Source of the DNA: Alphaproteobacteria bacterium
GTDB taxonomy: Bacteria > Pseudomonadota > Alphaproteobacteria > UBA9219 > RGZA01
Assembly: GCA_033762625.1 (NCBI GenBank)
Contig: JANRLI010000006.1
Span: 1-49,551, forward strand
Reading direction: 5' to 3'
DNA: 49,551 nucleotides
Position 1 is the first letter of the stretch. Every line of letters starts with the position of its first letter. The position numbers and the translations under genes are program-made. Shown here piece by piece: positions 1 through 49,551 of the stretch. The notes beneath the pieces were generated by a model that saw only the letters and a program-made list of their open reading frames with translations, ran no database searches and had not been told where the DNA came from.

Positions 1-5
1 ACGCC

Positions 6-341
6 ATGCCTTACGTAGTTCGCGATGCAGAGGGTAAAGTATCAAAAGTAAGTGTACGCCCTATTCCCGGCGCGGACATGCTGCCGCATGACCATGCCGA
101 TGTGCTGACCTTCATGCAGGCCAAGGGTATTGAAACCAAAATTATTGCAGAATCCATCAGCGAATTGCGCAGAACCGACAGCGAAATGTCCCGCGCTGTT
201 GAAGACGTAATTACAGCCTTATTGAAAAAGAATATCCTGAAGATGACCGATTTGCCAAAAGCGGTGCAAGACCGTATCGCCTTCCGCGTGAAGATGCGTA
301 TGCAAATTCAGGAAACCTACGACCGCGCTTCGCAGCGTTAA
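6..341 (+). CDS. small conserved protein, 'tryptophan synthase beta-like' family
   Basis: This is a 111-residue soluble protein with no signal peptide or membrane segment. It opens with MPYVVRDAEGK and is mostly charged and helical after residue 30. Short alphaproteobacterial proteins with this opening are commonly annotated 'tryptophan synthase subunit beta-like', although they have no PLP fold; I recognise the family only by resemblance. The ATG lies five bases from the window edge, so its ribosome site and upstream neighbour cannot be judged. A strong intrinsic terminator follows within 20 bases of the stop codon, so this is the last gene of its transcript. Function unknown. Confidence 0.75.
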   Translation: MPYVVRDAEGKVSKVSVRPIPGADMLPHDHADVLTFMQAKGIETKIIAESISELRRTDSEMSRAVEDVITALLKKNILKMTDLPKAVQDRIAFRVKMRMQIQETYDRASQR

Positions 342-343
342 GC

Positions 344-1387
344 TCAAGCGTCTGCAGAAGGGCGGCCAGACCGCCCTTTTTTTAATGCCTCATCGTTACG
401 CATAGCTGCTGCCCTTGAAATGATGTGATCTGCGGTATCACATATTTCTGCAAATTCAGTATAAACCGTTTTACCACCCATTGAATGAGGAAGCTTGATA
501 TTGCGCTGCTCCTTGTTTTTTTCATTCCATTCACGCATTGCAGCAATATATTCAGGAATATAATCACCGCGCTTCACAAGATGGAAGAACACTTTTCTAA
601 GCTCAAAGCTGGCAGGATCAAAATAAAGCTTATGTGCCACGGGCTCTATCGCTATTGCAGCCATCTCTTTTGCATGCATTGTGCTGCCCTGATCCAACTG
701 CACTAGCATGTTGATGATAGCGGTTGCATAGATACTTTCGCCAAGCAAGTCATCGGGTTTGATATCCTGCTTACAAAACTCCGCAAATCGTGTTTTGTCA
801 TCCAATCTTGAACACAGTGTTTCGCTTGCATTGCTAAACGCGGATACTTGCGCAGTAGTTCTTTCTAATTTTTTACGAAGGCTCGCAATATTCTTACTGG
901 CCTCATCTAATGTTGAAGATGTAATAGCCTGCATTACCGTAGCAACATCGTCCGCGCTGATGCTGTTTATTTGATCCAACGTAAGTGGTTTTTCTTCATC
1001 CGCAATCATTTCGATTACTTTGGGCATAATAGCTGCAATTTCCGTTTCCTGTAGCCCGAATTTCTCCATATAGCCGTCAAACGCAGCTTTTTCCGATCCG
1101 GATATTTCGGGAATGCCCTCTTCGCCTAAATGAGCCTGGTTTAAAAAATGACGGCTCATAATTTTAATGACTTCAGCCAAAGCACCTCTACGTTCAGGCA
1201 AATGTACTCGGTCAAATTTTGCACGCGATGAATTAACCAGCATGTCGATCGCATCTTGCACGCGATTAAATTCAGGAGAGTTATCTACAAGCCCTTTTCT
1301 TAGCTCTTTTCCGGCATCTATAATCTGCTGATATGATGAAAGCGGCGAAACGCCCAACACCTTATACGGATTAATTGTAGTGTTCAT
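344..1387 (-). CDS. J-domain-like protein lacking HPD (paralogue 1)
   Basis: The protein has 347 residues when started at the ATG at 1387, which follows GGGAG by about 10 nt; a longer frame begins at 1420 but has no better ribosome site. Residues 5-60 read like a J domain (NPYKVLGVSP, a helix, then SRAKFDRVHLP in the position of DnaJ's helix IV), but the HPD tripeptide that stimulates Hsp70 is missing. The rest is helical with no cysteine cluster, zinc finger or membrane segment. It shares a motif with the next gene (V-x-LP-x-R followed by an E-V-x-x-x-x helix; FG-x(3)-EI/EV; DD near residue 150), so the two are paralogues. Its last 12 codons form the terminator of the opposing gene. Function unknown; an Hsp70-independent adaptor or scaffold is a guess. 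Confidence 0.75.
   Translation of the reverse strand: MNTTINPYKVLGVSPLSSYQQIIDAGKELRKGLVDNSPEFNRVQDAIDMLVNSSRAKFDRVHLPERRGALAEVIKIMSRHFLNQAHLGEEGIPEISGSEKAAFDGYMEKFGLQETEIAAIMPKVIEMIADEEKPLTLDQINSISADDVATVMQAITSSTLDEASKNIASLRKKLERTTAQVSAFSNASETLCSRLDDKTRFAEFCKQDIKPDDLLGESIYATAIINMLVQLDQGSTMHAKEMAAIAIEPVAHKLYFDPASFELRKVFFHLVKRGDYIPEYIAAMREWNEKNKEQRNIKLPHSMGGKTVYTEFAEICDTADHIISRAAAMRNDEALKKGRSGRPSADA
359..383 (+). terminator. intrinsic terminator of the first gene
   Basis: AGGGCGG (359-365) pairs with CCGCCCT (371-377) across a 5-nt loop and is followed by a run of seven T's. It terminates the plus-strand gene ending at 341. It lies entirely inside the 3' end of the convergent minus-strand gene and encodes part of that protein's C-terminus. 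Confidence 0.85.
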
Positions 1388-1488
1388 AAAAAATATCTCC
1401 CAGAAACATAACTGGGTCATATACTAACTTATGCAGGTGTAATTGAGGTGACGATTAATACTTGCTGTTAAAGTTAACGGCAAAATTC

Positions 1489-1496
1489 ATGGTTAA
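1489..1496 (-). promoter_or_regulatory. CtrA-like half-site upstream of J-like paralogue 1
   Basis: The minus strand reads TTAACCAT, the strong half of the alphaproteobacterial CtrA box. It lies about 100 bp upstream of the start at 1387. No second TTAA sits at the canonical 7-nt distance, so this is a half-site only. Further TTAA elements occur at 1468-1471 and 1474-1477. Confidence 0.3.
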
Positions 1497-1550
1497 TTAA
1501 AATCTTATTCGTAGTGGGATGTAGCCATTCGCACTAATAATCGCGCGCAA

Positions 1551-2945
1551 TCAATCAATAAAACAAATATCGTTGGGATTGGCTTGCCCAGCATAACGCA
1601 GTTGCGTTGGGCGCTCTGCTACGCGCAAACGGGCGTCTTTGATAATGGCGGCAAGCTTATCATGCAGATCCTGTTGGCTGCTTTTATCGCGGCGTTTATT
1701 GGCTGCATCTAATCCGTTCAGCAGCTCGTGGGAAATCATTCCTTTTTCCAGCATAACATCCAGCAATTCTGTATATTTTACGCCCTTGGGGTCTGCGCCA
1801 GATGGATGATGATAAAGCTTATGTACCAGTCCTTTGATGGCCGCCTGACCCAAATCGGTACGCACCGTGACCACTTCGATTGCCTGCTTGACCAGCATTC
1901 CGCCATCACCTTGTGGTGAATTATCACGGAAACAATAGCGTTCAAATTCATCATAGCTGAACGCATCCGGATTGAGTGTCAACACAACGCTGAATAAATT
2001 GAAGGCCTGCGTTTCTTCGGTTGTTCTGGTCGAATGCGCCAATCCATCAAACACATATTTACTGATGTTGTCCGTAAACACTTTGGTGAATGCCAGCGCC
2101 GGGTTTTGATACAGTGCGGCAGCAATATTGCCCAATACCGCACGGTATTCATGGCGGTAGTTATTGATGCGGTTTTGTGTATGGTTCGCTTTGGCAAGTG
2201 CAATAATCCACTCAGCCTTGAAATGCCCTGCATCCACTTCCGCGAAGTATTTTGCGAGCACATCAACATCTTTGGGATGCTCCAGCATATCGGTAATCAG
2301 CGCCGCCAGCTCGCGGTTCTTGGCATCAACGATTTCGGTATAAAGCATAGGGTGCTTTAAAACCGTTGCCGAAGCCTTTGTACCGCCAGGGTTTTTGGCT
2401 TCTGCGCGGAAGCTTTGTGATGTTGATTTGGCTAAATCCCGTTCCTGCTCACTCAACCGGTTTTTTCTAACTGCATAAATCGCACTTAAAATATCATCCG
2501 GTGTCATGGTGGCCATCACCACCTGCGCATCGGCATGATGTTCTAGCGGGTGTAGGCGCGATAATTCGGTGCTAATCCATTCGACTTCCTGACGGGTAAC
2601 GCCGAATTCAACCGCAATGCGCTTAAAGGTGATTTCCAGTTTGTTGGTAAGCTCACCATCTTTATCAACCGGATACACAGCGCCCAGCCCTACTTCGACC
2701 AGCAACCGCACAACTTCCAGAATGGCTTCGGCGCGCAGCGGTAAATAGACCGCATCATACCCCGCACGGTTTGCTTCGCTGCGCAGAACTTCATAGGCAT
2801 CGGATTTCTGGCGGAATTCGGTGTAGCCTTCAATGGTGCTTAAATCGCGACGTGATTTGGCCAAACGGAATGCATCGTGAATTTCGGTTTGAGAGGCGTA
2901 TGGATGCGTTCCTAGCACCGCATAATATGACCTTTGTTCCGACAT
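1551..2945 (-). CDS. J-domain-like protein lacking HPD (paralogue 2)
   Basis: The protein has 464 residues from the ATG at 2945; a TTG four codons upstream also opens the frame. Residues 5-65 resemble a J domain: SYYAVLGTHPYAS, EIHDAFRLAK, a middle helix, then AYEVLRSEANRAGYDAVYLP. No HPD follows helix II. The next 100 residues align by eye with paralogue 1, and the remaining 260 are an extended helical region with no recognised domain, signal or membrane span. It is encoded in tandem with paralogue 1, separated by about 160 bp, and may have its own promoter. The family is unknown to me. Because it lacks HPD, a standard DnaJ co-chaperone role is unlikely. Confidence 0.8.
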   Translation of the reverse strand: MSEQRSYYAVLGTHPYASQTEIHDAFRLAKSRRDLSTIEGYTEFRQKSDAYEVLRSEANRAGYDAVYLPLRAEAILEVVRLLVEVGLGAVYPVDKDGELTNKLEITFKRIAVEFGVTRQEVEWISTELSRLHPLEHHADAQVVMATMTPDDILSAIYAVRKNRLSEQERDLAKSTSQSFRAEAKNPGGTKASATVLKHPMLYTEIVDAKNRELAALITDMLEHPKDVDVLAKYFAEVDAGHFKAEWIIALAKANHTQNRINNYRHEYRAVLGNIAAALYQNPALAFTKVFTDNISKYVFDGLAHSTRTTEETQAFNLFSVVLTLNPDAFSYDEFERYCFRDNSPQGDGGMLVKQAIEVVTVRTDLGQAAIKGLVHKLYHHPSGADPKGVKYTELLDVMLEKGMISHELLNGLDAANKRRDKSSQQDLHDKLAAIIKDARLRVAERPTQLRYAGQANPNDICFID

Positions 2946-3028
2946 GTATGCTCGCAAGGCATGTGTGGAAATATGTAACTGTGCCGGTAATCGTATTCTT
3001 AAAGTTTTTCTTAAATACTACCAATTAT

Positions 3029-3048
3029 GGTTAACGGAACGGTTAACC
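3029..3048. promoter_or_regulatory. GGTTAAC palindrome with CtrA-like half-site
   Basis: GGTTAAC and GTTAACC face each other across 6 nt. On the minus strand the inner arm extends to TTAACCAT (3027-3034), a CtrA half-site; the two TTAA elements are 8 nt apart rather than the canonical 7. It sits about 85 bp upstream of J-like paralogue 2 and overlaps the stop codon of the NAD synthase gene upstream. Confidence 0.35.
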
Positions 3049-4707
3049 GAAGAATTTATTGGTAATCGGATAACGGCGCTCCCGGCCAAAGCTGTGGGCA
3101 GTTATTTTAACGCCCGGCGGCGCTTGGCGACGTTTATACTCAGAAAACTTCAGCATCTTGAGCACTTTGGTTACCGTTGCTTCATCATGTCCGCGGCCAA
3201 TAACATCCTTTATGCCCATTTCCCGTTCCACAAGGCACTGGATAATGTCGTCCAGCTGTGCATATGGCGGCAAGGTATCCTGATCCACCTGATTGGGCTT
3301 TAACTCCGCGCTTGGCGGGCGGGTAATAATGCGTTCCGGCATGACAAAGCCTTGCGGGCCAAGCCCAATTGCTGGCTTATTTACATTGCGCCATTTGCAT
3401 AAACGGAAGACCAGCGTTTTATAGACATCCTTAATTAAAGCAAAACCGCCGCACATATCACCATATAGCGTTGCGTATCCGGTTGCCATTTCGGATTTAT
3501 TGCCGGTTGCCACCACCATGTGGCCATAGGTGTTGGAAAGCGTCATCAATATCAACCCGCGCAAACGCGATTGCACGTTCTGGTCGGCGATGTCGGTGTT
3601 GAACCCTTTGCTATGCGGCTTCACGGCATTGCCGAGCGCTTTCATGCCTTCTTCAATCGAAATGGTTTTATATTCGCAGCCAAGCATGGTGCTGGCCTTT
3701 TGTGCATCTTCCAGACTGTCTTTTGATGTATAGGGTGATGGCATCATCACATTAATAACCTTGTCTTTGCCAAGTGCATCAACAGCCAACGCAGAAACCA
3801 AGGCACTATCAATCCCGCCAGACATACCAATTAGCACACCGGGAAAATTATTTTTTGTAACGTAATCGCGCAACGCAAGCGTAAGCGCGGAATAAATGCT
3901 CTCCTCCTCACCCAGCGGTTTTGTAACTTCTTCCTGACGTGGAACCCAATGTTCACCCTGCTTATGCCAATAGGTGAGCTGCACTTTCTCCTGATATTGG
4001 CCTAGATTAACGCATTCTTCGCCTTTGGTATTCATCACAAATGAACCGCCATCAAATAACAATTCATCCTGCCCGCCGAGCTGGTTCACATACACAATCG
4101 GCAATCCGGTTTCCTTGATGCGCGCAGTCATAATCGCACGACGCACCAGTGGTTTATCTGTTTCAAACGGGCTGGCATTAATCGTGACAAGAATATTTGC
4201 GCCGCGGCGTTTAAGCGATGCGGCGCGTTCCTTGCTCCACATATCTTCGCAGATGGTCACGCCAATACGCGCGCCTTTGATTAGGAATGGCTCGCCATCA
4301 TCCTTACCGCCAAAGCTGAATACACGTTTGTCGTCAAATACGCCGTAGTTGGGTAAATCGTATTTATACCAAACCTGTTCGATCTTGCCGTTCATCAGCA
4401 ACGCAGCAGCATTATACGGGTTACCACCTTCCGAATTTTTCCAAGGAAGGCCGATAATCAACGCGGCGGAATTTTTGGTAACCAGCGCCAGTTCTTCAGC
4501 GGCCTTCATGCACGCATCTACATAAGTCGGGCGCAGCGTCAAATCTTCCGGTGGATAGGCGCTGATGGATAATTCGGACGTCACAATCAAATCAGCGCCC
4601 TGATTGGCCGCGTTTTGATGCACGATTTTGATTTTTTCGGCATTTGCCGCAATCCCCCCGATAGTCAGGTTTAATTGGGCGAGCGCGATGATGAGGGGTT
4701 CTGACAT
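3043..4707 (-). CDS. nadE: glutamine-dependent NAD+ synthase
   Basis: Converts deamido-NAD+ to NAD+ using ATP and glutamine-derived ammonia, the last step of NAD synthesis. The 554 residues match the two-domain form. The N-terminal nitrilase-like glutaminase domain (about 1-265) has the catalytic triad candidates E45, K115 and C153 (ICEDMW). The C-terminal synthetase domain has the PP-loop SGGIDSAL at 296-303. Glutamine can therefore serve as nitrogen donor. No clear Shine-Dalgarno sequence precedes the ATG; the upstream bases are an AT-rich ATATAT stretch. It reads toward the J-like pair but is separated from them by a possible promoter region. Confidence 0.97.
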   Translation of the reverse strand: MSEPLIIALAQLNLTIGGIAANAEKIKIVHQNAANQGADLIVTSELSISAYPPEDLTLRPTYVDACMKAAEELALVTKNSAALIIGLPWKNSEGGNPYNAAALLMNGKIEQVWYKYDLPNYGVFDDKRVFSFGGKDDGEPFLIKGARIGVTICEDMWSKERAASLKRRGANILVTINASPFETDKPLVRRAIMTARIKETGLPIVYVNQLGGQDELLFDGGSFVMNTKGEECVNLGQYQEKVQLTYWHKQGEHWVPRQEEVTKPLGEEESIYSALTLALRDYVTKNNFPGVLIGMSGGIDSALVSALAVDALGKDKVINVMMPSPYTSKDSLEDAQKASTMLGCEYKTISIEEGMKALGNAVKPHSKGFNTDIADQNVQSRLRGLILMTLSNTYGHMVVATGNKSEMATGYATLYGDMCGGFALIKDVYKTLVFRLCKWRNVNKPAIGLGPQGFVMPERIITRPPSAELKPNQVDQDTLPPYAQLDDIIQCLVEREMGIKDVIGRGHDEATVTKVLKMLKFSEYKRRQAPPGVKITAHSFGRERRYPITNKFFG

Positions 4708-4845
4708 AATATATATTAGAGATGCGTAATGCTTTAACCCCTGTATTTAAAACTATTTTGGTTCAATTATCAAAATGATGTTTCGGTTTTGGCTTTTTTT
4801 TGCTAGAAATCGCCCATAAAGTCACACTTCTGCAAGGCTCGTTTC

Positions 4846-5148
4846 ATGTCCGACAACGAAAATTCAAATTCACACCAAAGCCCAATTGAAGACCAAATCA
4901 AAAGTCAGGTTCAGGATACGGGAACTTGGGTCCGTCTGTTCTTCATGGTTTTGTTCATGGTCATTTTTTATATCGTATTTGCGATTACGGGTGTTGTTGC
5001 CGTCATTCAATTTGTGACGCGTATTTTAACTGGAAAACCATTGGGCAGCTTACAGGATTTCAATGCAAAGCTCGCGGAATATGCGCGCGACCTTGTGGCC
5101 TATATTACCTACGCATCGGATGCAAAGCCGTTTCCTTTTAAAGAATAA
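4846..5148 (+). CDS. DUF4389 family membrane protein
   Basis: A 100-residue inner-membrane protein with a hydrophilic N-terminus (about 25 residues), a long hydrophobic segment (about 30-60) that could form one or two helices, and a conserved-looking tail with a RILTGKPLG motif and an aromatic/charged end. This matches DUF4389 proteins of proteobacteria, whose role is unknown. It stands alone on the plus strand between two minus-strand genes, with about 140 bp of AT-rich sequence upstream for its own promoter. It ends 7 bp from the convergent hydrolase. Confidence 0.8.
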   Translation: MSDNENSNSHQSPIEDQIKSQVQDTGTWVRLFFMVLFMVIFYIVFAITGVVAVIQFVTRILTGKPLGSLQDFNAKLAEYARDLVAYITYASDAKPFPFKE

Positions 5149-5155
5149 CGGCTAA

Positions 5156-5860
5156 TTATTTTTCGGAAATTCCAAGCCACTTTTTCAAAATTTTGTTCAC
5201 AGGCGCTGGCTGCTCTAATGGCGCGAGGTGTCCTGCGCCGGGAATGATATGCAACTCCGCGCCCTTGATAAAGTTTGCCATTTCTTGCGCATGCTCAGGC
5301 GAGGTGAGCGCATCTTGCTCCCCACAAATAATCGTGGTTGGTACGGTGATAAGTGACAGATGCGGGCGGCTATCAATGCGACCTAAAATTGCTTTTTGCT
5401 GATTTAAGAAAGCATGCATGCCCACCCTGCCCGCCATATCGATAATCAACTTCGTTAGTTCTTCATCTTGCAACCGTGACGCAGCGATGAGCATGGGTAG
5501 CAAGCGCGGCGTCACACCTTTAAAGTCGCCCTTTTGCGCGAGTTGGATAAGACCGCGGCGTTTCCTGCGGCTTTCATCCGTATCAGGACGCGCCGATGTA
5601 TCAATCAGTGCAAGCTGCGTGATTCGTTGTGGCGCTTGGCGCATTAGCTCCATCGCCACATACCCGCCCATGGAAAGCCCTGCCAAAGCAAAGCTGTCAG
5701 GTGCCATGGAAAGCACGGTTTTAGCTAATTCAGGCATGCTGTCATGCCCTGTTAAATCGGGCACAATAACGTCAACATAAGCGCCTAAGGCATTGATTTG
5801 ATGCTGCCAAAGGGCTTTATCGCAAAGCAAGCCAGGCAGTAGAACAAGCGTTGGTTTCAC
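5156..5860 (-). CDS. alpha/beta hydrolase
   Basis: A 234-residue cytoplasmic alpha/beta-hydrolase. The oxyanion region LLPGLLCD is at 7-14, the nucleophile elbow GLSMGG places Ser63, and the C-terminal part carries CGEQDALTSPE (candidate Asp) and GAGHLAPLEQP (candidate His), completing the triad. The lid region is short. No lipase lid, signal peptide or neighbour indicates the substrate; family members include esterases and ring-cleavage hydrolases. It is a single gene divergent from the DEAD-box helicase. Confidence 0.9.
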   Translation of the reverse strand: MKPTLVLLPGLLCDKALWQHQINALGAYVDVIVPDLTGHDSMPELAKTVLSMAPDSFALAGLSMGGYVAMELMRQAPQRITQLALIDTSARPDTDESRRKRRGLIQLAQKGDFKGVTPRLLPMLIAASRLQDEELTKLIIDMAGRVGMHAFLNQQKAILGRIDSRPHLSLITVPTTIICGEQDALTSPEHAQEMANFIKGAELHIIPGAGHLAPLEQPAPVNKILKKWLGISEK

Positions 5861-5907
5861 GGGTTAAAATGCACCTTTTCCTTAGAATGCGGGATTGAAG
5901 AGTACAG

Positions 5908-6009
5908 GGGCTTTATGCTAAGTCATGCCGCGATGCAAGAGGCTTGCATCTGAAAAAGCCGAAAGATGTGAAAGCCCATAGCGGCTTTTGAAGAAATTGT
6001 GAGGAAGAG
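5908..6009 (+). promoter_or_regulatory. structured leader of the DEAD-box helicase gene
   Basis: Three elements can be seen. Hairpin 1 is GATGCAAG (5932-5939) with CTTGCATC (5943-5950), a perfect 8-bp stem with a 3-nt loop. Hairpin 2 is AAAAGCCG (5954-5961) with CGGCTTTT (5982-5989). The loop of hairpin 2 carries AAAGCCC (5971-5977), complementary to GGGCTTT (5908-5914), which overlaps the ribosome site of a 12-codon upstream ORF. The helicase ribosome site GAGGAAGAG follows at 6001-6009. The layout resembles a translational attenuator, but this is inference from pairing alone. Confidence 0.45.
5915..5953 (+). CDS. possible leader peptide (12 codons)
   Basis: ATG at 5915 opens a 12-codon ORF (MLSHAAMQEACI) ending in TGA at 5951-5953. 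AGGGG lies 4 nt upstream. Its second half runs through hairpin 1, so ribosome passage would melt that stem. Such short ORFs arise by chance, and only its position in the structured leader makes it worth listing. Confidence 0.25.
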   Translation: MLSHAAMQEACI

Positions 6010-7428
6010 TTGTTATTTAGCGAATTGGGCTTAAAGCCCGAGATTTTAGCTGCGCTTGAAGAGCGCGGATATAAAGAACCCACCCCCATCCAAGAATTAG
6101 CCATCCCTTATGTACTCATGGGGCGTGACGTACTTGGATGCGCGCAAACAGGTACGGGTAAAACCGCAGGCTTCGCCCTGCCGATGATTGAAATTCTATC
6201 ATCCGGAAAAGCAAAGGCACGCATGCCGCGCTCGATCATTTTGGAACCTACGCGCGAATTGGCGGCACAGGTAGCTGAGAATTTCAATTACTATGGCAAG
6301 GGATTGAATTTATCCGTCGCATTACTCACCGGCGGCCAAGGTATGGAAGACCAGATTAAAAAGCTGGAACGCGGCGTAGATGTGCTAATCGTAACACCGG
6401 GCCGTATGCTTGATTTATACGAACGGGGCAATGTCATGCTTCATGACATCAAGATTTTCGTGATTGATGAAGCCGACCGCATGCTCGATATGGGCTTTAT
6501 CCCTGACATTGAAAAAATCGCAGGCATTTTGCCAAAAATTCGTCAAACTCTCTTCTTCTCGGCTACCATGCCGGCTGAAATCAAGAAGCTCGCTGATAAA
6601 TTCCTCATGAACCCAAAGGAAGTATCGGTTTCTGCGCCAGCAACTACAGCCAGCACAGTTGAACAAAGCATCGTGCGTCTTGGTTTCAAACAAAAACGTG
6701 AAGCGCTGAGAACCCTTTTAAAACAACACGAATTCAAAAGCGCATTCGTATTTTGCAACCGCAAGAAAGATATCAATATACTGGTTGAATCCTTGCAACG
6801 TCATGGCTTCTCCGCGGCGGGCTTGCATGGCGATATGGTTCAAACCAAACGCAATGAAGCCTTGGATAAATTCAAAAAAGGTGAAATTGCATTATTGATT
6901 TGCAGCGATGTAGCTGCGCGCGGCCTTGATATTAAAGGCGTGGATGCCGTGTTTAACTTCGATGTGCCATTTGATGCCGATAGCTACGTTCACCGTATTG
7001 GCCGCACAGGCCGTGCAGGTGCAGATGGCAAGGCATTCACATTTGTAACGTCGGATGATGACAAGCTGCTCGCCAATATCGTCGCACTTATCAAAAAAGA
7101 AATTCCTGAAGTGAAGGTTGAAGGGTTAACAGAACAAGGTTCCGACACCCCGCACCCGCATTTCAAATCACGCCATGAACGCGGTGAAAGCCGCACAACT
7201 AATCGGGGTGATAATCGTGGCGAACGTCGTGAATCCCGCCCTGAACGTAATCGTGACCGTTACAAAGGTGAGCGAAACGGCCGTTCCGGCCAGAATCACG
7301 AACGTGGTCAAGAACAGCCCAGTGATAACGCAGATTCAAATGTAGTGGGCTTTGGTGACGATTTGCCAGCCTTCCTGCGTGGCACCCGCCAGAAAATGAC
7401 TTCGCTTGCGAAAGAAAAAATCGTTTAA
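6010..7428 (+). CDS. DEAD-box ATP-dependent RNA helicase
   Basis: Unwinds RNA duplexes using ATP; relatives (RhlE/DeaD/SrmB type) act in ribosome assembly and cold-stress RNA remodelling. The 472 residues hold a full helicase core: a Q motif near 20-28, Walker A AQTGTGKT 45-52, PTREL 80-84, DEAD 153-156, SAT 184-186, then the C-terminal RecA domain with ARGLDIKGV and HRIGRTGR. The last 90 residues are an Arg/Gly/Glu-rich tail of the RNA-binding kind, followed by a short end with FLRG. Translation starts at TTG (6010) after GAGGAAGAG; an in-frame stop at 5989-5991 leaves no room for an ATG start. The structured leader and weak start codon suggest post-transcriptional control. Confidence 0.95.
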   Translation: MLFSELGLKPEILAALEERGYKEPTPIQELAIPYVLMGRDVLGCAQTGTGKTAGFALPMIEILSSGKAKARMPRSIILEPTRELAAQVAENFNYYGKGLNLSVALLTGGQGMEDQIKKLERGVDVLIVTPGRMLDLYERGNVMLHDIKIFVIDEADRMLDMGFIPDIEKIAGILPKIRQTLFFSATMPAEIKKLADKFLMNPKEVSVSAPATTASTVEQSIVRLGFKQKREALRTLLKQHEFKSAFVFCNRKKDINILVESLQRHGFSAAGLHGDMVQTKRNEALDKFKKGEIALLICSDVAARGLDIKGVDAVFNFDVPFDADSYVHRIGRTGRAGADGKAFTFVTSDDDKLLANIVALIKKEIPEVKVEGLTEQGSDTPHPHFKSRHERGESRTTNRGDNRGERRESRPERNRDRYKGERNGRSGQNHERGQEQPSDNADSNVVGFGDDLPAFLRGTRQKMTSLAKEKIV

Positions 7429-7463
7429 TCAATCCCTTATCTAGGTTTCTTCAGGTTTAGGGC

Positions 7464-9704
7464 ATGCGGTTTTACTCAAAGCACATGATGAAGGGGTTTT
7501 TAGCGTTTGCGCTATCATGTCTTTTTTTAATGCCACCTCCTGCCCACGCCGATGGTGAAATAAAGCCAACGGCCAAACCAACCACTACAAAATCGAGCAA
7601 AGCGCCCATAAAAGCAGAAGAAGAAAAAGACCAGTATCTTCTCTCCGCAAATGAAATTACCAATGACGACCCAAATGGCATCGTAACGGCCAGCGGCGCG
7701 GTTGAAATCCATAACGATAAAAAAATTCTGCAAGCCGAACATGTCGAATACCAGCAAAAGCTGGATATCGTAAAGGCAAATGGAAACGTCGCGCTCATTA
7801 CCGAAGACAGCAATGTTATCTATGCAAAGAAAAGTACGCTGAGCAGTAATTTTGCGCATGGCAGCGCGGAACACGTGGCCATGCTTATGACCGACAATTC
7901 ACGCTTTATTGCCAATGACGCAAGACGACTTGATAACCGCTATATGCTGTTTGGCATGGGCATGTTTTCGCCATGCGATTTATGCGCTGCCAATCCGCGC
8001 AAAGCCCCTATTTGGCAAGTAAAAGCTGCCAAAGTTACGCATGATAATGTTGAAAAGAATATTATCTACCGCGATGCGACGCTGGAAATGTGGGGCATAC
8101 CGTTGTTATACACGCCTTACATGTCGCACCCCGATCCAACGGTAAAACGTCGGCAAGGACTGTTGAATATCCGTTATGTCAATTCGCCAGATTTAGGATC
8201 GCAGGCGGTTGTTCCCTATTACTTCGATATAGCGCCGGATGCAGATTACACATTTAAACCGAACTTCAATGGGAAAGACGGAATGCGTTTTGCAGGTGTA
8301 TTGCGCAAACGCTACGAGCATGGGGATATCAATATCGATCATTCCTTCGTGGTGACAGACCGCGTTGATGATGATGGTATTACAAAAAAAGACCAAATCC
8401 GTGGACATTTGGCAGGCTATGCGCATTTCGATATTGATAACGTATTTAGAACAGGTGCTGATTTCGCCGTGCAGACCGATAAAAATTATCTCGCACGCTA
8501 CAACGAAACAAAGGATGACGTCCTAACCAACCGCTTGTTTGTCGAAGGGTTCAAAGGCCGCGGATTTGGCGCAGTGGAAATGTACTATTTCCAGGATAAC
8601 CGTCCCGGCGGACGTCCCCAACAACCATTGGTATTACCACGTTTACGCGTATCACAGCTGGGCGAACCAAATATGACACTTGGCGGCCGCTGGTCGTTTG
8701 ATGGCGAGGCCGTTTCGCTGAAACGTGACAGCGGACAGGACGTTAAAAAATTTGGTGTTGATTTCGGTTGGGAGCGCCGCGATATCCTCCCGCTTGGGTT
8801 TGTGAGCACATTAAAAGGCTCGGTGCGCAACGACACTTTTCTAGTGAACAATCTGGTTTCAACGGACGTGCCCGGCCGTATTTATAATGATGATGTGACC
8901 AACCGTTTATTTCCGCAAGGTCAGGCAACGCTTAGCTATCCACTTGCAGGTTATGCTGAAACCTTCACCCATACCATTGAACCGATTTTTGCGCTCAGCG
9001 CATCGCCTACCCGCAAACTTGACCCGCGCATTCCAAATGAAGACAGCTTGGACGTCGATTTTGATACAACTAATTTATTCGAGCTAAACCGCTATCCCGG
9101 TACGGATAGTATGGAACAAGGCATACGCACCAGCTATGGCTTTAAAACCGGCTTTTATAATCATTCCGGTGGCTTCAGCGAATTCACATTTGGACAAAGT
9201 TACCGAATTAGCGATGACCCGCTATTTCCAAAAGGCACGGGGTTTGATGCACCGCTTTCCGACTATGTTGGCCAGTTAAAACTAGATCCGGGTAAATGGA
9301 TGACGATGGATTATAACTTCCGCATCGATAAGGATTTGGCAACATCGCGCCGCCACGAAGTCTATACCAGCTTTGGCGTGCCGGAATTCCGTCCGCGCTT
9401 TACCTATACCTATAGCGACCCCGCCATATTCGTTCCGGGTGTTTCCAACCGGGTGGAAGAACTTAAATTCGGCTTTACAACACAGTTTGCCCAATTTTGG
9501 GCATTCAACTTTGACCAAACGAATGATTTGCGCCCCGTTACTGATGGCCCGCGCACGACCGCTTTATCACTTACCTATCAAGATGAATGCTTCACAACCT
9601 TCCTGAGCATGACGCGCGATCATACCGTGCGTACTGGCGTGAGATCGGGGGATACATTCTTTTTCCGCATCCTATTCAAGCATTTGGGCGGCATTGACGG
9701 CTAA
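7464..9704 (+). CDS. lptD: LPS-assembly outer-membrane protein LptD
   Basis: Inserts lipopolysaccharide into the outer leaflet of the outer membrane together with LptE. The 746 residues comprise a signal peptide (hydrophobic core 8-25, ending PAHA), a periplasmic OstA/LptA-like beta-jellyroll (about 50-170, with EITNDDPNGIVTASGAVEI), and a large beta-barrel. SPCDLCAANP near residue 170 is the cysteine pair typical of alphaproteobacterial LptD, and DECF near residue 710 supplies the likely C-terminal disulfide partner. It ends in a barrel strand. A start at the second Met (7485) is possible, but the first has a better upstream AGG. LptD is usually next to surA/pdxA in this group; here it is not. 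Confidence 0.95.
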   Translation: MRFYSKHMMKGFLAFALSCLFLMPPPAHADGEIKPTAKPTTTKSSKAPIKAEEEKDQYLLSANEITNDDPNGIVTASGAVEIHNDKKILQAEHVEYQQKLDIVKANGNVALITEDSNVIYAKKSTLSSNFAHGSAEHVAMLMTDNSRFIANDARRLDNRYMLFGMGMFSPCDLCAANPRKAPIWQVKAAKVTHDNVEKNIIYRDATLEMWGIPLLYTPYMSHPDPTVKRRQGLLNIRYVNSPDLGSQAVVPYYFDIAPDADYTFKPNFNGKDGMRFAGVLRKRYEHGDINIDHSFVVTDRVDDDGITKKDQIRGHLAGYAHFDIDNVFRTGADFAVQTDKNYLARYNETKDDVLTNRLFVEGFKGRGFGAVEMYYFQDNRPGGRPQQPLVLPRLRVSQLGEPNMTLGGRWSFDGEAVSLKRDSGQDVKKFGVDFGWERRDILPLGFVSTLKGSVRNDTFLVNNLVSTDVPGRIYNDDVTNRLFPQGQATLSYPLAGYAETFTHTIEPIFALSASPTRKLDPRIPNEDSLDVDFDTTNLFELNRYPGTDSMEQGIRTSYGFKTGFYNHSGGFSEFTFGQSYRISDDPLFPKGTGFDAPLSDYVGQLKLDPGKWMTMDYNFRIDKDLATSRRHEVYTSFGVPEFRPRFTYTYSDPAIFVPGVSNRVEELKFGFTTQFAQFWAFNFDQTNDLRPVTDGPRTTALSLTYQDECFTTFLSMTRDHTVRTGVRSGDTFFFRILFKHLGGIDG

Positions 9705-9754
9705 GTGCTGTGAACTATATCCTACCTTCCCAAACCCTTTATCGGAGGTACGTT

Positions 9755-10381
9755 ATGTATAAGCTTTATTATTCCCCCGGCAGCTGTTCTATGGCCATTC
9801 ACGTTCTTTTGAACGAAATCGGCGCGGAGTTCGAATTGGAAAACACTGCCATCCGTGAAGGTAAAAACAGAAGCGAAGCATTTTTGAAAATCAATCCCCG
9901 TGGTCAGGTGCCTGCGTTGGCTGAAGACGGTAAAGCTATGCTGGAAGGCGGCGCTATCCTGACTTATCTTGCCGATAAGCATTCCAGCTATCTATTGCCA
10001 AGCAAAGGCTGGGCACGTGCACAGGCCTTGCAATGGCTGATGTTCTGCAATTCCACCCTACACCCTGCCTATAGTCGTTGCTTCTGGCTGATGCGCAGCG
10101 AAGAAGCCGGCAAGGATGTATTCCTGAAAAAAGCTGCCGAATGGATTAACCGCCTGTGGCAAGACGTTGAAGATCAGTTGCAAAACCAGCTTTATCTGTG
10201 CGGTGAAGAATGCACGATTGGCGATATTTTACTGACTGTGATTGCAAACTGGAGCGGTAACATCCCAGTACCGATCACCATCGGCCCAAAGACACGTGCG
10301 TTATTCGCACGGGTGATTGCCCGCCCTGCATACCAAAAGGCGCTTGCAACCGAACAAGTTGAATACAAAATGGCATCTTAA
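9755..10381 (+). CDS. glutathione S-transferase-like protein
   Basis: A 208-residue cytosolic protein of two-domain GST architecture. The N-terminal thioredoxin-like half has YYSPGSCS, the catalytic-type start of beta-class GSTs, and NPRGQVPALAEDG, the cis-Pro loop that binds glutathione; ILTYLADKH follows. The helical second half contains CTIGDI, the N-capping motif. The ATG at 9755 follows GGAGG by 8 nt, so a longer frame starting at 9710 is rejected. It presumably conjugates or reduces electrophiles; substrate unknown. It lies between lptD and an efflux pair on the same strand, 50 bp after lptD. Confidence 0.92.
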   Translation: MYKLYYSPGSCSMAIHVLLNEIGAEFELENTAIREGKNRSEAFLKINPRGQVPALAEDGKAMLEGGAILTYLADKHSSYLLPSKGWARAQALQWLMFCNSTLHPAYSRCFWLMRSEEAGKDVFLKKAAEWINRLWQDVEDQLQNQLYLCGEECTIGDILLTVIANWSGNIPVPITIGPKTRALFARVIARPAYQKALATEQVEYKMAS

Positions 10382-10414
10382 ATAGATTATCGCTAAAATA
10401 GAAAACCCCATCTT

Positions 10415-11302
10415 ATGCAAAAAAAACAAAAGATAATCGGCATTGTCCTTCTTGTGATTGTGCTGGGATGGGGTCTTTTTACCCTTGCCAACAAGGGCCG
10501 CGAGATAACCGATGATGCAACAATTGAAGCGCACGTCATTCCAATTAGCTCACGCATCAGTGGGTATATTTCAAAGCTTAATATCAAAGACAACCAGAGC
10601 GTAAAAAAAGGCGAAGTCCTCGTTGAAATAGACCCGCTGGACTACCAACTACGCCTTGATGCACAACGCGCGCTGGTAGCATCAGCTGAAGTTCTAGCAA
10701 AAAATGCAAGCATTAACGCAAAACGCCAACAGGCTATTGGCGAAACCGCCGGAAGCCGCCGCGAAATCGACAATGCGATTGCCAATGAACAATCCGCGAT
10801 TGCTGTTTATAATAACGCAAAATCACAACTAGCCATTGCCGAGAAAGATTTTGCCGACACCAAAATCCTTGCACCGGAAGACGGTGTTATTACGATGCGC
10901 AACGCTGAAAAAGGTGCATACATCACTCCGGGCAAAGAATTATTCAGCATCGTGACGCCTGAACGCTGGGTGGTTGCTAATTTCAAGGAAGTTCAAATCA
11001 CCCACATGCGCGGCGGAGAAAAGGCCGACATTCACATCGATGCATATCCGCATTTAAAACTGAAAGGCGTTGTCGATAGCATTATGCATGGGACAGGCGC
11101 ACGTTTTTCTGCCTTCCCACCTGAAAATGCTACGGGTAATTTTGTAAAAATTGTACAACGTGTGCCCGTAAAAATTCTTTTGAACACACTTCCTGAAAAT
11201 AACGAAGTACTTGGCGCTGGGCTTTCCGTGATTGCAACTGTGTATGTTGATGAAGACGCGCCACAAACTGGGCCTGACGCCAAAGAACCCGCCAAAAAAT
11301 GA
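10415..11302 (+). CDS. HlyD/EmrA-type membrane fusion protein
   Basis: Periplasmic adaptor of a drug-efflux pump. The 295 residues have one N-terminal membrane anchor (7-25), the biotinyl-lipoyl-like half-motif with ISSRISGYISKL and GEVLVEIDPLDYQL, a short coiled-coil hairpin (about 75-145), then the second half-motif TKILAPEDGVI and a beta-barrel. The hairpin is short compared with E. coli EmrA (about 390 residues), placing it in the shorter EmrA/YiaV-like group. Its stop overlaps the start of the DHA2 transporter (ATGA), so the two are translationally coupled. No TolC-like gene is nearby. Confidence 0.93.
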   Translation: MQKKQKIIGIVLLVIVLGWGLFTLANKGREITDDATIEAHVIPISSRISGYISKLNIKDNQSVKKGEVLVEIDPLDYQLRLDAQRALVASAEVLAKNASINAKRQQAIGETAGSRREIDNAIANEQSAIAVYNNAKSQLAIAEKDFADTKILAPEDGVITMRNAEKGAYITPGKELFSIVTPERWVVANFKEVQITHMRGGEKADIHIDAYPHLKLKGVVDSIMHGTGARFSAFPPENATGNFVKIVQRVPVKILLNTLPENNEVLGAGLSVIATVYVDEDAPQTGPDAKEPAKK

Positions 11303-12852
11303 GTGATGTAGCCCACCCCGCAGCCAAACCCGTTCCGAACAAATGGCTGGTGGCGTTTGTGGTCAGCCTCGCTACGTTTATGGAAGTGCTAGACACAACC
11401 ATTACCAACGTATCACTGCGGCACATCGCCGGTTCGCTTGGTGCAGGACAGGAAGAAAGCACATGGGTTTTAACATCCTACCTTGTTGCCAATGGCATTA
11501 TCTTGCCGCTTTCCGGATGGCTATCGGACGTATTGGGGCGCAAGCGCTTTTTTATTATCTGCATACTTGGGTTTACCATCGCATCTTTTGCATGCGGCGC
11601 AGCAACGTCGCTTATTGGTCTTGTTATCTTCCGTATCATTCAAGGCGCAGCCGGCGGCGGTCTGCAACCCACGCAGCAAGCTATTATTCTAGATAGCTTC
11701 CCGCCCAAGGAACGCGGCGCAGTATTTACCATCACCGGCCTTACCATGATTGTTGCACCGGTTCTTGGGCCAACGCTTGGCGGAGTGATTACCGATAACA
11801 TCGACTGGCGCTGGATTTTTTATATAAACATTCCGGTTGGGCTTGTGGCTGCATTTTTCGTATGGCGCCTAGTAGAAGATCCGCCGCATGCAAAAGCCAA
11901 AGGCTTTCGCCAAATTGATTTTGTGGGCCTTGGGCTTGTTTCACTGGGGCTTGCTGCATTACAAATCGTTTTAGATAAAGGCCAGACGGAAGACTGGTTT
12001 AGCAGCGGATTTATTCAGATATGGTCGCTGACCAGCTTTACCTGCCTGACCATCGCTGCCATTTGGCTGTGGAAGCGCGCAGAACCAATTGTTGATTTAT
12101 CGCTGCTGACCAACCGGGCGTTTCTTTCATCCTGCATACTCATTTTTCTGACCGGCTTTGTGCTTTATTCCAGCAGCGCCTTGTTGCCGCTGATGCTGCA
12201 AACCGAATACGGTTATAACGCCACATGGGCAGGATTCATTTTATCGCCCGGCGCACTTTGTGTCATTTTTTTCATGCCGCTTGTCGGCAAAATGGTGAGT
12301 AAGGTGCAAGCGCGCTATCTGATTGCAATTGGCCTTACCCTGTGCAGTGTCGGCATGTTTGCAACCATGGGTTTTACACCACAAACCGATTTTCATACTT
12401 TCGTAATATTCCGAATATTGCAAGTAATCGGTTTACCGTTCCTGTTTATTCCTATCAGCGCTCTTGCCTTTGCAAATATCGAAAAAGAGCGAAGTAATAA
12501 GGCTTCTGCGTTGTTTTCATTGTCACGTAATTTAGGTGGCAGTATCGGTATTGCGATTGCGCAGGCGTTCATCTCGCATGGGCAGCAAGTACATCGGCAC
12601 TTTCTTTCCGAGCATCTTGTCCCGGGTAGTCAAAATTACGAACGACTTCTATCGCAAACACAAAAAGTAATACCCGATGCACACAGCGCTATGGGGCATA
12701 TCAACCAGACCTTGCAACAGCAGGCGAATATCCTCGCCTACTCTGACACTTTTGAATTAATGGGAATATTGATGGCAGGCGCACTGGTAATTTCGCTATG
12801 CGTATTGCCCGCCAATAAACCCGGTGGCTCGCCGACAAGCGGCGGGCACTAG
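11299..12852 (+). CDS. DHA2-family MFS drug transporter (EmrB-like)
   Basis: Proton-driven multidrug efflux permease. The 517 residues contain about 14 predicted membrane helices, as in the DHA2 family. The start of helix 1 has LDTTITNVSL, the loop between helices 2 and 3 has GWLSDVLGRKRFF (MFS motif A), and GPTLGGVITD is motif C of the antiporter group. With the upstream EmrA-like adaptor it should export hydrophobic compounds across the inner membrane and on to an outer-membrane channel encoded elsewhere. It overlaps the adaptor gene by 4 nt and converges on the ferredoxin gene 18 bp away. Confidence 0.95.
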   Translation: MSDVAHPAAKPVPNKWLVAFVVSLATFMEVLDTTITNVSLRHIAGSLGAGQEESTWVLTSYLVANGIILPLSGWLSDVLGRKRFFIICILGFTIASFACGAATSLIGLVIFRIIQGAAGGGLQPTQQAIILDSFPPKERGAVFTITGLTMIVAPVLGPTLGGVITDNIDWRWIFYINIPVGLVAAFFVWRLVEDPPHAKAKGFRQIDFVGLGLVSLGLAALQIVLDKGQTEDWFSSGFIQIWSLTSFTCLTIAAIWLWKRAEPIVDLSLLTNRAFLSSCILIFLTGFVLYSSSALLPLMLQTEYGYNATWAGFILSPGALCVIFFMPLVGKMVSKVQARYLIAIGLTLCSVGMFATMGFTPQTDFHTFVIFRILQVIGLPFLFIPISALAFANIEKERSNKASALFSLSRNLGGSIGIAIAQAFISHGQQVHRHFLSEHLVPGSQNYERLLSQTQKVIPDAHSAMGHINQTLQQQANILAYSDTFELMGILMAGALVISLCVLPANKPGGSPTSGGH

Positions 12853-12870
12853 CTTTGTAAAATAACCTGA

Positions 12871-14279
<1,409 letters not shown>

Positions 14280-14359
14280 TTAGAACAATAAGCCCAGCCT
14301 TGCAAGTTTGATGTAGCAGGCTTAATTTGAGGCCCAGAAACGATTTGGTATTCCAACGG

Positions 14360-14378
14360 TTAACAGGCCGTTAACCAT
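14360..14378. promoter_or_regulatory. perfect CtrA-type box between the reductase gene and gltA
   Basis: TTAA-N7-TTAACCAT, an exact match to the full CtrA consensus, lies about 80 bp upstream of the gltA start and 130 bp upstream of the reductase start. The core is nearly symmetric (GGTTAAC-5 nt-GTTAACC), so either promoter could use it. CtrA binding itself is inference. Confidence 0.5.
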
Positions 14379-14454
14379 ATTTCCCTATGGTTTGATTGTA
14401 GAATCTTCCCCTGCCCTGCCTATCTTGCGGGGCCAATCTTTTGGAGCTGCCCGC

Positions 14455-15792
14455 ATGTCAAATCTGCCCCCTACACCCGCCTTTGTACCTGCAAAACCAT
14501 CGGGCGAAACGGTTACTCTCACCGAAGATTCAACCGGCAAAAGTTATAAATTGAACATGTATAATGGCTCCATCGGGCCAAAGGTTATCGATATAAGCAA
14601 GCTTTACAGCGAAACAGGGCATTTCACATTCGACCCTGGTTTTACTTCCACGGGAAGCTGTGAGTCCAAAATCACTTTCATTGACGGTGAAAAAGGCATT
14701 CTGCTGCACCGCGGTTACGCGATTGAAGATTTGGCGACCAAAAGTGATTTCATGGAAGTTGCATTCCTGCTGCAACACGGCGAATTACCCACCCCGCCTC
14801 AGAAAACCGAATTCGTAAAGCACATCACCTATCACACCATGGTGCATGAACAGCTGATGAAATTTTATTCGGGCTTCCGCCGCGATGCGCATCCTATGGC
14901 GGTTATGACAGGCGTTGTTGGCGCGCTTTCGGCATTCTATCACGACAGCTTGGATATAAACGACCCCGTGCAGCGCGAAATATCGATGCACCGCCTGATT
15001 GCCAAGATGCCAACGATTGCAGCCATGGCCTATAAATACTCGATTGGTCAGCCATTCGTGTATCCGAAAAATGATCTGAGCTACACCGAGAACTTTCTTA
15101 ATATGACCTTCTCAGTTCCGGCAGAGCCTTACAAAATCAATCCGATTTTGGCAAAGGCGATGGACCGGATTTTCATTCTCCATGCCGATCATGAACAAAA
15201 CGCATCAACTTCAACCGTACGCCTTGCAGGTTCATCAGGCGCGAACCCGTTTGCATGTATTGCATCTGGTATTGCATCCCTTTGGGGTGCGGCCCATGGC
15301 GGCGCAAACGAAGCTGTGTTGAAGATGCTGGAGGAAATCGGCACGGTAGCCAATATTCCAAACTGCATCGCACGCGCGAAAGACAAGAGCGATAATTTCC
15401 GCCTGATGGGTTTTGGTCACCGCGTTTATAAGAATTTTGACCCGCGTGCGACCATCATGCGCCAGACCTGCCATGAAGTATTGGGAGATTTGGGCGTGAA
15501 AGACCCCTTGCTGGATATTGCAATGGAATTGGAGAAGATTGCATTGCAGGATGATTATTTCGTCACGCGCAAGCTGTACCCTAACGTGGACTTCTATTCC
15601 GGTATTATCCTTCGCGCGATGGGCTTCCCGACCAAGATGTTTACCCCATTATTCGCATTGGCACGTACCACGGGCTGGGTCGCGCATTGGGCAGAAATGC
15701 TGTCGGATCCAACACAAAAAATTGGTCGCCCGCGCCAGCTTTATACAGGCGCACCGCAGCGTCCATTCGTTGCACTGAACGCACGTAAATAA
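14455..15792 (+). CDS. gltA: citrate synthase, hexameric Gram-negative type
   Basis: Condenses oxaloacetate and acetyl-CoA to citrate, the entry step of the TCA cycle. From the ATG at 14455 (GGAG 8 nt upstream) it has 445 residues, close to the 427 of the E. coli enzyme; the longer frame from 14392 has no ribosome site. The N-terminal small domain ([18 protein letters not shown]) is that of the NADH-sensitive Gram-negative type. Catalytic-region motifs are HADHEQNAS, the [11 protein letters not shown] helix and [13 protein letters not shown]. It ends with the PRQLYTG signature. With mdh, fumC and gltA, three TCA genes lie in this window at separate loci. Confidence 0.97.
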
Positions 15793-15830
15793 GCGCTTGC
15801 CCGCATCCATACTGCACAAGATAATGCAGC

Positions 15831-16103
15831 ATGGGCATGGACGAAAAAACGCTGTTCTTCTCGATTTTATGCGGGTGTTTTATCCTGCTTCCCTACGCCA
15901 TTATGAATTGGCGCGAGGGCAATAAGCGTATCTACAAACATGTGCTTTATTGGACGATTATTATGCTGATGATGTTCATCATCGGCAAAACCATCAAAGG
16001 AACATTTATTCCTGATGAACAGTCGGCTCGCCCCCGTGGCGCTTTATTAGAAGACACAGATCCTGCGTCGCGGCGGAAATCACAGATTCTTCCTGCCCCC
16101 TGA
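15831..16103 (+). CDS. small two-helix membrane protein, hypothetical
   Basis: A 90-residue ORF starting about 40 bp after gltA. It has two hydrophobic segments (about 8-24 and 38-55) separated by a basic loop (NWREGNKRIYK), then a hydrophilic, proline-rich tail. The membrane half looks like real protein; the tail overlaps the 3' end of the convergent molybdopterin-domain gene by 98 bp and may be less constrained. No convincing Shine-Dalgarno sequence is seen, and MDEKT at 15837 is an alternative start. No family recognised. Confidence 0.5.
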   Translation: MGMDEKTLFFSILCGCFILLPYAIMNWREGNKRIYKHVLYWTIIMLMMFIIGKTIKGTFIPDEQSARPRGALLEDTDPASRRKSQILPAP

Positions 16104-16761
16104 CTACAAGGCTAAGCCCAAACCCGCCCGCGCGGAAATATGGGTATGACCCAATATCCAAATCAGGATATTTGGCGGCAATCTCACCTAATTCTTTGGC
16201 AATCACGCTTTCAGGAACCAGCGATGTAATCGTCCAGCTTTTAATTGCTGGCCCGCCTTGCAACTTACTTAAAACACCATCCAGCATGGCTTGCATCACA
16301 CTGGGCACACCCGCCATTACATACACATTGCCAAGGCAGAACCCGGGCGCAGAACTAACCGGATTTGGGATTAAACTGGCCCCTTCCGGAATACGCGCCA
16401 TGCGCAAACGTCCTTCGTTTAAATGCTCTACGCCCTTGTAATGCGCAATTAAAATCTGACGGGCATCTTCATTCACATCGATGCTTACTCCAAAGGCCCT
16501 GGCAACGCAGTCCGCGGTAATATCATCATGCGTGGGACCGATGCCGCCAGTGGTGAACACGTAATCATACGCAGCGCGAACTTCGTTCACGGTCTTGATG
16601 ATATCCCCTTCAATATCGGATATCACCCGCGCCTGCATCAGCTTGATGCCTTTTTGCATCAATTTCTTGCCGATATAATTCAGGTTTACGTCTTGGGTGC
16701 GTCCGGTAAGAATTTCGTTGCCGATAATTACAACGCATGCTGTTTTTGTGTGCTCTGCCAT
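16006..16761 (-). CDS. MoaB/CinA-type molybdopterin-binding domain protein
   Basis: A 251-residue single-domain protein of the family fused to a nicotinamide-nucleotide amidase in CinA. VVIGNEILTGRTQDVN at 11-26 and TTGGIGPTHDDIT near 70 are the domain hallmarks. The C-terminal PncC deamidase domain of full CinA (about 400 residues in total) is absent, which is usual in alphaproteobacteria, where the two activities are encoded separately. In the CinA family this domain has ADP-ribose pyrophosphatase activity; whether this one does is not known. It starts 75 bp downstream of the hppA stop, with the hppA terminator between them. Confidence 0.9.
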   Translation of the reverse strand: MAEHTKTACVVIIGNEILTGRTQDVNLNYIGKKLMQKGIKLMQARVISDIEGDIIKTVNEVRAAYDYVFTTGGIGPTHDDITADCVARAFGVSIDVNEDARQILIAHYKGVEHLNEGRLRMARIPEGASLIPNPVSSAPGFCLGNVYVMAGVPSVMQAMLDGVLSKLQGGPAIKSWTITSLVPESVIAKELGEIAAKYPDLDIGSYPYFRAGGFGLSLVVRGQEESVISAATQDLCLLIKRHGGEPTVHQE

Positions 16762-16780
16762 GCCCCGATCCTAGCAAAAA

Positions 16781-16816
16781 GAAAACCCCTTATCCATTTC
16801 TGAATAAGGGGTTTTC
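16781..16816 (-). terminator. intrinsic terminator of hppA
   Basis: A perfect 13-bp stem (16781-16793 with 16804-16816) and a 10-nt loop, followed on the minus strand by a T-rich stretch (TTTTCTTTTTG). It lies 20 bp past the hppA stop codon and separates hppA from the CinA-type gene. Confidence 0.9.
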
Positions 16817-16835
16817 AAATAGTTATTTTTGGCAA

Positions 16836-18938
16836 TTAGCCAGTGATGAACTTCGACATAATAGCGAGCAACAGCAATGCCACGATGTTGATAATCTTGA
16901 TCATCGGATTAATGGCTGGGCCCGCGGTATCCTTGTAAGGATCGCCAACGGTGTCACCGGTAACAGCAGCCTTGTGAGCATCGCTGCCCTTGCCGCCGAA
17001 ATTGCCTTCTTCGATATACTTTTTGGCATTATCCCATGCGCCGCCACCCGAAGTCATCGAGATAGCAACAAACACGCCTGTTACGATGGTGCCGAGCAAC
17101 ATCGCGCCAAGTGCGGTGAATGCTGATGCGAGGCCGTTTACGAAGTAAATTACGCCGAACAATACAACCGGTGCGAACACGGGCAGTAATGACGGAACAA
17201 CCATTTCGCCAATCGCGGCTTTGGTCAGCATATCTACTGCCTTGCCGTATTCGGGTTTGGCGGTACCTTCCATGATGCCTTTGATTTCTTTGAACTGGCG
17301 GCGGACTTCAACCACCACGGAACCCGCAGCGCGGCCCACAGCAGTCATGCCCATGGCGCCAAACAGGTATGGCAGTAAACCTCCAATCAGCAAGCCCACA
17401 ACAACGTATGGATTTTGCAATTCAAAGGTCACAACTGTCTTAGGGAAGTAATGCTTCAAATCCTGAATATAGGATGCAAACAATACCAACGCCGCCAATC
17501 CAGCAGAACCAATCGCATAACCTTTGGTTACAGCCTTTGTGGTGTTACCAACCGCATCGAGCGCGTCAGTAACAACGCGAACTTCTTTTGGCAGGCTCGA
17601 CATTTCGGCAATACCGCCAGCGTTATCGGTCACAGGACCATAAGCATCCAGCGCTACAACCATGCCAGCAAGCGCGAGCATGGTGGTTGCGGCAATGCCA
17701 ATGCCATAAAGACCGCCAAAGGTATAGGCAATCAGAATACCTGCGCAAATCACAATCACAGGCAATGCGGTGGATTCCATCGAAACCGCAAGCCCCTGAA
17801 TGACGTTGGTGCCGTGACCCGTTTGTGATGCTGCGGCCACTGAACGCACAGGGCGGAAATTGGTGCCCGTGTAGTATTCAGTGATAACAATCAACGCCCA
17901 TGTCACACCAAGCCCTGTCAGCACGCAGACAATCAAATCCTTCATATCGATGGTACGACCATCTGTAAGCGCAATGCTTGCGCCATTGAATGATTGATAG
18001 GTCAGCCCAATGATAAGAACGGCGGAAATAACAGCCGACACCGTAAAGCCTTTATACAAAGCACCCATGATGTTGTTGTCTTTGCCAAGCTTTACAAAGA
18101 AGCTGCCGATAACCGATGCCACGATACATAACGCGCCAATCAGCAACGGGAACATCATCATGATGCCGCGCGCATCACCGGTGAAGAACATCGCGCCAAG
18201 CAGCATGGTTGCTACCATGGTTACGGCATAGGTTTCGAACAAGTCGGCTGCCATACCTGCGCAATCGCCCACATTGTCACCTACGTTATCAGCGATAACG
18301 GCAGGGTTACGTGGATCATCCTCTGGAATTCCAGCTTCAACCTTACCCACAAGGTCTGCGCCTACGTCTGCGCCCTTGGTGAAGATACCGCCGCCAAGAC
18401 GGGCAAAAATGGAGATAAGTGATGAACCAAAGCTCAAAGCCACCAGTGCTTCAATGGTTGGGCGAATATCTTCGCTGCCGCCAGTTGCAAGCAAATAGTA
18501 ATAGTAGCCAGCAACGCCGAACAGGCCCAGACCTACAACGAGCATACCCGTTACCGCGCCGGATTTGAATGCAATGCTAAGCGCAGGAGCAAGACCGCCC
18601 GTTGCCGCTTGCGAGGTGCGCACGTTTGCGCGAACCGATACATACATGCCGATGTAACCGGCAATACCTGAAAGCACCGCGCCGATCACAAAGCCGATAC
18701 ACACTTTTGCGCCGAGAACAAAGAAAAGAAGTGCTGCAACCACAACACCCACAACACCGATGGTGGTGTATTGACGGTTAAGGTAAGCGCCCGCACCTTC
18801 CTGAATGGCTTTGGCAATTTCCTGCATTTTGGCATTGCCGGCGGATGCTTTGAAGATGCTGCTTGCGGTCAAAAGACTGTATAAAATGGCAAGCGCCACA
18901 CACGCTAAAATAATAACAAACGACTGTTCCATAAGCAT
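16836..18938 (-). CDS. hppA: K+-independent proton-pumping membrane pyrophosphatase
   Basis: Hydrolyses pyrophosphate and pumps H+ across the inner membrane. The 700 residues have about 16 membrane helices. The substrate site is visible in [22 protein letters not shown] (190-211) and [19 protein letters not shown] (217-235), with the last acidic cluster in [15 protein letters not shown] near the C-terminus. In GNTTKA (464-469) Lys468 replaces the alanine of K+-requiring enzymes, which marks the K+-independent subclass. The start follows AAAGGGA. A single-gene unit with its own terminator; the 190-bp upstream region contains a GGGGCA/TGCCCC hairpin (18983-19003). Confidence 0.97.
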
Positions 18939-19126
18939 GGACTGTCCCTTTCTTTGTGAAACCTATTGTAAAACTAGGAAATGGGGCAAACGAATGCTGC
19001 CCCAATTAAGAAGCGGCAAGTTTCAACGCATGTACGGGGGTTGGTCAAGGGGCAAAGTTGGCTACATTACGTCTAATGGCGTGTAATGCGGCCTAAAAGA
19101 CGCACTCTGGCAATGAATTTTGTGGA

Positions 19127-19636
19127 TTAGTTAAATCTACGTTGGCTGACGCCCTGAATAAGAACGTCTTGAATGACCTTCTTATCAGCAAAACCTTCCG
19201 TTACCAAAACCAGCTTGTTTTTGACTTTATTGATATCAAGAAACTGGCCGTTACGGTAGGAAGCTTTGTTCAAATTACCGTATAACGCGCTCATATACGC
19301 ATCTTTGATTTTTGGAACAAGATGGCTGACTTCGGCTATATTTTTTTGCTCCGACACCTGCAATGCGACAATCATCGATACAACTTCCTGTACATTGTCT
19401 TTGCCAAGCACAGGCATAATCATCGGATCAAGTTTCAGGTAATATGAATTCGCGGGGCCATCAGTGACGTCAAGTCCCGGGCCCTTACCTTTTTTCTTTT
19501 CTTCCTTTTTCTCGCCATGCCCACCTTCGGCTTTTTTCTCACCGCCGCCTCCGCCATGTCCTCCGGCATAAGCAGGATGAGCAACATACAATGTCGCTGC
19601 CAAAAGCATGCAAAGAGCGATTAAAAACTTACGCAT
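19127..19636 (-). CDS. secreted FliL-like protein
   Basis: 169 residues. A signal peptide (hydrophobic core 4-20, ending AYA at about 24) replaces the membrane anchor of classical FliL. A low-complexity Gly/His/Lys/Glu linker (25-53) follows. Residues 65-169 resemble the FliL periplasmic domain: YYLKLDPMIMPVLG, a strand ending MIVALQVSE, then a helix with PKIKDAYMSALYG, and a final amphipathic helix after NKVKNKL. No flagellar gene is in the window. FliL proteins support flagellar stators; a soluble homologue might act with other envelope machinery. It could be read from the thiL operon, but a 122-bp gap with strong hairpins separates them. The name is by resemblance only. Confidence 0.65.
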   Translation of the reverse strand: MRKFLIALCMLLAATLYVAHPAYAGGHGGGGGEKKAEGGHGEKKEEKKKGKGPGLDVTDGPANSYYLKLDPMIMPVLGKDNVQEVVSMIVALQVSEQKNIAEVSHLVPKIKDAYMSALYGNLNKASYRNGQFLDINKVKNKLVLVTEGFADKKVIQDVLIQGVSQRRFN

Positions 19637-19639
19637 AAA

Positions 19640-19686
19640 AAACTCACTATAGCTTTGAATATATCTTCAATGAATAAAGTGAGTTT
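19640..19686 (-). promoter_or_regulatory. terminator-like hairpin directly before the FliL-like gene
   Basis: AAACTCACT pairs with AGTGAGTTT (19640-19648 with 19678-19686), with a nested TTGAA/TTCAA stem in the loop. On the minus strand the stem runs into a T-run and then the ATG at 19636. The only Shine-Dalgarno-like bases (GTGAG) lie inside the stem, so folding would hide the ribosome site or end transcription. Confidence 0.45.
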
Positions 19687-19758
19687 ACACCGTGATGCAA
19701 TAACATCCGTTTAAGATTGCACGGCTTTTTAGCTAAATTTCCGTGGCTGCACAAAGGG

Positions 19759-20751
19759 TTAGAAGTGCTGCCAGCCTTTTTGCTTGAGCATCATCATCCG
19801 TTTATTAGCATCCAGAACCTGAATACCACCCTCGCCATACTTTAATTGGCCAATTTTGGTTAATGGCACATTAATTTTGGTCGATGCTATTTTTAACAAC
19901 CCCGCCTCGCGCTCATCAATAATAAACGCAAGTTCATAATCTTCGCCGCCTGTCAGAATGGCTTCCAGATGTTCCGGCCAAGCATCTAATGCTTTTTTTG
20001 CCGCTGGCGATAATGGGATTTTATCGGCTTCGATAATTGCCTGTGCCTGCGATGCAACCGCGATATGACCAATATCTGCGGCAAGCCCATCAGAAATATC
20101 AATCGCTGCCAATGCGAATGTACGAATAGTGCGCGCCAATTCAAGCCGTGGTTCGGGCGCATAATGGCGCTGTTTTAAAAATTCAATATCTTCGGAATTA
20201 ACGCCGTAAAGTTTTTTACCCTGCGCGGCCATCAAACCCAAAGTTGAATCGCCAATCGTGCCGCTGACATAAATATCATAGACATCACTTGGCATCATCG
20301 CGCGTTTCAACGTACGGCGAAGTAATTGGCCATGTGGCACAACGCCAAAAGCGGTAATGGAAAAATGCATTGCACCTTCGCTGCGAATGGTATCGCCGCC
20401 CATTAAATGAACAGCATATTTCTTCTGGTCCCCTTGCAATGTTTCAGAAAACGCCTGCAACCAATCATCGGTCACATCCTTGTTCAACGCTGTTACCAAG
20501 GTGTAACTCACAGGCTGCGCACCCATGGCTGCCAAATCGGATAAATTGCTGCGCAACAAACGCTGCGCGATGCTTTGTGGTGTATCGGTTGCAGCAAAAT
20601 GAATGCCTTCCGCCATCGCATCCGTTGTCACCACCAGATCAACGCCCGGTGGGGTCTGCATAATCGCGGCATCATCGGTCAGATTGAATGCGCCGGGAAA
20701 ATCTTTGGCAAGCGGTTTAAAAAAACGCGCAATACGGTCAAATTCGTTCAT
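19759..20751 (-). CDS. thiL: thiamine-monophosphate kinase
   Basis: Phosphorylates thiamine monophosphate to the active cofactor thiamine diphosphate. The 330 residues match the family length. Visible hallmarks are the N-terminal EFDRIARFF, NLTDDAAIM (metal-binding aspartates), TTDAMAEGIHF, a SDLAAMGAQP helix, GGDT and the late AIDISDGLAADIGH plus LTGGEDYEL motifs of the PurM-like ATP-binding fold. Last gene of the nine-gene operon that begins with rpiB, 18 bp after nusB, an order conserved in alphaproteobacteria. Confidence 0.96.
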   Translation of the reverse strand: MNEFDRIARFFKPLAKDFPGAFNLTDDAAIMQTPPGVDLVVTTDAMAEGIHFAATDTPQSIAQRLLRSNLSDLAAMGAQPVSYTLVTALNKDVTDDWLQAFSETLQGDQKKYAVHLMGGDTIRSEGAMHFSITAFGVVPHGQLLRRTLKRAMMPSDVYDIYVSGTIGDSTLGLMAAQGKKLYGVNSEDIEFLKQRHYAPEPRLELARTIRTFALAAIDISDGLAADIGHIAVASQAQAIIEADKIPLSPAAKKALDAWPEHLEAILTGGEDYELAFIIDEREAGLLKIASTKINVPLTKIGQLKYGEGGIQVLDANKRMMMLKQKGWQHF

Positions 20752-20769
20752 GGATTGGCCTTAATGAGA

Positions 20770-21252
20770 TTAACTGCGGAGGGATTTGGAAACTTTATCA
20801 AGCACGGCGTTCACCAGCGCAGGCTCCTTGCCTGCAAAGAACCCGTGCGCGACGTTGACGTAATCATTGATGATGATGGCAGTATCGGTTTGCGCATGGG
20901 TCAGCAATTCGCCAACGCCTGCGCGCAAAATGCTTTTGATAATTTTTTCCAATCTATCCATCGGCCATTTGGGATCAAGGCCGCCACTGACCATATCGTC
21001 AATATCCTTCTGGCGCGCCAGCGTGCCATCAACGATCGATCTGAATAATTCTGCATCAAAATCTTCGGGCACAGGTGCATCTACATCAACCGGCATTTTA
21101 CGCTGCAAGAAATCCTGAACCGTGCTACCCGATGCATTCCCCGTATAATCGATGGTGTACAACGCTTGCACCGCTGCCATCCGCGCAGCAGATTTTTGCG
21201 CAGGCGATGATGGTTTATTATTCTCTGGGGCTTTTTCTAATGCTTCGGACAT
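20770..21252 (-). CDS. nusB: transcription antitermination factor NusB
   Basis: Binds boxA RNA with NusE (S10) and promotes antitermination on rRNA operons. The 160 residues are all-helical: AARMAAVQALYTIDY is the first helix of the NusB fold, and the late IIINDYVNVAHGFFAGKEPALVNAVLD is the conserved C-terminal helix pair. The N-terminal 20 residues are a polar extension common in alphaproteobacteria. It lies 39 bp after ribH across an AT-rich stretch, and 18 bp before thiL. Confidence 0.95.
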   Translation of the reverse strand: MSEALEKAPENNKPSSPAQKSAARMAAVQALYTIDYTGNASGSTVQDFLQRKMPVDVDAPVPEDFDAELFRSIVDGTLARQKDIDDMVSGGLDPKWPMDRLEKIIKSILRAGVGELLTHAQTDTAIIINDYVNVAHGFFAGKEPALVNAVLDKVSKSLRS

Positions 21253-21291
21253 TTATAACTTTCTACGTTATTTACTTATTTATTCACTAAT

Positions 21292-21762
21292 TTATTCTCT
21301 GGGCCAAAGACCAAGCTTGGCTTTGAGCGCAATCATATCAAGGCACGTTTGTGCAGCAGCACCGCCTTTGTTTTCTCCGGTAATGCTGGCACGATCCCAT
21401 GCCTGCTCTTCGGTATAGGTGGTTAGAATACCATTGCCAAGCGCGAGCGAATAATGAGCCACCATATTGCTAAGCGCACGATTACTTTCGTTCGAAACCA
21501 CTTCAAAATGATAGGTATCGCCTTTGATAACACAGCCCAAGGCGATAAAGCCGTCAAAGCGGCGGCGTGCCGGATGATATTGCTTCATTTTAATGCCATA
21601 TAAAATACCTGCTGGAATTTCCAACGCTCCTGGCACTTCAAATTTTTCAAAGGTTGCACCATTTGCGTTGAGCACAATCAGTGCGCCTTTCAGCAATTCC
21701 GCCGAAATGTTTTTATAAAACGGCGCTTCAACAATCATGATGTGCGGTTTTTTATCAGCCAT
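21292..21762 (-). CDS. ribH: 6,7-dimethyl-8-ribityllumazine synthase
   Basis: Makes lumazine from 5-amino-6-ribitylaminouracil and dihydroxybutanone phosphate, the penultimate riboflavin step. The 156-residue reading from the ATG at 21762 has AAAGG 8 nt upstream; the longer frame to 21822 would intrude 68 bp into ribB. Motifs: FEVPGALEIPAG (substrate phosphate-binding region), GCVIKGDTYHFEVV and the IT/TGENKGGAAA region near the end. The start overlaps the end of ribB by 8 bp, implying coupled translation. Confidence 0.95.
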   Translation of the reverse strand: MADKKPHIMIVEAPFYKNISAELLKGALIVLNANGATFEKFEVPGALEIPAGILYGIKMKQYHPARRRFDGFIALGCVIKGDTYHFEVVSNESNRALSNMVAHYSLALGNGILTTYTEEQAWDRASITGENKGGAAAQTCLDMIALKAKLGLWPRE

Positions 21763-22912
21763 GGTTTGAACCTTTAATTGCTCTGTGGCCTTCAACGGAT
21801 AACCCATATCCATCCAATCCAACCACCAGCTTCTTAGGGGAGTTGGTCAGCAAAATCATCTTTTTAATACCTAAATCCAGCAGAATTTGGGCACCCACCC
21901 CGTAATCACGCAGACTTCCACTCATTTTTTCAGGGGGTTTTTCACCCGCTTGTTCGGCTAATAAACGCTGCGAAAGGCTGCTGGGTTGCGGTTCACGCAG
22001 CAACACAATCGCGCCCCGACCCTCTTTTGCAATGGCCTGCATGGCGGCTTGGATCTCCCCGCCTTTGCCATCACTGTCGCCGCCCAATACATCTTCCAAA
22101 ACATTAATGGCATGCATGCGCACGAGCACGGGCGCATCGCCGCTTAAATCACCTTTGACCAATGCAATATGTTCAGCATATGAAACCTTGTTCACATACA
22201 CATGCATCTGGAATTCACCACCAAACACAGAATGAAAGGGCTGGCTAATGCGCTTTTCAATAATGGTTTCCTTGCGCCGGCGATAGGCAATTAAATCGGC
22301 AATCGTTCCAACCTTCATATTGTGTAATTGCGCGAATGCGATTAAATCCGGCATACGAGCCATGCTGCCATCATCTTTCATGATTTCGCAGATAACGCCC
22401 GCAGGCAGTAACCCTGCCATGCGCGCAATATCAACCGCTGCTTCCGTATGACCTGTACGTACTAATACGCCGCCATCCTTTGCAACCAATGGAAATACGT
22501 GACCAGGTGTTACTATATCTTCAGGGCGGCTTTCTGGATCAATCGCCACAGCAATGGTGCGCGCACGGTCGGCGGCAGAAATGCCTGTAGTTACGCCTTC
22601 CCGTGCTTCAATCGAAACTGTGAATGCGGTTTGATGGCGTGTGCCGTTATTCGAACTCATCGGCGGGATATTCAGGCGTTCAACCATTTGCCTATCCATC
22701 GCCAAACAAATCAGCCCGCGCGCATGTTTGGCCATAAAATTCACAGCATCTGCATTGCATAGTTGCGCAGGAATAATGATGTCGCCCTCATTCTCGCGAT
22801 TTTCATCATCAGCCAAAATGAACATGCGTCCTGCTTTGGCTTCGGCAATAATTTCTTCAGGGCTTGAAAGCGCCTTGTGCCATTCCACATTTTTTGGAGC
22901 TGCGCTTGCCAT
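21755..22912 (-). CDS. 3,4-dihydroxy-2-butanone 4-phosphate synthase with degenerate RibA domain (RibBX type)
   Basis: The N-terminal domain (1-215) converts ribulose 5-phosphate to dihydroxybutanone phosphate: [10 protein letters not shown] at 35-44, the catalytic-loop MSSNN and [10 protein letters not shown] at 152-161. The C-terminal domain (about 225-385) aligns with GTP cyclohydrolase II but lacks its zinc site: where RibA has HSECLTGD and RCDCG, this protein has HAINVLED and a cysteine-free GDSDGKGG stretch. It should therefore not open GTP. This matches the 'RibBX' variant described in Proteobacteria. A separate ribA is expected elsewhere. It shares one base with ribE upstream and overlaps ribH downstream. 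Confidence 0.92.
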
Positions 22913-23523
22913 TATCCGACCTTATAATTTTGCTCGAAGTTTCTTAGACGCGCAACATAACGCGCGAGCATATCTATTTCGATATTCACTTTTGTTCCAG
23001 CCTTTACGTGTTGAATAGCTGTATTGGTAAAAGTGTGTGGAATAATCATCACCCCAAAACGGTTGCCATCCACGCTGTTTACCGTAAGCGAAATTCCATC
23101 AATCGTAACGCTACCTTTTGTCGCAATATAGGGCGCTAAATCCTTGGGCACGCTGAATTCAAATCGCCAGCAATCGCCCTCTTCGCGAACACTCACGCAT
23201 TCCCCTACGCCATCCACATGGCCATAAACCAGATGGCCGCCAAGCTCATCCCCAAGCTTAAGGGAGCCTTCAAGATTAACGGCAGTATGAAACGCCCATT
23301 TGCCAACCGTTGTCTTCGCCAGCGTTTCAGCTGATGCCAGAACCTTGAATGTATCGCCTGTTTTTTCAGTAAGCGTTAAACACACACCATTGCACGCAAT
23401 CGATGCGCCGATTTTTGCAGCGTTCAAATCCAAGTTTCTGGTCTGGATCGCAAGCTCGACATCGCTATCAGTTTTTTCAACCGCAACGATAAGCCCTACA
23501 TCTTGAATTAATCCTGTAAACAT
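22912..23523 (-). CDS. ribE: riboflavin synthase alpha subunit
   Basis: Dismutates two lumazine molecules into riboflavin and the pyrimidine precursor. The 203 residues form the expected two lumazine-binding repeats: MFTGLIQDVG with GASIACNGVCLTL in the first, and GGHLVYGHVDGVG with KGSVTIDGISLTVN in the second. It is 2 bp from ribD and overlaps the following ribB by one base (TAATG), so it is co-translated with the rest of the pathway. Confidence 0.96.
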   Translation of the reverse strand: MFTGLIQDVGLIVAVEKTDSDVELAIQTRNLDLNAAKIGASIACNGVCLTLTEKTGDTFKVLASAETLAKTTVGKWAFHTAVNLEGSLKLGDELGGHLVYGHVDGVGECVSVREEGDCWRFEFSVPKDLAPYIATKGSVTIDGISLTVNSVDGNRFGVMIIPHTFTNTAIQHVKAGTKVNIEIDMLARYVARLRNFEQNYKVG

Positions 23524-23525
23524 TT

Positions 23526-24626
23526 CTATCCCGCCCGCACAAAGCTTTCCAGCCTGTCATTACCAAGCATTTTACAGGCATAAGGCTTGAATTGGTGGCG
23601 CTGTACTAATGTTTCAACCCCTAATGGCTTTAAGCTTGGCTTGCCATCATCCCCAATAAGGCTTGGCGCAGTGATCCATTCCAACCTATCCACCACGCCG
23701 TCCTTTATCAGGGCCGCTGCGAGATAAGCGCCGCCTTCAACCAATACCCGCGTTAATCCGCGCTCACCTAATTTGCGGGCTGCGACCCCCAAATCAATAT
23801 ACCCATCATCATTCGTTGGAACCGTCAGTACCACTGCGCCGCGCTTTTCCAATTCTTTAATTTTTCCGGCATCGCTTTTTTCACGAGTGATAATCCACAA
23901 TGGTTGCTCAGCAGCAGATGTCACCATTTTTCCATTCATGGGAATATTAAGCTGTCTATCTACCACGACGCGGATGGGCGATGCTTTTTCAAGGCCAGCT
24001 AATCGACACGTTAATTCTGGATCATCCGCTAATACTGTTCCAATTCCAACCATGACCGCATCATTTGATGCACGCAGGGTATGTACATAATTGCGCGCGG
24101 TTTCGCCTGTTATCCAGCGGCTTTCCCCGCTTTCAGTGGCTATACGGCCATCCAGCGTGCTGGCAAGTTTTAATGTGAACATGGGACGACCATGCTTCAC
24201 GCGCTTTAAAAACCCTTCCTGTTGGAATGCAGCTTCTTCAGCAAGTACACCAGATACAACCTCGATACCGGCTGCGCGTAGCATGGTAAACCCTTTGCCA
24301 CTCACCCGTGGATCAGGGTCTTCCATCGTTGCAACTACGCGCACGATGCCGACGTTAATCAGCGCTTCGGAGCATGGCGGCGTTTTTCCGTGATGGGAAC
24401 ACGGCTCTAATGTCACATAGGCCGTTGCGCCACGCGCACGCTCGCCCGCCTGCGCAATGGCTTGTGTTTCAGCGTGAGGGCGTCCACCCGGCTGCGTTAC
24501 ACCGCGCCCAACAATCATGCCATCATTGACCAGTACACATCCAACCGAGGGGTTTGGCGCTACCTGCCCCAACATGCGCGCGCCTATATTCAGCGCGATT
24601 TTCATATAGTCGATGTCGTTGTGCAT
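23526..24626 (-). CDS. ribD: bifunctional pyrimidine deaminase/reductase RibD
   Basis: Performs the deamination and side-chain reduction steps after GTP ring opening. The 366 residues have an N-terminal deaminase domain with zinc motifs HAETQAI (about 52-58) and PCSHHGKTPPCSEALI, and a C-terminal NADPH-dependent reductase domain (about 147-366; LKLASTLDGRIA, SRWITGETAR, LVEGGAYLAAALI). Its start codon abuts the nrdR stop with no gap. Both activities look intact. Confidence 0.96.
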   Translation of the reverse strand: MHNDIDYMKIALNIGARMLGQVAPNPSVGCVLVNDGMIVGRGVTQPGGRPHAETQAIAQAGERARGATAYVTLEPCSHHGKTPPCSEALINVGIVRVVATMEDPDPRVSGKGFTMLRAAGIEVVSGVLAEEAAFQQEGFLKRVKHGRPMFTLKLASTLDGRIATESGESRWITGETARNYVHTLRASNDAVMVGIGTVLADDPELTCRLAGLEKASPIRVVVDRQLNIPMNGKMVTSAAEQPLWIITREKSDAGKIKELEKRGAVVLTVPTNDDGYIDLGVAARKLGERGLTRVLVEGGAYLAAALIKDGVVDRLEWITAPSLIGDDGKPSLKPLGVETLVQRHQFKPYACKMLGNDRLESFVRAG

Positions 24627-25100
24627 TTATGTTCCGGATTTCTGGTTATCCTGTCGCAGATTATCAATGAACTCATTGAAATCATCCGGCTCGCGGAAAT
24701 CTTTATAAACCGATGCGTAACGCACATAGCCAACGTGGTCAAGCGTGAGCAGTGCATCCATTACATATTCGCCAATTTGTTTCGTCGTAATTTCGTTTTC
24801 GCCCAGACTTTCAAGCTGGCGTACGATGCTGTTTACCACAGCTTCAATCCGTTCTTCATCAATCGGGCGTTTACGCAGTGCCAGACGAAGCGAGCGTTCA
24901 ACTTTGCTGCGTTCAAAGGGTTGGCGCTCGCCATCCGACTTTTTAATAACAATCAGCTCGCGCAGCTGCACCCGTTCAAACGTCGTGAACCGCGCGCCGC
25001 ATTGATTGCACTGACGGCGACGACGAATAGCTGCGTCATCATCCGTTGAACGGCTGTCCTTCACTTGGCTTTCTTCGTGTCCGCAGAACGGGCAGCGCAT
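24627..25100 (-). CDS. nrdR: ribonucleotide reductase repressor NrdR
   Basis: ATP/dATP-responsive repressor of ribonucleotide reductase genes. The 157 residues have a zinc ribbon with C3, C6, C31 and C34 and the basic RRRR stretch before the second pair, then an ATP-cone domain (about 45-140; [21 protein letters not shown]). It is embedded between glyA and ribD, the usual alphaproteobacterial location. Its targets (nrd genes) are not in the window, and I did not find paired NrdR boxes here. Confidence 0.96.
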
Positions 25101-25109
25101 AGCGTTCCT

Positions 25110-26447
25110 TTATCGTGTTTCAGCTTGGTAAATCGGGAAACGATCGCACAAAGCTTTCACTTCCGCTTTTACCTTGGCTTCGACCAAATTATTTCCATCA
25201 GGATTTTGCGCAAGTGTAGCAACGGTTTCCGCAATCCAGTTCGCAATCTGCTTGAACTCCGCCTTAGTGAAACCGCGCGTGGTCGCAGCAGGTGAACCCA
25301 AGCGCACGCCCGATGTAACGGTTGGTGGCTTGGTGTCGAACGGAATACCGTTCTTGTTCGATGTCATGCCTGCGTTTTCTAAAGCAGTTGTCGCATCCTT
25401 ACCGGTAATATTCTTCGATGTGAGATCGACCAGCACGATGTGGCTGTCCGTTCCGCCCGACACAACGCCAAACCCATGGCTGACCAATGTGTCAGCAAGA
25501 ACGCGTGCGTTATCAAGCACATTTTGTGCATAGGTTTTGAATGATGGTTGCAAAGCTTCACCAAATGCAACCGCTTTTGCTGCAATCACATGCATCAGCG
25601 GGCCACCTTGAATGCCCGGGAAGATGGCAGAGTTGAATTTTTTGCCAAGCTCAGGATCGTTCGACAAAATCATGCCGCCACGTGGGCCGCGCAATGTTTT
25701 ATGCGTTGTCGTGGTCGCAACATGCGCATGCGGGAATGGGCTTGGATAGACGCCGCCCGCAATCAAACCGGCATAATGCGCCATATCCACCATAAATACC
25801 GCCCCAACCGCATCGGCCACTTTGCGGAAACGCGCAAAGTCGATGGTGCGCGGATAGGCAGAACCGCCTGCGATAATCAATTTCGGCTTATGCTCATGCG
25901 CCAGTTTTTCCATTTGATCATAATCAATCAAATGGGTGTCGCGCTTCACGCCATAGCTGACTACGTTGAACCATTTACCGGATTGGTTCACGCTTGCGCC
26001 GTGGGTCAAATGGCCGCCCGCCGCCAAATCAAGACCCATGAAGGTATCACCGGGTTTCATCACGGCCATGAACACGGCTTGGTTTGCTTGTGAACCGGAA
26101 TTGGGTTGCACGTTTGCATAGGTGCAGCCGAATAATTTGCATGCACGGTCAATTGCCAGTTTTTCAGCAATATCGACATATTCGCAGCCATTGTAATAAC
26201 GCTTGCCCGGATAACCTTCAGCGTACTTGTTGGTCAGCACCGAACCTTGCGCTTCCAATACCGCGCGTGAAACGATGTTTTCCGATGCAATCAATTCAAT
26301 CTGGTCTTGCTGGCGCTTTAGTTCACCGCGCAGCGCTTCGAATAATTCAGGGTCGGATGTGCGAACGGATTCTTCAAAGAAGCGATTGCGTGTTCCTGCA
26401 ACGCTGTCGTTTGCGTGTTTATCGTTTACTGTTTGGGCTAAAGCCAT
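25110..26447 (-). CDS. glyA: serine hydroxymethyltransferase
   Basis: PLP enzyme interconverting serine and glycine with transfer of the hydroxymethyl group to tetrahydrofolate. The 445 residues include an N-terminal extension of about 20 residues relative to the core. Motifs: [32 protein letters not shown], and [13 protein letters not shown], where the lysine binds PLP. It lies 14 bp after rpiB and 9 bp before nrdR. No glycine riboswitch room exists in that short gap. Confidence 0.97.
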
Positions 26448-26461
26448 TGGTCTTACCTTTC

Positions 26462-26911
26462 TTAAAATTTATTTGGATCAAGTTTGTTCAATTTTTCAAC
26501 GCGTTCGGCATATCGCCCGCCAAGAAATTCGGTCTTCAAAAACACTTCCACGCAATCTTTGATAAGATCATATCCCATGAAATCTGCTGCAAGGCTGATG
26601 ATGTTTGCATCATTGTGCTGGCGCGCCATTTTGGCTGCAGTGGCATGCGGGCAAAGTGCCGCGCGTACATGCCGGAAACGGTTCGCTGCGATAGCAATGC
26701 CATTGCCGGAGCCACAGATAATGATGGCCTTGCTCGCACGGCCTTCCTTCAACGCTAACGCCGCCGCTACACCATAGTCCTGGCTATCCACGCGGTCGGT
26801 GCTTTTTGTGCCCAGATCCAGCGGCATGAAACCCAAGTTGCGGATGAATGCGGTCAGCTCTTCCTTATAGGCAAAACCGCGATGGTCGGATGCAAGTGCA
26901 ATAGTTTCCAT
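26462..26911 (-). CDS. rpiB: ribose-5-phosphate isomerase B
   Basis: Interconverts ribose 5-phosphate and ribulose 5-phosphate; the latter is also the substrate of the RibB enzyme encoded downstream. The 149 residues match the RpiB/LacAB family: [13 protein letters not shown] at 7-19 (phosphate and substrate binding), [14 protein letters not shown] with the catalytic-site cysteine in the phosphate-binding loop, and [15 protein letters not shown]. First gene of the operon; the upstream 110 bp is shared with the divergent gene at 27023. Confidence 0.95.
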
Positions 26912-26989
26912 AATTCTTAAAAACCCAATTCCTACACAGATTCAAAGGACGCAAAGCCTATCAAAAACGGGGCCTTAAACAAAGCCTTT

Positions 26990-27017
26990 CTGAAATAATT
27001 ATTTTTATGCTGAAATA
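26990..27017. repeat. pair of CTGAAATA direct repeats
   Basis: CTGAAATA occurs at 26990-26997 and again at 27010-27017, 20 bp apart start to start, that is two helical turns, in the divergent region between rpiB and the DUF6898-like gene. The geometry suits a dimeric regulator, but two 8-mers in AT-rich DNA can be chance. Confidence 0.2.
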
Positions 27018-27022
27018 GCCAT

Positions 27023-27217
27023 ATGAAGCCCAAAAATGCTAAAGAAATCCTGTTCGAAATCACGCATATAGGCGCTTTGGCCAAGGTAACGGCCATAGAC
27101 CCAGAAACAGGCACGGAAGTGGTTATTCAAGGCCCTATCAGCGCAGGCAATACAGTTTTAAAGCAGAATGCAGCCCGTAAGTTAATGTTCGTTCTGGCAA
27201 AGCAGAAAAAAGAATAA
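27023..27217 (+). CDS. small conserved protein, DUF6898-like
   Basis: A 64-residue soluble protein with ALAKVTAIDPETGTEVVIQGP (residues 14-34) as its clearest block. Alphaproteobacterial proteins of this size and motif are classed as DUF6898 and are sometimes mislabelled serine hydroxymethyltransferase because they sit near glyA, as here. Its stop overlaps the folP start (TAATG), so the pair is co-translated. Function unknown; family assignment from memory. Confidence 0.75.
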   Translation: MKPKNAKEILFEITHIGALAKVTAIDPETGTEVVIQGPISAGNTVLKQNAARKLMFVLAKQKKE

Positions 27218-28038
27218 TGAAACAACCACTCCTCATGGGCATTTTGAACGCAACGCCGGATAGCTTTTCTGATGGCGGGAAGTTTTTGTCGGTTGATGCT
27301 GCCATCAAACACGGCATTCAGCTGATGGATGAAGGCGCCGATATCATTGATATTGGCGGGGAGTCCACTCGGCCCAAAGCAACCCCTGTTGCGCCAGACG
27401 AAGAACAACACCGCGTATTGCCAATTATCGCTGAATTGAAATCCGAAGCAAAAAAGCGCGGCGTGAAGATTTCCATCGATACACGTAATGCCAGCACCAT
27501 GCGTGAAGCAGTAAAGGCTGGCGCTGATATCATTAATGATGTCAGCGCCTTGACCCATGACCCTGACAGTGTGACCTTTGCCGCAGAATGTGATGCGCAA
27601 ATAGTGTTGATGCATATGCAAGGCAATCCGCAAACCATGCAAAACAACCCAACTTATAAAGATGTTGTGCAGGACGTTTACAATTATCTGGAACGACGAA
27701 TTGATGATTGCATCATGGCCGGCATTCAAAAATCACGCCTGATCGCCGATCCGGGTTTGGGTTTTGGCAAAACGGCGGAGCATAGTATCGCGCTACTGAA
27801 TAATGCCCGGAACTTCCAAACTCTTGGCGTGCCCGTTCTCATCGGGGCCTCGCGCAAAAGCTTCCTTGCCAAGCTGGCAAATCTGGCCGATGGCGAAGAT
27901 CGTTTGCAAATATCCCTCATTGCAGCGGTTATGGCCGTGGAACACGGTGCGCAGATCCTACGTGTGCATGACGTAGCCGAAACCAAAGAAGCCTTAATGA
28001 TTTGGCAAGGTTTGGACCGTATTGATAACAGCCATTAA
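27217..28038 (+). CDS. folP: dihydropteroate synthase
   Basis: Joins p-aminobenzoate to the pterin to form dihydropteroate in folate synthesis. The 273 residues have GILNATPDSFSDGG near the N-terminus, DIGGESTRPKA (about 45-55), a DTRNASTMREA block, INDVSAL, GFGKTAEHS and GASRKSFL; these are the signature loops and the pterin-binding residues of FolP. Translationally coupled to the 64-residue upstream gene. The proximity to glyA (one-carbon donor to folate) is in divergent orientation. Confidence 0.96.
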   Translation: MKQPLLMGILNATPDSFSDGGKFLSVDAAIKHGIQLMDEGADIIDIGGESTRPKATPVAPDEEQHRVLPIIAELKSEAKKRGVKISIDTRNASTMREAVKAGADIINDVSALTHDPDSVTFAAECDAQIVLMHMQGNPQTMQNNPTYKDVVQDVYNYLERRIDDCIMAGIQKSRLIADPGLGFGKTAEHSIALLNNARNFQTLGVPVLIGASRKSFLAKLANLADGEDRLQISLIAAVMAVEHGAQILRVHDVAETKEALMIWQGLDRIDNSH

Positions 28039-28054
28039 AGGGATTATTGTCTAA

Positions 28055-29059
<1,005 letters not shown>

Positions 29060-29118
29060 ACTGGGCATTTATCGCACTGCAACGTGGCGCCCTTGTGCAA
29101 ACAGGCCGCTTAACGCAT

Positions 29119-29149
29119 AAATAAACCCTATTTTTTATGGGGTTTATTT
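29119..29149 (+). terminator. mdh terminator-like hairpin overlapping the next ribosome site
   Basis: AAATAAACCC (29119-29128) pairs with GGGTTTATTT (29140-29149). The 3' arm includes GGGG, the only Shine-Dalgarno-like sequence for the gene starting at 29151, and the T-rich tail is short. It may terminate mdh transcripts partially, hide the downstream ribosome site, or both. Confidence 0.55.
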
Positions 29150-29150
29150 G

Positions 29151-29999
29151 ATGTCCGATACCAGCCCACAATCACACTCGAACCGCCATGACCTTGTGTT
29201 TGCGTTTGTGTATGTAGGCGCGCTTTTGGTTGTCGGCGCGGGCATGCATCGATGCAGCCAAATTCCATACGATAATGCGCGGAGCCGATTGCAGGAAATT
29301 ATTGGCCCTGCACATGTCGATGCGGAAAGCGGTGGCATCAATGAAAAATTTGCAGCCGCAATGCGCGTGCGGGTGCAGCCGATGTTTTCAAGCTACTTTG
29401 AAAGCGACAGAACTATCGACATTATAGGCAATGATGGCGTGTTGCGTTCAGTGCCGGTAACCATTACCCCAACCATTTCCAATCCAAGCAATAGTTACTA
29501 TGCTTTTTCAGGTAGCAATGGCCATGTTGATCTCGTGCGATGCCGCAGCCAGTTTTCTGCACGTGTGCAATTGGATGGGCTTGTCGCACAAGAGCTTGCG
29601 ACCATCACAACCGTGGTAAAGGACTGTTATCCCGCTGATGCATCCGCGAATGCAAACAGGGTCGATCATTCGGATGTCAGTCAGTTCAGAACGCCAAAAG
29701 GCCTGCGTTATGAAACAGCGGTTGCCATGATCCCCATGGTACGAAACGGTGATTTTCCAATCACTGAAACACGTATCACATTACAGCTTTCCAGCTTTGG
29801 CGAAGCAACGGTAATGGTCCCGCCGCCCAAAGAACGCACAACCGCCATTCAGTTATTTATAAATGGCAAGTTACTTACCTGTGATACAAACCCGGCCGTG
29901 GTCCGCGAAGTTAAATTGCCCAACCGCGCAACCATAGCCGACAGAGATGCAGATGGAAGATTGATGCGTGAATTTGTGAAACTGCGGTTTTGCAGCTGA
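29151..29999 (+). CDS. N-terminally anchored protein of unknown function
   Basis: 282 residues: a polar N-terminus, one membrane anchor or uncleaved signal (about 14-32, DLVFAFVYVGALLVVGAGM), then an extracytoplasmic region of about 250 residues with only three cysteines after the anchor region, a beta-rich middle and no motif I recognise. The ATG at 29151 is preferred to the TTG one codon earlier. Its ribosome site lies in the mdh hairpin. It converges on mrp with no base between the two stop codons. Confidence 0.8.
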   Translation: MSDTSPQSHSNRHDLVFAFVYVGALLVVGAGMHRCSQIPYDNARSRLQEIIGPAHVDAESGGINEKFAAAMRVRVQPMFSSYFESDRTIDIIGNDGVLRSVPVTITPTISNPSNSYYAFSGSNGHVDLVRCRSQFSARVQLDGLVAQELATITTVVKDCYPADASANANRVDHSDVSQFRTPKGLRYETAVAMIPMVRNGDFPITETRITLQLSSFGEATVMVPPPKERTTAIQLFINGKLLTCDTNPAVVREVKLPNRATIADRDADGRLMREFVKLRFCS

Positions 30000-31130
30000 T
30001 TAATCTTCAATCGTGATCTTGGGTGCAGAACGCTGCGGGTTGCCCGCAAGCTTTTCCCAAACTTTATCTGCAACCGCCTTATAGCTTTGCGAAATAACGT
30101 CACTTGGTTCAATTGCAGTAATGGGCGTTCCAGCATCCGATGTTTCACGAAGACGTATGGTCAGCGGTATTTCACCAAGAAATGGCTCGCCAATTCGCTC
30201 TGCTTCGTGCCGTGCGCCGCCATGCCCGAAAATATCACTTTGCGTTCCGCAGCTTGGGCAAATAAAACTGCTCATGTTTTCAATCAGGCCTAAAATCGGA
30301 ATTTCTACGCGGCGGAACATAGCAATCGCTTTGCGTGCATCGATCAGCGCCAGATCCTGCGGCGTTGAAACGATGACCGCTCCTGCCATCGGCACATTTT
30401 GCGCCAGCGTTAACTGCGCATCGCCCGTTCCCGGCGGCATATCAATAACCAACGTATCAAGCTGCCCCCAATTTACATCATTCAGCATTTGCTTAAGCGC
30501 AGTTTGCACCATCGCCCCGCGCCATATTACAGGCGTTTCTTCTTCCACCATAAAACCGATGGACATAATTTTTAGGCCATATTTTTCAAGCGGGATAAGT
30601 TTGTTATCTTTTGTTTCCGGCTTGCTGGTCAAACCAAATAAACGCGGGACAGATGGGCCATACACATCGGCATCCAAAAGCCCAACACGTAATCCTTTTT
30701 GTGCAAGCGCGCATGCAAGATTGGCAGCGGTGGTTGATTTTCCTACCCCGCCCTTGCCCGATAGCACGGCAATAATTTTTCCAAGATGCTTGGTTTCCAT
30801 TTGCGGTCTTGCGGCATGACCGGTATGGGATTTTTGGGGTGCCGCAGGTGCATGGTGATTTGATGATGTAAAAATTGCGCGCGCGCCGGTCACGCCTTTT
30901 ACAGACTTCACGGCTTTTTCCGAAACTTCGCGCAGACGTTCCATCAACGCTTCATCGCCATCACGCATATCCACAACAAAAGTAACCACTGTGTCTTTTT
31001 CTTGACGCTTAAGCACAATTCCCGAAATCATCTTCAGCGCAATCAAACTTTGCCCTTTTACAGGGTGCAGTACAGCATTTAGCGCTTTTTCTATATCCGC
31101 TTGCGTAAGGGTTTTGGATTTAAAGAACAT
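30000..31130 (-). CDS. Fe-S cluster carrier ATPase Mrp/ApbC
   Basis: P-loop ATPase that carries and delivers [4Fe-4S] clusters to apoproteins. The 376 residues have an N-terminal DUF59/MIP18-like domain (about 8-85), a variable linker rich in His, Ala and Pro, and a MinD/Mrp ATPase domain with the deviant Walker A SGKGGVGKST at about 124-133, DADVYGPS, and DMPPGTGDAQLTL. The CPSC pair near residue 290 that bridges the cluster in the dimer is present. A monocistronic gene divergent from hflK. Confidence 0.95.
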   Translation of the reverse strand: MFFKSKTLTQADIEKALNAVLHPVKGQSLIALKMISGIVLKRQEKDTVVTFVVDMRDGDEALMERLREVSEKAVKSVKGVTGARAIFTSSNHHAPAAPQKSHTGHAARPQMETKHLGKIIAVLSGKGGVGKSTTAANLACALAQKGLRVGLLDADVYGPSVPRLFGLTSKPETKDNKLIPLEKYGLKIMSIGFMVEEETPVIWRGAMVQTALKQMLNDVNWGQLDTLVIDMPPGTGDAQLTLAQNVPMAGAVIVSTPQDLALIDARKAIAMFRRVEIPILGLIENMSSFICPSCGTQSDIFGHGGARHEAERIGEPFLGEIPLTIRLRETSDAGTPITAIEPSDVISQSYKAVADKVWEKLAGNPQRSAPKITIED

Positions 31131-31217
31131 GAAACTCTACTTTAATTTTCTGTACTGAAGCCCTATATTCGTGCCCGTACTTATAAAGCAAACTTGCTGC
31201 GTAACAAAGAGGTTCTG

Positions 31218-32342
31218 ATGAGTTGGAATAATGGTGGCCCCTGGGGTAATATGGGTGGCGGCGGCAATAATCCGTCGAATAATTCAGGCGGTGGCCGTGG
31301 CCCGAACCGCCCTATGGGCAATAATAATCAGGAGCCTGATATTGACGAATGGCTTCGCAAAAGCCGTGAACAAATCCGTCAGGCATTTCCCGGCAACCAA
31401 GGTAGCCCGCGCCGCCTTATCAGCATCGGTATCGTAGCGATTATTTTGATATGGCTGGCCAGCGGATTTTATCAGGTCTCAACGAACCAGATTGGCGTCG
31501 TCTTGCGTTTTGGGCAAGTCGTTCGCATGGAACAGGCTGGCTTGCGTTACCATCTTCCCGAACCTATCGAAATGGTCTTGTTACCCGATGTTAAATCCAT
31601 TCGCCAAATCAAAATCGGGTTTCGTGATACAGGCGTTGATAGCGACAGCAATCTAAGCGTTGATGGTGAAAGCCGCATGCTAACGGGCGATGAAAACATC
31701 GTCGATATCGGCTTTTCGGTGTTCTGGAGCGTGAAAAACGCAGAAGACTATCTGTTTAACATGCGCAACCCTGATTTAACGGTACGTCTGGCTTCGGAAA
31801 GTGCCATTCGCGAAATCGTCGGTCGCATGCAAATTCAACCCATTCTAACTGAAAAGCGTTCCGAAATTGAACGCGAAACAACCACGCTTGTTCAAGCGAT
31901 GCTTGATGAATACAAGGCGGGGATTGTGGTGACGCAGGTTCAATTGCTCAACGTCACACCGCCACTTCCTGTGGTGGACGCATTTAATGATGTGCAGCGC
32001 GCACGCGCCGATGGCGAGCGTTTACGGAACGAAGCTGAAGCTTACCGTAACGACATCGTTCCACGTGCGCGCGGTGAAGCAGCCAAAATGTTGCAAGATG
32101 CGGAAGGGTATCATGACCAAGTCATCAGCTATGCCAAAGGTGATGCCGCGCGTTTTGAAAGTGTTCTAGCTGCATACCAGCAAGCACGCGAAGTTACTGC
32201 CACACGCCTTTATTTCGAAGCCATGGAAACCGTACTGAAAAGCGCGAACAAGGTTTTGATTGATCCCGCAATTAGCAAGGGCGGCGCAATGCCCATTCTG
32301 CCATTGCAGGATTTCGTTCGTAACCGCGCAACTGCGCCATAA
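31218..32342 (+). CDS. hflK: FtsH protease modulator HflK
   Basis: With HflC forms a large periplasmic cage around the FtsH protease and controls membrane-protein turnover. 374 residues from the ATG at 31218, which follows GAGG. The N-terminal 50 residues are Gly/Asn/Pro-rich and cytoplasmic; one membrane helix lies near residue 75-92; the SPFH/band-7 domain begins at STNQIGVVLRFG, followed by a long helical region (RARADGERLRNEAEAYRND). It is 11 bp upstream of hflC. Confidence 0.95.
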   Translation: MSWNNGGPWGNMGGGGNNPSNNSGGGRGPNRPMGNNNQEPDIDEWLRKSREQIRQAFPGNQGSPRRLISIGIVAIILIWLASGFYQVSTNQIGVVLRFGQVVRMEQAGLRYHLPEPIEMVLLPDVKSIRQIKIGFRDTGVDSDSNLSVDGESRMLTGDENIVDIGFSVFWSVKNAEDYLFNMRNPDLTVRLASESAIREIVGRMQIQPILTEKRSEIERETTTLVQAMLDEYKAGIVVTQVQLLNVTPPLPVVDAFNDVQRARADGERLRNEAEAYRNDIVPRARGEAAKMLQDAEGYHDQVISYAKGDAARFESVLAAYQQAREVTATRLYFEAMETVLKSANKVLIDPAISKGGAMPILPLQDFVRNRATAP

Positions 32343-32353
32343 GGACAAAGACG

Positions 32354-33226
32354 ATGACACCTAAGCAAGTTTTTACAGCCATCCTTATCTTCTTCGGCTA
32401 TCTGTTTGTTTCCGACAGCATCTTTGTTGTGAACCAACAACAGCAAGCGCTGGTATTGCAATTCCGCGATGTGGTACGAACCATTCACGATCCGGGGCTA
32501 AACTTTAAAATTCCGTTTTTCCAAACGATTGCCTATTTTGACAAACGCGTTTTACCGCTGGAAGCACCGGAACAGGAAGCAATCCTTGCTGATCAAAAGC
32601 GGCTTGTGGTTGATGCGTTTGCCCGTTACCGTATTACCGACCCACTTAAATTCTTCCAGCGCCTGAACAATGAACGTGTGGCGAATGACCAATTGGGTAT
32701 TCTTGTCAATTCGTCGATGCGGCAAATTCTGGGCACACTGAGCATGACAGATGTATTGTCGGAACAGCGCGCCAAAATTATGGTCGCCATCCGCGATGAA
32801 ATGAATGATAAAGCAAAATCGGCGGATTATGGCGTTGAAATTGTGGATGTACGCATTCGCAGTGCCAATTTACCTGATGAAACTAGTCAGGCTATTTTCG
32901 CGCGCATGATTTCGGAACGTAAACGCGAAGCAGCGGAATTCCGTGCCAAGGGTCAGGAACTGTCGCAAGAAATCAAAGCCAAGGCAGAGCGTGAAAAAAC
33001 AGTTCTGCTCGCCGAAGCGCAACGTAAGGCTGAAAGCCGTCGCGGTGAAGGCGATCAGGAAGCATTACGAATTGTAGCCCAAGCAACCGGCAAGGATGCG
33101 CAGTTCTATAATTTTTACCGCAGTTTGCAGGCTTACCGCGAAACTATGGCGAATAAGGACACATCGATTATTCTGAGTCCCGACAGCGATTTCTTCCGCT
33201 ATTTTGGCAAAGTTTTGACAAAATAA
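32354..33226 (+). CDS. hflC: FtsH protease modulator HflC
   Basis: Partner of HflK in the FtsH-associated cage. 290 residues: one N-terminal membrane segment (about 7-24), the SPFH domain from VVNQQQQALVLQF, and the long helix with IKAKAEREKTVLLAEAQRKAE typical of the family. The C-terminus ends in ILSPDSDFFRYF, the conserved HflC tail. Followed 59 bp later by degP on the same strand, an arrangement common in alphaproteobacteria. Confidence 0.96.
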   Translation: MTPKQVFTAILIFFGYLFVSDSIFVVNQQQQALVLQFRDVVRTIHDPGLNFKIPFFQTIAYFDKRVLPLEAPEQEAILADQKRLVVDAFARYRITDPLKFFQRLNNERVANDQLGILVNSSMRQILGTLSMTDVLSEQRAKIMVAIRDEMNDKAKSADYGVEIVDVRIRSANLPDETSQAIFARMISERKREAAEFRAKGQELSQEIKAKAEREKTVLLAEAQRKAESRRGEGDQEALRIVAQATGKDAQFYNFYRSLQAYRETMANKDTSIILSPDSDFFRYFGKVLTK

Positions 33227-33285
33227 GCCGTAAGATTACACTTCATACCACCATGCGTGCGTTTCAACATTGATAAGGATTGATT

Positions 33286-34854
33286 ATGAAGCAGATTTCG
33301 ATATTCGGTCTTGTTTTTCTGATTTGCGCATCCCTATCCACCTCAGCCTTTGCTGAAACCCCGCCTGCTTCTGCACCCTCTCCTACCTCTGCGCCATCTT
33401 TCCCGCACGAAGGCTTTGCGGATGAGGCAGAGCGCTTACTTCCTGCCGTTGTAAATATTTCCACGACGCAAATTATTAAGGATGACAAAGGGGCAAAGGA
33501 ACTTCCCGATTTTCCACAATTCCAGCCCGGCTCACCGTTTGAAGATTTCTTCAAGGACTTCATGGAAAAGCATAAGGGCATGCCAAACGGCCTTCCCAAA
33601 CAGCGCAAAAGCACATCGCTCGGTTCAGGCTACATCATTTCTCCTGATGGATTGGTAGTTACCAATAATCATGTGATTGAAGATGCCGATGAAATCACGA
33701 TTATTTTACACGATGACACCAATTTGAAAGCCGAAGTAGTTGGTCGCGACAAGAAAACTGACGTTGCACTGCTTCGCGTAAAAAGCAAAACGCCTCTTCC
33801 CTATGTCACTTTCGGCGATAGCGATAAAATGCGCATCGGTGACTGGATTTTGGTGATTGGCAATCCATTCGGCCTTGGCGGTACGGTAACTACAGGCATT
33901 ATTTCCGCCCGTGCACGCGATATTAATTCGGGCCCATATGATGACTACATTCAGACTGATGCGCCGATTAATCGCGGTAATTCCGGCGGTCCCATGTTCA
34001 ACATGAAGGGCGAAGTGATTGGCATGAACACGGCCATCTTCTCTCCCTCCGGCGGATCGGTGGGTATTGGCTTTGCCATTCCGTCCACGCTCGTTAAAAA
34101 TGTGGTTGAACAATTAAAAAATGGCGGAAAAATCCGCCGCGGTTGGCTGGGTGTACGTATTCAAAACGTGACCGAGGAAATTGCCAAATCCCTTAATCTG
34201 AACAAACCGCGCGGTGCGCTGGTTTCAAGTCTTACGGCTGACAGCCCGGCGGCAAAGGGCGGTGTGAAGCCCGGCGACATCATCATCGCATTTGATGACA
34301 AGCCAGTGACCGAAATGCGCCGTCTGCCACGTATCGTCGCGGAAGCAAAAATTAATGAAAAAGTTCCAATGATTGTGTGGCGCGATGGCAAGGAAGTCAT
34401 GCTCAGCGTCATGGTTGGCGAATTGAAGGAAGATGAAAAAGCCGATGGCGAAGATGAAAAGCAGGATGAAGAAAAATCGCCCAAGGTTGCAAAATCTATC
34501 ACTATCCCTGAATTCGATATGAAAGTTGGCAATCTGACAGCGGATATCCGTAAAGCCTTCGGGATTGATGATAAAACCAAAGGCATCATCATCACCGAGT
34601 TGGGGGATAACAGCCCGCTGATTGATAAAGGCATCAAACCCGGTGACCTGATTGTCGAGGCAGGTCAAAAAGAAATGAAGGATGCAAAGGATTTGGTAGA
34701 TTTAGCCAAAGACGCAGCGGCTGGCAAAAAACCACTTCTGCTTTTGTTGAACCGTGCGGGTGATCTGCGCTTTGTCGCGGTGAACACGCTTGATGGAAGC
34801 GCAAAGAAGGACAAGCCAAAGGAAAAGAGCGATAAGGACGATACACAGCAATAA
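33286..34854 (+). CDS. periplasmic serine protease, DegP/HtrA (Do family)
   Basis: Degrades or refolds misfolded envelope proteins. 522 residues from the ATG at 33286 (AAGGA 6 nt upstream). A signal peptide ends at AFA (about 23). The trypsin-like domain carries the triad His129 (TNNHVI), Asp159 (KTDVALLRV) and Ser233 (GNSGGP). Two PDZ domains follow; between them lies an unusually charged Lys/Asp/Glu linker (DEKADGEDEKQDEEKS), and the C-terminus is again Lys/Asp-rich. Together with HflKC upstream it forms an envelope quality-control cluster. It converges on serB with no base between the stop codons. Confidence 0.95.
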   Translation: MKQISIFGLVFLICASLSTSAFAETPPASAPSPTSAPSFPHEGFADEAERLLPAVVNISTTQIIKDDKGAKELPDFPQFQPGSPFEDFFKDFMEKHKGMPNGLPKQRKSTSLGSGYIISPDGLVVTNNHVIEDADEITIILHDDTNLKAEVVGRDKKTDVALLRVKSKTPLPYVTFGDSDKMRIGDWILVIGNPFGLGGTVTTGIISARARDINSGPYDDYIQTDAPINRGNSGGPMFNMKGEVIGMNTAIFSPSGGSVGIGFAIPSTLVKNVVEQLKNGGKIRRGWLGVRIQNVTEEIAKSLNLNKPRGALVSSLTADSPAAKGGVKPGDIIIAFDDKPVTEMRRLPRIVAEAKINEKVPMIVWRDGKEVMLSVMVGELKEDEKADGEDEKQDEEKSPKVAKSITIPEFDMKVGNLTADIRKAFGIDDKTKGIIITELGDNSPLIDKGIKPGDLIVEAGQKEMKDAKDLVDLAKDAAAGKKPLLLLLNRAGDLRFVAVNTLDGSAKKDKPKEKSDKDDTQQ

Positions 34855-35745
34855 TTAGGCTGATAGGTCTTTGGCGTGATAGCCCTGTGCCCATAGCAAT
34901 CCGCGCAAATTGGCAAAACGGATATTGAACTTAGCCTGTTGTTGCACGGCTGGTTTTGCGTGATAGGCAATGCCAAGCCCGGCCGCCAATAACATCGGCA
35001 CATCATTGGCGCCGTCACCAACCGCGCAGACGTCGGCCTCACTAATATTCAGCTTCTTGGCAGTTTCCGCCAGTGTTGTGCGTTTGCTGGTTTTATCAAG
35101 AACAGGCTCCAGCATTTCTCCAGTGATTTTTCCGTCTTTAATATCCAGCGCATTTCCATAATTTTCATCGAAGCCCAATTTATCGGCAATGAATTGTGTA
35201 AATATTTTAAAACCACCCGACACAATAATACAACGCGCATCATGCTTACGCATCGTTGCCACTAATTCCTTGGCGCCACCTGTGATGGTTGCCTTCTGGC
35301 ATAATTCATCCAGAATTTTGGCATCAAGCCCTTTTAACAACAGCAAGCGTTCCTTCAACGCTGCTTTGAAATCCAGCTCGCCATTCATTGCGCGTGTGGT
35401 GATTTCCTCTACCTTGGCACGAAGGCCAACAAAATCGGCCAGTTCTTCAAGCATTTCTTCTTTAATAAGGGTGGATTCCATGTCCGCCAGCAGCACTTTT
35501 TTACGACGTCCTGCAATCGGCTGGACGATGATATCAATCCCGTGGTCAATCACCCATGTGTGCAGCATTTCCCTTAATTCATCACTGCCGTCATCAAAAT
35601 AAATATCAACCGCTTCGGCATCCGATAACCATGCATGCCGAATAACCTTACCACCCTGTTCGGTTATAAGGTCAATCACAAGGCTCAGCGCCAATTCATT
35701 GATGGGGGATGTGCTGTTGCCGATAATTGTCGCGACGTTTTCCAT
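34855..35745 (-). CDS. serB: phosphoserine phosphatase SerB
   Basis: Last step of serine synthesis. 296 residues: an N-terminal ACT-like domain (about 1-80) and a HAD phosphatase domain. The nucleophile motif reads LADMESTLI, so the second aspartate of DxDx(T/V) is glutamate here; other hallmarks are intact (IIVSGGF, K in the DKTSKRTTL region, AVGDGANDVPML). The DMEST variant occurs, as far as I recall, in other alphaproteobacterial SerB proteins and may be functional. It follows scpB by 18 bp on the same strand. Confidence 0.93.
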   Translation of the reverse strand: MENVATIIGNSTSPINELALSLVIDLITEQGGKVIRHAWLSDAEAVDIYFDDGSDELREMLHTWVIDHGIDIIVQPIAGRRKKVLLADMESTLIKEEMLEELADFVGLRAKVEEITTRAMNGELDFKAALKERLLLLKGLDAKILDELCQKATITGGAKELVATMRKHDARCIIVSGGFKIFTQFIADKLGFDENYGNALDIKDGKITGEMLEPVLDKTSKRTTLAETAKKLNISEADVCAVGDGANDVPMLLAAGLGIAYHAKPAVQQQAKFNIRFANLRGLLWAQGYHAKDLSA

Positions 35746-35763
35746 AAGGCATTATGTTCCGTC

Positions 35764-36459
35764 TTATCCGTTTTGTGCAACGGCGTCGCTTTCGGCTTCC
35801 GGAATATATTCCAAATCTTCGTCTTCGATTTCAACGTCGCTGGCGTTTTCAGCATCATCCGAACCAAAGGGTGCAAGCACAGGACGGCTGTCGAGCAGGC
35901 CAGATTCACGCAAATCCTGAATGCCCGGCAAATCTTTAAGGCTTCCCAAACCAAAATGGCGCAGGAATTCATCTGATGTAATCCATGTTAATGGACGCCC
36001 CACGGTTTCGCGGCGTTTGCCTGGGCGCACCCAGCCCAGTTCCATAAGCATATCAAGCGTTTCGCGCGCGGTAGCCACACCGCGAATGCTTTCGATTTCC
36101 GCCCGGGAAATCGGCTGATGATAGGCGATAATCGCAAGAGTTTCTGCAGCAACACGCGGCAGTTTACGGCGCACCTGAATGGTGATGTTGAGTTGCGCAG
36201 ATAAATCCGGCGCGGTGCGGAACATCCAGCCCCCTGCAATTTCAACCAGTTCAACGCCGCGGCCTTTAAATTCTTCACGTAATTGTTCCATAATTGGCGC
36301 AACCGCTTGGCTTTTACCAACCTTTTGCTGCAACAATTCATTGGTAACGGGCATGGTCGATGCAAAAATTACCGCTTCGCACAGGCGCTTGGCCTGTTCG
36401 AAGGTATATTCCTGTCCATTTTCTTTTTGTGCGGTTTCTTTTTGAGCCGTTTTAGTCAT
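35764..36459 (-). CDS. scpB: segregation and condensation protein B
   Basis: Winged-helix subunit of the SMC-ScpAB condensin that organises the chromosome. 231 residues from the ATG at 36459, which follows AGGTGA by 5 nt and lies one base after the scpA stop; the longer frame from 36507 would overlap scpA. Two winged-helix domains are visible (ICEAVIFAS-like first helix; LPRVAAETLAIIAYHQPISRAEIE; LITSDEFLRHFG). The last 45 residues are acidic and probably disordered. In many alphaproteobacteria tatABC comes next; here serB does. Confidence 0.95.
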   Translation of the reverse strand: MTKTAQKETAQKENGQEYTFEQAKRLCEAVIFASTMPVTNELLQQKVGKSQAVAPIMEQLREEFKGRGVELVEIAGGWMFRTAPDLSAQLNITIQVRRKLPRVAAETLAIIAYHQPISRAEIESIRGVATARETLDMLMELGWVRPGKRRETVGRPLTWITSDEFLRHFGLGSLKDLPGIQDLRESGLLDSRPVLAPFGSDDAENASDVEIEDEDLEYIPEAESDAVAQNG

Positions 36460-36460
36460 C

Positions 36461-37327
36461 TTACTCACCTGACTGTTCCTGTTGTTCTGTTGTTGGCGCA
36501 CCACCATTATTTAATACCGGACGCACGTAAATAGAGCCAAAACTTCCATCCTGACGCAGTTCAATCACGCCTTGCTTTGCAAGTTCAAGGCTGGCCGCAA
36601 AGGTTGAAGCAAGTGCGGAGCGTAGCACCACTTCGCTACTGCCATCGCCTTGGGCCAAATTTATGTCTTCCCATTCTTCGGGCATAAACAGGCTCAATTC
36701 CGACCATTGCGGCATAAAGCCCAACATTTTTTTCATGCGTTCGCGCGCTTCTTCCATACTGAATAGCTTGGTTGGCGCGATGCGGTATTCGCCCTGATTG
36801 TTACGTTGCAACGGTGCCTTTACAGCTTTCAGCAAATCATAAAGGCCAAGTGTGTACACAGGCACAATATGTTTTATATCTGGCTCGCGCATACCGCGGA
36901 ATACAAAGCCGCGGCCTTCCTGCGGCAAATCTTGTAACCAGCCGGATGCTTTTTGCATGGCTTCCAGACGTTTTAATTGGAAGGCCAGCGCTTCCGCCAA
37001 TTCAATCGCGGTGGGTTCTTCAGCTTTTGGCGGCGCAGGAATTAGCAACCGTGATTTAAGGTAAGCAAGCCACGCTGCCATCACGAGATAATCAGCAGCA
37101 ATTTCGAGGCGTAATTTACGCGCTTCATTCACGAATGAAAGATATTGCTCGGCCAAGGCCAGAACGGAGATTTGCGCCAAATCAACCTTTTGCTCGCGCG
37201 CCAACATCAGCAACAGGTCAATCGGACCTTCAAATGCGTTCAATTTCAGAAACAGGTCACCCGCCCCGCCAGCGGCATTGCCGCGCGCTTCGGCCGTCAT
37301 TTCATCAATATTTAGGGGTTCTTCCAT
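36461..37327 (-). CDS. scpA: segregation and condensation protein A
   Basis: Kleisin subunit that bridges the SMC heads. 288 residues: the N-terminal LKLNAFEGPIDLLLMLAREQKVDLAQI block binds the SMC neck, YLVMAAWLAYLKSRLLIP follows, and a C-terminal winged helix (ASTFAASLELAKQGVIELRQDG) ends the conserved part. A short Gln/Glu-rich tail closes the protein. One base separates it from scpB. No ribosome site problem is evident. Confidence 0.95.
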   Translation of the reverse strand: MEEPLNIDEMTAEARGNAAGGAGDLFLKLNAFEGPIDLLLMLAREQKVDLAQISVLALAEQYLSFVNEARKLRLEIAADYLVMAAWLAYLKSRLLIPAPPKAEEPTAIELAEALAFQLKRLEAMQKASGWLQDLPQEGRGFVFRGMREPDIKHIVPVYTLGLYDLLKAVKAPLQRNNQGEYRIAPTKLFSMEEARERMKKMLGFMPQWSELSLFMPEEWEDINLAQGDGSSEVVLRSALASTFAASLELAKQGVIELRQDGSFGSIYVRPVLNNGGAPTTEQQEQSGE

Positions 37328-37386
37328 TGGTTTTCTGATGTACTTTTAAATGTTCCGATTCAGCAATAAGGGGCAGATTTTAGACG

Positions 37387-38472
37387 TTAACTCGTGATGG
37401 CCGCAACACCTAAAAGCATGTCTAAACGGTCTAAAAGACCACCCTTATCCACAAACATAGGCGGTGTACCAAGGCGTAATTGTGCCCTATCCCACCTATC
37501 CATTGCCTGCTCGGTCATGGCTGGGCACGCCCCTGAAACCAGCACCATCTCCGACATATTACCATTGCAATGAAGTGCAATATCGCTGCCTGCCTTTAAA
37601 CAATTAATCACCAAATCTTCAATCCGTCCAAAAACGCCCTTCATATTCAAATCATCCGACATGAGCAAACCATCAAAGCCAATTTCTTTGCGGATAATTT
37701 CATGCATCACCGGCGAAAGACTACACGGCAATTTATCAAACTGTTCAAAAATAATATGGCATGTCATACCCAGTGGCATATCACGCAGTGCACGGAATGG
37801 CGCAAAATCAATATCGCGCAATTCTTGCGTGCTGGCCTTCACAACTGATTGCGTATGATGCGGATCAACAACTGTGCGGCCATGCCCCGGAATATGTTTA
37901 ATCACAGGCAAAACACCTGCCCATAACAGGCCTTCTGCTGCTGCCCGGGCACATTCACTTACAATTGCTACATCTGATGAATAAGCGCGGTCGCCAATCG
38001 CATTATCAGTTATATTGAAAAGCACATCCGCCAGCGGTGCGCAGTTTACACTGATACCCAGTTCGGCAAGCTCAATGCCGATAAGTTGTGAATTTATTTT
38101 GGCTGCTTCCAATCCGAAATCCAGACTTTGCTCCGCCATTTTACCAATCATGCGCGCGGGCGGAAATTCCGGCCAATGCGGCGGCTTCAGGCGCGCTACA
38201 CGCCCGCCTTCCTGATCGATTAGGATCGGCGCATGCGGCCGTCCGACTGCATCACGCAATTCTTTAATCAGATTTTTTGTTTGTTGTGGGTTTACACAAT
38301 TGCGTTGGAATAAAATAAATCCAAGCGGGTTGGAATACGCAAAAAACTTTTTTTCAGCATCGGTCAGTGCAATACCGGAAACACCCAAAATCATCGCCTT
38401 GGGTGGCTTGTCACGATTTAACTCGCGGCCATCGCTTTTATGTTCGCCATCTTTACTGCTTGATGATAACAC
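37387..38472 (-). CDS. nagZ: beta-N-acetylhexosaminidase NagZ
   Basis: Cytoplasmic family 3 glycoside hydrolase that removes N-acetylglucosamine from recycled muropeptides. 361 residues, with an N-terminal extension of about 25 polar residues. Motifs: LIDQEGGRVARL, the KHIPGHGRTVVDPHH loop with the general-acid histidine, and LLMSDDLNMKG, where the second aspartate region holds the nucleophile. Its first 20 bp overlap the end of the upstream SPOR gene, linking it to a peptidoglycan-binding protein. Confidence 0.95.
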   Translation of the reverse strand: MLSSSSKDGEHKSDGRELNRDKPPKAMILGVSGIALTDAEKKFFAYSNPLGFILFQRNCVNPQQTKNLIKELRDAVGRPHAPILIDQEGGRVARLKPPHWPEFPPARMIGKMAEQSLDFGLEAAKINSQLIGIELAELGISVNCAPLADVLFNITDNAIGDRAYSSDVAIVSECARAAAEGLLWAGVLPVIKHIPGHGRTVVDPHHTQSVVKASTQELRDIDFAPFRALRDMPLGMTCHIIFEQFDKLPCSLSPVMHEIIRKEIGFDGLLMSDDLNMKGVFGRIEDLVINCLKAGSDIALHCNGNMSEMVLVSGACPAMTEQAMDRWDRAQLRLGTPPMFVDKGGLLDRLDMLLGVAAITS

Positions 38473-39517
38473 ACGTGCCGCCTTTAGCCTTTATATTGCT
38501 GCATATATCGGATGCGGTTGCAGTACTTGCTGCGCTTCCTTGAATACGGAATACCTGCTTGCCGCCATTGATGGTTGCCGATGCAATACCCAGTGATGCG
38601 CCTTGCAGTTCGCCCGCAAATTTGGATTTGAATTGCGCCAAGCCCTTATCTGCTGATGGTTTGTCGAAAAAGCTGGCCAGCTGGAAATGCGCCTTGCCGC
38701 CTGCTGCTTCTTTTTTAGGTTCGGGTGTTGCGTCGCTATCATCCTGCGCATCAATTGCGGCGGTATCTTTTACACGCGCTTTGGATTTTGGTCCTGATGT
38801 ATCGACAACGGGTTCATCATCAGCCTGCGCAGTTTCTTTCACAAACGGTTCCTTCACCGTTGGCTCTTTAACAGCTGGTTCCGCGCCTTGTGCTTCTTCT
38901 TCAATATCCGCTTCTGGCACGGGCGTTGGCTTTACCAGCGGTTGAGGCTCGCCTTTTGACATATCAAAGGCTGCGGGGGGTTTGGCAGGCTGCGAAGGTG
39001 CTTTTACTGCATCGGGCGCTGCTTCCACAACGCGGCCCATGGCAGCAACAGGCACAGGCGCATCAACAGTTTTGCCGGCAGCTGTGGGCGTTGGCAGGGG
39101 CGCAGTTTTTTCTTCCTGCTTGGTTTCTGGTTTTATATCCGCTTTTGTATCCGCTTTCTCGGCAGGCTTCTCAGACTTTGTGTCAGGCGATGAAACAGGT
39201 ACAGGAATTTCCTGCGCGGGAGCCTGAGTATTCAACGGCGTTTCGGGGCCGGGTAAGATGCGTTCAACCGTGACCATTTTTCCATCGGATGAAACGGTAT
39301 TGAAAATCAATTTATCCTGATGCGGGATTTGCATACCGCCTGGCTGGTCAGGCTTTACCTTGTATGGCGTGTTATCGGCCTTTAAAATGGCGATTTGCCC
39401 ATTATCTTCCGGCCAGATAAATCCTGCCGCAAGCCAGACCGCGCCGATAAGCACCAGCAAAGTCACAAGGCCGAATATAATCCGTAACCGCGGATTATGT
39501 TCATCAAAATCACGCAT
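38453..39517 (-). CDS. inner-membrane SPOR-domain protein
   Basis: 354 residues: a short cytoplasmic start, one membrane helix (about 12-31, IIFGLVTLLVLIGAVWLAAGF), a periplasmic linker of about 220 residues rich in Pro, Lys, Glu and Thr, and a C-terminal SPOR domain (about 278-354; HFQLASFFDKPSADKGLAQF). SPOR domains bind denuded glycan strands at division sites. The ATG at 39517 overlaps the argS stop codon (ATGA). The linker carries repeat-like KEPTV/KEPFV units. Confidence 0.93.
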   Translation of the reverse strand: MRDFDEHNPRLRIIFGLVTLLVLIGAVWLAAGFIWPEDNGQIAILKADNTPYKVKPDQPGGMQIPHQDKLIFNTVSSDGKMVTVERILPGPETPLNTQAPAQEIPVPVSSPDTKSEKPAEKADTKADIKPETKQEEKTAPLPTPTAAGKTVDAPVPVAAMGRVVEAAPDAVKAPSQPAKPPAAFDMSKGEPQPLVKPTPVPEADIEEEAQGAEPAVKEPTVKEPFVKETAQADDEPVVDTSGPKSKARVKDTAAIDAQDDSDATPEPKKEAAGGKAHFQLASFFDKPSADKGLAQFKSKFAGELQGASLGIASATINGGKQVFRIQGSAASTATASDICSNIKAKGGTCVIIKQ

Positions 39518-41271
39518 CAACGCATCTCCTCTAACGGCTTAACGCCAATCACGGCAAGGCCGCTGGCAATTACAGTAGTTATTCCCTTCAGCAAAGCAAG
39601 CCTTGCCATCGTGAGCGGTAAATTATCTTCAATTATAAAGCGAAGCTGCGCATCATCCTTGCCTTTATTCCAAAATGAATGGAAATGGCCAGCAAGTTCA
39701 TAAAGGTAAAAACTGATGCGATGCGGCTCGCGTGTTTGCGCAGCAGCCTCCACCATTTTTGGCCAATTGCACAGAAAGCGAATGAGCGCGATATCATCTT
39801 CACTAGTCAGCATATTCAAATCAAGCTTGGACAGCGCATTAACGCTTATGTCGGCTTTAGGAAATAATTCTGCCGCTTTTCTGAATACCGAATAGCAGCG
39901 CGCATGCGCGTATTGAATATAGAATACGGGATTGTCGCGTGATTGTTCCTTGGTTTTGGCAAAATCGAATTCGAACTGGCTGTCAAAACTGCGCGTTAAA
40001 ATGGTAAAGCGCACGCTATCCGCCCCCACCTCCTCCACCATTTCACGCAGCGTGATGATATTTCCCGAACGCTTGGAAAGCTTAACGGCTTCGCCGTTAT
40101 TAAATACCTTCACCATCTGGCAAAACAGTACATCCAGTTTTGCGCTGCCATCCGAAATCGCGGCAATCGCGGGGCGCATGCGTTCTAAATATCCGCCGTG
40201 ATCCGCGCCCAGCACATTGATCATCAATTTAAATCCACGCTGGATCTTCGTATAATGATACGCAATGTCAGGCATAATATACGACCACGTACCGTCGCGT
40301 TTTTTTAATGAACGATCGCTGCTGTCCCCAAATTGTGATGAACGAAACAACGTCAGTGGTTCGGGCTTCCAATCTTCCATTTCCTTGCCGCGTGGTGGCG
40401 GCAAAGTGCCAACGTAAATCAACCCTTTATCTTCCAACGCCTTGAACACTTTATCTAGCGTGCCGTTTTCAATGACATCGCGTTCATTACTGAACACATC
40501 ATGCTTGATGCCAATCATTTTTAAATCTTCACGAATAGCCTGCATCATTTCAGCAACCGCAAATTCACGAATGGGTTGCAACCATACTTGCTCCAATTCG
40601 CCCAACCACTTTTTACCATCTCTAGCCACCAACTTTTCAGCAACGGGCTTTAAATAATCACCTGGGTAAAGGCCTGCGGGGATCTCGCCGATGCTTTCGC
40701 CGAGTGCTTCGCGGTAGCGCAGATGTACGGTTCTAGCGAGCACATCGACCTGCGTTCCCGCATCATTAAAGTAATATTCGCGCGTTACATCATAACCCGC
40801 TTTTTGCATTAGGTTTGATAATGCATCACCAAACACCGCGCCGCGAACATGGCCCGCATGCATCGGGCCGGTTGGATTTGCCGAAACATATTCGATGCAA
40901 ACTTTTTCATGATTGCCCAATTTCAAATCGCCGTAATGCGTTCCGGCATTCAAAATGGTTTTCAGTTGTTCCTGCCAAATGGATGATGCCAGACGCAGAT
41001 TGATAAAACCCGGGCCAGCAACTTCGACTGATGTATATGAGCTATCTTTTTTTAAAGCTTCCACCATCGCATCGGCTATCACGCGCGGTGGCTTGCCAAT
41101 AAGTTTGGTTAGCGTCATCGCCAAATTGGTTGCGATATCGCCATGCTTTGGGTCGCGCGGCGCTTCAACTGTAAAATCGGGAAGTTCAGCAGGTAATACC
41201 CAGCCAATGCCTGCGGCAGTTTCCACCAGCGTTCTCTTCAAAAGGGTTTTGATGTGTTCGTAAATCGTCAT
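39517..41271 (-). CDS. argS: arginyl-tRNA synthetase
   Basis: Class I aminoacyl-tRNA synthetase. 584 residues: an N-terminal arginyl-specific domain (about 1-90), HAGH as the HIGH signature (MHAGHVRGAVFGD, residues about 138-150), KLSKRSGN in the KMSKS position, and a C-terminal anticodon-binding domain (LIRFLCNWPKMVEAAAQTREPH). It heads the unit argS-SPOR-nagZ-scpA-scpB-serB or is read with the dNTPase gene 16 bp upstream. Confidence 0.97.
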   Translation of the reverse strand: MTIYEHIKTLLKRTLVETAAGIGWVLPAELPDFTVEAPRDPKHGDIATNLAMTLTKLIGKPPRVIADAMVEALKKDSSYTSVEVAGPGFINLRLASSIWQEQLKTILNAGTHYGDLKLGNHEKVCIEYVSANPTGPMHAGHVRGAVFGDALSNLMQKAGYDVTREYYFNDAGTQVDVLARTVHLRYREALGESIGEIPAGLYPGDYLKPVAEKLVARDGKKWLGELEQVWLQPIREFAVAEMMQAIREDLKMIGIKHDVFSNERDVIENGTLDKVFKALEDKGLIYVGTLPPPRGKEMEDWKPEPLTLFRSSQFGDSSDRSLKKRDGTWSYIMPDIAYHYTKIQRGFKLMINVLGADHGGYLERMRPAIAAISDGSAKLDVLFCQMVKVFNNGEAVKLSKRSGNIITLREMVEEVGADSVRFTILTRSFDSQFEFDFAKTKEQSRDNPVFYIQYAHARCYSVFRKAAELFPKADISVNALSKLDLNMLTSEDDIALIRFLCNWPKMVEAAAQTREPHRISFYLYELAGHFHSFWNKGKDDAQLRFIIEDNLPLTMARLALLKGITTVIASGLAVIGVKPLEEMR

Positions 41272-41287
41272 TTGTTTTTAGTCTTAT

Positions 41288-42454
41288 TTATAATTGTTTA
41301 TCCGGATGTAGCCGTTTGAATTCCAACACAGCAAAGCTATCCGTCATCCCCGCAATATAATCTGCGACTATTCTGGCGCGGCTGGGCAAGTCTTCAAGTG
41401 TTGTTTTATCGGCAAAACGCTCAACCCATGACACAGGCAATAATGACGGGTTGTTAAAAAAGGAATCAAACAGCCCTTTCACCAGCTGGTCCGCCTGCCG
41501 ATTCATGATCTTTACTTTTTCAGCGCGGTACATGTGCGTGAATAAAAAATCACGTAGCACATTCAGGTTACTTTCCACTTTCTCGCTGAATGCCACCACG
41601 GGCTGGTTCGAGCCGCGAATATCTTCCGCGCTTTTGGGGGCAAGCTTTGCTAAACGTGATTTGGTTTCCGCCAACAAATCGGCAACCAAGACGCCTATTG
41701 CCTCGCGTACAATTTCATTCATCAAACGGCGCTCCTCAATATTCGGATAGCGTGCGCGCGTTTCTTTTACAATCGCATCGAAAATCGGTAATGCCGCCAG
41801 TTCATCCATGGTGAACATATCCGCGTTAAACCCGTCATCAAAATCATGGGTGTTATAAGCGATATCGTCCGAAAGCGCGGCGATCTGCGCCTCGATTCCT
41901 GCATAGCTGCCAAGTTCCAGATCGAATTGGTTTTGAAATGCCTTGATGGTCGGCGGAATTTTATCGCCCACCAACGGGCCATTGTGTTTCGCAACACCTT
42001 CCAACATTTCCCATGTCAGGTTCAACCCATCGAACGCAGCATATTTCTTTTCCAAAATCGTGACCAGGCGAAAAGTCTGGTCGTTATGATAAAATCCGCC
42101 ATAGGGTTTCATGCATTCGTTCAATGCTTTTTCGCCCGCATGCCCAAAACAGGTATGCCCCAAATCATGCGCCAACGCCATCGCTTCCGCCAGATCTTCA
42201 TCCACATTCAAAACCCGCGCGATAGCACGCGCGATTTGTGCGACTTCTAATGAATGCGTCAAACGCGTACGGAAATAATCGCCTTCATTGGCAATGAATA
42301 CTTGCGTTTTATTGCGCAGGCGACGAAACGCGCTGGAATGAATAATCCGGTCACGGTCGCGCTGGAACGGGCCGCGGGTCGGGCTGGCGCTTTGGGCAAA
42401 AAGGCGACCACGGCTTTTGTCGGGATGCGTTGCAAATGGGGCTAATTCAGGCAT
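41288..42454 (-). CDS. dGTPase-like HD-domain dNTP triphosphohydrolase
   Basis: Hydrolyses dNTPs to deoxynucleosides and triphosphate. 388 residues of the shorter 'dGTPase-like' type-2 subfamily. Motifs: FRRLRNKTQVF and RTRLTHSLEVAQIAR (metal His), AHDLGHTCFGHAGE (HD pair) and the late LSDDIAYNTHDFDDG region with metal-binding Asp. Adjacent argS is the common neighbour in alphaproteobacteria. Divergent from fumC. Confidence 0.94.
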   Translation of the reverse strand: MPELAPFATHPDKSRGRLFAQSASPTRGPFQRDRDRIIHSSAFRRLRNKTQVFIANEGDYFRTRLTHSLEVAQIARAIARVLNVDEDLAEAMALAHDLGHTCFGHAGEKALNECMKPYGGFYHNDQTFRLVTILEKKYAAFDGLNLTWEMLEGVAKHNGPLVGDKIPPTIKAFQNQFDLELGSYAGIEAQIAALSDDIAYNTHDFDDGFNADMFTMDELAALPIFDAIVKETRARYPNIEERRLMNEIVREAIGVLVADLLAETKSRLAKLAPKSAEDIRGSNQPVVAFSEKVESNLNVLRDFLFTHMYRAEKVKIMNRQADQLVKGLFDSFFNNPSLLPVSWVERFADKTTLEDLPSRARIVADYIAGMTDSFAVLEFKRLHPDKQL

Positions 42455-42502
42455 GTGAAATGTTTACCCTAACTATTGGAAAAAGCACCTAAAAACGTCA
42501 GG

Positions 42503-42530
42503 TTGCTAAAGTATTTTTGCTTGGTAAAGT
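42503..42530 (+). promoter_or_regulatory. candidate fumC promoter
   Basis: TTGCTA and TAAAGT are separated by 16 bp, an acceptable -35/-10 pair for a housekeeping sigma factor, about 40 bp upstream of the fumC ATG. Based only on visual match. Confidence 0.3.
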
Positions 42531-42570
42531 AGCACCTCTTTTCACCCCTGCCCTTAATAAAGGTTATTCC

Positions 42571-43989
42571 ATGTCCGCAGTTGCTGCTACCACCAAAAAC
42601 ACATCCGTCCGCTCTGAAACCGATAGCTTCGGCCCGATTGATGTACCTTCCGATAAATATTGGGGTGCGCAAACACAGCGCAGCTTGCAGAATTTCAAAA
42701 TCGGCGGTCAACGTATGCCCGAAGCGCTTATCCGCGCATTCGGCATTTTGAAAAAAGCTGCTGCTGAAACCAATATGGAACTTGGCGCGTTGGACAAATC
42801 ATTGTGCGATGGTATCTGCAAAGCAGCTGATGAAGTCATCAACGGCAAATTGGAAGGTCACTTCCCATTGGTTGTGTGGCAAACGGGTTCGGGCACGCAA
42901 ACCAATATGAATGTAAACGAAGTAATTTCCAATCGCGCTATTGAAATCATGGGCGGGGTTGTGGGCAGCAAAAAACCCGTCCACCCGAACGACCATGTGA
43001 ATATGGGCCAATCATCGAATGATAGTTTCCCAACCGCCATGCACATTGCCGCGGCGATGGAGATTGTGAACAGCCTACTCCCTGCGCTTGCCCATTTGCA
43101 TGGCGCACTGAATAAAAAAGCCAAGGAATTTGAGCATATCGTCAAAATCGGCCGCACCCATTTGCAGGATGCAACGCCCGTAACATTGGGTCAGGAATTT
43201 TCCGGCTATGCGATGCAGGTCCATTTATCGATGGCACGCGCAAAGGAATGCCTCTATCGCATTTATCCACTCGCCCAAGGTGGAACAGCCGTAGGCACAG
43301 GTTTGAACTGCAAAAAAGGTTTTGCCGAATTATTCGCCAAGAAGGTTGCGGCGATGACCGGCCTGCCCTTCATTACAGCGCCTAATAAATTCGAAGCAAT
43401 GGCTGCGCATGACGCAATGGTTGAAGCATCCGGCGTGATGAACACCATCGCCGTATCATTCATGAAGATTGCCAATGATATTCGGTTGCTGGGTTCAGGC
43501 CCACGTTGCGGTATTGGTGAAATCAGCCTGCCCGAAAACGAACCCGGTTCGTCAATTATGCCCGGCAAGGTAAACCCCACCCAATCCGAAGCCATGACCA
43601 TGGTCTGCGCACAAGTCATGGGCAACCATGTTGCGGTTAGCATTGGAGGCTCCAACGGGCATTTCGAATTGAACGTCTTTAAACCGGTTATCATCCACAA
43701 TTTGCTGCAATCCATTCGTTTATTGGCTGACAGCGCAAATAGCTTCACCGATAATTGCGTGGTAGGCATCACCGCGAACGAAGACCGCATCAAAAAAATC
43801 GTGAACGAAAGCTTGATGCTCGTTACCGCACTCAACCCCCATATCGGTTATGACAATGCCGCAAAAATTGCCAAGAAAGCACACGCCGAAGGCAAGACCT
43901 TGAAGGAAGTTGCGCTGGAACTTGGCCTGCTGACGGCAGAAAAGTTTGACCAAGTCGTTCGTCCGGAGCAAATGGTTGGCGAGAAATAG
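42571..43989 (+). CDS. fumC: class II fumarase
   Basis: Hydrates fumarate to malate. 472 residues from the ATG at 42571 (AAAGG 7 nt upstream); the longer frame is not supported by a ribosome site. Motifs: [11 protein letters not shown] near the start, [15 protein letters not shown], the [17 protein letters not shown] loop, [12 protein letters not shown] region and [13 protein letters not shown], the superfamily signature with the catalytic serine. Oxygen-stable type without Fe-S cluster. Its stop codon overlaps the GTG start of the following RHH gene. Confidence 0.97.
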
Positions 43990-44195
43990 TGCGCCTTAAA
44001 AAGCATTCCCTTACGCTGCGCGGGCACCGAACCAGCATTAGCTTGGAAGAAATTTTCTGGGCGCAGTTGCAACTGATTGCCAAAAAACAAAATCAATCGG
44101 TTCAGGAATTGATTGAAAGCATCGATAAAAAGCGCAGCGGAAATCTTTCCAGCGCGATCCGCGTTTATATTGTTGAGACACTGCTCAAGATTTAA
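43989..44195 (+). CDS. ribbon-helix-helix domain protein
   Basis: A 68-residue protein starting with GTG at 43989, which overlaps the fumC stop (TAGTG). The pattern RTSISLEE (strand) followed by a first helix (EIFWAQLQLIAKKQN), QSVQELIESI and a second helix ending in YIVETLL fits the RHH_4-type ribbon-helix-helix fold found after fumC in alphaproteobacteria. It may bind DNA as a dimer; the target is unknown, although the coupling to fumC suggests a metabolic context. Confidence 0.85.
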   Translation: MRLKKHSLTLRGHRTSISLEEIFWAQLQLIAKKQNQSVQELIESIDKKRSGNLSSAIRVYIVETLLKI

Positions 44196-44367
44196 AAAAC
44201 GCGGCGGCCGCAGATTTATGGGATTGCTTGCGCGCAATTTCCTCGCGCACCCGCGCGATCTCCCCTTCCAGCATGGCGATATATTCTTCCAAATCCCCAA
44301 CCGATATGGCTGATAAATCTTTGGGTTTTGGCTTTTGTTTACGGGGTTCGAAATCTTCTAAATCCAT
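44185..44367 (-). CDS. DUF1192 family small protein
   Basis: A 60-residue charged protein. The N-terminus is DLEDFEPRKQK-like; then DLSAISVGDLEEYIAMLEGEI (residues 17-37) and a coiled-coil helix ending AAAAFFKS, the DUF1192 pattern widespread in alphaproteobacteria. AAAGG precedes the ATG. Its last 11 bases overlap the convergent RHH gene. Function unknown. Confidence 0.88.
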   Translation of the reverse strand: MDLEDFEPRKQKPKPKDLSAISVGDLEEYIAMLEGEIARVREEIARKQSHKSAAAAFFKS

Positions 44368-44423
44368 ACTTAACCTTTATTTGCTAGGAGTTGTTACCCT
44401 ACCTCTTCAGGAAAATCTTGTAA

Positions 44424-44942
44424 ATGAAGCTGGATAACCTTACGCCAGAACAGCAAAAAGAATGGCACGCCATGCAGCGTGAAAACGAACTGCTGAAGGA
44501 AAAGCTTCGCCAGATGGAGGTCGCCGGCGCCGGTGAAGCAACCACAATCCTTCCGCGGCCTGAATTCATTCGTGAAATTGCGCGCCTTGTTGCCCATGAT
44601 GAACGCTATGGTGGTATCTCCAGCCTATTGGTGCTTAGTTTTAACGGCCTGCTTGAATCAAAGCCCACGCTTGGCAATTTAACTTATGGCGCTGTTACCA
44701 TCGCTATATCGGACTGTATTCTTTCAAACGTGCGTTCATGCGATCTGGTCGGACGAACCGGCAGTAATGATTTCAGCATCATGCTCACCCGCTGCAAAAT
44801 TATGGATGCCGAAAAAAAAGCACAAGCGCTCGTCACGGCCATCAAGACAAAGCTTGATCCTTTGCTTCAGAACAAGGCTGCCATCGGGCTAAGTTATACG
44901 GTAAGTATTTTGAACAGCCGGGATGATGTGAAGAAAGCTTAA
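44424..44942 (+). CDS. degenerate GGDEF-domain protein retaining the I-site motif
   Basis: 172 residues: an N-terminal coiled coil (about 8-34) and a diguanylate-cyclase-like domain (about 43-165). The active-site GGDEF reads GSNDF (113-117) and the metal-binding LDxD strand reads LSFN, so catalysis is unlikely. RSCD (104-107) lies exactly five residues before the GGDEF position, where the RxxD inhibitory site binds c-di-GMP. It could therefore be a c-di-GMP receptor. Its C-terminus overlaps the convergent DUF465 gene by 4 bp. No EAL, receiver or PAS domain is attached. Confidence 0.8.
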   Translation: MKLDNLTPEQQKEWHAMQRENELLKEKLRQMEVAGAGEATTILPRPEFIREIARLVAHDERYGGISSLLVLSFNGLLESKPTLGNLTYGAVTIAISDCILSNVRSCDLVGRTGSNDFSIMLTRCKIMDAEKKAQALVTAIKTKLDPLLQNKAAIGLSYTVSILNSRDDVKKA

Positions 44943-45139
44943 GCAATAATATCAGGGATGAGCATTCCCTCGATCTTCACAATATCATCTTTCAGTTGTA
45001 GCTTGCGCTTTTTTAGACGGCGCATTTGCAGCTCGTCACGCGGGTAGGCTTCCTCAAGACGAGTAAGGATATCATCAAGGTCGCGATGCTCCTGCTTTAA
45101 CGCCGAAAGCCTGTCACGCAATTGGTTTAGGTGGTCCAT
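44939..45139 (-). CDS. DUF465 (YdcH-like) small protein 1
   Basis: A 66-residue helical hairpin protein: HLNQLRDRLSALKQEHRDLD, then a second helix with RRLKKRKLQLKDDIVKIE, the DUF465 signature (KKRKLxLKDxI). Started at the ATG at 45139 rather than the TTG two codons upstream. The family is common in proteobacteria and its role is unknown. A paralogue lies 1.6 kb away at 46730, on the other side of pfkA. Confidence 0.88.
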   Translation of the reverse strand: MDHLNQLRDRLSALKQEHRDLDDILTRLEEAYPRDELQMRRLKKRKLQLKDDIVKIEGMLIPDIIA

Positions 45140-45301
45140 GAGCAAAAAACGAGCCTTAATCCTAGGGAGCCTAGAGGGTGTAAAGGGAGCGCAATATAAC
45201 GCGTGCGGCAGCCAAAATACATAAAATTCTTAAAGATTTGGTAACCCGCCCTATGCGTAAATTATTGGCTTAATTCCAAGCGTTATCGCAGAGTAATCCG
45301 C

Positions 45302-46399
45302 ATGGCTGAACTATCCAAACAACCACCTAAGAAACTGGGGCTTTTGACCAGTGGCGGCGACTGCGCGGGGCTTAATGCCGTCATTCGCGCTGTGGTCACC
45401 CATGCGATACGCCATTATGGTTGGGAAGTTATTGGTATATGCGAAGGCACACATGGCCTTATCTACAGCCCGCCGCATATTGTGCCGCTCACCATCGATA
45501 AGATGGACAGTGAATTACTCCGCCGTGGTGGCACGATTCTGGGAACAACCAACAAGGGGGACCCCTTCGCCTTTCCTACCCCCATCGGCAAAAAAGATTT
45601 ATCGGATGATATCCTGCGCGGCTTCAAAGGGCTTGGGCTAGATATGCTGATCGGGGTTGGCGGCGATGGAAGTCTAAGCATTTTAAAACGGCTTGCTGAC
45701 AAGGGCGGTATCAAGCTGATTGGCATTCCCAAAACTATCGATAACGACGTGGGCGCAACCGAAATGTCGGTTGGGTTTTCAACCGCGGTTGATATTGCAA
45801 CCGAAGCGTTAGACCGCCTGCAACCCACTGCCGCAAGCCATAACCGCGTGATGGTGCTGGAGGTCATGGGCCGTGATGCTGGGCACATTGCCCTACACTG
45901 CGGTATTGCCGGCGGCGCAGACGTTATTCTGATGCCAGAAATTCCCTATGACATCGATAAAGTTGCAGAACACATCAATACCATCCGCAAAAATGGGCGC
46001 AATTTTTCACTGGTAATCGTATCTGAAGCTGTGACCACAAAAACCGGAAAAAAAATCAGCAAAGTATTTTCCGACCAACAAAAGCGCCTGGGCGGTATCG
46101 GCGATTACATTGGTCAACAGATTGCAGAAAAATGCCAGGCCGAAGTGCGCGTAACGGTGCTTGGCCATGTGCAGCGTGGTGGCCAACCCAGCGCGCAAGA
46201 CCGCGTTATTGCATCTGCCATGGGTGTACATGCGGTCGATTGTCTGGCACAAGGCAAGCATGACCGTATGGTGTGCTGGCGCTATCGCCGAGTGGAAGAT
46301 GTACCGCTTGCCGAAGCCATTGCGACGTATCGTGATGTAGAACTGGATGGCCCGCTGGTTGCGACCGCTCGCGCGCTCGGTATCTGTCTTGGCGATTGA
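45302..46399 (+). CDS. 6-phosphofructokinase, group III (mixed-substrate type)
   Basis: Phosphorylates fructose 6-phosphate. 365 residues, longer than E. coli PfkA (320). The nucleotide loop GVGGDGS (118-124) has glycine at the position where PPi-dependent enzymes have aspartate, while PKTIDND (143-149) has the lysine typical of PPi-dependent ones. This Gly/Lys combination is that of group III PFKs, several of which use ATP. A catalytic aspartate is in TIDND, and MGRDAGHIAL and PEIPYDID complete the site. A near-CtrA box (TTAA-AGATTTG-GTAACC, 45230-45246) lies upstream. Confidence 0.93.
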   Translation: MAELSKQPPKKLGLLTSGGDCAGLNAVIRAVVTHAIRHYGWEVIGICEGTHGLIYSPPHIVPLTIDKMDSELLRRGGTILGTTNKGDPFAFPTPIGKKDLSDDILRGFKGLGLDMLIGVGGDGSLSILKRLADKGGIKLIGIPKTIDNDVGATEMSVGFSTAVDIATEALDRLQPTAASHNRVMVLEVMGRDAGHIALHCGIAGGADVILMPEIPYDIDKVAEHINTIRKNGRNFSLVIVSEAVTTKTGKKISKVFSDQQKRLGGIGDYIGQQIAEKCQAEVRVTVLGHVQRGGQPSAQDRVIASAMGVHAVDCLAQGKHDRMVCWRYRRVEDVPLAEAIATYRDVELDGPLVATARALGICLGD

Positions 46400-46729
46400 T
46401 AAGGGTTTGTTTTCACGACTCAGTTGTCATGCTTAATCGCCTACTAATTTTGAAAAAAATATCGTGCAAATAAATTAAGATTGTATTTACCGCACTGCGT
46501 CATGATGTTCATTCCGCGATTGAAAAATGTGATACAATCACTTGAAAAATATAAGAACAATCGCGCTAATGCTTCAAAAATCAAACGCATTTTAGAGGTA
46601 AATTTTTAGTAAACATTAACTTATAAAGCGAGCCAGAATCGGCTATAGTAGATTCAAGTTACAGGCAAAGATTCTTTTCTTGTCTGTTGCTGAAAAGTCC
46701 AAGGAAACAATCCAACCAAGGAGGAAATC
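46400..46729. other. 330-bp AT-rich structured intergenic region
   Basis: Between pfkA and DUF465 gene 2. Visible here: a nested inverted repeat, outer arms CGCGATTG (46515-46522) and CAATCGCG (46558-46565) around an inner GTGAT/ATCAC hairpin (46529-46541); a 35-codon ATG ORF (46502-46609) without a ribosome site; a near-CtrA match TTTA-N7-TTAAC (46605-46620); and TATAGT (46644-46649) as a possible -10. A strong AAGGAGG ribosome site ends the region at 46719-46725. An unannotated small RNA is possible but not shown. Confidence 0.4.
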
Positions 46730-46960
46730 ATGGCATTAGGTCAGCGTATAGTAGCCTTACACAAACGTCACGAATGGTTAGATGAAGTTTTAACAGAGGA
46801 AATGCACCACCCACACCCAGACGAAATCAGAATGGCCCAGATAAAAAAATCGAAGCTGCGTGTGAAGGACGAAATTCAACAACTTGAAAAAATGGAAGGC
46901 CGCTATCTTCGTGCGATTAGCACCGAAGAACAATTTCAGAAAAAAGCAGTGAGGCACTAG
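46730..46960 (+). CDS. DUF465 (YdcH-like) small protein 2
   Basis: A 76-residue helical-hairpin protein preceded by an almost ideal AAGGAGG. Helix 1 has LGQRIVALHKRHEWLDEVL; helix 2 has AQIKKSKLRVKDEIQQLEKM, the DUF465 signature in slightly diverged form. A His-rich turn (HHPHPDEI) joins them. It is a paralogue of the gene at 44939 and has its own promoter region and terminator, so it is probably expressed alone and at a high level. Function unknown. Confidence 0.88.
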   Translation: MALGQRIVALHKRHEWLDEVLTEEMHHPHPDEIRMAQIKKSKLRVKDEIQQLEKMEGRYLRAISTEEQFQKKAVRH

Positions 46961-47017
46961 CAGCTAACTCGGCACGCTCTCCGCCTTTTTACTCCCCCAC
47001 AACCCGACCCCGCCCAG

Positions 47018-47037
47018 CCCCGCTGAGCGGGGTTTTT
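47018..47037 (+). terminator. intrinsic terminator of DUF465 gene 2
   Basis: CCCCGC (47018-47023) pairs with GCGGGG (47027-47032) around TGA and runs into TTTTTATTTT. It lies about 60 bp past the stop codon of the small gene. Confidence 0.9.
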
Positions 47038-47134
47038 ATTTTACTAATAATTAATTAATCTTAGTATTATCTGTGTAGCATTGAAACGTATAGCCTTCTG
47101 TATATCCGCCCGCTCCATGCCATAGGCAATCCAT

Positions 47135-48121
47135 ATGAGAATACTGTTTATCGATTGTGCGACATACAAACCCTACTCTTACGAAACACCAAAGAAAGAA
47201 GGCCTGGGCGGCGCTGAGATGATTACCATACGTATTGCGTATGGACTGGCGCAGCGCCACCACGAGGTATTCATTTATAATCACACAGACCTTGCGCGAG
47301 CAGAAATCGAATACATCTACGGTATAGGACATCTGGGTGCGCAAACACCCTGCCCTAAACCAGATGTTGTGATTCATATTCGCTGCCACACAAACCCCAG
47401 TCACTGGAAACAGCTTTTTCCAAAAGCGCGGCATGTGATTTGGTATCATGACCGCGCTGGCGCATGGATGAATAAAAATGACTCCGACATGGAAGGAATT
47501 TGTGTCAGCCATTCGCACAAAATAAATATCGAGCAATACATCCCGACCGTTGAAGGCTTCATCAAACGCCCCATTCACGTTATTCATAATCCAGTCGTCA
47601 CGTATCCTATCCGACAGAAGAAAATCCCAGGGCGCCTAGGCTTCTTTTCAGCGCCATATAAAGGATTGGAACGCTGCTATGAATTGTATGCCAAGGCAAA
47701 AAGAATACGCCCCCACCTGACATTTGCATGCTCAAATCCCGGCTATTTTGCGAATGGCAGTCTGCCTGAAGATGCCTTTAACATGGGCCAGCTAAATCAT
47801 CGCGAAACATGCGATGAAATCAGCAAGTGCGAGGTTTTATTCATGCCGGTTGCCATCATCCCCGATAGTTTTGGATTGGTTGCGCCTGAAGCCAACGCGA
47901 TGGGTACATCAGTCTTAGCGTGCGAATTTGCTTCCGTGCTTGAAGTTGCATCAAACTGCGGCAATACGCTGTTACCTGCTAATGCAACAGATAATCAAAT
48001 CATCACAGCATTATTCGAATTGCTGGATTCAAAACCATTGGTCAAAGCAGATAAGCGCTTTGAATTGGAAAGCATTCTGGATCAGTGGGAACATTTCCTA
48101 AGTAAACCGCGCGCTGCTTAG
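47135..48121 (+). CDS. GT4-type glycosyltransferase
   Basis: A 328-residue cytosolic or peripheral glycosyltransferase with a GT-B fold. The acceptor-side loop has GLGGAE (23-28), followed by a Rossmann-like half with HVIWYHDRAG. The donor half carries PDSFGLVAPEANAMGTSV: the usual E-x7-E of GT4 enzymes appears as D-x7-E. No membrane segment. Donor and acceptor unknown; no other glycan genes lie around it, so it may have arrived alone. Weak ribosome site. A terminator overlaps its stop codon. Confidence 0.88.
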   Translation: MRILFIDCATYKPYSYETPKKEGLGGAEMITIRIAYGLAQRHHEVFIYNHTDLARAEIEYIYGIGHLGAQTPCPKPDVVIHIRCHTNPSHWKQLFPKARHVIWYHDRAGAWMNKNDSDMEGICVSHSHKINIEQYIPTVEGFIKRPIHVIHNPVVTYPIRQKKIPGRLGFFSAPYKGLERCYELYAKAKRIRPHLTFACSNPGYFANGSLPEDAFNMGQLNHRETCDEISKCEVLFMPVAIIPDSFGLVAPEANAMGTSVLACEFASVLEVASNCGNTLLPANATDNQIITALFELLDSKPLVKADKRFELESILDQWEHFLSKPRAA

Positions 48122-48129
48122 CGGTTTTT
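48104..48129 (+). terminator. intrinsic terminator overlapping the glycosyltransferase stop codon
   Basis: AAACCGC (48104-48110) pairs with GCGGTTT (48121-48127) across a 10-nt loop and continues into T's. The 5' arm and loop lie inside the last codons of the glycosyltransferase gene. Confidence 0.7.
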
Positions 48130-48196
48130 ATAGCTCTTTTTATTTGTACGACAGCCTAATTAATCCTATAACGTATTAGCAAACGGAAGGAACGTC

Positions 48197-48697
48197 ATGG
48201 CAGAGCCTCAATTCAACATCACTCGCACCTTTGATGCGCCACGCGAAACCGTATGGAAAGCATGGGCAGACCCCAATCAATTCGGTCAATGGTTTGGGCC
48301 ACGCGGTTTTACCGCAACTTGCAAAACCTTTGACCTGCGTCCGGGCGGTATCAACCATTCATGCCTGAAGAATGCTGAAGGCATCGAAATGTGGGCAAAA
48401 TTTGTTTACCGCGATGTAAAAGCGCCCGAAAAACTGGTTTGGGAACATTCCTTTTCAGATGAAGCTGGCGGCGTAACGCGCCACCCAATGAGCCCAACAT
48501 GGCCGCTACAGATGCTCACTACTGTTTTATTTATTGCCGAAGGCAATAAAACCAAAATTGACCTGACATGGAATTTGCTCGAAGCATCGGAAATCGAAAA
48601 GGCAACCTTCATTGCTGGCATACCAGGCATGAATATGGGCTGGACAGGAACTTTCGATCAGCTACAGCAGTTTTTAAAAGTCGCCCAAGCGGCCTAA
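48197..48697 (+). CDS. SRPBCC/AHSA1-domain protein
   Basis: A 166-residue START-like protein of the 'activator of Hsp90 ATPase homologue 1' group. The opening RTFDAPRETVWKAWADP, FGQWFGPRGFT and the late GMNMGWTGTFDQL helix are the family pattern. It has one ligand-binding domain, no signal peptide. These bacterial proteins mostly bind small hydrophobic ligands and the Hsp90 connection is historical. GGAAGG precedes the ATG. It converges on the redoxin gene 19 bp away. Confidence 0.9.
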   Translation: MAEPQFNITRTFDAPRETVWKAWADPNQFGQWFGPRGFTATCKTFDLRPGGINHSCLKNAEGIEMWAKFVYRDVKAPEKLVWEHSFSDEAGGVTRHPMSPTWPLQMLTTVLFIAEGNKTKIDLTWNLLEASEIEKATFIAGIPGMNMGWTGTFDQLQQFLKVAQAA

Positions 48698-48716
48698 AAA
48701 TTCGCTGCGCTATATT

Positions 48717-49319
48717 TCAATCAGCGTATTTGATGCTGCAGCCATACGCACGGGTAGATGGCGTCGTTAGCTTCTTTTCAGCCTTTAGTTCAGCCAAAGC
48801 TTCGCTCACGTAATTGGTGGCAGTCTTGATATCTTCAGGATTGGCTGACTCCTTGTTGTCTATTGCACCTTGGTATGCCAAATTGCCATCTCGGTTAATT
48901 ATATACATATGCGGCGTAGTTTTTGCTTCATACATTTTGCCGATCTTGCCGTGTGGGTCGAGGATGTAGGCTGTGCCTGACCAGCCGCGTTCTTTGTTGA
49001 TTTTATTAGCTTGCTCTGGCGTTAGCGAACCTTGTTTTCCATCCGCAGATGAATTGATGGTGAGCCAAATTACACCTTCAGCAACCGCGGCTTTTTGCAA
49101 TTCCTGCATCTTGCCTGCACCATAGAATTTTTTAACGAACGGGCATTCGGGATTGTTCCATTCCAAAACTATAATCTTGCGATTGTATTCGGACGGAGAA
49201 ACACGGCGCCCATTAATATCCTGCACCGCAAAAGCTGGAGCGGTTTGCCCGATTTCCAGCGCGGCAGCTGAATTTGCGAGACCCAACAGAACCAAAAAAG
49301 CCAAGGCAAGACGCAGCAT
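48717..49319 (-). CDS. secreted redoxin (AhpC/TSA-type thioredoxin-fold protein)
   Basis: 200 residues from the ATG at 49319 (GGGAG 5 nt upstream). Signal peptide with hydrophobic core 3-16 ending in AAA. A thioredoxin fold follows: APAFAVQDINGR, then EWNNPECPFVKKFYG with one cysteine where thioredoxins have CxxC, and a C-terminal YGCSIKY cysteine that is conserved in the family and may act as resolving partner. TTPHMYIINRDG is the cis-Pro loop. It probably acts as a periplasmic thiol peroxidase or oxidoreductase; substrate unknown. Confidence 0.9.
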   Translation of the reverse strand: MLRLALAFLVLLGLANSAAALEIGQTAPAFAVQDINGRRVSPSEYNRKIIVLEWNNPECPFVKKFYGAGKMQELQKAAVAEGVIWLTINSSADGKQGSLTPEQANKINKERGWSGTAYILDPHGKIGKMYEAKTTPHMYIINRDGNLAYQGAIDNKESANPEDIKTATNYVSEALAELKAEKKLTTPSTRAYGCSIKYAD

Positions 49320-49385
49320 GATAACTCCCATATGAAAAGTGATGGTCAGAAGGATGAATTGTAATTATGGCTTTGATAAGCCCAT

Positions 49386-49425
49386 AAACAAAAACCCCAG
49401 CCGGTGAAAGCTGGGGTTTTTGTTT
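49386..49425 (-). terminator. rRNA operon terminator
   Basis: A perfect 16-bp stem (49386-49401 with 49410-49425) with an 8-nt loop. On the minus strand GGGGTTTTTGTTT gives the T-rich end. It lies about 50 bp downstream of the 5S rRNA 3' end, so it terminates the rRNA operon. Confidence 0.9.
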
Positions 49426-49473
49426 AACTGGAGGTTTGTGATTTTTGACACCTTCATGCCTCATATTCGAGTA

Positions 49474-49551
49474 GGCCTGGCAGCGTTCTACTCTCCCGTG
49501 GCTTAAGCCAAAGTACCATTGACGCTGAAAGGTTTCACGGCCGAGTTCGGA
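49474..49551 (-). rRNA. 5S rRNA, 3' portion (runs off the window)
   Basis: The minus strand reads TCCGAACTCGGCCGTGAAA at the edge and ends GAACGCTGCCAGGC, the standard loop and 3' helix of bacterial 5S rRNA. About two thirds of the gene is present. The exact 3' end is uncertain by a few bases. The 23S and 16S genes should lie to the right. Confidence 0.95.

Follow-up and report, generated by a model that had tools for sequence, protein, structure and literature searches.

Locus and gene models

The window analysed here is the whole 49,551-nt stretch of contig C6 (JANRLI010000006.1) of a 2.23-Mb alphaproteobacterial genome (G000), for which 59 relatives were used in the gene-presence search. 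At its start, two neighbouring minus-strand genes (gene 1 and gene 2) lie between nadE and a convergent gene encoding a 111-aa protein (Table 1). The original prediction had described them as tandem genes with J-like N-termini, and its reading frames, coordinates and motifs were all borne out: YKVLGVSP and SRAKFDRVHLP in gene 1, YYAVLGTHP and NRAGYDAVYLP in gene 2. Gene 2 starts at an ATG at 2945; the best start of gene 1 is an ATG at 1387, with GGGAG nine bases 5' of the ATG (MNTTINPYKVLG).

Table 1. Coordinates of the genes, domains and other features discussed in the text (positions refer to the window unless a contig or locus is given)
Feature	Position	Strand	Basis or remark
111-aa gene	start of window	+	convergent to gene 1; window order: 111-aa gene, gene 1, gene 2, nadE
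Gene 1, HPD-less J-like paralogue, 347 aa	344-1387	-	ORF; alignment to gene 2
J-like domain of gene 1, residues 1-60	1208-1387	-	alignment to gene 2
Gene 2, HPD-less J-like protein, 464 aa, all-helical	1551-2945	-	ORF, PF00226 match, ortholog, dN/dS
J-like domain of gene 2, residues 1-66	2748-2945	-	profile alignment, PDB profile matches, model, VIA
Middle helical region of gene 2, ~residues 67-175, common to gene 1	2421-2747	-	paralogue alignment
C-terminal helical region of gene 2, ~residues 176-464, without known family	1551-2420	-	
nadE, glutamine-dependent NAD synthetase	3043-4707	-	upstream same-strand neighbour, 97 bp before gene 2
Strong hairpin and T-run, 3' of the convergent 111-aa gene	356-381	+	sequence and fold
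Hsp70-match loci (DnaK, 883-aa protein)	G000:C12:14680-15771 (L158:2169-4820 +); G000:C19:25005-26789		

The hairpin at 356-381 is read as the terminator of the convergent 111-aa gene. It overlaps the final codons of gene 1 (RSGRPSADA; window 344-381), so that gene 1 appears either to have been attached to that terminator or to have extended into it; directly 3' of the 111-aa gene in the same-genus genome G002, no comparable hairpin was seen. A hairpin in the start region of gene 1 was not clearly stronger than in shuffled sequences (z -1.4), and matches to sigma-70-type promoters were fewer than in shuffles and were given no weight. Neither an integrase nor terminal repeats were seen at the locus, and no HPD-bearing J gene adjoins the pair.

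Homology to J domains

The gene 2 protein aligned to the DnaJ profile PF00226 from end to end (positions 1-63 of 63; E 5.3e-5), with a score of 23.7 bits against a higher curated cut-off of 27.8. DnaJ was the sole credible family for gene 2 in the Pfam search, and the credible NCBIfam matches were confined to DnaJ/CbpA-type models, all under their cut-offs. A local J-domain profile run over 1,386 ORFs ranked gene 2 and its ortholog (~16-23 bits) directly below the genuine J proteins; unrelated ORFs followed at ~5 bits. A family profile of three sequences (gene 1, gene 2 and the gene 2 ortholog; too few for confident mapping of conserved surfaces) was also compared with all PDB chains: J domains ranked first, ~40 of them in all, led by C. 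elegans dnj-12 (E 9e-7) and E. coli CbpA (E 1.3e-6). The N-terminus (residues 3-66) further matched phrog_14336, a phage protein family of unknown function (E 9e-6), whose profile of 363 positions was unmatched outside the J region, to which the likeness is thus restricted.

Across Pfam, NCBIfam and other profile searches no family exceeded its cut-off for either protein, and PADLOC models matched neither. Partial matches to Beta-lactamase2, Cbp1, TraB/PrgY and similar Pfam/NCBIfam models (E 0.002-0.1, below cut-offs) were set aside as chance. The original prediction named, as one result that would speak against a J assignment, a profile match to a characterised family of another kind; none turned up in these searches.

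On its own, gene 1 did not reach significance with PF00226 (11.7 bits, E 0.65), and it is assigned to the J-like proteins by way of gene 2, to which it aligns over 191 residues with 24% identity (pairwise E 5e-11). The first 75-80 residues of the pair alone score 16 standard deviations above shuffles, which places the similarity, as measured by alignment, far beyond chance. As had been proposed, the N-terminal likeness continues past the J region into a common middle region; near the C-termini, a weak second similarity around HKLYxxP is at most short. Taken together, the profile and pairwise comparisons identify the N-terminal domain of gene 2 as a true J-domain homologue, a class that gene 1 joins only via gene 2.

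Loss of the HPD tip

HPD is absent from gene 1, gene 2 and the gene 2 ortholog, in agreement with the original prediction. Relative to canonical J domains of related genomes, gene 2 carries a four-residue deletion that corresponds to the last turn of helix II and the H, and in the profile alignment S-R stands in place of the P-D of HPD; gene 1 has ELRKGLVDNSPEF at the expected position of the HPD loop. Judged from these alignments, what was lost is the tip together with the end of helix II, and not a single residue by substitution. Helix II is also lower in net charge (0 and -1 in the two proteins versus +2 in DnaJ). At some of the Hsp70-facing positions of DnaJ a similar residue, basic or aromatic, is kept in gene 2, so that residual binding of Hsp70 by the gene 2 protein is conceivable. 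HPD is reported to be essential for the stimulation of Hsp70, its loop reaching the key arginine in the nucleotide-binding domain of that chaperone (PMC7289447), and Pam16, which is without HPD, cannot stimulate Hsp70 (PMC12953747). By analogy, and as the original prediction had also held, neither the gene 1 nor the gene 2 protein is expected to stimulate Hsp70.

Predicted structure

An AlphaFold model of gene 2 residues 1-165, built on an alignment of only the three family sequences and of modest confidence (mean pLDDT 66), places helices at residues 7-11, 19-31, 40-57 and 61-86, and so reproduces the J topology of helix I, an antiparallel II/III hairpin and helix IV. Foldseek assigned this model a probability of 1.00 for the best J domains, at weak E-values (0.2 and up). 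By VIA-align, in rows that cover residues 1-66 only, the C. elegans J domain 2och superposed over 63 residues with a Z of 8.6 and an rmsd of 2.2, and nearly all rows listed were J domains; Tim16 (2guz chain B), which has no HPD, was among them with a Z of 7.2. Helical models may reach such Z values by chance, which is unlikely here because the sequence profiles agree. A full-length AlphaFold model was too poor for structure search (mean pLDDT 50.9). The J fold that had been proposed from motifs is thus upheld by sequence profiles, PDB search and predicted structure alike; a prediction showing no J fold did not appear.

Helix IV is predicted to be continuous over residues 61-86, with the block RxxYDxVxLPxR common to the paralogues. 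The middle region (~residues 67-165 or 175) continues this helix and is shared by both proteins. Its helical hairpin resembles, by eye, the second half of TerB, a likeness that is weak and not significant. No match to Pfam TerB (PF05099) was obtained in the middle region, and hhalign gave a probability of 13% over 26 columns, with a score of 23 versus 11.2 +/- 2.0 for column shuffles, which never reached it. Against a local TerB profile the region scored 5-6 bits, close to the highest-scoring non-TerB sequences. Kinship of the middle region with TerB stays a lead. The C-terminal parts of both proteins are predicted to be helical, diverge from each other and belong to no known family. With hydropathy maxima of 1.1 and 1.7, neither protein has a clear transmembrane helix, and both are best read as soluble and all-helical.

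Selection, distribution and a variable site

Between gene 2 and the ortholog found in G002 (88% identity; record JAKFVN010000007.1), dS is ~1.0 and dN/dS 0.06 (0.11 for the J region alone), compared with 0.03-0.04 for nadE and lptD. Purifying selection thus acts on gene 2, which is not decaying, although both orthologs are without HPD. Gene 1 has a lower GC3 than its neighbours (0.39 versus 0.49 for the window). It is not a fresh tandem copy, since its identity to gene 2 is 24% and that between the gene 2 orthologs is 88%; from these values, either the duplication predates the divergence of the two genomes, or gene 1 was acquired independently or has changed very rapidly.

Members of the family are extremely scarce, known so far from one genus and patchily present in it. 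Gene 2 occurs in one of the two other genomes of the genus (G002) and is absent from the third (G001), and gene 1 had no counterpart among the 59 relatives, which leaves it in the window genome only. Searched across the order (33 genomes), the whole family profile recovered no further member; its matches spanned only the J region (~residues 1-72), most of them in frames about as long as DnaJ- or CbpA-type proteins. The non-J part matched only the two known genomes among 385 genomes of the class and only the window genome among 398 of the phylum, and no relatives of the pair were found in viral contigs, phages or plasmids. A profile search across Alphaproteobacteria, suggested in the original prediction as a test of conservation and co-occurrence, thus returned a pair that is not conserved; with one ortholog for gene 2 and none for gene 1, there is no readable co-occurrence signal.

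The site between nadE and the 111-aa gene is variable. In G001 the two flanking genes are 88 bp apart with neither gene 1 nor gene 2 between them, in G002 gene 2 stands there alone, and in G003, from another genus of the same taxonomic family, the site (L043:4328-6020) holds a PAS/methyl-accepting-type sensor gene that is apparently split into two frames. The G001 gap contains a near-perfect inverted repeat, CCAGTGACAGTTACTTTTT...AAAAAGTAACTGTCACTGG (L036:1440-1490), possibly a terminator or what remains of a small mobile element.

Other J and Hsp70 proteins of the genome and order

Elsewhere in the genome, an HscB homologue (L083/L134, G000:C3:259140-259772, plus strand) exceeds the TIGR00714 cut-off of 46.75 with 51.7 bits. 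It has a CxxC...CxxC zinc ribbon at its N-terminus and, in the window genome, lies directly behind a cysteine desulfurase gene. The H of HPD was absent from this homologue in 19 of the 19 genomes of the order in which it was found (including L135-L152); NPE, NAE, NVE, APE, AAE, DPQ, DPE, SPD and others stand in its place, and two of the 19 keep PD. HscB without the H of HPD across an order may be a more general observation than the pair itself. Long Hsp70 matches in the window genome were limited to DnaK and an 883-aa protein that matches profile positions 2-377. The search showed no clear HscA, which would fit an HscB without HPD. A further protein of ~360 aa (L081, G000:C22:22671-22817, minus strand) has a C-terminal J domain in which HPD is kept and an N-terminal region to which no family was assigned here; its gene adjoins receptor-like and response-regulator genes.

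Comparison with known systems

The family resembles canonical DnaJ/CbpA (PF00226) in the order and length of its helices, the Y-Y-x-x-L-G start, the end-to-end profile match, the F and A-Y-x-x-L of helix III and the R-A-x-Y-D of helix IV. It differs in having no HPD, an end of helix II shorter by four residues, no G/F region and neither zinc nor substrate-binding beta domains, and in the long helical region that follows the J domain. With Pam16/Tim16 and other eukaryotic J-like proteins it shares a J fold without HPD, from which direct stimulation of Hsp70 is not expected; in contrast to Pam16/Tim16, it is soluble and bacterial, has no adjoining HPD-bearing J gene and carries an unrelated C-terminal region, and the likeness is one without demonstrated sequence orthology. 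DjlA-type TerB-J proteins likewise join a J domain to a helical region, comparable with the TerB-like hairpin seen by eye in the middle region, but their domain order is the reverse, and those of related genomes keep HPD, which the family has lost; the missing Pfam TerB match and the low hhalign probability also set the family apart.

Proposed function

Our preferred reading, held with slightly more than even confidence, is that gene 1 and gene 2 belong to a lineage-restricted J-like family in which the J fold is an interaction or structural module and not a direct activator of Hsp70. With the tip that engages Hsp70 gone, the N-terminal domain would not trigger ATP hydrolysis by DnaK; it would act as a structural and docking module, its fourth helix running into the conserved helical middle region, with the divergent C-terminal helical region presented to a partner. 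Because the C-termini are divergent, the two proteins probably have different partners.

The main rival reading, which we consider unlikely, is Pam16-like regulation of a canonical J/Hsp70 pair, in which the HPD-less J domain would pair with a canonical J protein (DnaJ, a CbpA-like protein or another) or occupy the J site of DnaK, and would dampen or position Hsp70 activity. Pam16 offers a precedent, since its J-like domain without HPD forms a dimer with a J protein and blocks the stimulation exerted by that protein (PMC12953747); the gene 2 model aligns to Tim16, and the window genome encodes five HPD-bearing J proteins as possible partners. However, the pair lacks a membrane anchor, does not adjoin an HPD-bearing J gene and gives no co-occurrence signal, helix II is without the positive net charge of DnaJ, and ordinary J domains score at least as well in the loose structural comparison as the one that has no HPD.

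It is also doubtful, as a primary description, that the genes are accessory cargo of a variable site, gained and lost rapidly, with helical C-termini in a niche role (e.g. stress or defence) and an incidental J fold; such a niche role is compatible with both the docking-module and the Pam16-like readings. The changing occupancy of the site (empty in G001, gene 2 in G002, both genes in the window genome, a sensor gene in G003) and the low GC3 of gene 1 are consistent with cargo, but loss in G001 accounts for the same pattern, and the lack of a PADLOC match, of relatives in phage, plasmid or viral collections and of an integrase or terminal repeats at the locus argues against it. We regard as distinctly improbable the further proposal that the HPD-less pair is the bacterial equivalent of Pam16, a regulator dedicated to and coupled with Hsp70, and that, together with the loss of HPD from HscB in the same lineage, it points to a broader rewiring of how J proteins are used in the order. 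That these are decaying J proteins, which lost HPD on the way to becoming pseudogenes, would fit the loss of the key motif and the absence of gene 1 from both sister genomes, but is very unlikely given that both frames are open, and is largely refuted for gene 2 by its dN/dS of 0.06 over a dS of ~1.

Significance

HPD-less J-like proteins are already known as a kind and have been described mainly from eukaryotes (Pam16, plant J-like proteins); a literature search found such eukaryotic precedents and no bacterial family like the gene 1/gene 2 pair. Gene 1 and gene 2 represent a new, unclassified bacterial family of this kind, from one genus so far, a rarity that limits the weight of the family. 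A bacterial family that keeps a selected J fold without the Hsp70 trigger would show that, in bacteria too, the fold has been reused as a plain interaction module.
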